Of a stretch of 64,000 nucleotides of DNA, positions 1 to 64,000 are shown piece by piece (the stretch's first letter is position 1; each line of letters starts with the position of its first letter). Location of the stretch: contig NZ_JACJQY010000013.1 of assembly GCF_014696925.1 (NCBI RefSeq), positions 1 to 64,000 on the forward strand, read 5' to 3'. The position numbers were made by a program, and so were the translations under genes. The notes under the pieces are model-generated. The model was not told the DNA's origin, searched no databases, and saw only the letters and a program-made list of their open reading frames with translations. The DNA comes from Phormidium tenue FACHB-1050. GTDB lineage: Bacteria; Cyanobacteriota; Cyanobacteriia; Pseudanabaenales; Pseudanabaenaceae.

Positions 1-72
1 GAAAATCTACCTATCATTTTTGATGAATATCTTCCTAAATGGAATTATAGAGCTATTCCTCAAAATAACTGA
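1..72 (+). CDS. C-terminal end of an unidentified protein, possibly a transposase (partial)
   Basis: An open frame enters at the left edge and stops at a TGA after 23 codons. The visible tail contains YLPKWNYRAIP. A Trp-Asn-Tyr near the C-terminus is reminiscent of ISAzo13-type transposases, but 23 residues cannot settle this. Upstream sequence lies outside the window. Identity is uncertain. Confidence 0.3.
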   Translation, partial: ENLPIIFDEYLPKWNYRAIPQNN

Positions 73-278
73 AATGCATAAGTTATTTATTTTTCATTCC
101 TTACGGATATAGCGGTGATGCTTTTGAGGCTTTGACAGAGGTTGATCGGCAATCAATAAAACTAGGTATTGACAAGAAGATAATTTCTCTCTGTCGTACC
201 TATATCAAGGCAGAATCGGGGATATGGTTGGCTCCATCGGTACTTTCTGATCTGCTATTCGAGGATGTACTACATTGA
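69..278 (+). pseudogene. Unrecognised coding remnant without a start codon
   Basis: One frame stays open for 69 codons and reads as plausible protein (EVDRQSIKLGIDKKIISLC, then TYIKAESGIWLAPSVLSDL) ending in TGA. There is no ATG in the frame, and it is preceded by an in-frame stop, so it looks like the tail of a decayed gene. I do not recognise the family. The remaining bases to 498 hold only an A/T-rich leader and HIP1 copies. Confidence 0.3.
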
Positions 279-498
279 TCTCCTAGAAATCACGACTCAT
301 AGTATTAGCGATCGCCATAATAGATTTGATCGCTATCTAAAGATAAAAGGCAAATGACAACTTAATTTACAACTGGGGCAAAAAAATAGGGTCAGAAAAT
401 TTTTAATCCTGTTAGACTAGACAAGGCGCGAAATTGTCTAGATCAGCAAAATCATACGCCAAACCTAACTCTTGAAAGACTTTCGGATAATTACCACT

Positions 499-2097
499 AT
501 GTTTTGGGCGGATAAATTTGCAGCAGATGCAAGCGGCGATCGCATTATAGTCAACGATTCCAAAACCCCCTCTGGGCGCGTTCATGTCGGCTCATTGCGC
601 GGGGTAGTGATTCACGATGCCATCTATCGCGCCCTCAAACACGCAGGTAAACCCGTCACCTTTACCTACGGCGTTGACGACTATGACGCACTCGACACCG
701 TACCCCATTATTTAGATCAAGCCAAATTTGCACCCTATTTAGGACAGCCCCTCTGCAATGTCCCCTCACCCGAAGCCTCGGCTACCGATTATGCCAAATA
801 CTTCATGGGCGAATTTCTAGAAGTATTCGAGCATTTAGGTGTACGTCCCCAAGTTTATTACCTACGCGACCTCTACCGTTCAGGCAAGATGAATCAATAT
901 ATTGATATCTTCTTGAACAATGCTCACCTCGTCCGCGAAGCCTACAAAGAAGTCAGCAAAGCCGATCGCCCCTCCAATTGGTATCCTTTCCAAACCATTT
1001 GCGAGAACTGCGGCAAAATTGCAACTACCGTTGTCACTGATTACCAAGATGGCAAGGTGTTTTATACCTGTCAGCCTAACGCTATGGAATATGTCAAAGG
1101 CTGCGGTCACACAGGCTGGATATCACCCTTTGATGGCAATGGTAAGTTGCCTTGGAAAGTGGAATGGGTCGCCAAATGGGAAGTCGTCGGCGTATCGATT
1201 GAACTTGCTGGCAAAGACCATTCCCAAAAAGGTGGTTCTCGCGATGTGGCTAACTCCATTTATCGCAAGATTTTCAAAAAGAATCCACCCACCCATGCCC
1301 CCTATGAATTTATTTTGGTAAATGGAACCAAGATGAGTTCCTCTAAGGGTGTTGGCTCCAGTGCTAAGGAAATCGCCGATCTCTTACCACCTGAACTACT
1401 ACGTTTCTTGATGTTGCGGACACAGCCTCGTAGCGTGATTAACTTCTCGCCGAATTACGAGACAATTACCCGTTTATTCCGTGACTATGACACTCTGATT
1501 GATAAATATCAGGCGGATACAGTCAAAGACGAAAAGGCGCTAGAGGATTTAGTTCCCTTAGTCTATTCGCAATTGAATACCGAGGAACAAGTTGCAGGTT
1601 ATCAAGCCTTTGACTTCAGCACCCTGATTTCACTGCTACAAATCCCACACCTCGATCTCGAAGCCGAGATTGTTGCTAGAAGTGCGAATCCACTCAACGA
1701 TCGCGACTGGGAAGTAGTGCGCGATCGCATCCGCGTCGGCAAAAAATGGCTACAAGACTATGCCGATGAAGAAGAGAAACTAGTTCTCTATCTAGACTCG
1801 ATGCCTGAAAAAGCGAAAAACCTCACTGCCGAACAAGTAACTTATCTTGAAGCATTAGCGACTAATCTCGCTGATGATGTTAACTGGGAAGGTGAAGCAT
1901 TACAAACGCTATTATTTAGCACTTCTAGACAAATTGAAGTCTCTCAAAAGAGTGCATTTGCCGCAGTTTATTACACCTTCTTAAATAAGGAGAAGGGACC
2001 AAAAGCTGGAAGCTTACTTTCTTATTTAGAGAAAGATTTTGTGATTCAGCGGATTAAAGAGGCGATCGCGTTAAATCTCACAACTAGTAATTCATAA
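499..2097 (+). CDS. lysK: Class I lysyl-tRNA synthetase
   Basis: Charges tRNA-Lys with lysine in the cytoplasm. The protein is of the class I (Rossmann-fold) type, not the class II LysS usual in bacteria. It has an HVGS version of the HIGH signature at residues 29-32 and KMSSSK at 278-283, both ATP-binding signatures of class I synthetases. A Cys-rich insert (CENCGK and later Cys residues) resembles a zinc-binding knuckle. A TTG 27 bases upstream could extend the frame, but the ATG at 499 gives the usual MFWAD beginning and 532 residues, normal for the family. It is followed by a strong terminator and looks monocistronic. A class I enzyme in a cyanobacterium is notable; whether a class II copy exists elsewhere cannot be seen here. 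Confidence 0.93.
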   Translation: MFWADKFAADASGDRIIVNDSKTPSGRVHVGSLRGVVIHDAIYRALKHAGKPVTFTYGVDDYDALDTVPHYLDQAKFAPYLGQPLCNVPSPEASATDYAKYFMGEFLEVFEHLGVRPQVYYLRDLYRSGKMNQYIDIFLNNAHLVREAYKEVSKADRPSNWYPFQTICENCGKIATTVVTDYQDGKVFYTCQPNAMEYVKGCGHTGWISPFDGNGKLPWKVEWVAKWEVVGVSIELAGKDHSQKGGSRDVANSIYRKIFKKNPPTHAPYEFILVNGTKMSSSKGVGSSAKEIADLLPPELLRFLMLRTQPRSVINFSPNYETITRLFRDYDTLIDKYQADTVKDEKALEDLVPLVYSQLNTEEQVAGYQAFDFSTLISLLQIPHLDLEAEIVARSANPLNDRDWEVVRDRIRVGKKWLQDYADEEEKLVLYLDSMPEKAKNLTAEQVTYLEALATNLADDVNWEGEALQTLLFSTSRQIEVSQKSAFAAVYYTFLNKEKGPKAGSLLSYLEKDFVIQRIKEAIALNLTTSNS

Positions 2098-2127
2098 AAA
2101 AAGCGGCGCAATGCGCCGCTTTTTTTA
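2098..2127 (+). terminator. Rho-independent terminator of the lysyl-tRNA synthetase gene
   Basis: Stem AGCGGCGCA / TGCGCCGCT (2102-2110 with 2112-2120) with a minimal loop, followed by seven T residues. It lies directly after the stop codon. Confidence 0.85.
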
Positions 2128-2143
2128 TAGCTGTCGCCAAGTA

Positions 2144-2190
2144 TAAAACCAAAGCACAAAATGGCTCCGCCATTTTGTGCTTTGGTTTAT
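2144..2190. repeat. Family B-type palindrome (first hairpin only)
   Basis: A perfect inverted repeat with arms around ACCAAAGCACAAAATGGC and loop TCC. The same arm begins the complete three-hairpin family B elements at 44216 and 47937. The preceding bases (TATAGCTGTCGCCAAG, 2127-2142) match the end of a family A element, so this is a composite of fragments. Confidence 0.75.
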
Positions 2191-2200
2191 AAAGATGTTA

Positions 2201-2215
2201 TGATAATGATTATCA
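2201..2215 (+). promoter_or_regulatory. Zur box upstream of znuA
   Basis: A perfect 7-1-7 palindrome, TGATAAT-G-ATTATCA, 22 bases before the znuA ATG. It matches the binding site known for the zinc regulator Zur in cyanobacteria. Its position over the probable promoter implies repression when zinc is sufficient. Confidence 0.85.
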
Positions 2216-2237
2216 TTTTCTGTAATAAAGTATAAAA

Positions 2238-3337
2238 ATGTCTCTGCCTAACTCTGCAAAATTGACCTCAAAGCTACTTACCAAAAAAAGCTTGAGACTT
2301 TCTTCAGCTTTTAGTGCGGCTCTGATAGCGATCGCGGCTAGTCTTGTTTCCTGCACTGTGGCTACTGATGCAAATAAACCCAGTCCTACAGCAACTACTC
2401 AAACCACTACCTCACCAGTTGCCAAAGCCGCAGAGCTACCTCTAGTTGTTGCAACCAACTCCGTAGCCTGTGATTTGGCTAGGCAAATTGCAGGGGAAAC
2501 AATTAATCTCAAATGTTTAATCGAGGCAGGAACCGATCCCCATATTTATCAACCTATCCTGAAGATCGGAAAGCGATCGACTCCGCCAAGTTAGTTATTT
2601 ATGGTGGTTATGACTTTGAGCCAAGCTTGATCAAACTCATCCAAGCAAGTTCCAATCCTGCCCCCAAAATAGCGGTTAATGAAGTTGCAGTGCCTAGCCC
2701 TATCATGACGGCAGATGGTCATAGTCACGGAGATGATCACGATCACGAAAAAGAAGACAAAGCAGGCGAGAAGGAAGCCGATCCTCATGTTTGGAATAAT
2801 GCTCAGAACGGAATTAAGATTGCTCAGTCGATTAGTAAGAGCTTGATTGCACTACGTCCCGATCAAGCGGAAACCTATACCAAAAATACTGCCAAAATTG
2901 TGAGCGAACTAGAACAGATCGATATTTGGATTAAATCTCAAATTGCCACAATTCCTGAAGGTTCACGGAAGTTGATTACTACCCATGATGCTCTGGGTTA
3001 CTATGCTCAAGCCTATGGACTTTCTGTTGAAGGTGCTTTGAATGGGCTTAGTACTGACGAGCAAACAACGCCAACTAGAGTTAAAGAACTAGTGAATGTG
3101 ATCAAATCCAGTCAAGTCCCAACTATTTTTGCGGAAGTGTCGATCAATCCCAAATTGATTACCACCGTTGCTAGGGAAGCAAATGTCAAGGTTTCAGAAC
3201 GGAAACTCTATGCTGATGGACTAGGTGCAAAGGGCAGTGAGGCTGAGACCTATGCAGGCATGTTGATCGCCAATACGCGCACGATTGTCGAAGGTTTAGG
3301 CGGCAAGTACACCCCCTTTCAATTAAAAACACCTTAA
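2238..3337 (+). pseudogene. znuA: Zinc ABC transporter substrate-binding lipoprotein, frameshifted
   Basis: ZnuA captures Zn(II) outside the inner membrane and hands it to ZnuBC. The first frame (2238-2594) carries a signal peptide with lipobox LVSC and the start of the binding domain up to AGTDPHIYQP. The next frame (readable from about 2557 to 3337) resumes with PEDRKAIDSAKLVIYGG and contains the His-rich metal loop (HSHGDDHDHEKE) and the rest of the cluster A-1 family domain. The two parts join if one base is restored near 2556, giving YQP-x-PEDRK. Either the gene is inactivated or the sequence has a one-base error. No znuB or znuC lies beside it. The Zur box upstream supports a zinc role. 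Confidence 0.85.
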
Positions 3338-3362
3338 ACATGGGTTTAACAGCGCTTTGCGC

Positions 3363-3559
3363 TATCAAACCAAAAAGAGAATGGCGGCGCGAAGCGCCGC
3401 CATTCTCTTTTTGCAGCAATTCTCATTATGAAACCGATTTTGGTGTTTCCAGCGCCTTCGGCGCTGGAAACACCAAAATCGGTTTTTGAAAGTCCGCCGT
3501 TGGCGGACTTTCAAAAACCGATTTTTATAATGAGAATAGCTGCTCTTTTTGGTTTGATA
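3363..3559. repeat. Palindrome split by a family C insertion
   Basis: Removing the element at 3414-3542 and one copy of the 9-bp duplication CTCTTTTTG restores a perfect palindrome. Its arms run TATCAAACCAAAAAGAG... and ...CTCTTTTTGGTTTGATA around a GGCGGCGC-GAA-GCGCCGCC core (loop near 3391-3393). It therefore records an older palindrome that was later interrupted. Confidence 0.85.
3414..3542. mobile_element. Family C palindromic MITE (copy C1)
   Basis: The 129-bp element has terminal inverted repeats CAGCAATTCTCATTAT and ATAATGAGAATAGCTG. Two internal hairpins follow each other, one with arms AAACCGATTTTGGTGTTTCC and one with GAAAGTCCGCC. It is bounded by perfect 9-bp direct repeats CTCTTTTTG (3405-3413 and 3543-3551), the sign of transposition. 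It contains no credible gene. It lies between znuA and der. Confidence 0.85.
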
Positions 3560-3620
3560 TTGACGAACTCATTAAATCAAAGCTATAATAGTGAGTTCGG
3601 AATTCCAAAATTGTAAAGCT

Positions 3621-4979
3621 ATGCCCCTCCCGATTGTTGCCGTTGTCGGTCGCCCCAATGTGGGCAAATCCACTCTCGTAAACCGCCTGTCGGGTGAACA
3701 ATACGCGATCGTCTACGATGAACCGGGCGTAACCCGCGATCGCGTCTACCGTGATTGTTTCTGGGGCGCACATGAATTTCAAGTCGTGGACACAGGCGGC
3801 TTAGTATTCGACGATGAGACTGAATTTTTACCAATGATTCGCGAACAGGCGGAAATTGCCATTCGTGAATCGGCGGCGGTGATTTTTGTGGTCGATGGTA
3901 TGGCAGGGATCACCGATGCTGATGAGCAATTGGGCGGCTGGTTACGACGACAAAATATCCCTGTATTACTAGCGGTTAACAAATGTGAAGGTTCTAAATA
4001 TGGACTTTCATTAGCAGCAGAATTTTGGAATTTGGGCTTAGGTGAACCGATCCCGATGTCGGGAATTCATGGTAACGGTACGGGCGAATTGCTAGATGAG
4101 TTAATTAAGCATTTACCAGCACCCGAAGAAGTAGTTAAAGAAAGCGACGAAATCAAAGTAGCGATTATCGGTCGTCCGAATGTAGGTAAATCCAACTTAT
4201 TGAATGCTTTCATCGGTGAAAATCGTAGTATTGTGAGTCCGATTTCTGGCACAACTCGTGATGCGATCGATATGTCCGTGGAGCGCGATGGCAAAAAGTA
4301 TCGCCTGATCGATACTGCGGGTGTGCGTCGTAAAAAGAATATTGATTACGGCATTGAATTTTTTAGCATTAACCGTGCATTTAAGGCGATCGGACGTTCC
4401 GATGTCGTTTTACTAGTAATTGATGCCCTCGATGGTGTTACCGATCAAGATCAAAAATTGGCAGGTCGGATCAATGATGAGGGGAAAGCTTGCGTAATTG
4501 TGGTGAATAAATGGGATGCGATCGAAAAAGATTCCTACACAATTTACGATTACACTGCCGAAGTTAAGAGTCGTCTGATGTTTGTGGAATATGCGCCGAT
4601 TATTTTTGTGAGTGCGCTTACAGGTCAGCGCGTCACCCAAATTCTCGATCGCATCGACATCGCCGCCGAGCAACACAAACGTCGCGTCCCTACCGCCATC
4701 TTAAATGAAGCGCTTAACGAAGCAGTCACATGGCACGCGCCCCCAACCAGTCGCGGCGGTAAACAGGGTAAAGTCTATTACTGCACCCAGATTTCCGATA
4801 GTCCACCAACGATCATCCTATTTGTTAACGATCCCCATCGTTTCAATGACAACTACAAGCGTTACATTGAAAATCAATTCCGTAAAACCCTCGGTTTTGA
4901 AGGCACACCTCTACGATTTATCTGGCGCGGCAAAAAAGATCGCGAAGTCGAAAAGTCAAAAAACTCAGCATTAAGGTAA
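3621..4979 (+). CDS. der: Ribosome biogenesis GTPase Der (EngA)
   Basis: Der is an essential tandem GTPase acting in 50S ribosomal subunit assembly. Two P-loops of the form GRPNVGKS are visible, near residues 10 and 181, each with its DTAG/DTGG and NKC/NKWD motifs. A C-terminal KH-like domain ends in a Lys-rich tail. The length of 452 residues is typical. A GTG at 3591 could extend the frame by ten codons, but the ATG at 3621 gives the standard [17 protein letters not shown] start. A terminator follows at once. Confidence 0.97.
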
Positions 4980-5012
4980 ACAAAAGGGACGCTTTGCGTC
5001 CCTTTTGTTTTC
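4978..5012 (+). terminator. Terminator after der
   Basis: Perfect stem AAACAAAAGGGACGC / GCGTCCCTTTTGTTT with a three-base TTT loop, followed by TTCTT. It overlaps the der stop region. Confidence 0.8.
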
Positions 5013-5031
5013 TTAAGCACTATGACGGTTG

Positions 5032-5193
5032 TATGAGCAAGTTGCCACGATTGAATATGGATTAGCTGATCACATCCAAGTCTCGGACTCCACCTATTTA
5101 ATTTTGAAAAACAAATATAACTTTGCTGATCGTGGCAAGATTATGATTAAAGGTAAAGGAGAAATGCAAACTTACTTTTTAATTAATAACTGA
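5032..5193 (+). pseudogene. Truncated class III adenylate/guanylate cyclase C-terminus
   Basis: One frame reads VATIEYGLADHIQVSDSTY and then FADRGKIMIKGKGEMQTYFL, the typical end of a class III nucleotide cyclase domain. The catalytic part is absent upstream, so this is a remnant. Its TGA stop is supplied by the first three bases of the inserted element at 5191. Without the insertion the frame would run on for four more codons to TAA at about 5373. Confidence 0.75.
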
Positions 5194-5354
5194 TGTTACG
5201 TGAAACACAGATAATGAATCTCTTACTGCAAGCATAGCAGGGCAACCACGGGGGGATTGCCCCTACCCCAAAATTTAAGGGTTATCGTAGGGGCTGTGCC
5301 CCCGTGCCAGCCCTAGACCTATGCTATAGCAGGAATTCCTTCCACGTAACATCA
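5191..5354. mobile_element. Family E MITE-like element, 164 bp
   Basis: The ends are perfect 12-bp inverted repeats, TGATGTTACGTG and CACGTAACATCA. Flanking 9-bp repeats ATTAATAAC / ATTAATAAG (5182-5190 and 5355-5363) match at eight of nine positions and look like a target duplication. Inside are GC-rich subpalindromes (GGGGGATTGCCCCTACC; GTAGGGGCTGTGCCCCC) and no gene. It was inserted into the cyclase remnant. Confidence 0.75.
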
Positions 5355-5403
5355 ATTAATAAGATAACTAACTAAAAACTTGATTTTTAATTACTCAGCC
5401 TTC

Positions 5404-5805
5404 ATGAAGGAAATGAGCCGCTCTCTCTCCCCAACAACGATGACAGCCATAGAAGAAACTAAATTTGAAGCTTATACCCTAGGAGCCGCAACCTTTGATT
5501 TAAGTGGGCTTCCGAAGGAGTACTACACTCTGGTAGATGGTAGTAAAAGCATCATTTGGGTACAACCAATTTTCCAAGCACTAGGACTAAAGTCATTGTT
5601 AGCGGCTTCTTTACCTGTAGAGAACTTTACCTATGCTGTAATTTATGGCAAGGAATATACGGCTGTGGTAATCAAGCAACAAGGCAATTATTTAGCTTTA
5701 CTAATCGATCCCCATGTGGAACTACTGGATGATCAGTTTCTACAGTGGGCCTATTATTTTGATGCGACTTCTCTTAAAAATAATCCTAAGTTTCAAGTAA
5801 TTTAA
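5404..5805 (+). CDS. Hypothetical protein
   Basis: A protein of about 134 residues that I do not recognise. Its alternating hydrophobic strands and a central helix (SIIWVQPIFQALGLKSLL) with a following YAVIYGKEYTAVVIKQ strand pair could fit a small alpha/beta profilin- or Roadblock-like fold, but this is only an impression. There is no signal peptide or membrane segment. Start choice is uncertain: ATG codons at 5404, 5413 and 5440 and a TTG at 5380 are all possible, and none has a strong ribosome-binding site. It precedes mtnA by 73 bases in the same direction. Confidence 0.6.
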   Translation: MKEMSRSLSPTTMTAIEETKFEAYTLGAATFDLSGLPKEYYTLVDGSKSIIWVQPIFQALGLKSLLAASLPVENFTYAVIYGKEYTAVVIKQQGNYLALLIDPHVELLDDQFLQWAYYFDATSLKNNPKFQVI

Positions 5806-5878
5806 ACTTTTGAGAGTTGATATTTGAGCATGATTGAGAAAAGATAAGGCTATTGTCCGAGGATGACCAAGAAAAATT

Positions 5879-6970
5879 ATGAATTCTACCTATAAAGCAT
5901 TTTGGTTAGAAGATGGCGATCTGGTGGTGATTGACCAGACACAGCTTCCCTTTTGTGTGGTGACTAAGACTTTAAAAACTAGCGCCGAAGCAACCCTCGC
6001 AATTCAGGACATGACTGTACGTGGTGCAGGGGTGATTGGTAATGTTGCAGCTTTCGGCGTGTACTTAGCAGCTAGGGAAAGTAAAGGTGATTTAGAAAAA
6101 ATCAAAGCTCTCGCAGCCGTAGTTCGTCGCGCTCGTCCGACCGCCGTAAACTTGATGTGGGCGGTCGATCGCATGATTGCAGTATTAGAAAAATCGGCAA
6201 AACAAAAGCAAGACTTAGTAGAAATTGCGCTCAAAGAAGCGATTGCCATTGCCGATGAAGATGTGGTTGGTACACGCAATATTGGTAAATTTGGCTGTGA
6301 ATTGATTGAGGCGATCGCCAAGAATAAACCCAAAGGCGAACCTGTCAATATCTTGACCCATTGCAATGCAGGATGGTTGGCGATCGTGGATCGCGGCAGT
6401 GCCTTAGCGCCTATCTATGAAGCCAGCGATCGGGGGATTAATATTCATGTGTGGGTTGATGAAACTCGTCCGCGCAATCAGGGCGCAAATCTAACCGCAT
6501 GGGAACTCGGACAATCGAAGATTCCCCATACGCTAATTGCTGACAATACGGGGGGATTATTAATGCAGTATGGCAAGGTCGATCTTTGTATTGTGGGAAC
6601 CGATCGCACTACCCGTAGCGGTGATGTGGCTAATAAAATTGGTACATATCTCAAAGCTCTAGCCGCTTTTGATAATCATGTTCCCTTCTATGTGGCTCTA
6701 CCAAGTTCTACGTTTGATATGCAAATATCGGATGGAGTCAAAGAGATTGCGATCGAGACTCGTAGTGCTGATGAAGTTCTTTATATGCAAGGATTACAGG
6801 ATAATGGCGATATTGGCAAAGTGAGAGTTGCTCCATTGGAAACTACAGCATTAAATTATGGATTTGATATTACGCCTGCAAGATTGGTAACTGGTTTGAT
6901 TACGGAGAGAGGTATTTGTGAAGCTGCGGAAACGGCGATCGCTGGTATGTTTCTTGATCTGATTCCATAA
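5879..6970 (+). CDS. mtnA: S-methyl-5-thioribose-1-phosphate isomerase
   Basis: Isomerises methylthioribose-1-phosphate to methylthioribulose-1-phosphate in methionine salvage. The fold is that of the eIF2B-alpha-like family. Key motifs are VRGAGVIG near residue 48, THCNAG with the catalytic Cys162, and VGTDRTTRSGDVANK with catalytic Asp242. NQGANLTAWEL is also typical. Length of 363 residues is normal. The first motif is VRGAGVIGN where the best-known enzymes have VRGAPAIG, so a specialised subgroup is possible. No other salvage gene is adjacent. Confidence 0.88.
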   Translation: MNSTYKAFWLEDGDLVVIDQTQLPFCVVTKTLKTSAEATLAIQDMTVRGAGVIGNVAAFGVYLAARESKGDLEKIKALAAVVRRARPTAVNLMWAVDRMIAVLEKSAKQKQDLVEIALKEAIAIADEDVVGTRNIGKFGCELIEAIAKNKPKGEPVNILTHCNAGWLAIVDRGSALAPIYEASDRGINIHVWVDETRPRNQGANLTAWELGQSKIPHTLIADNTGGLLMQYGKVDLCIVGTDRTTRSGDVANKIGTYLKALAAFDNHVPFYVALPSSTFDMQISDGVKEIAIETRSADEVLYMQGLQDNGDIGKVRVAPLETTALNYGFDITPARLVTGLITERGICEAAETAIAGMFLDLIP

Positions 6971-7001
6971 GTTTGAGCTTCTTTGAATTTGTTCATAATG
7001 C

Positions 7002-7119
7002 TATAGCAATGTAAGTTTTGCTTAGGACATAAAACCCAAAAGAAGAGGGGCGGCGCGAAGCGCCGCCCCTCTTCTTTTGGGTTTTAATTTTTGTCCGAGC
7101 TATCTCTTACGTTGCTATA
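7002..7119. repeat. Family A palindromic element (copy A1)
   Basis: Outer ends TATAGCAATGTAAG and CTTACGTTGCTATA are inverted repeats. The core (7031-7085) is a perfect 26-bp-stem hairpin: AAAACCCAAAAGAAGAGG arm, GGCGGCGC-GAA-GCGCCGCC tip, and matching right arm. Confidence 0.8.
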
Positions 7120-7145
7120 AGAGGCGGGGTATGGCGACAGCTATA

Positions 7146-7178
7146 AAAGCTAAAAATGGCGTTGCCATTTTTAGCTTT
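7146..7178. repeat. Short perfect palindrome
   Basis: AAAGCTAAAAATGGC-GTT-GCCATTTTTAGCTTT. It lies downstream of the mrp stop on the minus strand and could act as part of a terminator, although no T tract follows on that strand. Confidence 0.6.
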
Positions 7179-7210
7179 AGCATTACAGCAATTTAGCAAT
7201 TAAACGATAA

Positions 7211-8290
7211 CTAGTTAGCTTGAACTTTAGCTGCGATCGCTTTTGCAATCTCCCTTAAAGCCTTAGCCGAAGCAGACTCAGGATGACCTAACACAATTGG
7301 AACACCGCGATCGCCACCTTCACGCAGACCAATTTCTAATGGCACACAACCGAGTAAATCCACGTCTAACTCATCAGAGGTTTTTTTGCCGCCACCAGAG
7401 CCAAAAATGTCGTATTGGCGATCGGGCATGTCGGGCGGAATGAAATAACTCATATTCTCTACAATGCCCAAGACAGGAATGCCCATGTTTTGAAACATTT
7501 TTAAACCTTTGCGCGAGTCTAAGAGTGAAACAGTCTGTGGTGTCGTTACGATTACGGCTCCTGCGAGAGGTACTGACTGCGTGAGCGTCAACTGCGCGTC
7601 TCCCGTTCCGGGAGGCATATCCACAATTAAATAATCAAGTTCGCCCCAGTTTGCTTGATACAAAAACTGACGAATCACACCATTAAGCATGGGACCACGC
7701 CAAACCACAGGCTGATCCTTAGCAATCAAAAATGCCATCGAGATCATTTTCACGCCATAGTTAAAGGCTGGCTCTACCACATCTGCGCCATTTTCCGCCT
7801 TTACTACTTTGACTTGAGCCGCCTCCATGCCCAGCATTACAGGTACATTCGGCCCGTAGATATCTGCGTCGAGAATGCCGACCTTTGCGCCCATGTCTGC
7901 CAAAGCCACGGCGACATTCACCGCTACTGAGGTCTTACCCACACCGCCTTTGCCACTAGAAATCGCAAGCACATACTTCACGCCCTCAATGCCTTGCAAA
8001 GCGTTAGTCGGTGGTGCAGGTGTTGCCACAACGGGGCTATCGGCAATCACCTTAACCCAAACATCGGTGACAGAGGCGATCGCCTTAATTGCGTCTTTAC
8101 ATTCTTGGATTAAAGGATCGCGCTTGGGACTATTAGGATCGTTCAGCAACAACGTGAAACTGACCACCCCATTGGACTTAATGGCGATATCGCGCACCAT
8201 ATTTAGGTCGATAATGCTTTTTTGGCGATCGGGATCGACAATAGGATTTAATACGTTTTGGATCGCTTGCAAATCAGGTAAATCAGCCAT
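7211..8290 (-). CDS. mrp: Mrp/ApbC family iron-sulfur cluster carrier ATPase
   Basis: A P-loop NTPase that holds and transfers Fe-S clusters to apoproteins. An N-terminal MIP18-type domain (residues 1-90) is followed by a MinD-like ATPase with the deviant Walker A GKGGVGKT at 113-120 and the DADIYGPN switch. The CxxC that binds the cluster in many Mrp proteins is replaced by IPPDMPDRQYDIFG, a variant I associate with cyanobacterial members. Length of 359 residues is typical. It appears to be transcribed alone. Confidence 0.92.
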   Translation of the reverse strand: MADLPDLQAIQNVLNPIVDPDRQKSIIDLNMVRDIAIKSNGVVSFTLLLNDPNSPKRDPLIQECKDAIKAIASVTDVWVKVIADSPVVATPAPPTNALQGIEGVKYVLAISSGKGGVGKTSVAVNVAVALADMGAKVGILDADIYGPNVPVMLGMEAAQVKVVKAENGADVVEPAFNYGVKMISMAFLIAKDQPVVWRGPMLNGVIRQFLYQANWGELDYLIVDMPPGTGDAQLTLTQSVPLAGAVIVTTPQTVSLLDSRKGLKMFQNMGIPVLGIVENMSYFIPPDMPDRQYDIFGSGGGKKTSDELDVDLLGCVPLEIGLREGGDRGVPIVLGHPESASAKALREIAKAIAAKVQAN

Positions 8291-8409
8291 AGATTTATAG
8301 AGTTCAAAATTAAAAAAATTTGCTTAATACTGCCAAGATTTCATTAAAGCCCAAATAAGAGCAAAAATAATCGATAAAGATTTATGCTTAGTAAGAAACT
8401 TCCCTTTAT

Positions 8410-8604
8410 TACCAATTCACAAAACTGTCATGGCTTCGCCGTAAAATAAGAAACCAATTTTTGATGGTGTAGCACGAAGCTACACCATCAAAAATTGGGC
8501 GTTTTATTAAATTGCAGAAACCTGACAACAATTTTGTGAATTAAAAACCAAATCCAGTAAGGGTTTTAAAACACAAAATGGCTTAGCGTTTTGTGTTTTG
8601 GTAT
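8410..8604. repeat. Family B element interrupted by another palindrome
   Basis: Read on the minus strand this matches a family B element: ATACCAAAACACAAAACGC hairpin, AAAACCCTTACTGG hairpin, and AATTCACAAAATTGTTGTC arm. The partner of the third arm (ACCAATTCACAAAACTGTCA) lies at 8411-8430. The gap between holds a separate perfect hairpin, AATTTTTGATGGTGTAGC-ACGAA-GCTACACCATCAAAAATT (about 8455-8496). This fills most of the 381-base gap between mrp and the STAS gene. Confidence 0.7.
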
Positions 8605-8671
8605 AAGACTTTATAGCTAATCATTATTCCTGCAATTCTCAAACTAGATATTTAAAGCCAAGAACAAATCA

Positions 8672-8995
8672 ATGAGTAATCAAGTAAAAGTTATACAACC
8701 TTCAGGAAGATTGGATGTCACAACTGCGGCTGATTTTCGTCGCCAAGTTAATGATATTGCTTCAGTCCCAAAACCTCCCAAATATTTATTAGTTGATCTG
8801 CAAGAGATTACTTTTATGGATAGTTCTGGATTAGGTGCATTAGTCTCAGCTCTAAAGGCTATTCGTAACAGTGATGGGGATATGGTAATTTGTGGTGCTA
8901 ACGATCAAGTTCAAATGCTATTTGAACTCACTAGCATGACCAAGATTTTTAAAATCTATCCAACCGTTGACGAATTTAATGCAACCTTAAATTAA
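8672..8995 (+). CDS. STAS-domain anti-sigma factor antagonist
   Basis: A 107-residue single-domain protein of the SpoIIAA/RsbV type, used in partner-switching signalling: an anti-sigma kinase phosphorylates it and a PP2C phosphatase reactivates it. The phosphorylation loop FMDSSGLGAL is intact, with Ser51/Ser52. The convergent neighbour at 9233 is a PP2C phosphatase with a receiver domain, its plausible partner. No anti-sigma kinase is visible nearby. Start ATG is clear. Confidence 0.9.
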   Translation: MSNQVKVIQPSGRLDVTTAADFRRQVNDIASVPKPPKYLLVDLQEITFMDSSGLGALVSALKAIRNSDGDMVICGANDQVQMLFELTSMTKIFKIYPTVDEFNATLN

Positions 8996-8998
8996 ATA

Positions 8999-9114
8999 TA
9001 TAGCAACGTAAAAGATAGCTAGGACAAATCAAAACCCAAAAGATGAGTGGCGGCGCTTCGCGCCGCCACTCATCTTTTGGGTTTTATGTCCTAATCAAAA
9101 CTTACATTGCTATA
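8999..9114. repeat. Family A palindromic element (copy A2)
   Basis: Ends TATAGCAACGTAA and TTACATTGCTATA. The core hairpin (9031-9085) has arms AAAACCCAAAAGATGAGTGG around GCGGCGC-TTC-GCGCCGC. It lies between the convergent STAS and PP2C genes. Confidence 0.8.
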
Positions 9115-9143
9115 GCAGCCGACACTTGTGTTAGGACGTAATC

Positions 9144-9195
9144 AAAACCCAATAGGAGAAAGGCGGCGCTGCGCGCCGCCTTTCTCCTATTGGGT
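9144..9195. repeat. Family A-type core palindrome (copy A3)
   Basis: AAAACCCAATAGGAGAAAGG arm with GCGGCGC-TGC-GCGCCGC tip and a complementary right arm ending CCTATTGGGT. It adjoins copy A2; the right outer end is missing. Confidence 0.75.
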
Positions 9196-9196
9196 A

Positions 9197-9234
9197 AGAA
9201 AGTAGGTAGGCGCTTTGCGCCCACCTACTTTCTT
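9197..9234 (-). terminator. Hairpin at the end of the PP2C response-regulator gene
   Basis: AAGAAAGTAGGTAGGCGC-TTT-GCGCCCACCTACTTTCTT overlaps the minus-strand stop at 9233. It could terminate transcription, although it lacks a long T tract. Confidence 0.5.
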
Positions 9235-10396
9235 AAATGTGAAACTCGACTTCTAATAGAGATAAGTCATCTTCAAAAGGACGATTATTAGCTGCGGCTT
9301 TAACACAGGTTAATATATGCTCTATGCGTGAATGGCGATCGCTGGGAATCCTGATAAATGTATCAATCAAAGCATTAAATCCCCAAATACTGTCATTTTC
9401 TTGAGGAATCTCATAAACTCCATCACTAAATAGATACAACCTGCTACTAGTATCAATCTCACAAAATTGCTCTTGATAATCAATGTCAGGCATCATGCCA
9501 ATTGGTAAACCAGCAGTTTTTAGTAACTTAATTTTAGGGATTTCTTCATTAGAAATTAGTACAGCAGGAGGGTGTCCACCACTTGCATAAACTAATGTGT
9601 GGGTGCGTTTATCATATACGCCATACCAGATCGTAAAGTACATTTCATTATGTACAGCCATCTGAAAAGTATTATTTAGGTCACTTAATACTTCACTAGG
9701 ATTATAAAAATTAGTTGTGTCTTGGGATGTTCTACTGCGTCTTAAGCTACGAGTACGCATCAGATTTAAAACTGATACTGATAAAAGGGCGGAGCCGACC
9801 CCATGCCCTGAGACATCTAGTAAGTAAAGAGCTAGATGGTCATTGTCTAGCCAAAAATAGTCAAAGCTATCACCGCCAAGCTGTGTTGATGGCAAAAAAC
9901 TAGACTGAATCGACACATCACCTTCGAGTGGTGTAGGCAAAAGCGATCGCACATATTGCGAAGCTTGAGCTAACTCTTGTTCAATTAATCGTTTTTGCCT
10001 TTGGATTTCTTCGGTAGCTTGATAAAGTCTTAGCCCTGCTCTTACCCTTGCGCGTAACTCGTTAATGCGGGGTGGCTTGCCTAAAAAGTCATCTGCACCC
10101 ATATCTAAACCACGCACCAAGTCACCTTCTTGGTCACGGGCTGTTAGCAAAATCAGATAGATATTAGCTAAGTCAGGGTTGCTCTTTACCTGACGACATA
10201 CCTCTAGACCATCGATGATCGGCATCATCCAATCACAAATGATTAAAGATGGATGCAGTTCCCTAGCCTTAGCTAAGCCCTCTTGTCCATCCTTAGCCAC
10301 AATCACGTCATATCCTTGACTCTTGAGAAACCTCTGAAGAGTCATCCTGATCGTAGGATCATCATCAATGACGAGAATTTGCAGCATATTGTCCAA
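9233..10396 (-). CDS. Response regulator with PP2C (RsbU/SpoIIE-type) serine phosphatase
   Basis: A receiver domain (residues 5-120, phospho-acceptor Asp55 in LIICDWMMP) is joined by a coiled-coil helix (about 127-150) to a PP2C phosphatase domain with GGDSFDYF and DVSGHGVGSAL metal-binding motifs. Such proteins dephosphorylate STAS antagonists, turning a two-component input into partner switching. The STAS gene at 8672 is the obvious candidate substrate. The cognate histidine kinase is unknown. Length of 387 residues is normal. Start ATG is at 10396; the fourth codon is also ATG. Confidence 0.93.
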   Translation of the reverse strand: MDNMLQILVIDDDPTIRMTLQRFLKSQGYDVIVAKDGQEGLAKARELHPSLIICDWMMPIIDGLEVCRQVKSNPDLANIYLILLTARDQEGDLVRGLDMGADDFLGKPPRINELRARVRAGLRLYQATEEIQRQKRLIEQELAQASQYVRSLLPTPLEGDVSIQSSFLPSTQLGGDSFDYFWLDNDHLALYLLDVSGHGVGSALLSVSVLNLMRTRSLRRSRTSQDTTNFYNPSEVLSDLNNTFQMAVHNEMYFTIWYGVYDKRTHTLVYASGGHPPAVLISNEEIPKIKLLKTAGLPIGMMPDIDYQEQFCEIDTSSRLYLFSDGVYEIPQENDSIWGFNALIDTFIRIPSDRHSRIEHILTCVKAAANNRPFEDDLSLLEVEFHI

Positions 10397-10416
10397 GCTT
10401 ACAAAGATATTGGTTG

Positions 10417-10965
10417 CTATTCGTCGATGGTGAAAGATTTGGCAACCCTAGCGAACAAATCTTTGACTTTGTCCCAACGTTTTTCGGAGCTAGAAATACT
10501 AAGAGTATAGAGATTACCTCGATTCGTAGACACAGTTACAAGGTCATGGCGGGGTTCGCCTTGTAAGCGCTGAACGGCATATTCAAAAATGTAATAGTTG
10601 CGATCGCCTGATTCTTTCTGAGTCGCACTAAGTAACTTAGCCTGACGACCAGAACCTTCTGGGGCGACGACACGCTGCTGTAACCTTAGCCCAATCGCTT
10701 CAGGTTCACCGATCTCTTCAAGGGTTTTCACTGTTTCGAGCTTACTAATTGCAACCGACACGTTTTCTGAAGGCTCAATAATGTCGTGAAACAAAATATC
10801 GATCGCCGAATTACCTTTAGTTTCAGTCCAGCCATTGGGATATAAAAATCTATAGCCATCTTTACTATCTGCAAATGGCACAAGTCCACTGGTGGGTGTA
10901 CTAGCACAACTGGTAAGAAACAGAGAAAAGACCACAAGTAAGATAGAAACAGCGCGTTTAAGCAT
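10417..10965 (-). CDS. PsbP-like (CyanoP) photosystem II lipoprotein
   Basis: A 182-residue secreted lipoprotein: hydrophobic signal peptide with lipobox LFLTSC (Cys20), then the PsbP fold beginning GLVPFADSKDGYRFLYPNGW. In cyanobacteria the homologue sits on the lumenal face of thylakoids and aids photosystem II assembly. It lies 20 bases upstream of the PP2C response-regulator gene in the same direction and may share its transcript. Confidence 0.9.
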   Translation of the reverse strand: MLKRAVSILLVVFSLFLTSCASTPTSGLVPFADSKDGYRFLYPNGWTETKGNSAIDILFHDIIEPSENVSVAISKLETVKTLEEIGEPEAIGLRLQQRVVAPEGSGRQAKLLSATQKESGDRNYYIFEYAVQRLQGEPRHDLVTVSTNRGNLYTLSISSSEKRWDKVKDLFARVAKSFTIDE

Positions 10966-11127
10966 GATTAAAGGGATTAAATAAAATAAATAGCAAAAAT
11001 TTCAACAAAAAATATTGGAATATCTTATCAAGAATAGTCAGAGCCGCCTAATCACGGCTACTTTGCAAGACTTACCTATACCAGAATACAGTACCTTGCC
11101 TTCTAGTGAATCATTACCTAAAAAGAT

Positions 11128-11154
11128 GAGATGTGGCACACAGCGCCACATCTC
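11128..11154. repeat. Short palindrome
   Basis: GAGATGTGGC-ACACAGC-GCCACATCTC. It lies upstream of psbP and downstream of gatB on the minus strand. Confidence 0.55.
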
Positions 11155-11168
11155 ACCCAACATTTTCT

Positions 11169-11212
11169 GAGACTTTTTAAAATTGTGGTGAACCACAATT
11201 TTAAAAAGTCTC
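11169..11212 (-). terminator. Long hairpin downstream of gatB
   Basis: A perfect stem of about 20 bp, GAGACTTTTTAAAATTGTGG / CCACAATTTTAAAAAGTCTC. It is 31 bases beyond the gatB stop and may terminate it, but no clean T tract follows. The bases between carry the repeated motif CGCTTTGCGCTGTAA. Confidence 0.45.
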
Positions 11213-11243
11213 TTGGTTTGAATGACATCGCTTTGCGCTGTAA

Positions 11244-12728
11244 TTACGCCGAGGCACTTAACTTATCAGCAATCAATTTATTGGTTGATTGGGGTTCGGC
11301 ACGTCCTTGGGTTTTCTTCATTGTCTGTCCGACAAAGAAACCTAATAGCTTAGTTTTTCCAGCTTTGTATTGTTCTACTTCCTTGGGATTAGCAGCAATA
11401 ATCTCATCGATGATTTTCTCCAATTCTGCACCAGCGAGGACAGTTAAGCCTTTAGATGCAACAAGATCTTTGACTGAGCCACCTTTGACAATCAGTTCAG
11501 GTAAGATATCCTTCGCAATTTTGCTGCTAATTGTACCGTCGGAAATTAGACCGATCATTTCGCCTAAAATCGCAGGATTAAGAGCAATATCGGCGATCTT
11601 GAGCTTGTTCTCATTGAGATAGGCGGTAATGTCGCCCATCACCCAGTTAAATACTTGCTTGGGTTCTGCACCTGTGAGGATCGTCGCATCAAAGAACTCG
11701 GCAATACTGCGATCGTCGGCAATCAGCGCTGCATCATAGGGAGTTAGTCCAAATTCATCACGATAGCGTTGACGATGAGATGCTGGTAGGGTGGGAAGCT
11801 CAGAACGATATTGAGCTAATGTCGTTAGGGGAACCTCGATCGCCATGAGATCTGGCTCAGGAAAATAGCGATAATCGCTGGCTCCTTCCTTAGAACGCAT
11901 ACTGATTGTGCGTTGAGAATTTTCTTCCCAAAGGCGAGTTTCTTGTTTAATGGTTTCATTACCAGTTTCAAGAGCTTCTATTTGACGATTAATTTCAAAA
12001 TCGATCGCTCTTTGAATGGCATTAAAGGAGTTCATGTTTTTGATTTCTACCTTTGTGCCAAATTTCTCTTGACCGACTGGGCGCACGGAGATATTCACAT
12101 CACAACGAAGGGAGCCTTCTTGCATGTTGCCATCGCAAACACCGAGATAGCGCATAATCCGCCGTAGTTCTTGAGCATAGGCGGCAGCTTCTGCACCCGA
12201 TCGCATATCTGGTTCCGATACAATTTCGCACAAAGGTACACCTGTGCGGTTGTAGTCTACTAGGGAGTGACTGGAACCCGATAGGCGATCGCTACCACCA
12301 TGCACCAATTTACCTGCATCCTCTTCCATATGTAGACGAGTAATACCGATGCGCTTAGTACTGCCATCTTCTAATTGAATTTCGAGCCAGCCATGCTCAG
12401 CGATCGGTAGATCGTATTGCGAAACTTGGTAGTTTTTAGGAAGGTCGGGATAAAAATATTGTTTGCGATCGAATTTACTGTGGGGCGCAATTTGACAATT
12501 TAGAGCTAGTCCAGCTTTGACAGCATATTCCAAAACTTTTTCGTTAAGAACGGGCAGTACCCCCGGCATTCCCAGACAGACAGGACAAACATTGGTATTG
12601 GGGGTGGAGCCAAACTGGGTTGAGCAGTTACAAAAGATTTTGGAGTTTGTGGTCAACTGACAGTGGGTTTCTAAACCAATGACGGCTTCGTATTGTGTCT
12701 TGGTTTTAGTCGGGGCGGTTGCAGTCAT
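11244..12728 (-). CDS. gatB: Aspartyl/glutamyl-tRNA(Asn/Gln) amidotransferase subunit B
   Basis: Part of GatCAB, which converts Glu-tRNA-Gln (and Asp-tRNA-Asn) to the correct amidated form; cyanobacteria lack GlnRS and need it. The start of the catalytic domain (YEAVIGLETHCQL), the Cys-rich stretch (FCNCSTQFG...NVCPVCLGMPG) and the C-terminal tRNA-binding YqeY-like domain are all present. The ATG at 12728 gives 494 residues; a TTG at 12758 would add ten residues and is less likely. Confidence 0.97.
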   Translation of the reverse strand: MTATAPTKTKTQYEAVIGLETHCQLTTNSKIFCNCSTQFGSTPNTNVCPVCLGMPGVLPVLNEKVLEYAVKAGLALNCQIAPHSKFDRKQYFYPDLPKNYQVSQYDLPIAEHGWLEIQLEDGSTKRIGITRLHMEEDAGKLVHGGSDRLSGSSHSLVDYNRTGVPLCEIVSEPDMRSGAEAAAYAQELRRIMRYLGVCDGNMQEGSLRCDVNISVRPVGQEKFGTKVEIKNMNSFNAIQRAIDFEINRQIEALETGNETIKQETRLWEENSQRTISMRSKEGASDYRYFPEPDLMAIEVPLTTLAQYRSELPTLPASHRQRYRDEFGLTPYDAALIADDRSIAEFFDATILTGAEPKQVFNWVMGDITAYLNENKLKIADIALNPAILGEMIGLISDGTISSKIAKDILPELIVKGGSVKDLVASKGLTVLAGAELEKIIDEIIAANPKEVEQYKAGKTKLLGFFVGQTMKKTQGRAEPQSTNKLIADKLSASA

Positions 12729-12766
12729 AACGTATGCGTTTAGGCGAAGTATTGGCAAAGATATTA

Positions 12767-12873
12767 CTACAGCGCTTTGCGCTCAAATGAATCACAATGA
12801 AATCTTTAAAAGTGTTGCTTCGCAACGCTTTTAAAGATTTCATTGTTTTGGGTTTGAGCGCAAAGCGCTGTAG
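12767..12873. repeat. Nested palindrome (hairpin within a hairpin)
   Basis: Outer arms CTACAGCGCTTTGCGCTCAAA (plus strand, 12767-12787) and the exact reverse complement (12853-12873) enclose an inner perfect hairpin CAATGAAATCTTTAAAAG ... CTTTTAAAGATTTCATTG. The block sits just upstream of gatB. The motif AGCGCTTTGCGCT is also found near 3352 and 11231. Confidence 0.75.
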
Positions 12874-12926
12874 GTAGCAGATCTAGTATAAATCCTAGCA
12901 CTATGGGATGAACGCCTTGAGCGACA

Positions 12927-13184
12927 TCACCTCGCAAAACAGTAAATAATAAGAGTCACAAAAGCCACAAAAGCCCATACAAAAGTTAGCACTGTCGAGA
13001 TCGTCACCCCAGATAGGAATAATGGATTGGTTAAAAGCATCGCTTGGGCTGTCAAAGCTAAAAGTTCTTGAGATTCACTCATCAGAGATTTGAACTCTCT
13101 TAACTGCTTGGCTAGTAGAAACCAATCTCGCAATCTTTTACCGATCGCAAATATAAAGCCGATACTTTTACCAACTGAGGTCAC
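12927..13184 (-). CDS. Hypothetical small membrane protein
   Basis: An 85-residue frame between gatB and aroA. The C-terminal half is hydrophobic (ALTAQAMLLTNPLFLSG, then VLTFVWAFVAFVTLIIYCFA), giving one or two membrane segments, and the N-terminal part is basic and amphipathic. The only start is GTG at 13184. Composition is protein-like but I know no family for it. Confidence 0.45.
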   Translation of the reverse strand: MTSVGKSIGFIFAIGKRLRDWFLLAKQLREFKSLMSESQELLALTAQAMLLTNPLFLSGVTISTVLTFVWAFVAFVTLIIYCFAR

Positions 13185-13219
13185 TTAGAACGCAGATGGC
13201 ATATCCCTTGATACAGTAT

Positions 13220-14563
13220 TTAGGCTGATTGGGCATACAAACTTTGTAGGGTAGGAATAAACGATGGGTAAGAAATAGCAGCCGACTCGGCGCGATTGAT
13301 AGAGGTTTTACCTTTAGCAACCAAAGCCGCGATCGCTAGACTCATCGCCACTCGATGATCGTTATAGCTGTCAACTTCCGCCCCTACCAAAGATTTACCA
13401 CCCACGATCGCCATACCATCGGGAAGTTCAGTCACATTCGCACCCATTTTTGTCATTTCTTTAACCATGGCAACAATGCGATCGCTTTCCTTGACACGCA
13501 ACTCAGCAGCATCCTCGATTGTGGTAGTTCCTTCTGCACAACTAGCTGCGATCGCTAAAATCGGAATCTCATCAATTAGTCGTGGAATTACCGCACCACC
13601 GATCCGACAAGCCTTGAGATTAGCAGAGCGCACTCGTAAATCAGCCACAGGTTCACCCGTAACTTCACGTTGATTCTCATAGGTAATATCTGCACCCATC
13701 TCGGCAAGAATTTCGAGAATACCTGTACGGGTTGGATTAATGCCGACGTTCTCAATTAACAAATCTGAATTGGGAACGATAGATGCAGCCACTAACCAAA
13801 ATGCGGCTGAACTGATATCCCCTGGTACAGTCACCTCCTGTCCAACTAGTTTTGCGCCGCCCTTAATGCCGACTGTATTTGTATCAAGATCAAGGCTCAC
13901 TTTTGCGCCGAAAGCAGCCAACATTCTTTCACTGTGATCGCGAGATCTTTCTGGCTCTGTGATAATCGTTTCACCATCCGTCATTAATCCCGCTAGCATA
14001 ATGCAGGACTTGACCTGTGCCGAAGCTACAGGTGATTGATAGTGAATTGCTTTAAGATTTTGTCCTGAAATTGCTAGCGGCGCTCTTGCTCCATTTTCCC
14101 GACCCCAGATATTTGCTCCCATTTGACGTAAAGGATTGACGACACGAGACATAGGGCGCGATCGCAAAGAGTGATCGCCTGTAACCGTAAAAAAGCGATC
14201 GGGGTGACTGGCAAGAATTCCTAGCATCAAGCGTAATGTCGTTCCCGAATTACCCGCATTTAAGACATCTAGCGGCTCCTTGAGATTACCCAGTCCGATT
14301 CCCTTGACTGTTACTAATTCCGAGTTAAGTTCCGAAATTTCCGCCCCCATCGCCGAGAAACAAGCTGCTGTACTACGAGGATCTTCGCCTAGCAATAAAC
14401 CTCGAATCGTTGTCTCACCCTCTGCTAGTGAGCCAAGCATTAACGCTCGATGCGAAATCGACTTGTCGCCAGGGATCGTGATTATTCCTCGTAAACCTTG
14501 TGGCAATTGGCTTGCATCAATGTTGAGGAGATGATGAGTTTGAGTAGTGTCGAGGTCAATCAT
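13220..14563 (-). CDS. aroA: 3-phosphoshikimate 1-carboxyvinyltransferase (EPSP synthase)
   Basis: Joins shikimate-3-phosphate with phosphoenolpyruvate in the shikimate pathway to aromatic amino acids. Visible motifs are [10 protein letters not shown] near the N-terminus, [19 protein letters not shown] and KESDRI. The Gly of the NAGNSGTT loop is the usual one. The ATG at 14563 gives 447 residues; an upstream TTG is less likely. Confidence 0.97.
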
Positions 14564-14647
14564 GTTAGAGTCAGTTAGCAATTAGTATTAGATTAAGACA
14601 AAATCACGGCAAATTTAGACTTATATCAACGTCACCACTAGCTTTTT

Positions 14648-15262
14648 ATGAATCCCACTGAGCCAAATTCTGCTGATTTAGATGCGATCGCCACAGATAT
14701 TATCCCTGACAGGGACACCCCGCCTCAACCACCGCAAACACTGGGAACGTTTCTGGATCGCCTCTATGGGACGCTATTTTTACCGCAGATGACCTTTGAG
14801 CAACTCCGAACCAATCCTAATTTTGTTCAAGGGGCGATCGTCATTGCTTTAGTAAATACTCTGGAAACCTTACGTCTTGAACAAGTTGTAAGCTATAGAA
14901 TCATCTGGTCGGTAATTAGTGGGATTATTGGTTGGTTATTTTTCACTTTTCTCCTCAAACAGTTAGCTAATGTTTTTCAAAAAAACGTTGAGATGCGTGA
15001 GTTGCTGACCCTCACAGGTTTTGCGAGTTTACCTTGGCTATTTATGGCTCCTGCATTGAGTCTATCGCCACGATTTCGGGTTATTTCGGCGATCGCTGTG
15101 ATGATTTGGTTTATCGTCTGGCAAGTATGGAGCGCATCCGTAGTGTTAGGAATCAAAATCTGGAAAACTTTAGCGATCGTCCCCTTAGCAATTTTTGGCG
15201 GTATGGTTGCCCTGATTTGGTTAGGCAATACTATAAAGTTGATATTAAGTATCAGTCTTTAG
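14648..15262 (+). CDS. Yip1-family-like integral membrane protein
   Basis: A 204-residue protein with a Pro-rich cytoplasmic N-terminus followed by about five hydrophobic segments from residue 55 onward. The short helix PQMTFEQLRTNPNF before the first membrane segment is typical of bacterial Yip1-domain proteins. Function is unknown. It is divergent from aroA with an 84-base gap. Confidence 0.65.
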   Translation: MNPTEPNSADLDAIATDIIPDRDTPPQPPQTLGTFLDRLYGTLFLPQMTFEQLRTNPNFVQGAIVIALVNTLETLRLEQVVSYRIIWSVISGIIGWLFFTFLLKQLANVFQKNVEMRELLTLTGFASLPWLFMAPALSLSPRFRVISAIAVMIWFIVWQVWSASVVLGIKIWKTLAIVPLAIFGGMVALIWLGNTIKLILSISL

Positions 15263-15273
15263 CAATCTTCTCC

Positions 15274-15325
15274 AAGCGAGTAATTGATGGTGTGCGACGA
15301 AGTCGCGCACCATCAATTACTCGCT
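15274..15325 (+). terminator. Palindrome after the Yip1-like gene
   Basis: A 24-bp stem AAGCGAGTAATTGATGGTG.. with GAA loop. It begins 12 bases after the stop codon and may end the transcript. Confidence 0.5.
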
Positions 15326-15358
15326 TTATATAGTTTTAGTCAGTCTTGTTTGGATATA

Positions 15359-15409
15359 AAACCAGAAGACGAGTTGCGACGCTTCGCGTCGCAACTCGTC
15401 TTCTGGTTT
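15359..15409. repeat. Family A-related palindrome
   Basis: Perfect arms AACCAGAAGACGAGTTGCGA around CGC-TTC-GCG. Confidence 0.7.
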
Positions 15410-15410
15410 A

Positions 15411-15439
15411 GTAATGGTGGCGCGAAGCGCCGCCATTAC
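15411..15439. repeat. GGCGGCGC-type hairpin
   Basis: GTAATGGTGGCGC-GAA-GCGCCGCCATTAC. It directly follows the previous palindrome. From 15440 to 15709 I see no gene, only a further short inverted repeat (TTTTGCCAATGAGTGCA / TGCATACTCATTGGCAAAA, near 15589-15622). Confidence 0.65.
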
Positions 15440-15709
15440 TGTTTTGGGTTTTATCGACCAAACCGTAGGGTGCTGAAACTCTCAACTTTCTTCCAAATGA
15501 TTGGGAAGATTGCTATATTTAGATATACGCTTCTAGCTTTATTCAAGCAAAATTAAAAGTCAAAACCTTTACTGGGATTGTTTTTCATTTTGCCAATGAG
15601 TGCATACTCATTGGCAAAACGCTATAAAAGTTTGTGGAATGGGGATTAACGAAAAACGTCTAATTGAAAAATCTTAATTGGGAAAATTACATCCCCACCT
15701 AAAACTTAC

Positions 15710-18700
15710 ATGATTTCTGCTCAAGAACCACTAAATGAACTGGAAAGAGTAGCGGCTCTCCATCAGTGTAATATCCTAGATACTGAATCAGAGCAAGGCT
15801 TTGACGATATCACCCAATTGGCTGCTCATATTTGTCAAACCCCGATCGCCTTAGTAAGTTTATTAGACAAAGATCGGCAATGGTTTAAGTCAAAAGTAGG
15901 GATAGAGGAAACAGAAACACCAAGAAGAATAGCTTTTTGCGCTCATGCAATTCTTCAAGATGGGATTTTTATAGTTGCTGACACTCTTAAAGATGAGAGA
16001 TTTGCGGATAATCCCTTAGTTATTAATACTCCAAATATTCGCTTTTATGCAGGCGTTCCCATTAAATCGGTGGAAGGTTATGCCCTAGGAACCTTATGTG
16101 TACTTGATTATCAACCTAGAGAACTCACTCAAGAACAACTTTCTGCACTAAAGTCACTAGGTAGTCAAACTGCATACATCATTGAGACTCGTCGTAGCTT
16201 AACTGAAGTCAATCGCTTAGCTGTCCCCACAAAAAATAAAGATACCCAAGAAAAAGGAAACTTTCTTAAGAAAATTGCCTTTTGGATGAGCCTAGCAGCA
16301 ACAATGGTCATCAGTATGGGGGTGATTTCTTTCGTCAACTTGAGCAGCTTACGAGATATCAATAGCGCGATTCTGCAACAGCGCGAAACCTTAGAAAAAA
16401 TTAATCAACCGCTTAATCGTTTACGTGAGCTAAAAGTTGCAATGATGAATTATCTACTATCTAATAACCCAGATAGTTTAAAAAAATATGAGCGCTTAGC
16501 TTTGGAGTTGGAGCAAGACTTACATTTTCTCAAAAAGCTATCCTTAAGTAATAGTAGTCATATGTATGATGATCAGCGAAAGAGCGATCGCTACACAAAT
16601 ACGCTGCTTCTGCTAGTCCAACACATTAGCAAAGAAATGAGTGACTCGCGCCAAATTGTGTTGCTCTATCAAACTGCTGGCATCAGCGCAACCCAGAAAA
16701 AAATAAGCGATCTCAATAATCAAAACTATCTAGATTTAGCCGAAGTTCAGTTAGAAGAACTGATCACTCTAGAGACAAACAACTTAATGCAGTGGTTACA
16801 GAAACGTCAAGCTTCTATCTTTAATGCTGTAGATCTTTCTTTAATTACACTTCTATTTACCCTAGTAGTACTAGCGATATTGTTTTATTTTGTAAGGCAC
16901 GAAGTAAATAGCCGTCGCAAGTTAGCTAATAGCCTGAAACAAGAGCGTGATTTTACAGTTGCTGTATTGGATACGGCTGCTGCATTGGTAGTAGTACTAG
17001 ATCCAGAAGGTAAAATCATCCGATTTAATCGCGAATGTGAACGGGTAACTGGTTATTATTACGAAGAAGTCCATAATCAAAACTTTTGGAAGATTTTTTT
17101 ATTGCCTGAAGACGCTCCATCAGTTCGCAAAAATCTTGCCAAAGTAGTCACTCCTCCAAGCTCATCAACCTCTTATGAGAACTATTGGATCACTAAGAAG
17201 GGAGAACGTCGTTTAATTTCATGGTCAACCACATCTCTACTAAGTTCAGATGGCAAAATTGATTTTGTGATTGCTACTGGCTTGGATGTCACCGATCGCA
17301 AACAAGTCGAAGAAGAAGTCCGCTTGCAGAATTGGCGATCGTTGGTTTTCTCCCAAATCACTTTACGAATTCGCCAATCCCTAAATATAAATGAAATCTT
17401 AAGTACAACCGTTGATGAAGTTCGCAGATTTCTCAAAGCTGATCGAGTCTTGGCTTATCGCTTTGATGGAGAATGGGATGGTACAGTTGTGGTTGAGTCA
17501 GTGGAGCCACATTGGATTCCGTCATTGGGCTCAGATGTTAAAGATATCTGTTTCCGTCATAGGCTTTGGGAAAAATACCGCCAAGGTCGTAGAGTCATCA
17601 ATGATGATATCCCTAATTCAGATATGCCAGATTGCTATAAGAAATTGATGGCTCAATTTCAAGTACAGGCCAACTTGGTAGTACCAATCCTCGAAAAGGA
17701 GAATTTGTGGGGACTGCTCATAGTGCATCAATGTAGCGCTACAAGGCATTGGCGCAGTTTTGAAGTTGACTTTTTAACGGAACTAGGAACCCAAGTAGGG
17801 ATAGCGCTCTATCAAGCAACTCTCTTAGAACAAGAAACATTACGGCGTGAACAATTATTACAACAAAACTTAGCCTTAGAGGAAGCTCGTTATCAAGCTG
17901 AAATTGCCACAAAGCTGAAAAGCTCTTTCCTCGCCACCATGAGTCATGAAATCCGCACACCGATGAATGCAGTGCTAGGAATGACAGGTTTACTGGCGGA
18001 TACTGAGCTTTCAACTCTACAGAAAGATTTTGTGGAAACAGTAAGAATCAGTGGCGAAAATCTGCTGACATTGATCAATGAGATTCTTGATTTTTCTAAG
18101 CTTGAAGCCAATGAAATGGAATTAGAAGAGATTAGTTTTGACCTTAACACCTGTGTGGAGGAAGTAACTGATCTGTTAGCGATGCTAGCTCAAGCCAAAG
18201 GTTTAGAACTGGCTTCACTAATTCATCAAAATGTACCGATTTATCTGCGTGGAGATGTTTCACGGGTTAGGCAGATATTAACAAATCTAGTCAGTAATGC
18301 CATTAAATTCACGTCAAAAGGGGAAGTTATCATCAAAGTCTTGCTCAAAGCAGAAACTGCATCCACGGCAACAATTGAATTTAGAGTGATCGATACAGGT
18401 ATTGGCATATCGCCCACAGCCCAGAAAAAACTATTTCAGCCATTCACTCAAGTTGATGCTTCGACCACTCGTAAGTATGGTGGTACTGGGTTAGGTTTGG
18501 CGATTTGCAAGCAATTGATCGATCTGATGGGCGGTGAAATTGGCATCGATAGTGAAGAAGGAAGAGGTTCACAGTTTTGGTTCAGAATTTCCTTTGCGAA
18601 GCAATCTCCCGAAACGATCGCCGAGCGACCACCTCGCCGAGAAGTTAATCTCAAAGATATTCGCGTATTAGTAGTGGATGATAGTGCCACTAATTGCAAA

Positions 18701-19900
18701 ATTCTCACCTATCAATTAACGGCTTGGCAGATGCGAGTGGATGCCGTGCAATCTGCATTTGATGCGATCGCGATTTTACGAGATGCAGTTGCTGAAGGCG
18801 ATCGCTATCAGTTAGCAATTTTGGACATGCAAATGCCCGACATTAATGGCGAAATGTTAGGCGCACAAATTAAAGCTGACCCGACGTTGCAAGATATTAA
18901 ATTAATTATGCTGACATCGCTAAATCAACAAGGTGGAATCATCCGTGTTAGAGAAATGGGGTTTGAATTTTATCTTGTCAAACCCGTCAAACAATCACGT
19001 TTACTAGATATTTTGATGGAAGTCGTCTCTACAGACACTAGTCGCAAAGCTCTGCCAATTCCTCCACTCATCGGGTTAGATGATATACCCAAAAAGATTT
19101 CCAAGCTTAGAATCTTGATTGCTGAGGATAGTCCGATCAACCAAAAGGTTGCTTTACATCAGTTAAGGAACTTTGGCTATGACGCAGATGTAGCAGGAAA
19201 TGGAAAAGAAGTCCTCGATTTACTCAAGCATATCCACTATGACATTATTTTAATGGATTGCCAAATGCCAGAAATGGATGGCTATGAAGCTACGAAAGCT
19301 ATTCGGCAACTAGATTCAGATAAGAATAAGATTGCAATCGTGGCGATGACCGCTAATGCCTTGAAAGAAGATCGCGATCGCTGCCTAGCTTGTGGGATGG
19401 ATGACTATCTCAGCAAACCCATTCGCAAAGATGATCTTGCACAAAAACTAGGCGAATGGGAGAGAAAAATTAACACTCAGAATGCGATCGCCGTAGCTGT
19501 AATTTCAGAAGAGGTAATAAGAGCTGATAAAGATATTCATCCTAGTCTCCTAGAGCAAGATCTCCATATTTCCGAGTCACTACCATTAATTGACTGGAGT
19601 TATATTGATGACATTGTTGATGGTAGTGAAGAGTTTAAGGCTGAACTTCTCGAAACTTTTGTGGATTCTACGTCTGAGGGTTTGGCACAACTCGAAGTAG
19701 CGATCGCGTCCAATGACTATCATAAGATTTCCCAAGTCGCTCATTTTATCAAAGGTTCAGCTAGTAACTTAGGGATGATTTCAATTGCAGCGATCGCTAC
19801 TGATTTAGAGCTAGTTGGACACAATCAACAAGAATCAGAAATGAAAGAGATACTGAAAAAAATGCAATCTCTATTAACACAAATTAAACATTTTCTCTAA
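15710..19900 (+). CDS. Hybrid histidine kinase with DXCF-type cyanobacteriochrome GAF domain
   Basis: A 1396-residue membrane sensor. Order: GAF (about 20-165), transmembrane helix (187-212), extracytoplasmic helical domain, second membrane helix (375-395), PAS (415-530), second GAF (545-705), HisKA with phospho-acceptor His746 in MSHEIRTPMN, ATPase domain with the GGTGLGLAI box, receiver 1 (Asp1039), receiver 2 (Asp1183) and an HPt domain (His1345 in AHFIKGSASNLG). The second GAF contains DICF with Cys614 and a Cys-Tyr at 642, the two bilin-linking positions of DXCF cyanobacteriochromes. Spacing of 28 equals that in TePixJ. QFQVQANLVVPI and LWGLLIVHQCS are also typical of bilin-binding GAFs. 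A complete internal His-Asp-His relay suggests output to a separate regulator, none of which is adjacent. No light response has been shown; this is read from the motifs. Confidence 0.88.
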   Translation: MISAQEPLNELERVAALHQCNILDTESEQGFDDITQLAAHICQTPIALVSLLDKDRQWFKSKVGIEETETPRRIAFCAHAILQDGIFIVADTLKDERFADNPLVINTPNIRFYAGVPIKSVEGYALGTLCVLDYQPRELTQEQLSALKSLGSQTAYIIETRRSLTEVNRLAVPTKNKDTQEKGNFLKKIAFWMSLAATMVISMGVISFVNLSSLRDINSAILQQRETLEKINQPLNRLRELKVAMMNYLLSNNPDSLKKYERLALELEQDLHFLKKLSLSNSSHMYDDQRKSDRYTNTLLLLVQHISKEMSDSRQIVLLYQTAGISATQKKISDLNNQNYLDLAEVQLEELITLETNNLMQWLQKRQASIFNAVDLSLITLLFTLVVLAILFYFVRHEVNSRRKLANSLKQERDFTVAVLDTAAALVVVLDPEGKIIRFNRECERVTGYYYEEVHNQNFWKIFLLPEDAPSVRKNLAKVVTPPSSSTSYENYWITKKGERRLISWSTTSLLSSDGKIDFVIATGLDVTDRKQVEEEVRLQNWRSLVFSQITLRIRQSLNINEILSTTVDEVRRFLKADRVLAYRFDGEWDGTVVVESVEPHWIPSLGSDVKDICFRHRLWEKYRQGRRVINDDIPNSDMPDCYKKLMAQFQVQANLVVPILEKENLWGLLIVHQCSATRHWRSFEVDFLTELGTQVGIALYQATLLEQETLRREQLLQQNLALEEARYQAEIATKLKSSFLATMSHEIRTPMNAVLGMTGLLADTELSTLQKDFVETVRISGENLLTLINEILDFSKLEANEMELEEISFDLNTCVEEVTDLLAMLAQAKGLELASLIHQNVPIYLRGDVSRVRQILTNLVSNAIKFTSKGEVIIKVLLKAETASTATIEFRVIDTGIGISPTAQKKLFQPFTQVDASTTRKYGGTGLGLAICKQLIDLMGGEIGIDSEEGRGSQFWFRISFAKQSPETIAERPPRREVNLKDIRVLVVDDSATNCKILTYQLTAWQMRVDAVQSAFDAIAILRDAVAEGDRYQLAILDMQMPDINGEMLGAQIKADPTLQDIKLIMLTSLNQQGGIIRVREMGFEFYLVKPVKQSRLLDILMEVVSTDTSRKALPIPPLIGLDDIPKKISKLRILIAEDSPINQKVALHQLRNFGYDADVAGNGKEVLDLLKHIHYDIILMDCQMPEMDGYEATKAIRQLDSDKNKIAIVAMTANALKEDRDRCLACGMDDYLSKPIRKDDLAQKLGEWERKINTQNAIAVAVISEEVIRADKDIHPSLLEQDLHISESLPLIDWSYIDDIVDGSEEFKAELLETFVDSTSEGLAQLEVAIASNDYHKISQVAHFIKGSASNLGMISIAAIATDLELVGHNQQESEMKEILKKMQSLLTQIKHFL

Positions 19901-19922
19901 ATAGAGAACTTACGCAAAAGAA

Positions 19923-19962
19923 CCCATAGTAAGGGCAATTCATGAATTGCCCTTACTATGGG
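19923..19962 (+). terminator. Palindrome after the hybrid kinase (GGGCAATTCATGAATTGCCC family)
   Basis: CCCATAGTAAGGGCAATT / AATTGCCCTTACTATGGG. The same core is found near 24091 and 28424. It lies 22 bases after the kinase stop and between convergent genes. Confidence 0.5.
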
Positions 19963-19998
19963 ATGTGGGTTTTCAGAATGGCGACAGCTATATAAGTC

Positions 19999-20817
19999 CT
20001 ATGGGACTAAATACGAACACCAATCGCTCCAACTTCCTGCATAGAGCTTACCTGTCTCAATTCCTGCTAGCTTCAGCGATAGTAAATTCACGCAAGCCGT
20101 TACACCTGAACCGCAATAGACGATCGCTTCTTGAGCATTTTTCACTTCCTGCCAGCGATCGCCTTGATTTTCAATGACAAAACCTTGCTCATTGGTAACT
20201 TCCATCCAAGGATAATTAACTGCATCCTCGATATGACCAGCGATCGGATCGATCGGTTCTCGTTCACCCCGATAGCGATCGCCTTCTCGCGAATCAATTA
20301 AAACTACTTCTGGCAGGTCTTTGCGAGACTTCACCGTTTCGATATCGACGACTAATTCAGGTTGGAAGCTAGGAATAAACTTCCCAATTCCATCGACAGG
20401 AATTGTAGAACTAGTTGCATAATTCTGATCTTTCCATCCTGCAAAGCCCCCATCTAAAACTGCTACTTGCTCATGACCCATATATCGCAAAAGCCACCAA
20501 AGTCTTGAAGCAAAAGCAAATCGTGAGTCATCATAGACAACCACCATAGTTTCGCTTGAATTTATACCTATTTGAGAAAGCTTTTTGGCAAGTTTGTCAA
20601 AATCGGGCAGAGGATGTCTGCCACCATGTTTTTGAACAGAACTAGACAAGTCAAGATTAAGATCAAGATAATAAGCGCCTTCGATGTGGTTCTCTTGATA
20701 TTGCTTACGACCTAGAGCTATATCCATTAATGAAAATCGACAATCCACTACAACCACCTGTGGATCGTGAAGATGATCGTGGAGCCATTTAGCAGAAACA
20801 ACATGTAGATTATTCAT
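19999..20817 (-). CDS. sseA: Sulfurtransferase (thiosulfate/3-mercaptopyruvate type rhodanese)
   Basis: Transfers sulfane sulfur to a thiophilic acceptor. Two tandem rhodanese domains are present in 272 residues; the N-terminal one is inactive in form and the C-terminal one carries the catalytic loop YCGSGVTAC. DSREGDRYRGEREPIDPIAGH is the usual strand before it. Whether thiosulfate or mercaptopyruvate is the donor cannot be told with certainty; CGSGVTA is the mercaptopyruvate-type loop. It is 17 bases downstream of gpsA and probably co-transcribed. Confidence 0.9.
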   Translation of the reverse strand: MNNLHVVSAKWLHDHLHDPQVVVVDCRFSLMDIALGRKQYQENHIEGAYYLDLNLDLSSSVQKHGGRHPLPDFDKLAKKLSQIGINSSETMVVVYDDSRFAFASRLWWLLRYMGHEQVAVLDGGFAGWKDQNYATSSTIPVDGIGKFIPSFQPELVVDIETVKSRKDLPEVVLIDSREGDRYRGEREPIDPIAGHIEDAVNYPWMEVTNEQGFVIENQGDRWQEVKNAQEAIVYCGSGVTACVNLLSLKLAGIETGKLYAGSWSDWCSYLVP

Positions 20818-20834
20818 AGTTTTAAGATAAGTAT

Positions 20835-21794
20835 CTAATTTTCTGGTTTGAGGTCGCGTTCCATTAATCCTTCAACTGCTTGTTGCAAGGTAATTTCTCC
20901 TTTCAGTAACCGATAAACATAACGTGATACAGGTACGCTAATTTTTTCACGATCGCTAATTTCGATTAACACATTCGCTGTATTTACCCCTTCAGCTGTA
21001 CCTTGCACATTTGCGATCGCCTCCTCTAGACTCAGTCCCTGCGCGATCGCATAGCCCACTTGATAATTCCGACTGAGATTGCTATTGCAAGTTGCTAAGA
21101 GATCGCCTAAGCCCGACAATCCCCAAAATGTTTCAGGTTGCGCCCCAAAGTAAACACCAACGCGAATAATTTCAATCAGCGATCGAGTGATTAAGGCAGA
21201 TTTGGCGTTTGTACCGAGGTTTAAGCCATCACAAGCACCAACGGCGATCGCAATCACATTTTTGAGTGTACCGCCCAATTCCACCCCGATGGGATCGGAA
21301 TTTGTGTAGACCCTGAAATTTCTGGAAGCAAAAATATTTTGAATAAATTGGGCGGCAGATGCCTCAGTACTTGCCACCACCGTCGCCGCAGGTTGTCCCA
21401 TCATAATTTCTTTAGAAAGATTTGGTCCCGATAACACTACAAGAGGATGATCGGGAATTAGCGATCGCCAAATTTGTGATGGTGTTTGTCTAGTCACTGG
21501 CTCTAGTCCCTTAGTGGCACTGACTAAAACTGTATGGGGCTGAAGTTTTGCTGTTTGTAATTTTTCGGCGATCGCTCGTACTCCTTTGATCGATACTGCG
21601 GAGACAATTGCATCACTATTACTAACCATTTCTGCTAGAGATAATTGACTTTGGCGAGACCAAATTTGCACATGATGCTGATTGGTTTGAACTAAAGTTG
21701 CGAGTGCCGATCCCCACGCACCAGAGCCAATGATCGTCACATTTTTTAAGTCTGATTTCATGTTTTTGGTAGTTGATTGAATAGCAATTGCCAT
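20835..21794 (-). CDS. gpsA: Glycerol-3-phosphate dehydrogenase [NAD(P)+]
   Basis: Makes sn-glycerol-3-phosphate for membrane lipids from dihydroxyacetone phosphate. The N-terminal nucleotide-binding motif IIGSGAWGSALA, then SATKGLE, LSGPNLSKE, and the substrate Lys in GTLKNVIAIAVG are visible. The start is uncertain: ATG at 21794 (320 residues) or ATG at 21761; a TTG at 21842 would lie inside a hairpin and is unlikely. Confidence 0.94.
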   Translation of the reverse strand: MAIAIQSTTKNMKSDLKNVTIIGSGAWGSALATLVQTNQHHVQIWSRQSQLSLAEMVSNSDAIVSAVSIKGVRAIAEKLQTAKLQPHTVLVSATKGLEPVTRQTPSQIWRSLIPDHPLVVLSGPNLSKEIMMGQPAATVVASTEASAAQFIQNIFASRNFRVYTNSDPIGVELGGTLKNVIAIAVGACDGLNLGTNAKSALITRSLIEIIRVGVYFGAQPETFWGLSGLGDLLATCNSNLSRNYQVGYAIAQGLSLEEAIANVQGTAEGVNTANVLIEISDREKISVPVSRYVYRLLKGEITLQQAVEGLMERDLKPEN

Positions 21795-21811
21795 AGTGCT
21801 TACACCCAAGC

Positions 21812-21862
21812 AAGAAAAAAATTTCAAAACGTTGCCAAGCAAAGTTTTGAAATTTTTTTCTT
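21812..21862. repeat. Hairpin over the gpsA leader
   Basis: AAGAAAAAAATTTCAAAAC / GTTTTGAAATTTTTTTCTT with loop near 21831-21842. It lies immediately upstream of gpsA and could influence its transcription or translation. Confidence 0.6.
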
Positions 21863-21918
21863 CGGAGTTACTTAGTCGAGATTAGCGATAAGGGATCGGC
21901 AACTTAATAAAGAAACCA

Positions 21919-21954
21919 TTTTTATGAGGGTCGGCAAAGCCGACCCTCATAAAA
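21919..21954. repeat. Short perfect palindrome
   Basis: TTTTTATGAGGGTCGGC-AAA-GCCGACCCTCATAAAA, in the 350-base gap between the divergent gpsA and nuclease genes. The remainder of the gap shows no gene. Confidence 0.65.
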
Positions 21955-22147
21955 GTCAAGCACTAGCAAAAACAAGACTAGAAGCCAGACTCCAGATCAC
22001 GACGGTGATATAATAACGTGTAGAAGCCTCTCAAGCACTAAAACCCTTGCTAGATAGATATTGATCGTCTTTAATTATCAATATCACATCAAGAGCTTTG
22101 ATGGATGAGGGGTACTTTCGCTCATTTCTTGAGGAAGGCTAGCAACA

Positions 22148-22645
22148 ATGATCGAAATGAATGTGGCTGGGATTGCTATTGATGCTGTGAGCCGTAATCC
22201 TATTGTCCTATTACGAGACACTTTAGAACGCAGAGCATTGCCAATCTGGATTGGGGAAGCTGAAGCTAAAGCAATCATTGGGGCATTAGATGGCAGACCG
22301 CTAGAGCGCCCAATGACCCATGATCTCATGCTAAATTTCTTGGATGCGTGGGGTATAACGGTTGAGCGAATTGTCGTTCATGCACTTAAAAATAGTACTT
22401 TTTATGCTGTGATTACGGTTTCTCAGGGAGATATAAAAAAAGAAATAGATGCTCGTCCTAGTGATGCGATCGCGATCGCGGTTCGTGCTAAATGTCCGAT
22501 CTGGGTGATGGAAGAAGTTATTCTCGAAGCTTCGATTCCCGTAGATCAGGATGCAGATGAAGCCGAAAGAAGAGCATTTCGTGAGTTTTTAGCAAAGCTT
22601 ACGCCAGAAGAATTAGTTAAAAAAAGTGGGCTTGAGAGCAATTAA
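22148..22645 (+). CDS. Bifunctional nuclease family protein (DUF151)
   Basis: A 165-residue protein of the BFN domain family, whose plant member has DNase and RNase activity; the bacterial role is unclear. Typical motifs are LPIWIGEAEA, RPLERPMTHDLM and ARPSDAIAIAVR. The C-terminal tail is charged. It ends at a bidirectional terminator shared with the rodZ-like gene. Confidence 0.9.
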   Translation: MIEMNVAGIAIDAVSRNPIVLLRDTLERRALPIWIGEAEAKAIIGALDGRPLERPMTHDLMLNFLDAWGITVERIVVHALKNSTFYAVITVSQGDIKKEIDARPSDAIAIAVRAKCPIWVMEEVILEASIPVDQDADEAERRAFREFLAKLTPEELVKKSGLESN

Positions 22646-22698
22646 AAAAAGCCACTAAAAAACCTTACAAAGCAAGGTTTTTTAGTGGCTTTTTTTTA
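22646..22698. terminator. Bidirectional terminator
   Basis: AAAAAAGCCACTAAAAAACCTT / AAGGTTTTTTAGTGGCTTTTTT with A and T tracts on the two sides. It serves the convergent BFN and RodZ-like genes. Confidence 0.85.
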
Positions 22699-23796
22699 GT
22701 TAGCAGAGTTGGTGGAATTGCCGTTAGACATTACCTCTACAAGTCCACGTAATCGCGTATCACTAGCTCTGGTATTACTAGCTTGATTCATACCAAATAG
22801 TCTTTCCGCAACTTCTCCTTCTTTGCCAAGTACTTTAATTGGTTGATTGTTATAGCTAAGAGCTACTGACGATGCATTTCCAGCTCGAATGGAAATTTGG
22901 CGATCGCCTGACCAAGATAACTTTTTACCTTCATTAAGTACACCCTCAAACTCGGTCTGCCCATCAACGGTAATCCTTAGCCAAGATTCACCTTGCATGA
23001 CAATACCGACATTAACGGGCTTATTCCCCACAAATTCAAAATTACCATTGGCGATCGTAGTGCTATTGGGAGAGAGATTATCCGATACAAAACTGCTGTT
23101 TGCCCAAGCCGAGAGCATATTGTTAAGGTTAGGGTTTGCGCCGCCAAGGTTAGTTTGAGCCTGTGGCTTATTGAGAATAACAGTGGAAGCATCTGGTTTT
23201 TTGACTTCTATCGGTACAGGAACTGTAGTAGCCGATGCAGGGGTGGACATGGCCACGGATGCAGTCTGACGCAAAACCTCTAGCCCGCCAATTTTGGGCA
23301 ACAAAGCTTCTGTTGGTTCAATCGGCTTGTTTGGTTTCGCTGAGCTTACTTGAGCAGCATCCCCAAAATTGGTTTGATTGTCATTAATCTTGTTAGCGTC
23401 AGGTGAGTTTAGGAATGTTGCTAACAAGCTAACCGCTCCTGCGATCACACCAACATATAGAGCATAGAGATGCAAGGGACGGAGTTCAGCGGCAGCACTA
23501 CCTGCCCACTTTTGTTCAGGCAAAACAGGGTTTAAAGGAAAATCTTCTGAAAGATCGCCAACCCCTAAAGCATCACCATACTTACGGATAAATCCACGCA
23601 CATAGACAGGTTCAGGTAATGAATCCATTTGACCATCTTCGATCGCACGCAAATAGCGCTCAGAAATTAATGTAGTCGCAGTTAGATGTGGAATTGATAG
23701 CTCCTTATCTTCTCGAATTCGCTTAAATTGCGCTCCGATTTCTGCTAATTTCTCTGCTTGCTTCGAGGTTGTAATATTCACAATACTCACAGACAT
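22696..23796 (-). CDS. rodZ: RodZ-like helix-turn-helix membrane protein
   Basis: RodZ couples MreB to the elongation machinery in rod-shaped bacteria. Here an N-terminal Xre-type HTH (about residues 17-75, ATTLISERYLRAIEDG and VYVRGFIRKYG) is followed by a membrane helix (about 112-130), a Thr/Pro-rich linker, and a C-terminal beta domain (DUF4115, GESWLRITVDG ... GKKLSWSGD). Length is 366 residues from the ATG at 23796; an ATG 60 bases upstream is possible but less typical. No other mre gene is adjacent. Confidence 0.82.
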   Translation of the reverse strand: MSVSIVNITTSKQAEKLAEIGAQFKRIREDKELSIPHLTATTLISERYLRAIEDGQMDSLPEPVYVRGFIRKYGDALGVGDLSEDFPLNPVLPEQKWAGSAAAELRPLHLYALYVGVIAGAVSLLATFLNSPDANKINDNQTNFGDAAQVSSAKPNKPIEPTEALLPKIGGLEVLRQTASVAMSTPASATTVPVPIEVKKPDASTVILNKPQAQTNLGGANPNLNNMLSAWANSSFVSDNLSPNSTTIANGNFEFVGNKPVNVGIVMQGESWLRITVDGQTEFEGVLNEGKKLSWSGDRQISIRAGNASSVALSYNNQPIKVLGKEGEVAERLFGMNQASNTRASDTRLRGLVEVMSNGNSTNSAN

Positions 23797-23902
23797 GTAG
23801 AAAGAGATTGGACTGACTGACTTCAAGTTGGCTTTCAGTCGAACTTGGACAACCACAAGTTCTATGTATAGCGTCGTTGGCGATTTAAGTAATCTGGTGT
23901 AA

Positions 23903-23930
23903 TTATATTACCTAACCTAAAGTAATATAA
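23903..23930. promoter_or_regulatory. Inverted repeat upstream of the rodZ-like gene
   Basis: TTATATTAC-CTAACCTAAA-GTAATATAA, a perfect 9-bp inverted repeat with a 10-base spacer, about 107 bases upstream of the start. It could be an operator or a hairpin; no regulator is known. Confidence 0.35.
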
Positions 23931-23990
23931 CATTCTGCAAAGTTTTCACAGCAAATTACCTCGCCTTTAATTATATATCAATAGCTATAT

Positions 23991-24070
23991 TGCCTAATGT
24001 AAAAGATGAGTGGTGGCGTGAAGATCCGCCGCTCATCTTTTGGGTTATGGCTATTTCTTGCGTTGCTATA
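23991..24070. repeat. Degenerate family A element (copy A4)
   Basis: Ends ATAGCTATATTGC and GCGTTGCTATA with a decayed core AAAAGATGAGTGGTGGCG ... CCGCCGCTCATCTTTTGGGTT. The left arm has lost the ACCCA block. Confidence 0.65.
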
Positions 24071-24090
24071 TGAGGAATTCCACAAACTAG

Positions 24091-24130
24091 TGCAAAGTAG
24101 CGACAATTCATGAATTGCCCCTACTTTGCA
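24091..24130. repeat. GCAATTCATGAATTGC-type palindrome
   Basis: TGCAAAGTAGCGACAATTCA / TGAATTGCCCCTACTTTGCA. Same family as 19923 and 28424. Confidence 0.65.
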
Positions 24131-24165
24131 ATGAAAATTTTAAGTCGTTTTTGAGTAAGTCCTAA

Positions 24166-24286
24166 TATATAGCAACCGTCGATTGTGTTAGGACAAAAGC
24201 AAAACCCAAGAAGAGAATGGCGGCGCGAAGTGCCGCCATTCTCTTCTTGGGTTTTATGTCCTCATACACTTGGCGACAGCTATATA
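24166..24286. repeat. Family A palindromic element (copy A5)
   Basis: Ends ATATATAGCAACCGTCG and GGCGACAGCTATATA. Core hairpin 24201-24255 with arms AAAACCCAAGAAGAGAATGG around GCGGCGC-GAA-GTGCCGC. Confidence 0.8.
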
Positions 24287-24352
24287 AAAACCAAAGGTTT
24301 ACTTAGGGCATAAAACCCAAGATACAAGTAGCGGCGCTACTTGTTCTATCTA

Positions 24353-24393
24353 ATACCAATTCAATAAAGTGTTGTCACACTTTATTGAATTGG
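24353..24393. repeat. Isolated third hairpin of a family B element
   Basis: ACCAATTCAATAAAGTGTTGTCACACTTTATTGAATTGG. It overlaps the 3' end of the pseudouridine synthase gene and may act as its terminator. Confidence 0.65.
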
Positions 24394-25116
24394 ACATAAT
24401 GTCTTGATTTCATAATCACTTAATAGTCGATAAGAGCCTGACTTAAGAAGATCAAGAGATATCGCGCCGATCGCTACACGGTGTAAAGCTAGAACAGGGT
24501 GACCCAAATGCTCAGCAACACGCCGAATTTGGCGATTACGACCTTCTGCCAAAATTATCTGCAATTGAGTACGTGGAGTGGGATATTTATTCCGTTCAAT
24601 TTGCAGAATCTTTACAGTTGCGGGGAGAGTGAGTTTGCCATCCAGCATAATTCCTGCTTGCCATTGTTGGATGATCTGATGGCTGGGAATATCTTTGACC
24701 CATACTTCATAGGTCTTGGCGACATGGTGGCGGGGATGCATCAGATAATTTGCAAAATCTCCATCATTAGTCAAGATCAAAGCCCCACTACTGTTGTAGT
24801 CCAACCTTCCAACTGGATAAACCTGTTGATATTGTGGTGGCAGGAAGGCTAAAACCGTCTTTCTCCCTTGGGGATCATCGCAGGTACTGACTACACTTGT
24901 AGGCTTATTTAGTAATAGATATAAAAAATCTGGGGCGTTAGTTTGGAGTAACTTGCCATCAACTTCAATGCGATCGCGTTCAGGATCAGCTTTCGTTCCT
25001 AATTCAGTAATAGTTCTTCCATTTACCGCAACTCGTCCTGCCAAAATTATCTGTTCTGCTTCTCTTCGCGAAGCAATACCATGTCTAGACAGAATTTTTT
25101 GAAGGCGATCGCTCAT
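24382..25116 (-). CDS. 16S/23S rRNA pseudouridine synthase, RsuA/RluB family
   Basis: Isomerises a specific rRNA uridine to pseudouridine. An N-terminal S4 RNA-binding domain (residues 2-60, LQKILSRHGIASRREAEQ) precedes the catalytic domain with GRLDYNSSGALILTNDG, where the Asp is catalytic, and GRNRQIRRVAEHLGHPV. Length of 244 residues from ATG 25116 fits. The longer frame to 25176 would run into a palindrome (AAGATGAAAGGCGGCAC..) and is not the start. Whether it is RsuA, RluB or RluE cannot be fixed from sequence alone. Confidence 0.92.
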   Translation of the reverse strand: MSDRLQKILSRHGIASRREAEQIILAGRVAVNGRTITELGTKADPERDRIEVDGKLLQTNAPDFLYLLLNKPTSVVSTCDDPQGRKTVLAFLPPQYQQVYPVGRLDYNSSGALILTNDGDFANYLMHPRHHVAKTYEVWVKDIPSHQIIQQWQAGIMLDGKLTLPATVKILQIERNKYPTPRTQLQIILAEGRNRQIRRVAEHLGHPVLALHRVAIGAISLDLLKSGSYRLLSDYEIKTLCPIQ

Positions 25117-25128
25117 AAACGAATAATA

Positions 25129-25165
25129 AGATGAAAGGCGGCACGATGTGCCGCCTTTCATCTTA
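25129..25165. repeat. Short palindrome upstream of the pseudouridine synthase gene
   Basis: AAGATGAAAGGCGGCAC-GAT-GTGCCGCCTTTCATCTT. Confidence 0.65.
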
Positions 25166-25234
25166 AAAAAATGCAAGCACTTATGCGTTTAATGCATTAA
25201 ATAGTTGCAATTATTAAATAAAGTTTAAAAATAT

Positions 25235-25276
25235 GTAGTTTCTTATACGAATTGGGATCGAAACGTTAAGTAGTGT
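25235..25276 (+). promoter_or_regulatory. NtcA-activated promoter of the nitrate operon
   Basis: GTA-N8-TAC (25235-25248) is followed after exactly 22 bases by a -10 element TAGTGT (25271-25276, TA-N3-T). This is the canonical class II arrangement for NtcA, the global nitrogen activator of cyanobacteria. The -10 lies about 110 bases before the nirA ATG. It predicts induction when ammonium is absent. Confidence 0.88.
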
Positions 25277-25386
25277 AAATCCTATACAAAGTCGAAATAG
25301 CGCTTGAGAACTGGAAATTTAGGATTTCGCTACATTTAGCGATCGCTAAACCTAGACTTCACAAGTATGAGCCAAGGATAAATTAC

Positions 25387-26949
25387 ATGGCAAACAAAAT
25401 TGAAGCCCTTAAAGAAGCGAAAGATGGGCTAGCCCTCAAAGCAGAAATTGCTCGCTTTGCCGAAATTGGTTGGGAAGCGATCGACGATGATGATTTGCAA
25501 CATCGGTTGAAATGGTTAGGTGTATTCTTTCGTAAAAGTACTCCTGGTCGATTTATGGTCAGAATGCGTATTCCCAATGGATTGCTGAGTAGCGATCAGA
25601 TGCGTGTTTTGGCTTCGGTGGTCGAAAAATGTGGTGAGCATGGCGTTGCTGATATCACCACCCGCCAGAACATTCAGATGCGCGGTATTTTGATCGAAGA
25701 TGTTCCTGAAATGTTCGATAAGTTCCGATCTGTTGGTCTGACTAGCGTGCAGTCAGCTATGGATAACATTCGTAATATTACAGGTTCCCCTGTAGCTGGT
25801 ATTGATGCCAATGAGCTTTACGACACTCGCGAGTTAGCTATCCAAGTTCAAAACTTACTTACTAATAATGGAGAAGGTAATCCTGCTTTTACGAACTTAC
25901 CGCGCAAGTTTAACATTGCGATCGCGGGCTGTCGTGATAATTCCACCCATGCCGAAATCAACGATTTAGCCTTTGTGCCTGCCTTTAAAGACGAATCGCA
26001 AGAAACTTTCGGATTTAATGTTTTGGTTGGTGGTTTCTTCTCATCAAAGCGGATTGCCGCCGCAATTCCCTTAGATGTTTGGGTTGCTCCTGAAGATGTA
26101 GTTGCTCTTTGTGAAGCTCTGCTGATTGTGTTTCGAGACAATGGATTACGCGAGAATCGCCAAAAATCTCGTCTGATGTATTTAATTGATGAGTGGGGAA
26201 TTGAGAAATTCCGCACTGAAGTTGAGAAGCAAATGGGCAAGCCTTTAGCATCTGCCGCCGCTAAGGACGAAATTGAATGGGAAAAGCGTGACCATATCGG
26301 TGTTCACAAGCAAAAACAAGCAGGATTAAATTACGTTGGTTTGCAAATTCCTGTCGGACGCATGTATGCCCCTGATATGTACGAATTTGCGCGTCTTGCC
26401 GAAACTTACGGTAATGGCGATATGCGCCTCACGGTTGAGCAGAATCTTCTGATTACCCATGTCAGTGATGAAAAAGTCACTGCGCTTCTGCAAGAACCAC
26501 TACTTCAGAAGTTCCCTGTTGAGCCAAACAACCTCATGCGCGGACTGGTTTCCTGCACGGGTAATCAGTTCTGTCCTGTGGCGATCGTGGAAACCAAAAA
26601 TCGCTCCCTAGCCCTCACCAAACAACTCAGTGCCGCCTACGACTTACCGAAAGTAGTACGGATTCACTGGAGTGGTTGCCCCAATTCCTGCGCCCAGCCA
26701 CAGGTCGCCGACATTGGCTTTACGGGTTGCAAAGCTCGTAAAGATGGCAAGGTGGTTGATGGTGTAGACATATACATGGGTGGCACGGTAGGCAAAGATG
26801 CTCACCTTGGCACTTGTGTTATGGAAAAGGTTCCCTGTGAGGATCTGTACGAAGTGGTCGGCAAATTGCTTGTCGATCGCTTCGGTGCAGTTCCCAAACA
26901 GCATGGGGAAATGATCGCTAACTCAGCCGAATTAGTTGCCGTTGGCTAA
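25387..26949 (+). CDS. nirA: Ferredoxin-nitrite reductase
   Basis: Reduces nitrite to ammonium with six electrons from ferredoxin. The siroheme-[4Fe-4S] ligands are Cys390 and Cys396 (CTGNQFC) and Cys431 and Cys435 (GCPNSC). Two ferredoxin-like half domains are recognisable, the first with TPGRFMVRMRIPNG and TTRQNIQMRGI. Length of 520 residues is usual. An AAGGA motif lies 8 bases before the ATG. It heads the operon nirA-nrtA-nrtB-nrtD-nrtC-narB. Confidence 0.97.
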   Translation: MANKIEALKEAKDGLALKAEIARFAEIGWEAIDDDDLQHRLKWLGVFFRKSTPGRFMVRMRIPNGLLSSDQMRVLASVVEKCGEHGVADITTRQNIQMRGILIEDVPEMFDKFRSVGLTSVQSAMDNIRNITGSPVAGIDANELYDTRELAIQVQNLLTNNGEGNPAFTNLPRKFNIAIAGCRDNSTHAEINDLAFVPAFKDESQETFGFNVLVGGFFSSKRIAAAIPLDVWVAPEDVVALCEALLIVFRDNGLRENRQKSRLMYLIDEWGIEKFRTEVEKQMGKPLASAAAKDEIEWEKRDHIGVHKQKQAGLNYVGLQIPVGRMYAPDMYEFARLAETYGNGDMRLTVEQNLLITHVSDEKVTALLQEPLLQKFPVEPNNLMRGLVSCTGNQFCPVAIVETKNRSLALTKQLSAAYDLPKVVRIHWSGCPNSCAQPQVADIGFTGCKARKDGKVVDGVDIYMGGTVGKDAHLGTCVMEKVPCEDLYEVVGKLLVDRFGAVPKQHGEMIANSAELVAVG

Positions 26950-27030
26950 ACCAAATCCTTCTAGCGTCTTGCTAGAGAGAAGCAAATATTTAAAACATCA
27001 AAACAAATCAAAAAATCAGGAAATTAAACA

Positions 27031-28374
27031 ATGGGAATGTTCTCTCGCCGTAAATTTTTGACCACCGCAGGACTTTCTACTGTAAGTGCGATCGCTCTAA
27101 ATGCCTGTTCAGGAGGCGGTGAAGCTCCTAAAACAACGGACGCTACCACAAAGGCAAGTCCAGATGCGACAGCAACTTCTACCCCTAAAGTCAGTGCTGC
27201 CGACGCTCCAGAAACGACTAAAGCTAAGCTTGGGTTCATTGCTCTAACCGACTCCGCACCCCTCATTATTGCCAAAGAAAAAGGATTGTTTGAGAAATAC
27301 GGCATGAAGGATGTCGAAGTGCTCAAGCAAGCTTCTTGGGGAACTACCCGTGACAATATCGTCCTTGGCTCTGAGGCGGGTGGTATTGATGGCGCTCACA
27401 TTCTTTCTCCAATGCCTTACTTGATTGCTGAAGGCAAAATTACCAATGGCAACAAAGTGCCAATGTATATCTTGGCTAGATTGAACACCAACGGTCAAGC
27501 GATGTCGATCGCAAATGAGTTTAAAGAACTAAAAATCACTCTCAAGAGTGACACCCTCAAGGACAGCTTTGCCAAAATCAAGTCTGGCGGGAAAGAAGTC
27601 AAATGCGCTGTAACCTTCCCAGGTGGCAATCACGATCTTTGGATGCGTTATTGGCTAGCATCAAATGGTATTGATCCCAACACCGATGTCAGCACGATCG
27701 TTGTACCACCACCCCAAATGGTCGCCAACATGAAAGCTGGCAACATGCAAGCCTTCTGTGTCGGCGAACCTTGGAATGCCCGTCTAGTTGCTCAAAACGT
27801 TGGCTACACAGCATTTATTACTGGCGAATTCTGGAAAGATCATCCTGAAAAAGCCTTCACAATGCGTGGTGATTGGGTTGACAAGAATCCTAAAGCGACT
27901 AAAGCGATACTTGCAGCCGTTCTCGAAGCTCAAATCTGGTGTGAGAAGGCTGAGAACAAAGAAGAGATGTGCAAAATCATTGGTGCTGACAAGTGGCTCA
28001 AAGTTCCTCCCGCCGAGATTTTGGGTAGACTCCAAGGTAAGGTTGACTACGGTGATGGCAGAACCCTTGACAATCCCGATCTAGCGATGAAATTCTGGAA
28101 AGATAATGCTTCCTATCCATACAAGAGCCACGATCTTTGGTTTGTGACTGAAGATATGCGTTGGGGTTACTTTGATGCTGACACTGATGCCAAGAAGTTG
28201 GTAGATAAGGTTAACCGTGAAGATATCTGGAAAGAAGCGGCGAAGATGATTGGTGAAGAGGCGGCAATTCCGAAGAGTACTTCTCGCGGTATCGAGACTT
28301 TCTTTGATGGAGTCAAGTTCGATCCCGAAAATCCTAGCGAGTATCTGAAGGGACTGAAGATCAAGAAAGCGTAA
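27031..28374 (+). CDS. nrtA: Nitrate ABC transporter substrate-binding lipoprotein
   Basis: Binds nitrate/nitrite in the periplasm. A twin-arginine-like signal (SRRKFLTTAG) ends in a lipobox with Cys26 (ALNAC), followed by a Ser/Thr/Ala-rich tether and the NrtA domain (KLGFIALTDSAPLI, WLASNGIDPNTD, VGEPWNARLV). Length of 447 residues is normal. It lies 81 bases after nirA. The second half of NrtC is a homologue. Confidence 0.95.
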   Translation: MGMFSRRKFLTTAGLSTVSAIALNACSGGGEAPKTTDATTKASPDATATSTPKVSAADAPETTKAKLGFIALTDSAPLIIAKEKGLFEKYGMKDVEVLKQASWGTTRDNIVLGSEAGGIDGAHILSPMPYLIAEGKITNGNKVPMYILARLNTNGQAMSIANEFKELKITLKSDTLKDSFAKIKSGGKEVKCAVTFPGGNHDLWMRYWLASNGIDPNTDVSTIVVPPPQMVANMKAGNMQAFCVGEPWNARLVAQNVGYTAFITGEFWKDHPEKAFTMRGDWVDKNPKATKAILAAVLEAQIWCEKAENKEEMCKIIGADKWLKVPPAEILGRLQGKVDYGDGRTLDNPDLAMKFWKDNASYPYKSHDLWFVTEDMRWGYFDADTDAKKLVDKVNREDIWKEAAKMIGEEAAIPKSTSRGIETFFDGVKFDPENPSEYLKGLKIKKA

Positions 28375-28423
28375 TATCGATTATCGACAAAAGGCTGAGC
28401 AAAGTTCAGTCTTTCTTACCCGA

Positions 28424-28453
28424 AGTAGGGGCAATTCATGAATTGCCCCTACT
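28424..28453. repeat. GGGGCAATTCATGAATTGCCCC palindrome between nrtA and nrtB
   Basis: AGTAGGGGCAATTCATGAATTGCCCCTACT, a perfect 30-base palindrome. Its location behind nrtA suggests mRNA stabilisation or partial attenuation that raises NrtA relative to the membrane subunits. Confidence 0.7.
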
Positions 28454-28492
28454 TACGTCAAATTAATTACTTCCAATTTAGGAGACAAAAAA

Positions 28493-29422
28493 ATGGCAGC
28501 AGGCAGCATAACTTCTAAATTCACGCTTAATAACATAGGTGAATGGTTGCAACAGCAAGCAAAATATTTAATTCCACCATTGTTAGCGCTGGTCTTACTT
28601 TTATCGACTTGGCAAGTACTATGTTCTGGCAAGAAGCCCCCATTACCACCACCTGCAAAAGTTTGGGAAGAAACTCAACCATACATTTGGCATCCATTCT
28701 TTGACCGCGAATATTATGATGTCAATGCTAAAGAAAAAATTGATAGCCCTGCGCGTAAAGAACTCAAAGACAAAGTAACGATTGAACAAGGCTTGGGTGT
28801 CAAAACCATGATCAGCGTTCGGCGCGTGGCGATCGGTTACTCAGCCTCAGCGATTGTCGGTATTTCCCTAGGTATTGCGATCGGCACAAATGCTTTTCTG
28901 TATCGAGCTTTTGATCCAATCTTCCAAGTATTACGAACTATTCCACCTCTTGCATGGTTGCCGATCGCTTTAGCAGCGTTTAGTGGCATGAATGAATCTC
29001 TACAGACTATTGGGCTAAACGTCAACGAAGCAGCAGGGCTATTCGTGATTTTTGTCACTTCGATTTGGCCGATCCTCATGAATACGGCAGTGGGCGTGCA
29101 GCAGGTTCCTCAAGACTATCGCAACGTGTCAAGAGTATTGCGTCTCGGTAAATTTGATTACTTCATCACCATCTTGATGCCCTCGGCAGCACCCTATATC
29201 TTCACTGGTTTACGCATCGCTGTTGGTTTATCTTGGTTAGCGATCGTGGCTGCGGAAATGTTGACCGCAGGTGGTGGCATCGGCTTCTTTATTTGGGATA
29301 GTTACAATAGTGGCAAACAGAGCGAACTAATTCTTGCTCTGCTATATATCGGCTTAGTTGGTCTATTGCTTGACAAACTGGTTTACTACATTAGTAAATT
29401 TGCCGTCCAGTCAGATTCGTAA
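28493..29422 (+). CDS. nrtB: Nitrate ABC transporter permease
   Basis: An integral membrane subunit with about six hydrophobic segments and the EAA loop NEAAGLFVIFVTSIWPIL. The segment after the first membrane helix (residues 45-90, WHPFFDREYYDVNAKEK) is periplasmic, as in other NrtB proteins. A good ribosome-binding site (TTAGGAGAC) lies before the ATG. Length is 309 residues. Confidence 0.95.
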   Translation: MAAGSITSKFTLNNIGEWLQQQAKYLIPPLLALVLLLSTWQVLCSGKKPPLPPPAKVWEETQPYIWHPFFDREYYDVNAKEKIDSPARKELKDKVTIEQGLGVKTMISVRRVAIGYSASAIVGISLGIAIGTNAFLYRAFDPIFQVLRTIPPLAWLPIALAAFSGMNESLQTIGLNVNEAAGLFVIFVTSIWPILMNTAVGVQQVPQDYRNVSRVLRLGKFDYFITILMPSAAPYIFTGLRIAVGLSWLAIVAAEMLTAGGGIGFFIWDSYNSGKQSELILALLYIGLVGLLLDKLVYYISKFAVQSDS

Positions 29423-29494
29423 AATTCATCTTGTTGAACAAGGGGCTTAAGCCCCTTGTCTGTATAACATTCAATTAAACCTCGCTATAGCAAT

Positions 29495-30331
29495 ATGCAG
29501 ACATTAGATCTTACTGATAACAACCAGAAAAAAAATCAAGACCCTTTTTTAGTAATTGATGGAGTTTCCAAAGTTTACCAAACGGCTAGAGGTCCCTATA
29601 CCGTTCTCGAAGACGTGAACTTAACGGTATATGAAGGTGAATTTATTTGTGTGATCGGTCACTCTGGTTGCGGTAAATCAACATTGCTAAATATGGTGGC
29701 AGGTTTTAATAGACCGACTGCTGGAGAGATTTGCTTAAAGTCAAAACCAATTCTGCGTCCAGGGCCTGATCGCATGGTAGTTTTTCAAAACTATTCGCTA
29801 TTGCCTTGGATGACTGCCTTTGAGAATGTCTATCTTGCAGTAAAGCAAGTTTATACTGACAAATCCAAAGAAGAAAAGACGAAGATTGCCAAAGATAGTC
29901 TTGCTTTAGTGGGCTTAACTGAAGCAATGAATAAAAAGCCGAAACAGTTATCTGGTGGAATGCGCCAAAGGGTATCGATCGCCCGCGCATTGTCAATTCG
30001 TCCTGAAGTCCTAATCCTTGATGAACCCTTCGGCGCGTTAGATGTAATGACTCGTGAAGAGTTGCAAGAAGAACTACTCTCAATTTGGCGAGCCAATAAA
30101 GTAACAGCGCTGATGATCACCCATGACATCGATGAAGCATTATTCTTAGCCGATCGCGTTGTTCTCATGAGCAACGGGCCCGCCGCCCATATCGCTGAAG
30201 TTATTGACATACCCTTCTCGCGACCTCGCGATCGTAAAGCAATTTCTGACGATCCCCGCTATTACACTCTTCGCAACTACATTCTTGAATTTCTATATAG
30301 CCGTTTTGCATTAGCTGATGAGGCAGAGTAG
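29495..30331 (+). CDS. nrtD: Nitrate ABC transporter ATP-binding protein (NrtD)
   Basis: The stand-alone ATPase subunit: Walker A GHSGCGKST near residue 55, Q-loop VFQNYSLLPW, signature LSGGMRQRV and Walker B LILDEPFGALD. It has 278 residues and no fused binding domain, unlike NrtC. In the reference order nrtABCD it comes last; here it precedes nrtC. Confidence 0.93.
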   Translation: MQTLDLTDNNQKKNQDPFLVIDGVSKVYQTARGPYTVLEDVNLTVYEGEFICVIGHSGCGKSTLLNMVAGFNRPTAGEICLKSKPILRPGPDRMVVFQNYSLLPWMTAFENVYLAVKQVYTDKSKEEKTKIAKDSLALVGLTEAMNKKPKQLSGGMRQRVSIARALSIRPEVLILDEPFGALDVMTREELQEELLSIWRANKVTALMITHDIDEALFLADRVVLMSNGPAAHIAEVIDIPFSRPRDRKAISDDPRYYTLRNYILEFLYSRFALADEAE

Positions 30332-30408
30332 TTCCAGGAAAAAGGGGAAATAATCACCTATTACGCATCACCAATCCGCCATCACCAATTACCAATCACC
30401 AAACCATT

Positions 30409-32427
30409 ATGTCTGCATTCCTAGAAATCGATCACGTCAGTCGTGTTTTTAAGACCCAAAATGGGCAGCCATATGTTGCTGTCAAAGATGTCTATTTTGA
30501 GATGAAAGAAGGCGAATTCGTCTCGATTATTGGACATTCGGGCTGTGGTAAGTCAACGGTTCTAAATATCCTGTCAGGCTTAGATAAAGCTAGTGCTGGC
30601 GGTATTGTTTTGGAAGGAAGAGAAATCAACGAACCTGGTCCCGATCGCATGTTGGTGTTCCAAAACCATTCGCTATTACCTTGGTTAACGGTGCGTCAGA
30701 ATATTGGTTTGGCGGTGAATCGAGTCTTGAGAGATTTACCTAAAGAAGAGCGTCGTCGAATTATTCAAGAAAATATTGATTTAGTGGGGTTAAGTCACGC
30801 GGCAGATAAATATCCCAGAGAAATTTCAGGTGGCATGAAGCAAAGGGTCGGCATTGCTCGTGCTTTGTCGATAAAGCCAAAGATTTTATTGCTAGATGAA
30901 CCTTTTGGGGCGTTAGATGCATTGACCAGAGGTCGATTGCAGGAAAAGTTAATGCATATCTGCGATGAAAGTAAAATCTCGGCGGTCATGATTACCCATG
31001 ATGTTGATGAAGCTTTACTACTAAGCGATCGCATTGTCATGATGACCAACGGGCCAGAAGCGAAAATTGGACAGATTCTTACCGTTGATTTACCACATCC
31101 ACGCAAAAGGCTTGAGTCCGTCAATCACCCGAATTATTATCGACTCAGAGGTGAAGTTGTTAGCTTCCTCGATCGTCAGAAGCAAATCAAAATTGAACGC
31201 GCTAAAAATAAGAATACAGCAGCGATCAGTATGGGAAATATCGAAAAAACCAATCTCACAATTGGCTACATTCCTCTTACTGATTGCGCTCCCTTTGTGA
31301 TCGCTCAAGAGAAAGGGTTGTTTGCTAAGTATGGGCTAGACGTTACTCTCTCTAAAGAAAATAGCTGGAATGATCTTGCGGAAGGAATTCGCGAAGGTCG
31401 TCTCGATGCCGCGCAAATGGTTACAGGGATGCCCCTTGCGATTAGCCTTGGCATGGGTAGCAAGATCCCTGTCCCTGTAGTTACTTCTTTAACCTTGAGT
31501 CGTAATGGCAATGCAATCACCCTCGGTAATAGACTCCGTGATGAGGGCGTACATGATCTCGCTTCCCTAAAAACCTATGTCGATAAATTTGCGGATGCGT
31601 ACAATCCTGCGCTGGGAATGGTACACCATGCCTCAATGCACAACTTACTCCTGCGGCATTGGCTAGCTAGTGGGGGAATTCAACCAGATCAAGATGTGGA
31701 TGTCATCGTAATTCCACCGCCTCAGATGGTTTCTAACTTGATGGCAAACAATATCATCGGTTACTGTGTGGGTGAACCTTGGAATGTTCGTGCGGTCAAT
31801 AGTAATGTCGGCTTTGTGGTAGCGACGGATCTCGATATTTGGCGAGGACATCCAGAGAAAGTATTAGGTGTTCGTAAAGATTGGGCGGAACAATATCCCA
31901 ATACCCATTTGGAACTTGTCAAGGCTCTATTGGAAGCAGCGCAGTTCTGCGAACCGTTGGAAAATCGTGATGAAGTGGTGCTGACTTTGGCAAGTCCGAA
32001 ATACCTCAATCTTGATCCTGTATATATTCGCCCAGGATTTGCGGGGCCCTATCGCATCAACACGATGGAAGCGAAATATGAGCAAGATTTCTGCCAATTT
32101 GGGGTCGGGAACATGCCATCACGCAAAGAGCAGTTATGGGTGCTGGTGCAAATGGCGCGTTGGGGTTTAGTTAATTTCCCAGAAAATCACGCAGAAGTTA
32201 TTTATAACCTGCTTGCTACAAATGTCTATCAGCAAGCTGCGAAGGAGCTAGAGATTCCCATAATCGAAGAAGACAAATCGCCAATTGTTTTAGCCGATGG
32301 TTCAGTCTTTGATCCATCTGATCCGATCGCGGCTTTGCAATCCCTGCCATACTCACAATTCACTGAAACTAGCTATTTTGACCCCATTAAAGGTTTTGCC
32401 TCCAAAAAAGTAGCTGTTCGCCAATAG
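30409..32427 (+). CDS. nrtC: Nitrate ABC transporter ATP-binding protein fused to a NrtA-like regulatory domain (NrtC)
   Basis: Residues 1-265 form the second ATPase (GHSGCGKST near 44, ISGGMKQRV, LLLDEPFGALDALT). Residues 285-672 are homologous to NrtA (LTIGYIPLTDCAPFV, WLASGGIQPDQD, CVGEPWNVRAV) without a signal peptide. This domain is cytoplasmic and in known systems mediates inhibition of uptake by ammonium. Its presence identifies the transporter as nitrate/nitrite-specific. Confidence 0.95.
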   Translation: MSAFLEIDHVSRVFKTQNGQPYVAVKDVYFEMKEGEFVSIIGHSGCGKSTVLNILSGLDKASAGGIVLEGREINEPGPDRMLVFQNHSLLPWLTVRQNIGLAVNRVLRDLPKEERRRIIQENIDLVGLSHAADKYPREISGGMKQRVGIARALSIKPKILLLDEPFGALDALTRGRLQEKLMHICDESKISAVMITHDVDEALLLSDRIVMMTNGPEAKIGQILTVDLPHPRKRLESVNHPNYYRLRGEVVSFLDRQKQIKIERAKNKNTAAISMGNIEKTNLTIGYIPLTDCAPFVIAQEKGLFAKYGLDVTLSKENSWNDLAEGIREGRLDAAQMVTGMPLAISLGMGSKIPVPVVTSLTLSRNGNAITLGNRLRDEGVHDLASLKTYVDKFADAYNPALGMVHHASMHNLLLRHWLASGGIQPDQDVDVIVIPPPQMVSNLMANNIIGYCVGEPWNVRAVNSNVGFVVATDLDIWRGHPEKVLGVRKDWAEQYPNTHLELVKALLEAAQFCEPLENRDEVVLTLASPKYLNLDPVYIRPGFAGPYRINTMEAKYEQDFCQFGVGNMPSRKEQLWVLVQMARWGLVNFPENHAEVIYNLLATNVYQQAAKELEIPIIEEDKSPIVLADGSVFDPSDPIAALQSLPYSQFTETSYFDPIKGFASKKVAVRQ

Positions 32428-32441
32428 CTCAATAACAGTCT

Positions 32442-34607
32442 ATGTCTGCACCTATTCCTGCCTCAACCACACCCAAAATCGTCAAAACCCTCTGTCCATA
32501 TTGTGGTGTTGGTTGCGGTTTGGAGATTGTGGAAACAACTAATCAACCAACAGTCAAATTTCCTGATCGCTTCAAAGTCCGAGGCGATCGCAGCCATCCT
32601 TCCAGTCAGGGTATGGTCTGCGTCAAGGGCGCGACAATTGCTGAATCCATTCAAAAAGATCGACTATTGCATCCCATGATGCGTGATCGCCTTGATGATG
32701 AATTTCGACAGGTCAGTTGGGATGAAGCTTTAGATGCGATCGTCGGACAAATGCAACAAGCGATCGCCTCAAAGGGTGCAGATGCCCTTTGTATGTATGG
32801 TTCGGGACAGTTTCAAACCGAAGATTATTACATTGCTCAAAAGTTATTTAAAGGCTGTTTGGGAACCAATAACTTTGATGCTAATTCGCGGCTTTGTATG
32901 TCGTCAGCAGTTTCAGGCTATGCCAAAAGCTTCGGCTCCGATGGACCACCCTGTTGCTATGAAGATTTAGATATTACCGATTGTTTATTTGCGATCGGTA
33001 CAAATACCGCCGAATGTCATCCCATTATTTTCAATCGCTTTCGGAAACATCACAAAAAGAATCCAAACGTTAAGCTTATCGTCGTTGACCCTCGCCGTAC
33101 CCAAACCGCCGAGGTTGCAGATCTCCACTTAGCGATTCAACCTGGGACGGATATAGATTTATTAAATGGTATCGCCCATTTGTTATTGCAATGGGGAAAG
33201 TGCGATCGCCAATTTATTGAACAACACACCAATGGATTTGCCGAATTAGCAGAAATCACTCAACTCTATACACCCGAATTCGTGGCGCGTCGCTGTGGCA
33301 TTGATATTGCAGATTTGGAACTAGCCGCTAAATATTGGGCTGAGTCACCACGAGTTCTTTCCATTTGGTCAATGGGTGTCAATCAATCCACTCAAGGAAC
33401 AGCCAAAGTTCAATGCATCATTAATCTGCATTTGCTAACTGCTCAAATTGGCAAAGCTGGTGCTGGGCCTTTCTCATTGACGGGTCAGCCCAATGCGATG
33501 GGCGGTCGAGAAGCGGGTGGCTTAGCGCATTTACTCCCAGGATATAGATTCGTTACCAATCCTCAACACCGTGCCGAACTGGAAACATTTTGGGGTTTAC
33601 CGTCTGGGCGAATTTCCGACCAAGTCGGGCGCACGGCGTGGGATATGATTCGCGGTTTAGAAGCTGATGAAGTAGATTTTCTCTGGATTGCCGCCACAAA
33701 TCCCGCTGTTAGTTTTCCTGATCTGGTGAGAACGAAAGCGGCGCTAAGGCGATCGCCTTTTACTGTCTATCAAGATGCATATTATCCAATCGAAACCTCG
33801 GCTTTTGCTCATGTTCTCCTCCCCGCAACGCAATGGAGCGAAAAGACTGGCACAATGACCAATTCCGAGCGCTGTGTCACTCTCTGTCAAGCTTTTCAGT
33901 CTCCCCTCGGTGAGGCTCGTGATGACTGGGCAATTTTTGCTGAAGTCGGTCGCCGCCTTGGTTTTAATGACCAGTTCCAATTTCAAACTTCTGCTGAAGT
34001 TCATGCAGAGTTTGTGCAGATCACTCGCGATCGCCCCTGTGATATGACAGGTATTAGCCATGCAAAGCTTGCTAAAATGGGGGCGATACAATGGAATAGT
34101 TCCGATCAAAATCCCGATCAAGACCAAATTCACAATAAGCGTCTCTATACCGATCTTCAATTCCATACCAGCGATCGCAAGGCAAGATTTGGTGCTTATC
34201 ATTCCCAAGGTGTGTTTGAAACTCCTGATGAGCATTATCCATTTATTCTCACCACGGGTAGGCTATACGGGCATTGGCACACGCAAACCCGCACAGGTCG
34301 CATCGACAAAATCCGTCAGATGCATCCCAATCCCTTTATCGAAATTCACCCCAAGGATGCCAATAAGTTTGGTATTAATAATGGCGATCTAGTAGAAGTG
34401 CGATCGCGTCGCGGTTCTTCCAAATTTCCTGCACTGGTAACTGAGGCGATCGCAAGAGGCGTACTTTTTGTACCAATGCATTGGGGAACGCTCTGGGCAG
34501 ATAACGCAGAGGCGAATGCACTCACTCATCCTGAATCCGATCCTGACTCAAAGCAACCAGAATTAAAAGCCTGTGCGGTCGCGATCTCATTAGTTAATCC
34601 ACCTTAG
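32442..34607 (+). CDS. narB: Ferredoxin-nitrate reductase
   Basis: Reduces nitrate to nitrite with ferredoxin. The N-terminal [4Fe-4S] ligands are Cys18, Cys21, Cys25 (CPYCGVGC) and Cys60 (MVCVKG). The bis-MGD molybdenum domain follows ([31 protein letters not shown]), and a C-terminal MGD-binding barrel contains [17 protein letters not shown]. Length of 721 residues is normal. Only 14 bases separate it from nrtC, so it is the operon's last gene. Confidence 0.96.
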
Positions 34608-34615
34608 TGGATTTA

Positions 34616-34732
34616 TATAGCAAAAAAAGAGTTAGCTAGTACAAACCAAAACCCAAGAATCGAGTGGCGGCGCGAAGCGCCGCCACTCGATTCTTGGGTT
34701 TTATGTCCTAAGAAAAACTTGCTTTGCTATAG
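34616..34732. repeat. Family A palindromic element (copy A6) after narB
   Basis: Ends TATAGCAAAAAAAG and CTTGCTTTGCTATA. Core hairpin 34648-34702, arms AAAACCCAAGAATCGAGTGG around CGGCGC-GAA-GCGCCG. It could stop transcription of the nitrate operon. Confidence 0.8.
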
Positions 34733-34790
34733 CTCCAAAACCTTTTCCTGTGACTGATGTAAAATGAAAACATTGGTAAACTTGGTAATG

Positions 34791-34907
34791 TATAGCTATA
34801 GCCACCTGTATCAGAACAAATCAAAACCCAGATAGTGTGAGGCGGCGCGAAGCGCCGCCTCACACTATCTGGGTTTTATGTCCTAACAAGAATGGCGACA
34901 GCTATAA
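34791..34907. repeat. Family A palindromic element (copy A7)
   Basis: Ends TATAGCTATAGCC and GGCGACAGCTATA. Core hairpin 34823-34877, arms AAAACCCAGATAGTGTGAGG around CGGCGC-GAA-GCGCCG. The same variable stem bases occur in copy A9 at 44095. The rest of the narB-polA gap (to 35057) holds imperfect inverted repeats ACATTGCTTTG/CAAAGCAATGT and CTTGAAAAGGA/TCCTTTTCAAG. Confidence 0.8.
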
Positions 34908-35057
34908 ATAATTTACATTGCTTTGTTTGATCGCAAAGCAATGTAAGGTAGCTTGAAAAGGAAGAAAGGAAGATCCGCATTTTCCTCCTTTTCAAGGCGA
35001 GATTAAGAGGCGTAAATGTAGAAATTTATGCCAAGTCGGGACTGCCAACAAAATCTC

Positions 35058-37916
35058 TTATTTAGCTTCCATCCAGTTCTTGCCAGTATGTACATCCACT
35101 TCCAACTTGACTGAAAGCTCCACCGCCGACTCCATGGCCGCTTTGATTTTGGGTTGTAATTCGGCAACTTCATCGGGTGGTACTTCAAACACAAGTTCAT
35201 CATGGACTTGTAATAATAATCGCGCTTGATAACCTCGCAAAAGTTCATCCACCCGTAACATCGCAATTTTGATAATATCGGCGCTAGTTCCCTGAATCGG
35301 AGCATTGACCGCCGATCGCAACAGCGCCGCCTTTTGGTAACCACCAATCTGGCTAATCCCGTGAAAATAGCGCCGTCTTCCTAATATAGTTTTGACAAAG
35401 CCATCCCGTTCTGCTTCTACTTCCACACTTTGCATATAAGTAGAGATTCTTTCGTAGCGCTCCTTGAATTTCTCAATAAACTGCTTCGCTACTTTTACAG
35501 GCACACCAATATCACGGCTAAATTTCTGCGCTCCCATGCCATAGATCACGCCGTAATTAATGATTTTCGCCAAGCGCCGCTCATCACTAGTTACTTCTTC
35601 CTTCTCTAAGAGCAGTTGTGCGGTGACAGTATGCACATCTTCACCCGCATTAAAAGCTCTCATCAATTCAGGTTCTTGACTCAGGTGGGCAAGAATCCGC
35701 AGTTCAATCTGCGAATAATCCGCCGACATTAATATCCAACCCTCTTCAGGCAAAAAACCTGCTCTGATCCGCTTACTAAAAGCTGTGCGAATGGGAATAT
35801 TTTGCAAGTTAGGATTAGAACTGCTCAAGCGTCCTGTGGAAGCAACAGTTTGATTGAAATCTGTATGTACGCGCCCAGTCTTGGGTTGAATCAGCGATGG
35901 CAAAGCATCGACATAGGTGGACTTGAGTTTAGCAAGGGTGCGATTTTCGAGAATCGTGTCAATAAGTGGATCTTCACCTTCCAATTTGTTGAGAACCGCA
36001 ACATCGGTGGAATAGCCTGTCTTGCTTTTACGTGATTTCTTTGTGAACTTTTCGCCGAGTATTTCTACTAAAATCTCACTCAACTGCTTGGGAGAATTAA
36101 GATTAAATTTCTTTCCAGCTTGGTCATAGGCCGCGATCGCTAAAGCATCCAAATCTTTCTCTAATTCCAAGGAAAAAGCACTCAAAAATTCTCTGTCGAT
36201 CCTAATCCCGCGCCATTCCATCTCGGCAAGAATCGGCTCTAAAGCCATTTCCACATTTTGGAATAAATCCCAAAGTTCGGGAACCGCAGTTAATTGCTCT
36301 TGTAAAATCGGTCTAATGTGATAAGTGATATAGGTGTCCATACCGCAATATTGGGCAACAGAGGAGATATCTACTTCGGCGATCGATTTGCGCTTACCAA
36401 CTAGAGTTTTGTAGCTGACAGTACGAATCTGGAGCAAGTCCATCGCCATATCATCAAGCTTATGACTAGCTTCAGGATCGATCACATAACTAGCGATCAT
36501 CGTATCGAATACAACACCTGTAAGTTCAATTCCTGCCGCCTTAAACATCAAGCGATCAAACTTAGCATTCTGTAAGTATTTCGGATAACTAGCATCTTCG
36601 AGAATGGGCTTAAGAATTTCTCTCACTTCTGACCATTGCAGATTTTCCCCTTCACTATGGCTTAAGGGAATATAAGCAACATCACTAATGGAGTTACCCC
36701 AACAGCAGCCAATCCCCACCAATTCCGCCTCAAAGGGATTTAGTGCCGAAGTTTCCGTATCCCAAGCTACTGCTAGTTTAGTACTGCGGAAAGATTCCAC
36801 TAACTGCTCTAATTTGGGAATTGTGTCTATAATCTGCACATCTAACTTAAGCGAAGCAGTCGCTGCGATCGCTTGATCATTTTCCTGCTTAGCAAAGTCA
36901 AACCACAACTCCTCATCTTCTCCATTACCTTGATTTTGAGAGGTCTTACTCCCATCTCCCTCTGGGAGAGGGGCTGGGGGTGCGGGCTTCTTATCATAAT
37001 TCCCCGACAACTTTGCTTGAATCTGATCAACCCGATTCACAAAAGCTTTAAGCTCAAGCTCTTCTAGTAAAGGAATTAACTCTGCGGTATCAAAACCTGT
37101 TAATTGGCAATCAGCGATCGCCATTGGGAGCGGCACATCAGTTTTGATCGTCGCCATAAACTGCGAATGCTTAGCCGCTTTAATTCCCTGCTCTAACTTA
37201 GTTTTAACTGCTCCCTTCATCTTTGGCACGGCTGCCAAAACATTCTCTAAGCTTCCGTATTCCTCAATTAATTTAATCGCCGTTTTCTCGCCAATCCCCC
37301 GCACTCCAGGAATATTATCCGAAGCATCACCACATAAAGCCTTATAGTCCACAACTTGGGTGGGTAATACTCCTAGCCTCTCTTTCACCTGATCAGCATG
37401 GTATTCCACAATCTTATCTTTTTGACCAATGTTCAGCACTGAAATCCGCTTTTCCGCATCAATCAACTGAAACAAATCGCGATCGCCACTTAAAATCTTG
37501 ACGGTGTAACCCTCAGCACTCGCCGCCTGTGAGAGTGTTCCCAGCACATCATCCGCCTCAAAACCCGCCTGAGTAATCGCTGGCAAATTCATTGCTGCTA
37601 AAACTTTCTGTAGGTTCTGCATGTCAGGAATAAAACTTTCAGGAGTTTCTGAACGATTTGCCTTGTAAGTATCGTCAATCTCATGGCGAAATGTTGGTGT
37701 GGCGAGGTCAAAGGCAATCGCTACAGCTGTGGGTTTTTCGCGATCGAGCATCTCTATTAATGCTTTCAAGAAACCAAAACAAATACTAGTGGGGATTCCT
37801 GTTGAGGTTCGCAAGCCGCCTTCTGGATGTTTGCCAAAGGCGTAAAAGGCTCGAAACGCGAGGGAATGTCCGTCAACGAGTAAAAATGTGGGGTGTTTTT
37901 GTTCGCTTGAAGTCAT
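35058..37916 (-). CDS. polA: DNA polymerase I
   Basis: Repair and Okazaki-fragment polymerase with three domains. The 5' nuclease begins LLVDGHSLAFRAFYAF. The 3'-5' exonuclease has an intact WDTETSALNPFEAELVG first motif, so proofreading is likely. The polymerase has motif A DYSQIELRILAHLSQEP and motif C QVHDELVFEVP. It has 952 residues. In the linker before the exonuclease domain (about residues 309-325) the protein reads KKPAPPAPLPEGDG. This is encoded by a GGGAGAGGGGCTGGGG-type sequence resembling a repetitive intergenic element of cyanobacteria, apparently inserted in frame. Confidence 0.96.
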   Translation of the reverse strand: MTSSEQKHPTFLLVDGHSLAFRAFYAFGKHPEGGLRTSTGIPTSICFGFLKALIEMLDREKPTAVAIAFDLATPTFRHEIDDTYKANRSETPESFIPDMQNLQKVLAAMNLPAITQAGFEADDVLGTLSQAASAEGYTVKILSGDRDLFQLIDAEKRISVLNIGQKDKIVEYHADQVKERLGVLPTQVVDYKALCGDASDNIPGVRGIGEKTAIKLIEEYGSLENVLAAVPKMKGAVKTKLEQGIKAAKHSQFMATIKTDVPLPMAIADCQLTGFDTAELIPLLEELELKAFVNRVDQIQAKLSGNYDKKPAPPAPLPEGDGSKTSQNQGNGEDEELWFDFAKQENDQAIAATASLKLDVQIIDTIPKLEQLVESFRSTKLAVAWDTETSALNPFEAELVGIGCCWGNSISDVAYIPLSHSEGENLQWSEVREILKPILEDASYPKYLQNAKFDRLMFKAAGIELTGVVFDTMIASYVIDPEASHKLDDMAMDLLQIRTVSYKTLVGKRKSIAEVDISSVAQYCGMDTYITYHIRPILQEQLTAVPELWDLFQNVEMALEPILAEMEWRGIRIDREFLSAFSLELEKDLDALAIAAYDQAGKKFNLNSPKQLSEILVEILGEKFTKKSRKSKTGYSTDVAVLNKLEGEDPLIDTILENRTLAKLKSTYVDALPSLIQPKTGRVHTDFNQTVASTGRLSSSNPNLQNIPIRTAFSKRIRAGFLPEEGWILMSADYSQIELRILAHLSQEPELMRAFNAGEDVHTVTAQLLLEKEEVTSDERRLAKIINYGVIYGMGAQKFSRDIGVPVKVAKQFIEKFKERYERISTYMQSVEVEAERDGFVKTILGRRRYFHGISQIGGYQKAALLRSAVNAPIQGTSADIIKIAMLRVDELLRGYQARLLLQVHDELVFEVPPDEVAELQPKIKAAMESAVELSVKLEVDVHTGKNWMEAK
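36946..36991. repeat. Repeat-derived segment inside polA
   Basis: The plus strand reads TACTCCCATCTCCCTCTGGG then AGAGGGGCTGGGGGTGCGGG, with the short palindrome TCTCCCTCTGGGAGA. It resembles GC-rich dispersed repeats often found between cyanobacterial genes. Here it is translated as a Pro-rich interdomain linker. Confidence 0.5.
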
Positions 37917-37991
37917 GATGCTCTTTTAAAGTTTTGACGATCGCTATTGGCAGTATAAATTGCTCTGCGAATTAAGTTTTGCTTAGGATAT

Positions 37992-38036
37992 AAAACCAAG
38001 ATAAAGGCGGCGCTGTGCGCCGTCTTTATCTTGGTT
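37992..38036 (-). repeat. Family A-type palindrome upstream of polA
   Basis: AAACCAAGATAAAGGCGGCGC-TGT-GCGCCGTCTTTATCTTGGTTT, with one mismatch pair in the stem. Confidence 0.65.
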
Positions 38037-38049
38037 TAGTTCTAGATGT

Positions 38050-38142
38050 AATACCAAAACAAAAAACGGCTAAGCCGTTTTTTGTTTTGAAAACCTTTAT
38101 ACCAATTCACGAAAGTATTGCCACACTTTTGTAAATTGGTAT
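38050..38142. repeat. Family B element (shortened copy)
   Basis: First hairpin ACCAAAACAAAAAACGGC-TAA-GCCGTTTTTTGTTTT, a truncated middle part (GAAAACC), and the third hairpin ACCAATTCACGAAAGT ... ACTTTTGTAAATTGGTA. Confidence 0.75.
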
Positions 38143-38180
38143 AAACAAAAAAGACTCGCTCAGCGAGTCCTTTTTGTTTA
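38143..38180 (-). terminator. Terminator of the clp operon
   Basis: AAACAAAAAAGACTCGCT / AGCGAGTCCTTTTTGTTT with loop C. It overlaps the clpX stop and on the minus strand is followed by a T-rich tract. Confidence 0.75.
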
Positions 38181-39515
38181 TGCTGATTCGGGTTTAGGTA
38201 TCGAGGCTGGATGCTGCAAAATCTCCGCCGTAGATAGTTTTTCCACCATGTCACGGGTAATTAGACATTTGGTGACATCCTTACGTGAAGGCAACTCATA
38301 CATCATGTCTAGCATCAACTGCTCGACGATACCGCGTAAAGCTCTCGCCCCTGTTTTACGGCGATAGGCTTCCTTCGCGATCGCTTGAACCGCATCCATC
38401 TGAAACTCAAGCTGGACATTATCCATTTTTAAGAGCTTTTGGTATTGCTTGATCAACGCGCTGCGAGGCTCAGTCAAAATTGCCATGAGCGCTTTTTCAT
38501 CAAGGGGATCAAGAACAGCCGTTACAGGAACCCGACCAATAAATTCAGGAATCATCCCAAACTTGACCAGATCATCGGGCTGGAGGTTTTTCAAAATCTC
38601 CGCAGTCCTCTTTTCGCGGGGAATCGACTCGCCTTGCTGCACAAAGCCCATCGACTTTTTGCCAATGCGCTGCTCGATCAGCTTTTCCATGCCACCGAAT
38701 GCGCCACCGCAAATAAACAAGATATTTTTGGTGTCAATCTGAATGCAGTCTTGGTAAGGATGCTTACGTCCACCCTGAGGCGGTACGTTGGCGATCGTGC
38801 CTTCGAGCATTTTGAGTAAGGCTTGTTGTACACCTTCACCCGAAACATCACGGGTAATCGAAGTATTTTCACCCTTACGCGCAATTTTATCGATTTCATC
38901 AATATAAATAATGCCGCGCTGAGCCTCTTCAACATCAAGGTCAGCAACCTGTAAGAGCCTCAGTAAAATATTCTCTACATCTTCACCGACATAGCCCGCC
39001 TCAGTAAGTGTCGTAGCATCAGCAACCGCAAAAGGTACATCTAGCATTTCTGCTAAAGTCTGAGCTAACAGGGTCTTCCCACAACCCGTGGGACCAATCA
39101 ACAAAATATTCGACTTCTGAAGTTCAACCCCATCTTCAACCTGACCTTTGCCAGCCGACTCGATAAAACTTAGACGCTTGTAGTGGTTATATACAGCAAC
39201 CGACAAAACTTTTTTGGCTTCGTCTTGACCAACTACATTTTCATCAAGATAGCGCTTGATATCGCGAGGCTTGGGAATCTGACTAAGATTAAGATTTGCC
39301 GCAGTTTTAGTTTTCCGCTTTTCATTGGCAGGATCTTTCCGTTGAGTAGATTGAGGCGGAGCGCTGTTAAACAACTCCTCATCGAGAATTTCGTTACATA
39401 AATCCACGCACTCATCACAAATGTATACCCCTGGTCCTGCAATGAGTTTGCGTACCTGCTCCTGTGACTTACCACAGAAGGAACATTTAAGATGAGAGTC
39501 ATATTTACTGGGCAT
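38178..39515 (-). CDS. clpX: ATP-dependent Clp protease ATP-binding subunit ClpX
   Basis: The unfoldase partner of ClpP. An N-terminal zinc-binding domain (CSFCGKSQ ... ICDECVDLC) is followed by an AAA+ module with Walker [13 protein letters not shown], Walker [12 protein letters not shown], the IGF-like ClpP-binding loop IGKKSMGF, and arginine-finger region GRVPV. Length of 445 residues is usual. It follows clpP by 17 bases and is in the order tig-clpP-clpX seen in many bacteria. Confidence 0.97.
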
Positions 39516-39532
39516 AAGCTATCTCGCTGTGG

Positions 39533-40222
39533 CTAGACTAGGGATAGGACAGATGGCTGGAGGCTTTTAGAATTGGTTAAAACGCGATCAATTAAACCAT
39601 ATTGTTGAGCTTCCGCAGGGGACATAAAGAAATCACGCTCAGTATCTTGCTCGATTTGCTCAAGTGGTTTGCCTGTGTTAGCAGCTAGCATCTCATTGAG
39701 CGATCGCTTGATGTACAAAATTTCCCTTGCTTGAATTTCGATATCAACTGCCTGACCTTGAGCGCCACCAAGAGGTTGGTGAATCATGATCCGTGCATTA
39801 GGCAAAGACATGCGCTTGCCCTTAGCACCAGCCGCCAACAAGAATGCGCCCATACTAGCCGCCAAACCCATGCAGATAGTGCAAACATCGGGGCGGACGT
39901 GGTTCATGGTATCAAGAATCGCCATGCCCGCATAGACTGAGCCACCAGGAGAGTTGATATAAAGATAAATGTCCTTTTCAGGATCTTCAGCTTCTAAAAA
40001 TAAAAGCTGCGACATAATCAGGTTCGATGTGGTGTCATCTACTTGCGAACCCAAGAACACGATGCGCTCACGCAGTAAGCGCGAGAAAATATCAAATGCT
40101 CTCTCGCCTTTACCTGATTGCTCGACTACCATCGGTACAACCTGATTTTGGGTCGATGCGATCGCAAATTGATTTGATTTTAATTGACTAGATAAAGGAA
40201 GCATTCGTTTTGAATTCACCAT
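39533..40222 (-). CDS. clpP: ATP-dependent Clp protease proteolytic subunit
   Basis: Serine peptidase of the Clp complex. The catalytic Ser123 (GLAASMG) and His148 (IMIHQPLGG) are present, with the DTERDFFM segment supplying the Asp. Length from the ATG at 40222 is 229 residues, about 30 more than the shortest ClpP proteins, so an internal start at 40132 ([14 protein letters not shown]) is possible. Cyanobacteria carry several ClpP paralogues and this is the one linked to clpX. Confidence 0.95.
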
Positions 40223-40361
40223 AATTTTGATGCCTGATCCTAGACAAAACCTGATTAGCTAAGCTTGAGTGGCAAATCTGAGGTTTTGCCATACAGATTT
40301 AAGAGTTATTATGCCTCAAAAACAGTATTAGTATTTAGCCATACTATTCTACGCAATTTAT

Positions 40362-40396
40362 AAAGTAAGAGGGGTGCAAAGCACCCCTCTTACTTT
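40362..40396 (-). terminator. Terminator after tig
   Basis: AAAGTAAGAGGGGTGC-AAA-GCACCCCTCTTACTTT, immediately beyond the tig stop on the minus strand. It implies that clpP has its own promoter or depends on read-through. Confidence 0.7.
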
Positions 40397-40399
40397 TAA

Positions 40400-41809
40400 T
40401 TAAGCTTCTTCAGATGTTGCCTCAACAGTTACCACATCTGTATCAGTCTCTGGAGAGATAGTTTCGAGGGCTTCAGGCTCTGGTTGGAGCGAGCCTTGCT
40501 CAACTAACTCAATTTCACAATGCTCGATCAACCATGCCACAGCGATCTCAGTCAGCATTTCCTCACGAATCAAGCTAGCTAATCTAGCGGGATCGATATT
40601 AGGATCTTTGAGCATTTCCAAGGTGTTAGCAACCCTTTCTTTAAGTTCAGCTTCATCAACTGTAAGCTTTTCCTCCGCAGCAATTTTATCAAGGGCTACT
40701 TTGCGACGGAGACGGTTAACCGCCTCTGGTTGATTAAGGCGACGCATTTCTTCAACCAATTCCTTGGTAAACAGTTGCTTTGCCATCGCAGGATCGATGC
40801 GCTCTTGCAAGTAGCTAGCCTGTTGTCTCACCAAAAAGTCTAGTTCTTGCTGCAAAAGGGTTACAGGTAGATCAACTTCAAGTTCAGCAGTAAGAGCTTC
40901 AAGCACAGCACGTTCCTTGTTGGCTTTAGTCTTAGCTTCAGCTTCGTCAATGACACGCTTTTCGAGGAGTTCGCGTAATTCGGCGATCGTTTCTTTGTCG
41001 CTGATCGATTGGGCAAACTCGTCATCTAAAGCTGGCAGCTCACGACCTTTGATCGATTTGATCGTGACAACATATTTGATTTCCTTGCCGACATATTCTT
41101 CGGGGTAATATTCTTCAGGAAAAATTGACTCAACTTCAATGACCTGATCGATATCTGCACCGACGATCGCCTGAACGACTTCAGGAATAAAGGCTTTTTC
41201 ATCAACATCTAACTGAAAATCCTCTTCACCAGCGTCAGGCAATTCTTCGCCAGTGGCGCGATCAAGGACTTTAAGATCAACGGTAACGACATCATTTAAA
41301 GCCACAGGGCGATCTTCGATCGGGACGATCGTTGCTTTGCGAACTTGAAATTCGTTTAGGGTGCGATCAACTTCTGTCAAATCTGGCTTAATTTCTTCAG
41401 CCTTAACCGTGAAGCCTTGATACTTGTTGAGCGTTACTTCTGGCTCAACATCGATCGCCGCTTTAAAGGTTACTTCTTGCCCTGGTGTGAAGGTTTGGAC
41501 AAGAGTTTCAATATCGGTAATTAGTTGAAAGCCGCCCAGTGCTTTATCTTTAACTTCTTTATTCTCAGCAAGAGCTTCGTTTAAGGTTTTTTCTAGCAAT
41601 TCTTCAAGAACATTTGCTTTGAGTCGCTGACTGCCAACTTGTCTCAATACAAGTTGAGTAGGCGCTTTGCCTTTGCGAAAACCAGGGACTTGCATCGTGC
41701 GCGTCAAGTCTTTGACGATGCGATCGTATATTGCTTGAGACTTTGCTCCTTCTACTTGAATGTCAAAACCAATTTGACTAGCGGGAAGCTTCTCTAGAGT
41801 GACCTTCAT
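40400..41809 (-). CDS. tig: Trigger factor
   Basis: Ribosome-bound chaperone and peptidyl-prolyl isomerase. The N-terminal ribosome-binding motif (VPGFRKGKAP, near residue 40) is intact, followed by an FKBP-like domain and the long helical C-terminal arms. The acidic tail (EPEALETISPETDTD) is typical of cyanobacterial versions. 469 residues. Confidence 0.96.
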   Translation of the reverse strand: MKVTLEKLPASQIGFDIQVEGAKSQAIYDRIVKDLTRTMQVPGFRKGKAPTQLVLRQVGSQRLKANVLEELLEKTLNEALAENKEVKDKALGGFQLITDIETLVQTFTPGQEVTFKAAIDVEPEVTLNKYQGFTVKAEEIKPDLTEVDRTLNEFQVRKATIVPIEDRPVALNDVVTVDLKVLDRATGEELPDAGEEDFQLDVDEKAFIPEVVQAIVGADIDQVIEVESIFPEEYYPEEYVGKEIKYVVTIKSIKGRELPALDDEFAQSISDKETIAELRELLEKRVIDEAEAKTKANKERAVLEALTAELEVDLPVTLLQQELDFLVRQQASYLQERIDPAMAKQLFTKELVEEMRRLNQPEAVNRLRRKVALDKIAAEEKLTVDEAELKERVANTLEMLKDPNIDPARLASLIREEMLTEIAVAWLIEHCEIELVEQGSLQPEPEALETISPETDTDVVTVEATSEEA

Positions 41810-41972
41810 TATTTAAATATGCCTAGATTAAGTATGCCTAGATTTGAATATATCTAGAAATCAAAAACATTTTTTGGACTTTTGCCAACTTTTGGCAAAA
41901 CTGTCAGCAAGTGCCAAATTATGCCAAGTCTATGATAATACGATATTGGCGATCGCATATTTCAAAAAGCTC

Positions 41973-42217
41973 CAACAATTCTCATTATATAGCTGTCGCC
42001 AAGTGTATAAAGACATAAAACCCAAGAAGAGAATGGCGGCGCTTCGCGCCGCCATTCTCTTCTTGGGTTTAGCTTTTGCCCTAACACAATCGACGGCAGC
42101 TATAAAAGTTGTTTTTTCAATCCAGCCGTTGGCTGGATTAAAAAAACAACAGCTTTGGAGTTTCTAGCGCCGAAGGCGCTAGAAACTCCAAAGCTGTTTT
42201 CACAATGAGGATTGCTG
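41973..42217. mobile_element. Family C element (copy C2) carrying an inserted family A element
   Basis: Left end CAACAATTCTCATTAT and right end CACAATGAGGATTGCTG match the family C termini. Inside are the two usual hairpins, with arms GTTGTTTTTTCAATCCAGCC / GGCTGGATTAAAAAAACAAC and AGCTTTGGAGTTTCTAGCGCC / its complement. A complete family A element (41989-42104) lies between the left end and the first hairpin. Flanks AAAAAGCTC and AAAAAATCC are only partly alike (6 of 9), suggesting age. Confidence 0.75.
41989..42104. repeat. Family A palindromic element (copy A8), nested in C2
   Basis: Ends ATAGCTGTCGCC and GGCAGCTAT. Core hairpin 42017-42070, arms AAAACCCAAGAAGAGAATGG around GCGGCGC-TTC-GCGCCGC. 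Confidence 0.8.
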
Positions 42218-42281
42218 AAAAAATCCTAAATTAAGTGATAGTACTTAGCTACAAAGCGCTACACCATTTTATATTTCGGTA

Positions 42282-42734
42282 TTACATTAACTTACGGGAC
42301 ATAACTGTAGCGCGACTATCAGTTGGCTTCGTTGGTGATGTGGGCTTAGTAACAGCATCACGAGGCGAAGGGGTCATTGATTCAGACCCATCTAATAAAA
42401 TTTGTAATTTAGGTCCCGTGGTCGCCAGCCGAATAGTCATACCATCCTGTATGCGTTCTTTATCAATTTGCTGATCATTAATATATGTACCGTTTGTACC
42501 AATATTGACGATTTCCCAATAGAGAGAGTGACGATGTAGCTCGACATGATAGCGAGAAACAACAGAGCTATAAAGAATCACGTCATTATCTCCCGATCTC
42601 CCAATCCGAATCACAGGCTCAGATTCAAATTTCCATGTTTGGATTGGGGTAGCTTCAATGGGATGTAGCAAGTTTAGCGTAATCACAGGTTTTAATGCAG
42701 TAATTTTGCAGGACGTAAGAAAGTTTGACTGCAA
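42282..42734 (-). CDS. FHA-domain protein
   Basis: A 150-residue forkhead-associated domain protein that would bind phosphothreonine peptides. The conserved IGRSGDND (Gly45, Arg46), SRYHVEL (Ser60, Arg61, His63) and NIGTNGTYIND motifs are all intact. The C-terminal 30 residues are Ser/Thr/Pro-rich and may be a phosphorylation target. No kinase lies beside it. Confidence 0.88.
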   Translation of the reverse strand: MQSNFLTSCKITALKPVITLNLLHPIEATPIQTWKFESEPVIRIGRSGDNDVILYSSVVSRYHVELHRHSLYWEIVNIGTNGTYINDQQIDKERIQDGMTIRLATTGPKLQILLDGSESMTPSPRDAVTKPTSPTKPTDSRATVMSRKLM

Positions 42735-42843
42735 ATGCTACAGGATTTGCACTTATTTCAAAAGTTTAGCATTGACTTTAATGATGATGGCAATCAGATC
42801 TTAGAGTAGACAAGGACACTTCGTGCCTTTATCAACATCTACT

Positions 42844-42974
42844 CAGCAATTCTCATTATGAAACCGATTTTGGTGTTTCCAGTACCGAAGGCACTGGAAA
42901 CACCAAAATCGGTTTTTTGAAAGCCCGCCGTTGGCGGGCTTTCAAAAAACCGATTTTTATAATGAGCTTTGCTG
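42844..42974. mobile_element. Family C palindromic MITE (copy C3)
   Basis: The 131-bp element has ends CAGCAATTCTCATTAT and ATAATGAGCTTTGCTG, and the same two internal hairpins as C1 (arms AAACCGATTTTGGTGTTTCC and GAAAGCCCGCC). It is flanked by perfect 9-bp direct repeats ACATCTACT (42835-42843 and 42975-42983). Confidence 0.88.
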
Positions 42975-43001
42975 ACATCTACTGAAAAATTGAAAATATC
43001 T

Positions 43002-44093
43002 ATGCAAACTGTCACTATTATTGGCTGCGGCGTAATCGGAGCAATGATTGCCTATGAATTAAGCAAATGCAAAGAATATGAACTAAATGTGACAGTTCTG
43101 GAGCTAAATACTAGCCCTGCAATGGTAGCCACAGGCTCGGCACTGGGGGTGCTGATGGCTGCTTCTAGTTCTAGGGCAAGAGGTGTTTTAGTAAAGCTGC
43201 GCTTGGCAAGTTTAAGTAAATACGATCGCCTGATTACTGAGTTAACCGAGCAAACAAAACACGATATTCTCTACAACCGCAATGGCATTTTAAATTTATA
43301 TCGATCGCCTGATGCTGAAACCAAATCGCGATCGCTATCTGAGATTCGCCAAAGACAGGGATTTAATTTGCAATGGCTTGATCGCGATCAAATTTCTCTA
43401 GAGTTCTCGCAATGGCAAACCGATGGTGGCTTATTAAGTCCATGCGATCGGGCGGTGCATCCCACCCAGTTAGTAAATGCCCTCGTTGAAGCCGCAACTC
43501 AAAATGGGGTGAAGTTTCTTTGGAATACCCCAGTCGAAAATTTAGAAGATCTATCTAGCGATCGCCTTATTGTTACATCAGGCTTAGGCTCTAACCCTCT
43601 ACTTGCGCCTCTTTTAAAAGATCATCCCAAATACGCGGGACAGAATCTCATGCAGCCAGTCAGCGGTCAAGCATTGCTGCTGCATATTCCAAACCTAAAC
43701 TTAAAAAACGTAGTGCATATAGAAAATGAAGATGGCTCCGATCTGAATATTGTGCCGTTAGGTGGCGATCGCTATTGGCTCGGCGCAACCCTAGAATTTG
43801 AACCAAACGAACTACCCAACGAGTCAAATGTGTCCCTATTACTAGAACAGGCGATCGCATGGTGTCCCACTTTTGCCAAAGCTGAAGTTTTAGAAACATG
43901 GGCAGGCGATCGCCCGCGACCACTTGCCAATCAATCGCCAATTTTAGGGTTTGCGCCAGATCATCCCCACATTTTGGTTGCTACAGGTCATTATCGCAAC
44001 GGTGTGCTGATGGCTCCAGTGACAGCTCAAATTACTAAAGATTTACTCTTAACTGGTACAAGCGATTTACCTTGGCGACCATTTATGCTCTAG
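43002..44093 (+). CDS. FAD-dependent oxidoreductase, glycine oxidase/D-amino-acid oxidase family
   Basis: A flavoprotein of the DAO superfamily: dinucleotide-binding motif TIIGCGVIGAMIAYELS at the N-terminus and a C-terminal flavin motif PILGFAPDHPHILVATGHYRNGV. It resembles ThiO-type glycine oxidases, which supply iminoglycine for thiamine synthesis, but no thi gene is nearby, so the substrate is uncertain. The ATG at 43002 gives 363 residues; a TTG at 42969 lies inside the repeat boundary. Confidence 0.82.
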   Translation: MQTVTIIGCGVIGAMIAYELSKCKEYELNVTVLELNTSPAMVATGSALGVLMAASSSRARGVLVKLRLASLSKYDRLITELTEQTKHDILYNRNGILNLYRSPDAETKSRSLSEIRQRQGFNLQWLDRDQISLEFSQWQTDGGLLSPCDRAVHPTQLVNALVEAATQNGVKFLWNTPVENLEDLSSDRLIVTSGLGSNPLLAPLLKDHPKYAGQNLMQPVSGQALLLHIPNLNLKNVVHIENEDGSDLNIVPLGGDRYWLGATLEFEPNELPNESNVSLLLEQAIAWCPTFAKAEVLETWAGDRPRPLANQSPILGFAPDHPHILVATGHYRNGVLMAPVTAQITKDLLLTGTSDLPWRPFML

Positions 44094-44094
44094 T

Positions 44095-44211
44095 TATAGC
44101 TGTCGCCATTCTTATTAGTACATAAAACCCAAATAGTGTGAGGCGGCGCGAAGCGCCGCCTCACACTATTTGGGTTTTGATTTGTCCTGATACAGATGGC
44201 TATAGCTATAT
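44095..44211. repeat. Family A palindromic element (copy A9)
   Basis: Ends TATAGCTGTCGCC and GGCTATAGCTATA. Core hairpin 44124-44178, arms AAAACCCAAATAGTGTGAGG around CGGCGC-GAA-GCGCCG. It lies 2 bases after the oxidoreductase stop. Confidence 0.8.
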
Positions 44212-44215
44212 GTTT

Positions 44216-44321
44216 AATACCAAAGCACAAAATGGCGAAGCCATTTTGTGTTTTTAAAACCATTACTGGGTTTGGTTTTCAATTGACGAAAGTGTAACCA
44301 CACTTTCGTCAATTGGTATTA
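44216..44321. repeat. Family B three-hairpin element, complete copy
   Basis: ATACCAAAGCACAAAATGGC hairpin; AAAACCATTACTGGGTTTGGTTTT middle hairpin; CAATTGACGAAAGTGTAACC hairpin ending AATTGGTAT. It supplies the stop codon (44319-44321) of the minus-strand yceD-like gene. Confidence 0.8.
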
Positions 44322-44822
44322 TTCGGGTAGTTTTAAAGAATTTAAAATTTCCCAACGCTTATCTATAGGAGCTTTTGAACCATCAAGATTGTTTGTATCA
44401 GTAACCTCAAGGGCAGGAGCATCAGGTGCAATCTTTGGATAAGGAATAGCCAGCAATAATTGCTCATATAGCCATATTGCAGGGTCAAAATAACCAGAGG
44501 GAGATAAAGACTCTACTAAATCATCTGACTCGATTTCGCGCTCCCTAGGATATTCGCTTTCTGGAAGTGGCTCAGCCAGCCAAATCATCTCAGAATTATC
44601 GATCGCCAACCTGTAGTTAAATTGCACCAATGTGCGATCGCAGGTCAAAGTCATAATTGTCGAAGCTTTAGCAATAACCTCTATAAAAGAACCAACATGG
44701 CGTACACTAATTACCCCTTGCACAGGCGTTAGCGTCTCAAGCCCCTCGATAAATTCCTTAAATTCAAATTCTTCAGTTGCATTTACGGCTTTGGCAATCT
44801 GAGGGATGTATAACTTTTCCAT
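44319..44822 (-). CDS. YceD family protein (DUF177)
   Basis: A 167-residue protein of the YceD family, linked in other bacteria to 23S rRNA accumulation and in plants to chloroplast rRNA. The core LTCDRTLVQFNYRL is recognisable, though the classic second Cys cluster is weak. Its start overlaps the end of khpB by one base, so translation is probably coupled. It closes the rpmH-rnpA-PH-yidC-khpB cluster. The stop lies within a family B element. Confidence 0.85.
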   Translation of the reverse strand: MEKLYIPQIAKAVNATEEFEFKEFIEGLETLTPVQGVISVRHVGSFIEVIAKASTIMTLTCDRTLVQFNYRLAIDNSEMIWLAEPLPESEYPREREIESDDLVESLSPSGYFDPAIWLYEQLLLAIPYPKIAPDAPALEVTDTNNLDGSKAPIDKRWEILNSLKLPE

Positions 44823-45343
44823 TAGCTGTTCACTAACTTAACAATCAAATGACGATTTGGCTCTCGACCCTGACTATGGGTTTCAATATCTGGAAATTCT
44901 TCTAAAAGCTGGTGAATATATCGGCGATCGGCGGACGACAATTGTTTAATAACAAACTCAGTCTGGGTCTCACGCACTTGTTGCACGGCTTGTTCTGCCA
45001 AGGACTGCAAATCAGTTAAACGTTTTGACCGATAGCCATTCAATTCAACGGTGTAAAAATTATGATTTTTCTGATCTGTTGTTTCTTCTGCGGGTAGGTG
45101 AAGATTTAGCAGAATGCTAGCCAAATATTGTAATGAGTCAAGTACTATGCCATCCCGACCAATCAACCTTTGAATTTGCTGCTCCTGTAGACCACCAGCA
45201 TTTATCTCTAGCCAATAGTTCTTAGAGCTAACATTAACCTGTTCTGGAGATGCTTCCGCAAGACGAATATCAACCAATGTTGTATAACCCATCAAACCTA
45301 AAAGCTCTTGCAGCCAATTTGCACTTGCTGAAGTATCTTCCAT
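44822..45343 (-). CDS. khpB: KhpB/Jag-type RNA-binding protein (KH and R3H domains)
   Basis: A 173-residue RNA-binding protein. A KH-II-like domain (about residues 60-110, IQRLIGRDGIVLDSLQYL) is followed by an R3H domain (about 120-173, SADRRYIHQLLEEFPDIETHS). The usual N-terminal Jag domain is short. The position next to yidC is conserved in many bacteria. Confidence 0.88.
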   Translation of the reverse strand: MEDTSASANWLQELLGLMGYTTLVDIRLAEASPEQVNVSSKNYWLEINAGGLQEQQIQRLIGRDGIVLDSLQYLASILLNLHLPAEETTDQKNHNFYTVELNGYRSKRLTDLQSLAEQAVQQVRETQTEFVIKQLSSADRRYIHQLLEEFPDIETHSQGREPNRHLIVKLVNS

Positions 45344-45390
45344 AAACTTTAAAATTGCCTGATCAAATATCTGTTAAATGTAATTTCAAT

Positions 45391-45427
45391 ACTAAATGGG
45401 GTGACGCGCCGCGTCACCCCATTTAGT
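45391..45427 (-). terminator. Hairpin between yidC and khpB
   Basis: ACTAAATGGGGTGACGCG / CGCGTCACCCCATTTAGT. It overlaps the yidC stop and could attenuate expression of the two downstream genes. Confidence 0.6.
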
Positions 45428-46731
45428 TAAGAACCTTTCTTCTTTTTCTTGTTAGAAGAGTTAGGCTCAAAGGGTAAGGCAGACTTAGTAGGACTTTTTG
45501 TATCTTTGTCTTTATCATCAACAACAACTGTCTGTTTAGTTTTTGCATCAACAGTCTTAGTCGGTTCAGATTTACTAGATACGGTAGATTTAGAGTCGGC
45601 TTTGGTAGCCTTAGCAGTAGGCGCAGAATTTGCCGAAACCGCAACTAATTTTTGCAAGTTTTCAGGAAGTGGCTCTTTAGCAACAATAAAGGCTTGTAAA
45701 GTCTGGAAAATATTGGCTATCAACATGTAAAGCATTACACCTGATGGCAAGGGGAAAAACAAAAACATACCAGAGAAAATAATTGGTGTGAGTTTGTTCA
45801 TTGTGTCCTGTTGCGAAGTCTCAGGAGAGGGATTGCTAGGCTTAGGAGTGGAGCCACTAGAAATATTTTGGTTGGCATATAGACTGATACCAAAGCCCAA
45901 GACCATGATCACAATATCCCAGTTAATGCTGCCATCAGCATTAGTTACACCTGTCTTGCCAAGAGCCTTGATGAACAAGAAACCTTTATTAGATGCTAAT
46001 CCAGGTACTGTCGCTTGAACAGTCACATCACCCGCTTGCTTAGCAACTACAGTGCCATCTTCTAGAACCTCAACTAAGTCCTGACCCTTAGTAACTTTCC
46101 ACCTCGTAGTTAGCTCTACATCTGGATATTCAGTAGCGAGAGCATTGAAGTCTTTGCCTTGAGAAGTTTGTAAAACAATCTTGGATTGCTCGCCAATCGC
46201 TAAGTTTGTACCGTTTACAGCGGTAGCCAGAACTGGGAAATGCACGCGATCGGCAAAGTAAACGTTTTGGCTAGGAGAAGTGAAAGGCTGATGCTGAATC
46301 TGAGCAGCATTCTCAGGAGTCGCAATCTGAAAGTTAAGAGAATAGTTAATATCCGCAAAGGGCGATCCTCTGAGGGTTGCAAACAACGCAAACAAGATTG
46401 GTAATTGAATTATTGCGGGTAGGCATCCTGACAAAGGATTGCCAAATTCTTTGAAGTTTGCTGAGTTAACTTTGGCTAGCTCTTCTTGCTGCTTAGCAGG
46501 ATCACTCTTATAGCGCTCTTGAACTTCTTTGATTCTTTGTTGCATCACAGGGTTAGCAATTTTCATGCGCCGCATACTGCGAAGCTGATTAGCACTAACA
46601 GGGAACAACACAAAACGGACAACCAACGTTAATGCAATAATTGCCAATCCATAGTTCGGCACGATGCCGTAGAAAAAATCTAGGAAAGGCAACATTATGT
46701 TGTTGGAAAGAAAACCTACACCGAAATCCAT
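45427..46731 (-). CDS. yidC: Membrane protein insertase YidC/Alb3/Oxa1
   Basis: Inserts proteins into plasma and thylakoid membranes. Transmembrane segments include IIALTLVVRFVLFPVSANQL, GCLPAIIQLPILFALFATLRG and a C-terminal group near residues 310-345; the tail is Lys-rich, as in Alb3-type proteins. A lumen/periplasm insert at about 150-260 contains VEVLEDGTVVAKQAGDVTV, similar to a bacterial Ig-like (Big_2) strand pattern. 434 residues. It lies 103 bases from the PH-domain gene. Confidence 0.95.
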   Translation of the reverse strand: MDFGVGFLSNNIMLPFLDFFYGIVPNYGLAIIALTLVVRFVLFPVSANQLRSMRRMKIANPVMQQRIKEVQERYKSDPAKQQEELAKVNSANFKEFGNPLSGCLPAIIQLPILFALFATLRGSPFADINYSLNFQIATPENAAQIQHQPFTSPSQNVYFADRVHFPVLATAVNGTNLAIGEQSKIVLQTSQGKDFNALATEYPDVELTTRWKVTKGQDLVEVLEDGTVVAKQAGDVTVQATVPGLASNKGFLFIKALGKTGVTNADGSINWDIVIMVLGFGISLYANQNISSGSTPKPSNPSPETSQQDTMNKLTPIIFSGMFLFFPLPSGVMLYMLIANIFQTLQAFIVAKEPLPENLQKLVAVSANSAPTAKATKADSKSTVSSKSEPTKTVDAKTKQTVVVDDKDKDTKSPTKSALPFEPNSSNKKKKKGS

Positions 46732-46834
46732 TTTCTACTTTACTGTTGGGTTTGCATCCGAATGATAACGAATATCACTCATGAAAATTAAGATCGCCCA
46801 AGATTCTAGTCTTCAAGAACGATCTTTAAATATT

Positions 46835-47233
46835 TTAGGCTTTGCCGCCGATCGCGCCACTTATGTCTTGCGCTTTGAGGCTTAGCTTCGATTCGATATA
46901 TTCGTATGTTTCGCGAAATTTAGGCAAAGACTTGAGTTCAAGGCGAGAACCATCTTTGAGGGTAAGTACCATGTCTCCCCAGCTACCCAAACCACGAGGG
47001 ACGGTGACAATCTTGGCAATTTCCGCATACACAATGTCTGTGCGGGTCTGACCTCGCCAACCACCTGTGACGGTAATGCGTCGGTTGGTAATGCGATACC
47101 TTACCCACAATGCTCTTGCGATCGCGGCAACGCCAAATGGGATTGTGATCACAAAAATACTCATCAGCAAACTAATAATCAGATCGCCAATGTGAGGTGC
47201 GCCTTCATAATAAACTTCCTCATTAATTGCCAT
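46835..47233 (-). CDS. PH-domain (bPH2/YdbS-type) membrane protein
   Basis: A 132-residue protein: a membrane hairpin (residues 17-42), then a bacterial pleckstrin-homology domain beginning VRYRITNRRITVTGGWRG. Its function is not known; the placement between rnpA and yidC is common in cyanobacteria. The start overlaps the rnpA end by 11 bases, suggesting translational coupling. Confidence 0.88.
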   Translation of the reverse strand: MAINEEVYYEGAPHIGDLIISLLMSIFVITIPFGVAAIARALWVRYRITNRRITVTGGWRGQTRTDIVYAEIAKIVTVPRGLGSWGDMVLTLKDGSRLELKSLPKFRETYEYIESKLSLKAQDISGAIGGKA

Positions 47234-47573
47234 GCAAAACCTTCGCCTTTGCTAATAAATTCCTTAGGTCGTCCCAAAGTTCTTGATAACTTGGCTTGCT
47301 TGTAACAGTAGTGACTGTTACAACTATTTGCAATCCATGCTTCAATTGTGACAGAAGTTGACGAAAAATGGCGCGAAGTTGACGCTTAAATCGATTACGG
47401 GTTACCGCCAACTTGCTGACTTTTTTACTTACAACTATGCCTATCCTGATAAAGGGATCATTGCTATCAAAAAGAATTCGCAAGCTTAAGTAAGTGCCTC
47501 TGTAGCGATCGCCTTTGGCATATACTTTTGCGAAGTCTTCGCGCCGCCGTAGACGGTTTTGGTTAGGAAGCAC
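47223..47573 (-). CDS. rnpA: Ribonuclease P protein component
   Basis: Protein subunit of RNase P, which matures tRNA 5' ends. The RNR motif region (VSKKVSKLAVTRNRFKRQLR) is plain, and the protein is short and basic at 116 residues. It follows rpmH as in nearly all bacteria. Confidence 0.95.
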   Translation of the reverse strand: MLPNQNRLRRREDFAKVYAKGDRYRGTYLSLRILFDSNDPFIRIGIVVSKKVSKLAVTRNRFKRQLRAIFRQLLSQLKHGLQIVVTVTTVTSKPSYQELWDDLRNLLAKAKVLHGN

Positions 47574-47649
47574 TAGAGATTAACAATTGCAAATCAAGTA
47601 CAAATAATGATTGTGAATTAAATCTATTAATAGCTGATCTTATGGCAGC

Positions 47650-47790
47650 TTATACAGTTGTGAGGCGAACCCGACCTCTGCTACGACGAGCTTTGATTAC
47701 ACGGCGACCTGTAGGAGTTTCCATTCTGGCGCGAAATCCAGAGGTGCGCTTCTTTTTGCGGACACTACCGCGTAGGGTACGTTTTGTCAT
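47650..47790 (-). CDS. rpmH: Large ribosomal subunit protein bL34
   Basis: A 46-residue, very basic protein beginning [19 protein letters not shown] and containing [20 protein letters not shown], the L34 signature. Start ATG is at 47790 and stop TAA at 47650-47652. It is the first gene of the rpmH-rnpA cluster; the rnpA start is 76 bases away. No dnaA gene is adjacent. Confidence 0.96.
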
Positions 47791-47936
47791 AACCGTTACT
47801 TACTTATTTAGTTTCAAAAGATGTCATTTTTTCACAGGCTTCCCAGTATAACACCTGTGTTTAGCCTATGTACAGTTTTACCAACAAGGCAGAGCAATTA
47901 ATTATAAAAAGTAAAGAGAGCGCTCAGCGCTCCCCT

Positions 47937-48042
47937 TATACCAAAGCACAAAATGGCTACGCCATTTTGTGCTTTTAAAACCCTTACTGGGTTTGGTTTT
48001 CAATTCACAAAAGTGTTGCAACACTTTCGTGAATTGGTATTA
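47937..48042. repeat. Family B three-hairpin element, complete copy
   Basis: TATACCAAAGCACAAAATGGC-TAC-GCCATTTTGTGCTTTT; AAAACCCTTACTGGGTTTGGTTTT; CAATTCACAAAAGTGTTGCAACACTTTCGTGAATTGGTAT. It lies just beyond the rpoD stop and is preceded by a small hairpin GAGCGCTCAGCGCTC (47928-47942). Confidence 0.82.
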
Positions 48043-48047
48043 CTTTT

Positions 48048-49235
48048 TTAACGAATGTACTCTTTTAAAACGCTATTGCGATTAGGGTGACGCAATTTGC
48101 GGAGAGCCTTAGCTTCGATTTGGCGGATGCGTTCGCGAGTAACATTGAAGATTTGTCCAATTTCTTCGAGGGTCTTCATGCGACCGTCATCAAGTCCGTA
48201 ACGTAAACGTAAGACATCGCGTTCTCTGGGGCTAAGGGTTCCCAATACGCTTTCAAGATCTTCACGCAAAAGGCTCTTAGCAACTTGATCGTCAGGAGTT
48301 TCACCCTCGGACTCGATAAAGTCACCAAGGCGGGAGTCTTCTTCTTTACCGATTGGTGTTTCCAGAGAGATCGGCAACTGAGCTGATTTGGCAATAAACC
48401 GTAGTTTTTCAATCGTCATCTCCATGCGGGTGGCGATTTCCTCTTCGGTTGGCTTGCGCCCCATTTCTTGAGAAAGTAACTTGGTTGTTTTCTTAATCCG
48501 TGAAATGGTTTCGTAAAGGTGAACAGGGAGACGAATAGTACGAGACTGATCGGCGATCGCACGGGTAATCGCCTGACGAATCCACCATGTCGCATAGGTC
48601 GAGAACTTATAACCTTTTTCATGGTCAAATTTCTCGGCGGCACGGATTAAGCCTAAACTGCCCTCTTGGATTAAATCTTGGAAAGACAATCCACGATTCA
48701 TGTACTTTTTGGCGATCGATACCACAAGTCTCAGGTTGGACTGCACCATTTTGTCTTTAGCACGGCGACCAGAGTGGAGACGTTTGCGAAACTCTCCGAG
48801 GGGCATCCCCATTTTGATAGCCCAGTCTGGTTCCCTGACATCATCAGGATGGCAGTCAACTTCAGTAGCTAATTCTTCACGCTTTAGCTCTAGTTCAAGC
48901 AGATCGGCAATTTTTCTAGCTAGCTCAATTTCTTCATCGGCTCTAAGTAGACGAATACGACCGATTTCTTGGAGATACAGGCGAATTGAGTCTTCGGTAA
49001 AATGCTTTTTCTTAGTCTGGCTAGCTCGTTTTTTAGTCCCCCTTGCCTTGCCAGCTTTGTCAGGGTCATCGTCAGAGTCAGCGTCTTCATCTGAGTCATC
49101 AATTAAATCGTCCTTTTCGAGTTCGATATCATCATCTAGGTCTTCAAGGTCTTCTTCAATTTCTTCGAGATTTCCGCCAAGTTTGCCAACAGGCAACTTG
49201 ATTTCAATAGGTAGGTCGATGGCTGTTTTGCTCAT
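48048..49235 (-). CDS. rpoD: Primary sigma factor (group 1, SigA/RpoD)
   Basis: Directs RNA polymerase to housekeeping promoters. Region 1.1 is very acidic ([21 protein letters not shown]), then region 1.2 ([15 protein letters not shown]), region 2 ([31 protein letters not shown]), region 3 and region 4 ([19 protein letters not shown]). All core regions are complete in 395 residues. It is monocistronic. Confidence 0.96.
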
Positions 49236-49560
49236 GCCAGATTCCTCAGATCCGTACTGTCTAAAACTTTGTGCTACGGGGAATTACACCTAGATGATTG
49301 TAGCTTGCCAAATATAAAAATGGTGGTTTTGGCTACTTAGAATTATTAAAAACCTATCTAAGGGGTAATTTACAATTCGTGAATTCAGTCAATGCGGTGT
49401 AATTCCTACTTATATATTTATAGTCTAACGATGGTAAACCCAACTATAAAAATTTTTTGGCAAAAGAATTTTGAAAACTATTAACGCGATCGCCAAAAAT
49501 ATCTTCAAAAAATAGAGCCGTTTAGCAGATACATTTATTAAGTATTATTAATTTTTGATT
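49236..49560. promoter_or_regulatory. Divergent intergenic region between rpoD and the DUF2854 gene
   Basis: This 325-base A/T-rich region holds no gene. An 11-bp perfect inverted repeat, GGAATTACACC (49280-49290) and GGTGTAATTCC (49396-49406), may be a regulatory site or long-range stem in the rpoD leader. Confidence 0.35.
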
Positions 49561-50145
49561 ATGCTTAAGCTTAATAAAATATCTCTAGCCTCAGTCGGTT
49601 TATATGTTGGCGGAATTCTTTTTGTAGTAGGATTTTGGGCTTATGCAAAGGGTAATTCGACTTTGAATTTAGTCGGATTTTTCTATGGGTTTCCCATCTT
49701 ATTGGGAGGATTTGCATTTAAATCTTCAGAAGTAACACCAACCCCTGTGATAGTTCCTGAAACTGAGGCGGTTTTGGCTTTGCGTAAGTTACAAGAAACT
49801 CCAACCCAAAAGCAGTTACGCAAGGATGTGACTCGCTATCGCTATGGGATTAAGGCTCACTTGGATGAAATCCTAGAAAAAGTGGGGATGAGTCCTACGG
49901 ATGAGGAGCGCCCTATCCTAGTTGGCATCTATGAAGAAATTTCTCAAGCTGAAGAAACGAAAGGAGCCTATAGCTTAGTTTTACGATTCCGATCGCCTTT
50001 GATGGGTTTTGAGGCTTGGCAACAAAAACAAGATAAATTAACGCGATTTTTTGGTCCTGGGATATTAGCTATTGTCACAGAATTAGAAGATAAGCAAGTT
50101 GATTTACGCTTGATTTCAGAAACCTCTGCGGTAGTTAGTGGTTAG
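49561..50145 (+). CDS. DUF2854 membrane protein
   Basis: A 194-residue protein with two N-terminal membrane helices (SVGLYVGGILFVVGFWAYA and LVGFFYGFPILLGGFAF) and a soluble C-terminal domain (RYRYGIKAHLDEILEKVGM). It fits a family restricted to photosynthetic organisms, with unknown function. ATG at 49561 is preferred over the TTG at 49555. Confidence 0.8.
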   Translation: MLKLNKISLASVGLYVGGILFVVGFWAYAKGNSTLNLVGFFYGFPILLGGFAFKSSEVTPTPVIVPETEAVLALRKLQETPTQKQLRKDVTRYRYGIKAHLDEILEKVGMSPTDEERPILVGIYEEISQAEETKGAYSLVLRFRSPLMGFEAWQQKQDKLTRFFGPGILAIVTELEDKQVDLRLISETSAVVSG

Positions 50146-50170
50146 TAAGTGGATGAACATAAATAATTAC

Positions 50171-50229
50171 AAACCCAAACCCGTAAAGTTATGCCCCGAA
50201 GGGGCATAACTTTACGGGTTTGGGTAATT
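50171..50229 (+). terminator. Hairpin after the DUF2854 gene
   Basis: CAAACCCAAACCCGTAAAG.. and its complement around TGCCCC-GAA-GGGGCA. Confidence 0.55.
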
Positions 50230-50269
50230 TATTTTGTACAAGTACTTAAATTAGGAATAGGACTAGTTA

Positions 50270-50848
50270 GTGGCTTTAGTTTCTTTAGCAGCTTTGGTGG
50301 CGGGTGCAAGATCTGGAAAGTTAGTTAGTTTTCCCACGGATACTGTGCCTGCTTTGGCAGTGCGTCCTGATCGCAGTGCCGATATTTTTACGCTCAAACA
50401 GCGATCGTCTGATAAACCGCTAATTTTGATGGCGGCGAGTTGGCAAGAATTTCTACCATTTTTAGATACAAGTCATCCTGCGCTGAAAACTTGGGAACAA
50501 GTGGCGCAGAAATATTTTGCGGGAGCTGTGACTCTGGTTTTACCTGCTAGCGATCGCGGCTGTAAGTTAAATCAAGGTTTTAAAACTTTGGGTGTGCGAA
50601 TTCCCGATAGCAAAATGGCGATCGCCATTTTGCAGCAAACAGGAGCAATGCTAACCACAAGTGCCAACAAAAGTAATCAGCCGCCATACCGTAGAATGCT
50701 CGAAATTCATGAGGCTTTCCCCTCAGTAATTACCCTAGGCGATGGAATAGATATTACTGAGCAGTTAGGTAGTGGATTGCCATCCACCGTAGTGGAGTGG
50801 ACTATGGAGGGTTGGTTGGTGCGTCGCCAAGGTGCTGTCAATTTTTAG
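50270..50848 (+). CDS. tsaC: L-threonylcarbamoyladenylate synthase (TsaC/YrdC family)
   Basis: Makes threonylcarbamoyl-AMP for the t6A modification of tRNAs that read ANN codons. Motifs include VSFPTDTVPALA, KPLILM, and TSANKSNQPP. It begins with GTG at 50270 and has 192 residues, the short YrdC type. Cyanobacteria often have two members, so the precise role could be secondary. Confidence 0.88.
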   Translation: MALVSLAALVAGARSGKLVSFPTDTVPALAVRPDRSADIFTLKQRSSDKPLILMAASWQEFLPFLDTSHPALKTWEQVAQKYFAGAVTLVLPASDRGCKLNQGFKTLGVRIPDSKMAIAILQQTGAMLTTSANKSNQPPYRRMLEIHEAFPSVITLGDGIDITEQLGSGLPSTVVEWTMEGWLVRRQGAVNF

Positions 50849-50880
50849 ATCAAAAAGGGCGCTTTGCGCCCTTTTTGATC
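50848..50880. terminator. Bidirectional terminator
   Basis: GATCAAAAAGGGCGC-TTT-GCGCCCTTTTTGATC between the convergent tsaC and peptidoglycan-binding genes, with A- and T-rich arms. Confidence 0.75.
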
Positions 50881-50883
50881 TGT

Positions 50884-52203
50884 TTAGATTGTTTGCCAAT
50901 CTCGTGAGAATTGCTCTAGGTTAGCGGTGGTTAGCTCTTTTTCTAGCCATTGTAAAGCTGTTACTTGGCTGGGAAATTTCTGACTGTCGTAGTCTTGAAA
51001 CACATCCAGCAAAGAAATAGCGACAGCCGTTTGTTCTGAGGCTAATGACCAACGCTGAAAGAACTGTTGCATGGTCTGGATGGGGATAGAGGCTTGAAGA
51101 TTTTCTAATGCAGTAACTTGATTTGCCTCGCGTTTATAAACTTTTACAGCGTCGGTAAGGTTAATCAGTTGAAGCTGAGACGTGGGCGCTGGAGTTGGAC
51201 TAGGTTGTGGGGTAAATGGGGTAGTTGTGGTTGACCCTATACCTGCATTAAGGTTTGACCAATCTTGGCGAAACTGAGTGAGTGATTGTGGCAAGAGTTG
51301 GCTTTGTAACCATTGCAGGGCAAGATTTTGATTGAGCATTTGAGCGCTGTTGTAACCACCTAATGCATCCTGCAAAGATGTTGCTGTCGTTGCTTGCCCC
51401 GATGCGATTTGCCAACGCTGAAAAAATTGCTGCAATATTTCTGGAGCAATACCTGCTTGTAAATTATTAAGCGCAGCAGTTTGATTGGGTAATCTAGCGC
51501 GGCTATAACTATTCGCCGCGTCAACGAGACTAATCGCACTCGCGGTTGGAATTGACGTTGCAGGCTCAGGACTAGTAGCAACAGGAGGACTAGTAGTGGT
51601 ACTACCAGTCGGGGTTCCAGTAGTTGCTGTTCCAGTAGTTGCTGTTCCAGTTGATGTAGGAACAAAAATTGAAGGTGTGGGTGTGGCAGAGGGCGCGGGA
51701 GTTGTCGGTGTAGGTGATGGGCGGACAATCTCCACAAAGGTAACTGGTGGCGTGGCATCGGCGATCGCAGGTGCTTGCAGCTTTTTCCATGTTTGCTCTC
51801 CCACTTTGCCATCGACAGTTAAGCCATTGGCGCGTTGAAAAGCCGCGATCGCATCCCTTGTCCCCATACCAAAATCTCCGTCAATGCGACCTTGGTAATA
51901 GCCCTTATCTTTGAGTAATTGCTGTGCTTGGGCAACTGCTGAGCCTTTGGAGCCTGATAATAATGTTGGCAATCCTTGAGATGAAGCCGTCGGTACAACC
52001 GCACGCAGCTTAGCCCAACTTGAACTACCAACAATGCCATCGGTCACTAATCCATTCACTTTTTGAAATTTTAGAACAGCATTTGTAGTACCAGCGCCAA
52101 AATCGCCATCAATTTTGCCAGTATAAAATCCCTTGCTTTGGAGAAGTTGCTGCAACTCAGACACAGCACTACCCTTACTACCTTGTCTTAATATCGAGTC
52201 CAT
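50884..52203 (-). CDS. Peptidoglycan-binding protein with repeated C-terminal modules
   Basis: Residues 5-65 and 80-142 are two peptidoglycan-binding domains (GSKGSAVSELQQLL, DGDFGAGTTNAVLKFQ and equivalents). A low-complexity Thr/Pro linker (about 145-215) follows, with TGTATTGT-type repeats. The rest is two copies of a module of about 95 residues (roughly 219-312 and 345-439), each with LQAxIxxxxxQQFFQRW and a shorter LxxFxxDW helix pair. No signal peptide is evident, which is odd for a wall-binding protein. The C-terminal repeats match no family I know. Confidence 0.8.
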   Translation of the reverse strand: MDSILRQGSKGSAVSELQQLLQSKGFYTGKIDGDFGAGTTNAVLKFQKVNGLVTDGIVGSSSWAKLRAVVPTASSQGLPTLLSGSKGSAVAQAQQLLKDKGYYQGRIDGDFGMGTRDAIAAFQRANGLTVDGKVGEQTWKKLQAPAIADATPPVTFVEIVRPSPTPTTPAPSATPTPSIFVPTSTGTATTGTATTGTPTGSTTTSPPVATSPEPATSIPTASAISLVDAANSYSRARLPNQTAALNNLQAGIAPEILQQFFQRWQIASGQATTATSLQDALGGYNSAQMLNQNLALQWLQSQLLPQSLTQFRQDWSNLNAGIGSTTTTPFTPQPSPTPAPTSQLQLINLTDAVKVYKREANQVTALENLQASIPIQTMQQFFQRWSLASEQTAVAISLLDVFQDYDSQKFPSQVTALQWLEKELTTANLEQFSRDWQTI

Positions 52204-52243
52204 AATTAGCCCAGTGTTTTATAGTTCTTAATTGGCTCAAAAT

Positions 52244-52831
52244 CTAGAAATAGAGTACACGAGCATCTATTCCTTGCGATCGCAAAAAATGTTTCAAAGA
52301 TTCGGCAGCATCTCGATTTGGATATCCTCCAGCGTAGATATAGTTGCCACGACCTGATCTCGCCACAAATGCAGTAGGGATAAACTGCCTCACCTGTTCT
52401 AAAGTTGTGATCGTTCTCAAGGGAACTGCGGTAACGTAGCGATATTGTGCCGAGTTCTCAATACTATTAGTAGGTAAATAACTCGGCAATGTTACGAAGG
52501 GTGAATTACTAACAGGTTGAATAGGCTGAAAAGTCTGAGAAGTATAAGCCTGTTGAGCTGCTACACCACGACGTTGTAATTCTCTACTCACAAAATCGGC
52601 AGTCGGGGCATCGAAAGCTCCCGCGACGATGGATGTCTGACCATTGACCGAAGCAACCACAGGATTAGTGACAACTTGCCTTGCAATATTTAGAGTTGCA
52701 GGATTGTTGCCTGCGATGTAGACCACAATGTTGCCTAATTGGGCATTAGCATTAGCGATCGCCACATTCCAAAAACCCCAGCTTGCGATCGCCAAACCGA
52801 TAGCTTGTTTTGCCCAGTTAGATATTTTCAT
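52244..52831 (-). CDS. Secreted protein with SPOR-like repeats
   Basis: A 195-residue protein with a signal peptide (MKISNWAKQAIGLAIASWGF ... ANA). Two regions have the strand-helix pattern of SPOR domains: SIVAGAFDAPTADFVSRELQ (about 65-90) and YIYAGGYPNRDAAESLKHFL (about 162-190). SPOR domains bind septal glycan. It follows the peptidoglycan-binding gene's start by 40 bases upstream in the same direction, so the two may be an envelope pair. Confidence 0.7.
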   Translation of the reverse strand: MKISNWAKQAIGLAIASWGFWNVAIANANAQLGNIVVYIAGNNPATLNIARQVVTNPVVASVNGQTSIVAGAFDAPTADFVSRELQRRGVAAQQAYTSQTFQPIQPVSNSPFVTLPSYLPTNSIENSAQYRYVTAVPLRTITTLEQVRQFIPTAFVARSGRGNYIYAGGYPNRDAAESLKHFLRSQGIDARVLYF

Positions 52832-52915
52832 CGTTTTTAGACCTTTAACCCTAAAGCGACCTAATTGTTCATGAACCTAAATTAAATTCTATAGCAATAA
52901 GTAGAGGGGGCGTTT

Positions 52916-52958
52916 TAGATTTTTTGGGGCGCGGCGAAGCCGCGCCCCAAAAAATCTA
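52916..52958. repeat. Perfect palindrome
   Basis: TAGATTTTTTGGGGCGCGG-CGAAG-CCGCGCCCCAAAAAATCTA. A second imperfect one follows at 52963-53006 (AAGAATTTAGTGTTGC ... ACACTAATTCTT). Confidence 0.7.
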
Positions 52959-53020
52959 GCGCAAGAATTTAGTGTTGCGGCGCTTTGCGTTGTAACACTA
53001 ATTCTTGGGTGGGAGTATCT

Positions 53021-53560
53021 CTATAAATTCCAGCCTTTGGCTAATAACTCCAAGGATATAGACTCATGCCACTGATCTAGTAGCAATCCAAACTCCTCTG
53101 TATGTATGCCTTTGCACCATAACATCAACGCATCTTCGCCCGTCACTTCATAATATTTCGGTCTTCGACCAATTTCCTTAAAACCAAAACTTTCGTATAG
53201 GGCGATCGCGACATGATTAGATTCGCGAACTTCGAGGGTTGCCCATTCTAATTGGCGATCGCGGGCTTTCTTGAGCAAGCCCCAAACCAGCGACTTACCA
53301 AAACCTTGACCCTGATATTCGGGACGCACCGCTAATACTGTGATATGTGCTTCTTCAAGAATTGACCACAAACAGCCAAAACCTAATAGTTCATGATTTT
53401 CAGTAGTTAAGCCCAGTACAAGACTGCTGGGATTGTCAATTTCGCGCTGATAGGCTTCTAAGCTCCAGAAATTGCCAAGACACGCACAATCGATCGCCTG
53501 TAGCTGTGATGAAAAATTTTGATCAATCTCACTTAGATAGATTCGGGTCGATAGGCTCAT
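53021..53560 (-). CDS. rimI: Ribosomal protein alanine N-acetyltransferase
   Basis: A GNAT-fold acetyltransferase of 179 residues. The acetyl-CoA motif is VRPEYQGQGFGKSLVWGLL, followed by LEVRESNHVAIALYESFGFKEIGRRPKYY, the RimI pattern. The likely target is the ribosomal protein S18 N-terminus, but other N-terminal or small-molecule targets are possible. Confidence 0.9.
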   Translation of the reverse strand: MSLSTRIYLSEIDQNFSSQLQAIDCACLGNFWSLEAYQREIDNPSSLVLGLTTENHELLGFGCLWSILEEAHITVLAVRPEYQGQGFGKSLVWGLLKKARDRQLEWATLEVRESNHVAIALYESFGFKEIGRRPKYYEVTGEDALMLWCKGIHTEEFGLLLDQWHESISLELLAKGWNL

Positions 53561-53610
53561 GTGTTGTAATTATCTAAAGATTTAATTAGGATGTGCGGCA
53601 CAACGCGCCT

Positions 53611-53780
53611 TAATACCAAAACAAAAAATGGCTATGCCATTTTTTGTTTTTAAAACCCTTACTGGGTTTGCTTTTTATACCAAGGTAAGAAATGGCTACA
53701 CCATTTCTTACCTTGAAAACCCTTACTAGGTTTAGTTTTTAATTCCCCAAAGTGTTGTCACACTTTCTTGAATTGTTATA
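53611..53780. repeat. Family B element with an internal tandem duplication
   Basis: Hairpin ACCAAAACAAAAAATGGC, AAAACCCTTACTGGGTTT, then again ATACCAAGGTAAGAAATGGC, AAAACCCTTACTAGGTTT, and finally a third-type hairpin CCCCAAAGTGTTGTCACACTTTCTTG. The two repeated first hairpins have different stem bases, each self-complementary. Confidence 0.78.
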
Positions 53781-53805
53781 AATAGCCCAAACGGATTATT
53801 GATCG

Positions 53806-54720
53806 ATGTCAGAACTCATGCCAATTGTATATCTCAGCGTGGTTAGCTTTTTTGCTTGGATTGTTAGCACTTTGGCAGGTGGGGGCAGTCCATTCATCTT
53901 AATTCCGTTAGTTAACCTTCTCATGGGAGCCAATGCCGTTCCACCTGTAATCACAATCGGCATGTTTTTTGGCAATGCCCATCGAGTTTTACTGTTTTGG
54001 CGGGATATTGATTGGGTATTGACAGCTTGGTATGCTCCTGGGGCGATCGCAGGGGCAATTTTGGGAGCCTATACCTTTACGCAAATCCATCTCGATTGGT
54101 TGCAAATAGTGATTGCCATTTTCCTAATCGTGAGTGCCGTTTTATTTGAACTAGAAAAAAGTCCCGAAAAAACTGTTGCGAAGGATCAGGAAAAACAGAT
54201 TGAATTGGTCGATGATTCTAAAGAGTTACAAGAGATCGAAAAACTGATTGAGATTAATCAGTTAGGAGAATTAAGTGAATTAAGCGCTCTTGAAAAGTCA
54301 GAATTAATTCCCAAAGAAGTAAAACCCAAATTTCAACTTCAGGCTTGGCATATTATGCCTGCGGGTTTCCTCAAGGCATATGTATCGGGCTTAGTCGGCA
54401 CAACTGGCCCCGTCTTAAATCCCTTTTATCTGGGCTATGGCTTAGTCAAGGAGAAAATGCTAGCTACTAAAGCAACTCACATGACAATTATCCATGTCGT
54501 GAAAATCATTACCTACGGGGCGTTAGCAGCGATGTCTAAAGAGCAAATTGTCGCAGGATTAGCGATCGGATTAGCCGCAATACCCGCGAATCTCATTGGC
54601 AAATATCTCCTTAGTCGCATGAGTCCTCAACAGTTTCGCCAAGTGGTTCTTGCTTTTATGGCACTCGGCGGATCATGGATGCTGTGGCAACAAAGAAGTT
54701 TGTTTTTAAATATCTTGTAG
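53806..54720 (+). CDS. TauE/SafE family membrane transporter
   Basis: A 304-residue integral membrane protein of the sulfite/organosulfonate exporter family, with two half repeats of hydrophobic helices (residues 5-115 and 185-300; GGGSPFILIPLVNLLMGAN and GLVGTTGPVLNPFYLGYG). A charged insert of about 60 residues (ELEKSPEKTVAKDQEKQIE ... ) separates the halves. Substrate is unknown. Confidence 0.88.
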   Translation: MSELMPIVYLSVVSFFAWIVSTLAGGGSPFILIPLVNLLMGANAVPPVITIGMFFGNAHRVLLFWRDIDWVLTAWYAPGAIAGAILGAYTFTQIHLDWLQIVIAIFLIVSAVLFELEKSPEKTVAKDQEKQIELVDDSKELQEIEKLIEINQLGELSELSALEKSELIPKEVKPKFQLQAWHIMPAGFLKAYVSGLVGTTGPVLNPFYLGYGLVKEKMLATKATHMTIIHVVKIITYGALAAMSKEQIVAGLAIGLAAIPANLIGKYLLSRMSPQQFRQVVLAFMALGGSWMLWQQRSLFLNIL

Positions 54721-54746
54721 CTAGAGATAAGTTTTGAGGCGATCGC

Positions 54747-55145
54747 CTATTCATTCAAAAAAGACTGAATAGTTTCTCTAAATTTTTCTACTTTAACAGG
54801 TGCAACTAAGTATGAATCTGCACCTGCTTCCATTGCAATAGATTCAGTTATTTCTTCTTCACATACCGTAATTACAATCACAGGGATATTTTTTGTCTTT
54901 TCATTGATTTTTAAATGGTGACAAACTTCAAGATCATTAGGATGAAACTGTTCGAGAAGAATAATGTCTGGCAAATACTGTGTTGCAATTTCTAACAAAT
55001 TTTCACTGTAAACTGATTCAATACAATTCAATCCCATATGTCTAATCAAACGGGAAAAGAAATTTACACTTACGCAATCGTAAACATCAAGTACTGTGTA
55101 TTTTTTAATTGAAGCTAAATCAAATTTTATATTTTCTTCTCTCAT
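54747..55145 (-). CDS. Degenerate receiver-domain protein
   Basis: A stand-alone 132-residue receiver-like domain. The fold pattern is clear (VLDVYDCVSVNFFSRLI, PDIILLEQFHPND, PVIVITVC, AGADSYLVAPVK), but the phospho-acceptor Asp is Glu65 and the conserved Lys before Pro is Ala (APVK). It therefore probably is not phosphorylated in the normal way and may be locked in one state. The partner is unknown. Confidence 0.8.
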   Translation of the reverse strand: MREENIKFDLASIKKYTVLDVYDCVSVNFFSRLIRHMGLNCIESVYSENLLEIATQYLPDIILLEQFHPNDLEVCHHLKINEKTKNIPVIVITVCEEEITESIAMEAGADSYLVAPVKVEKFRETIQSFLNE

Positions 55146-55797
55146 GGCATTTGAAATATCAGAGAATACAAGAGGTTGCTTTTCTAGGTGATGGTTGGCT
55201 AATGTGGGATGTGTTCTAAAACGTCCATTTCATACTGATGAAAACGACGCAAATACTTCGATCACGATTTAGCTGACCAGTGCCTTGATTCTCATTGCTG
55301 CTTGTCTACATTAATGTTTTTTGTACTAGTGTAGGAATTAACTCAGTTATCAGTAATCAGGAAAAACTAGGCTTGTATTTGTTTCAATCAATCATAGCGA
55401 AATCGGCTTGCAAAACGGGAATAGATAAACTTAATGATTGCTATAGATCCACACTTCAGAAATAAGAATTGGTTTATAGTCTTACAGAGAAATTTTGAGA
55501 AGTGATGTAAGAATTGTTAATCTCATAAATCTGATGCCAGCCTCATAAATTTAGATGGAAATCATATTCTCCTCATACATTAATATCCTGATACAGCAAA
55601 GAGCCCCTTTAATCGGTTGCAAAGACAACAAAAAACTAAAAATATTGAGTTAAAACGACCTATAAAAGCCAACATAATCCCTAAGAGAGATCTTAACAAT
55701 TTGGGTAAAAAGGAGTGAAACCCGTACACACAGAATGCTGCTAATGCTGTGCTAGTATTAACTTTAACCAGAACGCAGCAAAGTATGGGGAAACGCC
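55146..55797 (+). promoter_or_regulatory. Long intergenic region upstream of clpC
   Basis: 652 bases without a recognisable gene. It is A/T-rich, contains near-direct repeats CTCATAAATCTGATG / CTCATAAATTTAGATG (about 55524-55555), and must contain the clpC promoter and a long leader. No CIRCE element (TTAGCACTC-N9-GAGTGCTAA) is seen. Confidence 0.4.
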
Positions 55798-58287
55798 ATG
55801 TTTGAACGCTTTACAGAAAAAGCAATTAAAGTCATCATGCTGGCTCAAGAGGAAGCTCGCCGCCTCGGTCATAACTTTGTCGGCACAGAGCAAATCCTAT
55901 TGGGTCTAATCGGAGAAGGAACTGGCGTTGCCGCCAAAGTACTTAAGTCCATGGGTGTAAACCTCAAAGACGCTCGCATTGAGGTTGAAAAGATCATCGG
56001 ACGCGGCTCTGGTTTTGTCGCCGTCGAAATTCCTTTCACTCCTCGCGCTAAGAGAGTCCTAGAGTTGTCCTTAGAAGAAGCTCGTCAGCTCGGACATAAC
56101 TATATCGGTACTGAGCATTTATTGCTAGGACTAATTCGCGAAGGCGAAGGCGTTGCCGCTAGAGTTTTAGAAAATCTCGGCGTGGATCTGTCTAAGGTTC
56201 GCACACAAGTAATCAGGATGCTCGGTGAGACTGCCGAAGTATCCGCTGGTGGCGGTTCATCAGGACGCACCAAAACGCCAACCCTCGACGAGTTTGGCTC
56301 AAACTTGACCCAGCTTGCCCAAGATGGCAAACTCGACCCAGTCGTTGGTCGTGAAAAAGAAATTGAACGAGTCATTCAAATTCTCGGTCGCCGCACCAAA
56401 AATAATCCAGTCCTAATTGGTGAACCTGGTGTGGGTAAAACCGCGATCGCTGAAGGTTTAGCTCAGCGCATTTCTAACAGTGATATCCCTGACATTTTGC
56501 AAGAAAAGCGGGTTGTTACCTTAGATATCGGCTTACTAGTAGCAGGTACAAAATACCGTGGTGAATTTGAGGAACGCCTCAAGAAGATCATGGAAGAAAT
56601 TCGCACGGCTGGCAATGTGATCTTGGTAATTGATGAAGTCCATACCTTGATCGGTGCGGGTGCTGCGGAAGGCGCGATCGATGCCGCTAATATTCTCAAG
56701 CCTGCCCTTGCTCGTGGCGAATTGCAATGCATCGGTGCAACCACCCTTGATGAATATCGTAAACATATCGAGCGTGATGCAGCCCTAGAGCGTCGTTTCC
56801 AACCAGTAATGGTCGGTGAGCCTAGTGTTGAAGAAACCATCGAAATCTTGATCGGTTTACGTCAACGCTATGAAGAACACCATAAGCTGAAGATCGACGA
56901 TGAAGCCCTTGTTGCGGCGGCGAGATTATCCGATCGCTACATTAGCGATCGCTTCTTGCCCGACAAAGCTATCGACTTAATCGATGAAGCTGGTTCGCGT
57001 GTGCGTTTGATTAACTCACAGTTGCCTCCTGCTGCCAAAGAACTTGATAAGGAATTGCGTCAAACCCTTAAAGATAAGGATGATGCCGTTCGTAAGCAAG
57101 ACTTTGATAAGGCAGCGGAATTGCGTGACAAGGAAATCGATCTTAAACAACAAATTCGCGCTCTCAGCCAAACCAAAAAGGCAGAAACTCCCGCCGAAGA
57201 TGTACCTGAAATTCATGTAACCGAAGAGGACATCGCCTACATCGTCAGTTCTTGGACTGGCGTACCTGTCCTCAAGATTACCGAATCCGAGTCTGTCAAG
57301 TTGATGCAGATGGAAGAAACCCTGCATAGCCGCGTAATCGGTCAGGATGAAGCAGTAAAAGCTATTTCCCGTGCGATCCGTCGCGCCCGTGTAGGTCTGA
57401 AGAGCCCTAACCGTCCGATCGCCAGCTTTATTTTCTCAGGACCTACAGGTGTTGGTAAAACTGAGTTAACTAAAGCACTCGCCGCTTACTTCTTCGGTTC
57501 TGAAGAAGCGATGATTCGTCTCGACATGTCGGAATATATGGAGCGTCACACTGTATCTAAGCTGATCGGTTCACCTCCTGGCTATGTCGGCTACAACGAA
57601 GGTGGTCAGCTTACTGAAGCCGTCCGTCGTCGCCCTTACACTGTCGTCCTATTCGACGAAATCGAGAAAGCTCACCCCGATGTCTTCAACTTGCTATTGC
57701 AAGTGCTTGAAGATGGACGCTTGACTGACTCGAAGGGTCGTACCGTTGACTTCAAAAACACCTTGTTGATCATGACCTCTAACGTTGGCTCTAAAGTCAT
57801 CGAAAAAGGTGGTGGTGGACTGGGCTTTGACTTCGCTGCTAGCCAAGAGGATGCGCTCTATACCCGCATTCGATCGCTGGTTAACGAAGAACTTAAGCAA
57901 TACTTCCGTCCAGAGTTCCTCAACCGTCTTGACGAAATTATCGTCTTCCGTCAGTTGACTAAACCCGAAGTCAAGGAGATCGCCGATCTCATGCTCAACG
58001 AGTTCTTCAGACGGATGCTCGATAAGCATATTGTGCTTACGGTGACCGAGCGCTTCAAGGATTTGCTAGTCCAAGAAGGCTATAACCCTAGCTACGGTGC
58101 GCGTCCACTGCGTCGGGCAATCATGCGCTTACTCGAAGATTCTCTTGCTGAAGAGATCTTGACGGGTAAAGTCCGTGAAGGTGCTTCGGTGCAAGTAGAT
58201 GTCGATGACGATGGCAAAGTCAAAGTGATCGAACAAGAAGCTCTGAGTGGCTCTGAAAATAATCTTCAGTTGCTGCCATCAGCTTAA
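55798..58287 (+). CDS. clpC: ATP-dependent Clp protease ATP-binding subunit ClpC
   Basis: HSP100 unfoldase with two Clp_N repeats (about 1-145), AAA-1 with Walker A GEPGVGKT, a UVR-type middle coiled coil ([19 protein letters not shown]) and AAA-2 with GPTGVGKT. The C-terminal ClpP loop-containing region follows. The 829 residues are standard for the essential cyanobacterial ClpC. Confidence 0.97.
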
Positions 58288-58288
58288 G

Positions 58289-58334
58289 ATTGATAAATGC
58301 AAGCCCTACGCTCAGCGCAGGGCTTGCATTTATC
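58289..58334 (+). terminator. Terminator after clpC
   Basis: GATAAATGCAAGCCCTACGC-TCA-GCGCAGGGCTTGCATTTATC. Nearly perfect stem, directly after the stop codon. Confidence 0.75.
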
Positions 58335-58377
58335 TAGATGTAGGTAACTTGCATAGCGCTAAATTAAAAAAAGCTTC

Positions 58378-59466
58378 ATGAATGCCAACCAGCGTAATAT
58401 TGCCGTGAAATCTAATCCTCTGCCTCCTACAAAATTTCAGTCGGTTGCAGGGGATTTGTCATCTGCGGAGATGCCTGAAGTCATTGTCGTGGCTGACCAA
58501 AATGAGGAGTATTTGGGGAATGTGCCTGCTCCTCTGACGATCGCAGATGTTGAGGGTGGTGAACTTAAACCAATTCCGACTGCACTTACCAAAAAATCTC
58601 AGCCCGATCCAGAACCTGATCCTGAAATCTCGCAAGTTCGTTTTAAGACCCTTGATGGCAAGCTGAATCTGTTGTTGCCAACTGACAAGAAGATCAAGTT
58701 GCCATTTAGTAAATCGAATGATAACGGCGAAATTCCTCCAATTGGGCTGGAGAGCAATCAGTTTAATAATTCTGAGACTTCACTGCTAGCCTTGACTTGG
58801 GAAGAAATACTTTCTCAGTTAGAGCAACGCATGGCGGCAAGTGGGCATGACTGGAAGCCACGTACACAAGTATATTTGCAATCAGGCGATCGCCTCTTGG
58901 ATACGCGCCAGCTCCAAGAAATATCCGAAGCCTTGCAAAACTATCAACTTTTGCTGCATTGTATAGTCACCAATCGCCGTCAAACTGCGGTTAATGCTGC
59001 TAGTATGGGCTTCTGCGTAGAGCAAGGGACAATCTTTCGTGAGTTGTTAGGATTTAATCCAATTCCTAACGCACCTACGGATGACCCGCTGTACATTAAG
59101 ATGACCGTAAGATCTGGTACAGAAATTCGGCACTCTGGCAGTATCATTGTCTTCGGTGATGTCAATGCAGGCGCAGAACTAATTTCTGAAGGTGATATTA
59201 TTGTGTGCGGCAAGCTTAAAGGCATGGCTCATGCAGGTGCTAAAGGCAATGCCCAAGCAGTAGTTATGGCTTTACACCTCAATGCAACCCAAGTTAGGAT
59301 TGCGAGTTTTATCGCCCGTGTTGAGAGTCCGAGTACATCTTTCTGTCCAGAAGTCGCATTTGTAAGTACGCAAGGTACACCTGCGATTAAAATTGTCCAA
59401 GTTGTTGATTTTTCAGCATTTAATCATTCTTCGCTAAACTATCCCTCGCTAATCAGTAATTCGTAA
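58378..59466 (+). CDS. minC: Septum site-determining protein MinC
   Basis: Inhibits FtsZ polymerisation away from midcell. The C-terminal beta-helix domain is clear (SGTEIRHSGSIIVFGDVNAG, ISEGDIIVCGKLKGMAHAG). The N-terminal half is longer than in E. coli (362 versus about 230 residues), with a Pro-rich disordered start, as in other cyanobacteria. It is 2 bases before minD. Confidence 0.94.
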   Translation: MNANQRNIAVKSNPLPPTKFQSVAGDLSSAEMPEVIVVADQNEEYLGNVPAPLTIADVEGGELKPIPTALTKKSQPDPEPDPEISQVRFKTLDGKLNLLLPTDKKIKLPFSKSNDNGEIPPIGLESNQFNNSETSLLALTWEEILSQLEQRMAASGHDWKPRTQVYLQSGDRLLDTRQLQEISEALQNYQLLLHCIVTNRRQTAVNAASMGFCVEQGTIFRELLGFNPIPNAPTDDPLYIKMTVRSGTEIRHSGSIIVFGDVNAGAELISEGDIIVCGKLKGMAHAGAKGNAQAVVMALHLNATQVRIASFIARVESPSTSFCPEVAFVSTQGTPAIKIVQVVDFSAFNHSSLNYPSLISNS

Positions 59467-59468
59467 AC

Positions 59469-60272
59469 ATGAGTCGCATTATCGTTGTTACCTCTGGTAA
59501 AGGTGGTGTCGGCAAGACCACATCTTCAGCAAATCTCGGCATGGCGCTCGCCAAACTAGGACGCAAAGTGGTTTTGGTGGATGCTGACTTTGGCTTACGC
59601 AATCTCGATCTTTTATTGGGATTAGAAAATCGCATTGTATATACAGCTTTAGAAGTGATTGCGCGAGAATGTAAACTCGACCAAGCCCTAGTTAAAGATA
59701 AGCGTCAGCCCAATCTGTCTTTATTAGCAGCTCCCCAAACGCGCAATAAAACTGCAATTACGGCTGCTCATATGAAGGCGCTTGTTGAAGTTTTGGGGCG
59801 ATATTTTGATTATGTTTTAATTGATTGTCCTGCGGGTATTGAGTCGGGATTTCAAAATGCGATCGCTGGGGCAAAAGAGGCGATCGTCGTGACGACTCCC
59901 GAAATTTCGGCGGTGCGGGATGCCGATCGCGTGGTTGGTTTACTAGAAGCAAATCGAATTACGGATATTAAATTAATTTTGAACCGTATTCGCCCAGCTA
60001 TGGTAAAAAACAACGACATGATGAGTGTCGAAGATGTACTAGATATTTTGTCAGTTAAATTAATTGGCGTAATTCCTGATGACGAACAGGTGATCGTTTC
60101 TACTAATAAAGGGGAACCATTGGTGTTGTCAGATAAACCATCGCTGGCTGGCACAGCCTATGAAAATGTGGCAAAACGTCTTGAGGGAAAAAATATTGAG
60201 TTTTTACAACTCGAAGCTCCTCCTAAAGGATTTTTGGCGCGTCTGTCAAGCTGGATTAGTGGGAACTCCTGA
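59469..60272 (+). CDS. minD: Septum site-determining protein MinD
   Basis: Membrane-cycling ATPase that recruits MinC. The deviant Walker A GKGGVGKTT (near residue 10), switch VLVDADFGLRNLDLLLG and the C-terminal amphipathic membrane-targeting helix (GFLARLSSWI) are intact. 267 residues. Confidence 0.97.
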   Translation: MSRIIVVTSGKGGVGKTTSSANLGMALAKLGRKVVLVDADFGLRNLDLLLGLENRIVYTALEVIARECKLDQALVKDKRQPNLSLLAAPQTRNKTAITAAHMKALVEVLGRYFDYVLIDCPAGIESGFQNAIAGAKEAIVVTTPEISAVRDADRVVGLLEANRITDIKLILNRIRPAMVKNNDMMSVEDVLDILSVKLIGVIPDDEQVIVSTNKGEPLVLSDKPSLAGTAYENVAKRLEGKNIEFLQLEAPPKGFLARLSSWISGNS

Positions 60273-60280
60273 GGTTTGAG

Positions 60281-61066
60281 ATGATTTCAACACTGCTCGA
60301 TCGCCTATTTCAAAGAAGTAACGTCCCTAGTGGGGCAAAAGTCAAGCAGCGTTTGAAATTCATCCTTGCCCATGATCGTGCTGCGATCGAGCCACAGGTA
60401 TTTGAAAATATGCGCCATGAGATTATGCGCGTAGTTTCTAAATATGTGGAGCTTGATGAAAATACATTAGACATTCGCCTAGAGTCTGATAAGCGGATGA
60501 CAGCATTGATTGCCAATTTACCAATCAGGATGGTACGTGAAGAGCTACCTGATCTGGTAAGTCTTTTTGATAAACCCACTGAAGAAGTAGTTACATCAAA
60601 TAATTCTGAATCTTTAGCCTTAGAAATGGATCAATCTGCTGAAGATGCCCTTGATGCGATCGCGGCAAAGGAAAATATCAAATCGACCACTGAGGATATT
60701 TCTCCTGAGAGTCTTGCAGTAATTGCGGAACGAACTATCGAAGTTACTAGCAAAATCAGAACTGCTGCAAATAAATCTCAAAATGGGGAAATCAGCGATC
60801 GCACCGCAGTAGAAGCTGATATACCCCAAAATGAAAATGTCATTATGGATATTGCTGAAAGTTCTGAGTCAGCTACTTCTGAAGTTGTATTAGAGGACTC
60901 TGTTAATGATCAGCATGAAGAATTAGAAGAACTTAATGAGCAGTCAAGTGATCAATTGGAGTTGTCTTTAGGTTTGTCTGATTCTCTAGAATCTCAAGAA
61001 TTAGTAATTGAAGAACCTCCCAAACTTTACAACCAAGAGCAAGAGTGTGATGATCGCGAAACATGA
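60281..61066 (+). CDS. minE: Cell division topological factor MinE with a long acidic tail
   Basis: Residues 1-100 are a normal MinE: membrane-binding start (ISTLLDRLFQR), MinD-binding helix region (KQRLKFILAHDRA) and the dimerisation domain with VEL-DENTLDIRLE. MinE is usually about 85-110 residues; here 261. The extra C-terminal stretch (about 105-261) is acidic and low in complexity, rich in Glu, Ser and Asp. It ends in ...DDRET with the TGA overlapping the ATG of the next gene. Confidence 0.92.
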   Translation: MISTLLDRLFQRSNVPSGAKVKQRLKFILAHDRAAIEPQVFENMRHEIMRVVSKYVELDENTLDIRLESDKRMTALIANLPIRMVREELPDLVSLFDKPTEEVVTSNNSESLALEMDQSAEDALDAIAAKENIKSTTEDISPESLAVIAERTIEVTSKIRTAANKSQNGEISDRTAVEADIPQNENVIMDIAESSESATSEVVLEDSVNDQHEELEELNEQSSDQLELSLGLSDSLESQELVIEEPPKLYNQEQECDDRET

Positions 61067-62526
61067 TTTTTGCATCAGCTCTGTTTCTATTTCTATTTTT
61101 ACCGCTCACCTTAGCAGGATATTTCCTGATTAGCTCAAAGTTACTGTATCTACGGAATATTTTTCTGTTGATCATGAGCTTGATTTTTTATGCGTGGGGA
61201 GAGCCAGTTTATGTGTTCCTCATGGTTGCTTCTATATTGCTGAACTATTTAGCAGGGCTACTACTACATTTTCAACGCCAAAAACTGCTCACATTCCTTA
61301 ACGAAAGGCAGATTCTTCTTAGCTCAATTGTGATTAATTTAGGATTATTATTCTATTTTAAATATGCCAATTTTTTTATTAACAATCTCAACTTAGTACT
61401 ACACAATTTTTCAATTCCAGCGATCGCCTACTCTCAAGTTCCGCTACCGATTGGGATCTCCTTTTTTACGTTTCAAGCAATGTCTTATGTGATTGATGTT
61501 TATCGACAAGAAACCGATGTGCAGTTAAATCCGATTAATTGTGGACTATATGTGAGCTTATTTCCCCAACTCATTGCGGGACCCATCGTTCGATACCATG
61601 ATGTTGCTAAGCAGATTGTGTCGAGAACTGTCACTAGACCACAATTTTCGGCGGGGATTCAGCGATTTATTTTTGGGTTAGCGAAAAAGACGATGCTTGC
61701 CAATCCATTAGGAGAAGTCGCTGACAAAATCTTTGCTGTCCCAGTCAGTGAAGTTACAACAGGTATGGCTTGGTTAGGGATTGTCTGCTATACATTGCAG
61801 GTTTATTTTGATTTCTCAGGATATTCCGACATGGCGATCGGATTAGGGCGACTTTTTGGGTTTGAATTTCTAGAGAATTTTAATTATCCCTACATAGCTC
61901 AATCTATGCGGGATTTTTGGCGCAGATGGCATATTTCTCTATCAACTTGGTTTCGTGATTATCTATATATTCCTTTGGGCGGCAATCGTGGCTCTGCACT
62001 GAGGACATATTTCAATTTGTGGATAGTGTTTCTACTATGTGGGCTATGGCATGGCGCGAATTGGAATTTTGTAATTTGGGGAGCCTTGCATGGAGCCTAT
62101 TTGGTAATTGAGAGAATGGGATGGCATAAATATCTCGATCGCTTATGGCTCCCACTTAGACATTTGTATACGTTATTACTGGTAATGATTGGATGGGTAT
62201 TCTTTCGTTCAGAAACTGTGAGCCATGCAATCCAATATTTAGGAAGTATGATAGGCGTTACTAATGCTGATGGAGTCAAATATTTTACATTGCTCTATTT
62301 TGATCTAAAAACTCTAATCAACTTAATCATCGGCTGTGTATTAGCAACGCCAATAGCTATTGGCGTTGCTAAACAACTACAAACGAGAATTATTTCTCCT
62401 CAATTTAGTCATCTTCAGCCTGTTTTGTACGGTGGGTATTATTCTCTTTTATTGAGTCTATTTCTGCTTTCCACCGCTAGTTTAGCCGCAGGAACCTATA
62501 ATCCCTTTATCTATTATCGCTTTTAA
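61063..62526 (+). CDS. MBOAT-family O-acyltransferase (AlgI/PatA-like)
   Basis: A polytopic membrane acyltransferase of 487 residues. Motifs PLPIGISFFTFQAMSYVID, FWRRWHISLSTWFRDYLYIPLGG and LWHGANWNFVIWG (active-site His) are those of AlgI, which feeds acetyl groups across the membrane to a periplasmic partner. The start overlaps minE by 4 bases (ATGA), so it is translationally coupled. With the next gene it would O-acetylate a polysaccharide or peptidoglycan. Confidence 0.92.
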   Translation: MIFASALFLFLFLPLTLAGYFLISSKLLYLRNIFLLIMSLIFYAWGEPVYVFLMVASILLNYLAGLLLHFQRQKLLTFLNERQILLSSIVINLGLLFYFKYANFFINNLNLVLHNFSIPAIAYSQVPLPIGISFFTFQAMSYVIDVYRQETDVQLNPINCGLYVSLFPQLIAGPIVRYHDVAKQIVSRTVTRPQFSAGIQRFIFGLAKKTMLANPLGEVADKIFAVPVSEVTTGMAWLGIVCYTLQVYFDFSGYSDMAIGLGRLFGFEFLENFNYPYIAQSMRDFWRRWHISLSTWFRDYLYIPLGGNRGSALRTYFNLWIVFLLCGLWHGANWNFVIWGALHGAYLVIERMGWHKYLDRLWLPLRHLYTLLLVMIGWVFFRSETVSHAIQYLGSMIGVTNADGVKYFTLLYFDLKTLINLIIGCVLATPIAIGVAKQLQTRIISPQFSHLQPVLYGGYYSLLLSLFLLSTASLAAGTYNPFIYYRF

Positions 62527-62535
62527 TAAAAAACA

Positions 62536-62574
62536 GATTTTTGATGGCGAGGCTTCGCCTCGCCATCAAAAATC
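62536..62574. repeat. Perfect palindrome between the MBOAT and AlgJ-like genes
   Basis: GATTTTTGATGGCGAGGC-TTC-GCCTCGCCATCAAAAATC. Confidence 0.7.
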
Positions 62575-62613
62575 AACAAAGGCTATTTTACAAATCCCTA
62601 GACAGATTGCTCT

Positions 62614-63738
62614 ATGCAGACAGAACAACGCAACAATAAAGTGGCTCGGACATTTGACAATCTGTTGATTGCAACTTTTATCATTGGTCTGTTTTTACCT
62701 CTAGTCTTAACCCATAATCGTAAAGAATCGATTACAGAAAAACGTAAGCTTGCCGATTTTCCTAAACTAGAATTGAGTCAAAAAGCATTAATTAAATTTC
62801 CATCACAGTTTGAATTATTCTTTAATGACCATTTCGGATTACGCGATCAACTAACTCAGATTTATTCTTTCTACAGCATCCTATTGAAAAGCTCCTCTAA
62901 TCCTAAAGTGCTGATTGGATTAGAGGATTGGTTATTTTATGTTAATCCTGCGGAGGGAAATAGTCTTGAGGATTATCGGCGAAATGATCCATTGACACTA
63001 GAGGAACTTAGAAGTTGGAAAATTGGATTAGAAGAAAAACATGCGTGGTTAAAGCAACAGGGGATTCCCTATATTTTTGTAGTTGTACCTGACAAATATT
63101 CTATCTATCCAGAATATATCCCTAAACATATTCGTCAAGTCGGTAAGCAAACCCGCCTTGATCAACTAATAGAATATATGAAGAATTCAGCAGTACCAGT
63201 TCTAGATTTGAGACCTAGGTTACTCCAAGCTAAGCAACAAGGACAATTGTTTTATAAAACGGATACGCATTGGAATGACTTTGGTGCAGCGATCGCCCAG
63301 TATGAAATTCTCCGAGCAATCCAAAAGTTTTATCCAAATCTTAATCCAAGGAATTACGCTTGGCAGGATTTTAGATTGACAGAGTATAAGTCAGGGGATA
63401 TTGCTAATATGTTGAATATTTCTTACTTCCTCAAGGAAATGGTTCCTGAATTACGCCAACCACTCCCTATATGTGATCAACATATTGTAGAGAAGCATCC
63501 CGAAGATCAGATGAAGGCTACCTTTTTTACGGATTGCCTTGCTGATGCGCCAAGAGCATTAATTTTTAGAGATTCATTCTTTATTGCCTTACAACCCTAT
63601 ATTTCTCAACATTTTGCTAAGACTGTTTATGTTTGGGAATGGCCAGATCTCAATTTAATCAAAAAATATCAGCAATCCAATCAACCTAATATTGTGATCG
63701 AAGCCCGCGTAGAAAGACATTTAAAGTTCATCAAATAA
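62614..63738 (+). CDS. AlgJ/AlgX-like SGNH O-acetyltransferase
   Basis: A 374-residue protein with an N-terminal membrane anchor (NLLIATFIIGLFLPLVL) and a periplasmic SGNH-like domain. The Asp-His pair is KTDTHWNDFGA and the Ser box is IFRDSF, as in AlgJ/AlgX proteins, which attach acetyl groups delivered by an AlgI-type MBOAT. LADFPKL and NDHFGLRDQL are also typical. It follows the MBOAT gene by 87 bases. Confidence 0.88.
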   Translation: MQTEQRNNKVARTFDNLLIATFIIGLFLPLVLTHNRKESITEKRKLADFPKLELSQKALIKFPSQFELFFNDHFGLRDQLTQIYSFYSILLKSSSNPKVLIGLEDWLFYVNPAEGNSLEDYRRNDPLTLEELRSWKIGLEEKHAWLKQQGIPYIFVVVPDKYSIYPEYIPKHIRQVGKQTRLDQLIEYMKNSAVPVLDLRPRLLQAKQQGQLFYKTDTHWNDFGAAIAQYEILRAIQKFYPNLNPRNYAWQDFRLTEYKSGDIANMLNISYFLKEMVPELRQPLPICDQHIVEKHPEDQMKATFFTDCLADAPRALIFRDSFFIALQPYISQHFAKTVYVWEWPDLNLIKKYQQSNQPNIVIEARVERHLKFIK

Positions 63739-63770
63739 GAAGTCGGTACAAAGCTCCGACTTCTTATTTA
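63738..63770. terminator. Bidirectional terminator
   Basis: AAATAAGAAGTCGG / CCGACTTCTTATTT around TACAAAGCT, between the convergent AlgJ-like and PP2C genes. Confidence 0.75.
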
Positions 63771-64000
63771 ATGTCATCATACTTTTGGGAATTGGTACTA
63801 GGCTCACACAAAACTAGAATCGCGGTCAGATTGTCATGACCATTGACGTTGTTCCCTAACTCAATGAGATTATCCAAACCTCTTCGCAAATCGGTTTCTT
63901 TATTTAAAATTGGTAGTAAATGCGATCGCCAATTATCCTCGACTACATCGTTATCACATAAACCATCAGAACATAATAAGAATAAAGTGGGTTCAGTTAA
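63764..64000 (-). CDS. PP2C-type protein serine/threonine phosphatase, C-terminus (partial)
   Basis: The frame enters from the right edge and ends at TAA (63764-63766), leaving 78 residues. LFLLCSDGLCDNDVVED and NGHDNLTAILVLCEP are PP2C motifs 8 and 11, with the metal-binding Asp residues. The rest lies beyond the window. Confidence 0.9.
   Translation of the reverse strand, partial: LTEPTLFLLCSDGLCDNDVVEDNWRSHLLPILNKETDLRRGLDNLIELGNNVNGHDNLTAILVLCEPSTNSQKYDDIK

Follow-up and report, generated by a model that had tools for sequence, protein, structure and literature searches.

A MITE inserted into the arm of a palindrome upstream of der in Phormidium tenue FACHB-1050 and an insertion sequence with the same ends

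Gene content and structure of the der locus

The window, that is, the whole stretch of 64,000 nucleotides analyzed here (positions 1–64,000), is contig C5 in the 5.6-Mb draft genome of Phormidium tenue FACHB-1050, hereafter the host. Between a ZnuA-type metal-binding gene and der, which encodes GTPase EngA, the window carries a 129-bp MITE flanked by 9-bp direct repeats and placed in the arm of an older palindrome. The features are as follows (a dot denotes a feature to which no strand is assigned).

2238–3337, plus strand: ZnuA-type metal-binding gene, split over two frames (profile match)
3363–3413, dot: older palindrome, left arm, loop, and right arm as far as the insertion point
3405–3413, plus strand: target duplication copy 1, 9 bp, CTCTTTTTG
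3414–3542, plus strand: MITE, 129 bp, with two internal hairpins (direct reading of the window)
3414–3429, plus strand: left terminal inverted repeat, CAGCAATTCTCATTAT, as at both ends of a 1418-bp insertion sequence
3431–3485, dot: internal hairpin H1, 26-bp perfect stem, 3-nt loop TTC
3475–3525, dot: internal hairpin H2, 24-bp perfect stem, 3-nt loop GTT
3527–3542, minus strand: right terminal inverted repeat, ATAATGAGAATAGCTG on the plus and CAGCTATTCTCATTAT on the minus strand
3543–3551, plus strand: target duplication copy 2, 9 bp, CTCTTTTTG
3552–3559, dot: outermost part of the right arm of the palindrome, separated from the rest by the MITE
3560–3589, plus strand: promoter-like site before der, TTGACG-18-TATAAT (11 of 12 positions)
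3621–4979, plus strand: der (GTPase EngA; TIGR03594)

The bounds of the element and its 9-bp direct repeat had been given in a preliminary description of this DNA, and direct reading of the stretch found the coordinates to be right. The two terminal ends, CAGCAATTCTCATTAT and ATAATGAGAATAGCTG, are complementary at 15 of 16 positions, and the segment 3475–3485 is an arm shared by H1 and H2. At 131 bp, the commonest family length exceeds the window copy by 2 bp because each H2 arm of the latter lacks one base of the same run found in the 131-bp consensus; this paired loss is in itself a matched change of the two arms. When folded as single-stranded DNA, the 129-bp element is far more stable than its shuffled counterparts (z of −18.4, and −16.0 for the other strand).

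The outer arms of the older palindrome (3363–3379 and 3543–3559, 17 nt each) are 100% complementary and stand 163 nt apart. Joining the flanks with one copy of CTCTTTTTG gives a palindrome with a 28-bp stem, a 3-nt loop, and no mismatch, so that the restoration of a perfect palindrome upon removal of the element and one repeat, as first described, was reproduced and the insertion observation at 3363–3559 is confirmed. A 20-bp hairpin persists today on the left side (3371–3413), since duplication copy 1 restores the right arm over this length, and no more than the outer 8 bp were separated.

The right end of the MITE is 17 bp from the promoter-like site of der. Terminator-like matches number 11 in the interval 3300–3700 as against 0.7 in shuffles, several of them being registers of the same hairpins, and an influence of the MITE on der or on read-through is possible from this arrangement. 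In the ZnuA-type gene (2238–3337), profile positions 1–37 lie in one frame and 39–263 in the other, and the relative G005 shows a one-base difference at the frame split; the split gene is either a pseudogene or a sequencing error. Window positions 472–2097 encode a lysine-tRNA ligase which, in this cyanobacterium, matches TIGR00467 (lysS_arch).

Members of the family in the host genome and in relatives

The end pattern (position 5 free, at most one mismatch) matched the host genome 118 times, as against a single match for the reversed control pattern. A first element screen of the host scored 40 of 134 candidates. Fifty host elements could be paired, listed as 52 rows of which two are alternative pairings (L001 1484–1629 and L199 465–609); 36 of the 52 rows are 131 bp in length, and short forms of 45, 47, and 102 bp are included. 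A 9-bp duplication with zero or one mismatch flanks 34 of the 50 (21 exact, 13 with one mismatch), an agreement reached by only ~1.3% of shuffled pairings of the same flanks, while the flanks of the other 16 differ at two or more positions. Together with the equal duplication length of the full-length insertion sequence described below, this bears out the 9-bp target duplication claimed for the window copy. Base counts gave no strong sequence motif in the 9-bp duplications of the host elements.

A 45-bp form free of hairpins and bounded by an exact duplication occurs in the host (L074 1476–1520), and similar 45-bp forms flanked by direct repeats are found in G002 (e.g., L149 2140–2184). A different element, 141 bp long, was observed at L146 594–734; it shares the 16-bp ends, has a 9-bp repeat, and is apparently a second MITE type of the same insertion sequence.

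Matches to the element DNA, some of them weak, were obtained in 24 of the 26 genus genomes searched, host included. In the relative G005, 22 loci were read, one of which (L329) held no element; 9-bp duplications flank 14 of the 21 family elements, and 19 of the 21 entered the pair counts given below. A search of a plasmid collection returned zero matches to the MITE DNA. Our literature search within open-licence PMC found no account of MITEs in Pseudanabaena, and we make no claim that the family is unpublished. The family shows the characters of a MITE: its terminal inverted repeats are shared with a full-length element, its members are short and lack a transposase gene, the target duplication is as long as that of the parent, and the copies are many and polymorphic for insertion.

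A full-length insertion sequence with the same ends

A full-length insertion sequence with CAGCAATTCTCATTAT ends, which the preliminary description had proposed to look for, was found in G002. It is 1418 bp long, carries CAGCAATTCTCATTAT at both ends, is flanked by the duplication GAGATTTAT, and has an open frame of 435 amino acids encoding a DDE-like transposase. The 16-bp ends of the MITE are identical to its ends. Similarity between the two extends to these ends and a few further bases, and the MITE hairpins have no counterpart at the insertion sequence ends that were read. Fifteen full-length copies were recovered from 18 loci read in G002, G008, and G025; 11 of the 15 have an exact 9-bp duplication and four have none that is exact. 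One copy (L139) interrupts a group II intron protein in G002, and the flanks minus one duplication copy form a single frame of at least 482 residues.

Matches to the transposase were obtained in 12 of the 26 genomes, among them G025 with 23 (10 spanning residues 2–435) and G008 with a single one over the whole length; Pseudanabaena biceps O153 carries a transposase that is 100% identical. The host draft genome (89 contigs) gave zero matches, a draft from which a collapsed repeated insertion sequence could escape, and the MITE family looks stranded in the host on this account.

The protein WP_013335080.1 from Gloeothece verrucosa PCC 7822 is annotated as ISNCY, and the partner transposase is 46.4% identical to it over 98% of its length. 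Profile searches matched Pfam DDE_Tnp_1 and DDE_Tnp_1_assoc, both below cut-off, and returned no NCBIfam match at E values up to 0.1, which is informative on ISNCY only if NCBIfam models it. Residues D127, D216, D217, E336, and E338 are invariant in 11 homologous sequences, making D127, D216/D217, and E336/E338 candidates for the DDE residues. In Arthrospira, Laspinema, and Leptolyngbya, 15 loci have CAGCAATTCTCATT(A/T)T-type ends together with exact repeats of 9 or 10 bp. If P. biceps is counted, such ends and repeats are present at 16 of the 45 loci scanned (14 with 9 bp and two with 10 bp); the scan demanded an exact direct repeat, and the 29 loci without a result are no evidence of absence. 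By sequence comparison, the ends of the MITE are those of an ISNCY-like insertion sequence: the partner transposase is akin to those of ISNCY-annotated cyanobacterial insertion sequences, from which the window feature differs in being a gene-less derivative.

Other candidate partners were considered and rejected. ISAs1 gave no match at E values up to 0.1 in NCBIfam, which we take to contain an ISAs1 model. The IS1595 copy at C42 (L078) ends beside AATGAGAATTGCTG, and other fetched copies of it end differently. A fragment at C42, which we take to be of the IS256 type, was dismissed as the copies fetched from relatives are without CAGCAATTCTCATTAT ends. Among the IS1595- and IS256-type copies fetched from relatives, no such ends were found, the exception being a MITE piece that adjoins the C42 copy. 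An 861-bp interval between two such ends at L058 has MITE hairpin pieces at both ends, shows no duplication and no transposase recognized by eye, and was rejected as an insertion sequence.

The region L078 1–2911 is a cluster of transposase pieces of several types (IS1595 by Pfam, and IS256) around probable relics of partner insertion sequence ends. The cluster also has transposases of the IS5 and IS4 types, with Pfam DUF4096 and DDE_Tnp_1. Host contig C42 probably keeps an end relic of the partner insertion sequence, since the left end of L078 resembles the 1418-bp element; this apparent end is broken up by other insertion sequences.

Empty and occupied orthologous sites

The empty site that had been proposed to exist in sister genomes was found at the der locus of G005, which is 97% identical over the der query. 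There, no MITE is present: the ZnuA-type gene is followed by a palindrome and this by the promoter region of der. The G005 palindrome has a different arm sequence and one stem mismatch, and a short stretch immediately to its left aligns poorly; on these three grounds it may have been replaced rather than modified.

For further sites, 15 of the 21 elements with exact duplications were used, and the joined flanks were searched in six relatives. At least 10 of the 15 joined sites match across the junction in at least one of the six (L007, L063, L065, L077, L189, L191, L197, L198, L202, and L208). None among the matches listed for the six relatives concerns L002, L008, or L196, and the flank of L003 is itself a repeat. 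Occupied sites were seen in G005 at L197, L198, and L215, that at L198 being occupied in G010 too; the L197 insert in G005 is longer, and only its start resembles the MITE. With copies at unrelated sites and orthologous empty sites, the earlier statement that the element moves as a unit stands.

Palindromes as insertion targets

The preliminary description had also held that the palindromes existed before the element arrived, a claim that holds at der, the order of events being specific to the locus. At der, G005 has a MITE-free palindrome at the orthologous place, though of different arm sequence, and judged from this comparison the palindrome came first. The nesting is reversed at 41973–42217, where a GGCGGCGC palindrome with TATAGCTGTCGCC-type ends lies inside a family MITE. 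L074 (9298–9603) and L064 (from 794) resemble this reverse nesting. The GGCGGCGC palindromic element at 41973–42217 was apparently inserted at TA and looks like another mobile family.

Perfect palindromes with a stem of at least 10 are abundant in the window, with 48 distinct cases in positions 1–64,000; the loop measures exactly 3 nt in 25 of these. Shuffling the letters of the window three times gave 0, 3, and 2 matches. With 48 palindromes available, landing in one is not a rare event. In relatives that lack the MITE, a palindrome or near-palindrome is present at the targets of L189, L191, L198, L202, and L208.

It is conceivable, though we think it unlikely, that the MITE prefers palindromes and that the nesting is aimed rather than accidental. 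Of 34 insertion sites, 13 fall within inverted repeats whose stem is at least 10, compared with 20% of intergenic controls (p ~0.01; the control value was 23% at first and 20% with MITE copies masked). However, p is ~0.05 at a stem of at least 12, the p value assumes independent sites, the controls all come from one palindrome-rich 64-kb window, and 18 of the 34 sites lie in no inverted repeat with a stem of 8 or more. The excess of palindrome targets is thus mild and suggestive only.

Covariation of hairpin arms

Arm changes were counted in those host copies that measure exactly 131 bp, 36 of the 47 of 128–132 bp; the 129-bp window copy is outside this set. Counted as departures from the commonest pair, H1 has 40 matched and 18 broken changes, H2 is intermediate with 16 matched and 41 broken, and the terminal repeats have 0 matched and 67 broken. 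When right arms were shuffled among copies, the means were 4 matched and 89 broken for H1, and 2 and 68 for H2. Two-sided changes, with G-U accepted, affect 14 of 26 pairs in H1, six of 14 in the unshared part of H2, and one of 16 in the terminal repeats, two-sided totals attained by none of 500 shuffles; the copies are related, so the cells are not independent events. The 19 copies of G005 show the same order with weaker coupling (matched/broken: H1 19/17, H2 7/19, terminal repeats 2/25). Close hairpin arms thus tend to vary together, whereas the distant terminal repeats of the same elements do not.

Such coupling might also arise if natural selection acting on RNA hairpins, as two-way intergenic terminators, rather than DNA copying, kept the arms matched. 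The position of the element between two genes and the excess of terminator-like matches at 3300–3700 speak for this, the latter with the reservation made above about registers. The outer stem formed by the terminal repeats, however, is not kept, and selection on pairing would not predict the exact inversion of loops with unchanged arms seen in the target of L198 and in L191 (below). We consider selection on RNA a rather improbable cause.

Inversion of loops between related genomes

The H1 loop occurs in two main orientations, TTC in 18 and GAA in 13 of the 36 host copies (others in five), and TTC in 11 and GAA in seven of the 20 G005 copies with an H1 stem (others in two). The same inversion is seen at orthologous positions. 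The insertion shared at L198 has GAA as its H1 loop in G000 and G010 and has TTC in G005; the loop of the L198 target palindrome is TTC in G000 and GAA in G005 and G010. At L197, TTC in G000 corresponds to GAA in G005 as the H1 loop, and the arms show a matched change as well. The loop of the L191 palindrome, whose inner arms are unchanged, reads TTT in G000 and G010, as against AAA in G005. At the der site, G020 and G012 share arms and have the loops TTC and GAA. At L215, the loops (AAA and TTC) are not exact inversions of each other, and one pair is broken in the G005 copy. Caution is needed as assembly from short reads can place a loop of 3 nt wrongly within a perfect stem; an assembly error of that kind does not explain the two-sided arm changes.

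Recombination between MITE copies could swap whole hairpins, so that the loop travels with its two arms. Each genome has dozens of similar copies that would provide the material, and the arm variant of the G005 copy at the L198 locus is found in other copies as well (L064 and L077). Two target palindromes nevertheless flip their loops though their arms form no other palindrome in G000, G005, and G010: the arms of the L198 target and of L191 are unique to that palindrome in these genomes, except for one lone arm with one mismatch in G010, so that a donor palindrome elsewhere is unlikely. Hairpin swapping is, in our judgment, doubtful as the general cause, though it may have acted on the MITE's own hairpins.

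Discussion

The matching ends, the duplication, the many copies, the empty sites, and the relatives' full-length insertion sequence with the same ends and duplication length are read directly from the genomes compared. The feature is a MITE, and very probably it was mobilized by a cyanobacterial insertion sequence of 1.4 kb that shares its 16-bp ends, the transposase of which inserted it with a 9-bp stagger into the arm of an existing palindrome upstream of der. In this process, the transposase would recognize the 16-bp ends and insertion would take place at a 9-bp staggered cut, the repair of which would give the 9-bp duplication; at der, the target would have been the arm of a pre-existing palindrome upstream of the gene. 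To judge from sequence patterns, template switching during replication may keep the arms of short-loop hairpins matching and flip their loops. We infer that the partner transposase moved the window MITE, with cut-and-paste chemistry, and that the short-loop hairpins, both the MITE's own and those of the target palindromes, are maintained by template switching. A chance arrangement of repeat and palindrome with no insertion deserves practically no credence, being refuted by the empty site, the 118 end matches, the duplications, the other copies, and the full-length insertion sequence.

Bacterial MITEs such as Nezha and Correia are short and gene-less, have terminal inverted repeats, and occur in many copies. 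By these general features only, the window family, a short gene-less multicopy element with terminal inverted repeats, is set beside them. Nezha in cyanobacteria and Correia in Neisseria are presented as bacterial MITEs in the review PMC10969869. The window family differs from both by its own ends, its own partner insertion sequence, and two internal hairpins with a shared arm. It also resembles REPINs in being short mobile palindromic DNA. REPINs depend on RAYT enzymes and are not known to make a target duplication; a 9-bp duplication and a DDE-like insertion sequence are found here.

The marks of template switching described in PMC8604942 are homogenized arms and inverted spacers, and PMC8794818 argues likewise for the stems of RNA genes. 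The Pseudanabaena hairpins share both marks with the cases in the two papers, which concern yeast genes and RNA genes, whereas ours are cyanobacterial intergenic hairpins with distant terminal repeats as an internal control. Within open-licence PMC, we found no literature on spacer inversion in bacterial genomes.

We lean, with some caution, toward the view that intergenic palindromes in Pseudanabaena are self-correcting. Template switching at the fork would copy arm onto arm and flip the loop, visibly so between close species, and many unrelated palindromes and MITE hairpins would stay perfect without selection; the terminal repeats, ~100 bp apart, would escape and serve as a built-in control. 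As the arm coupling and the loop flips fit template switching in replication, perfection does not date a palindrome. Because close arms tend to stay alike, perfect pairing is only a weak guide to the age or function of a palindrome.

What goes beyond the routine description of an element is the chain of evidence from empty site and duplication to partner insertion sequence and apparent absence of the latter from the host, together with the contrast between close and distant arms. A MITE family is tied to an insertion sequence by matching ends, duplications, and before-and-after sites. Neither perfection in a palindrome nor paired changes in a stem need signal youth or a selected RNA structure, and orthologous pairs of MITEs and palindromes in Pseudanabaena offer a natural gauge of template switching in bacteria.
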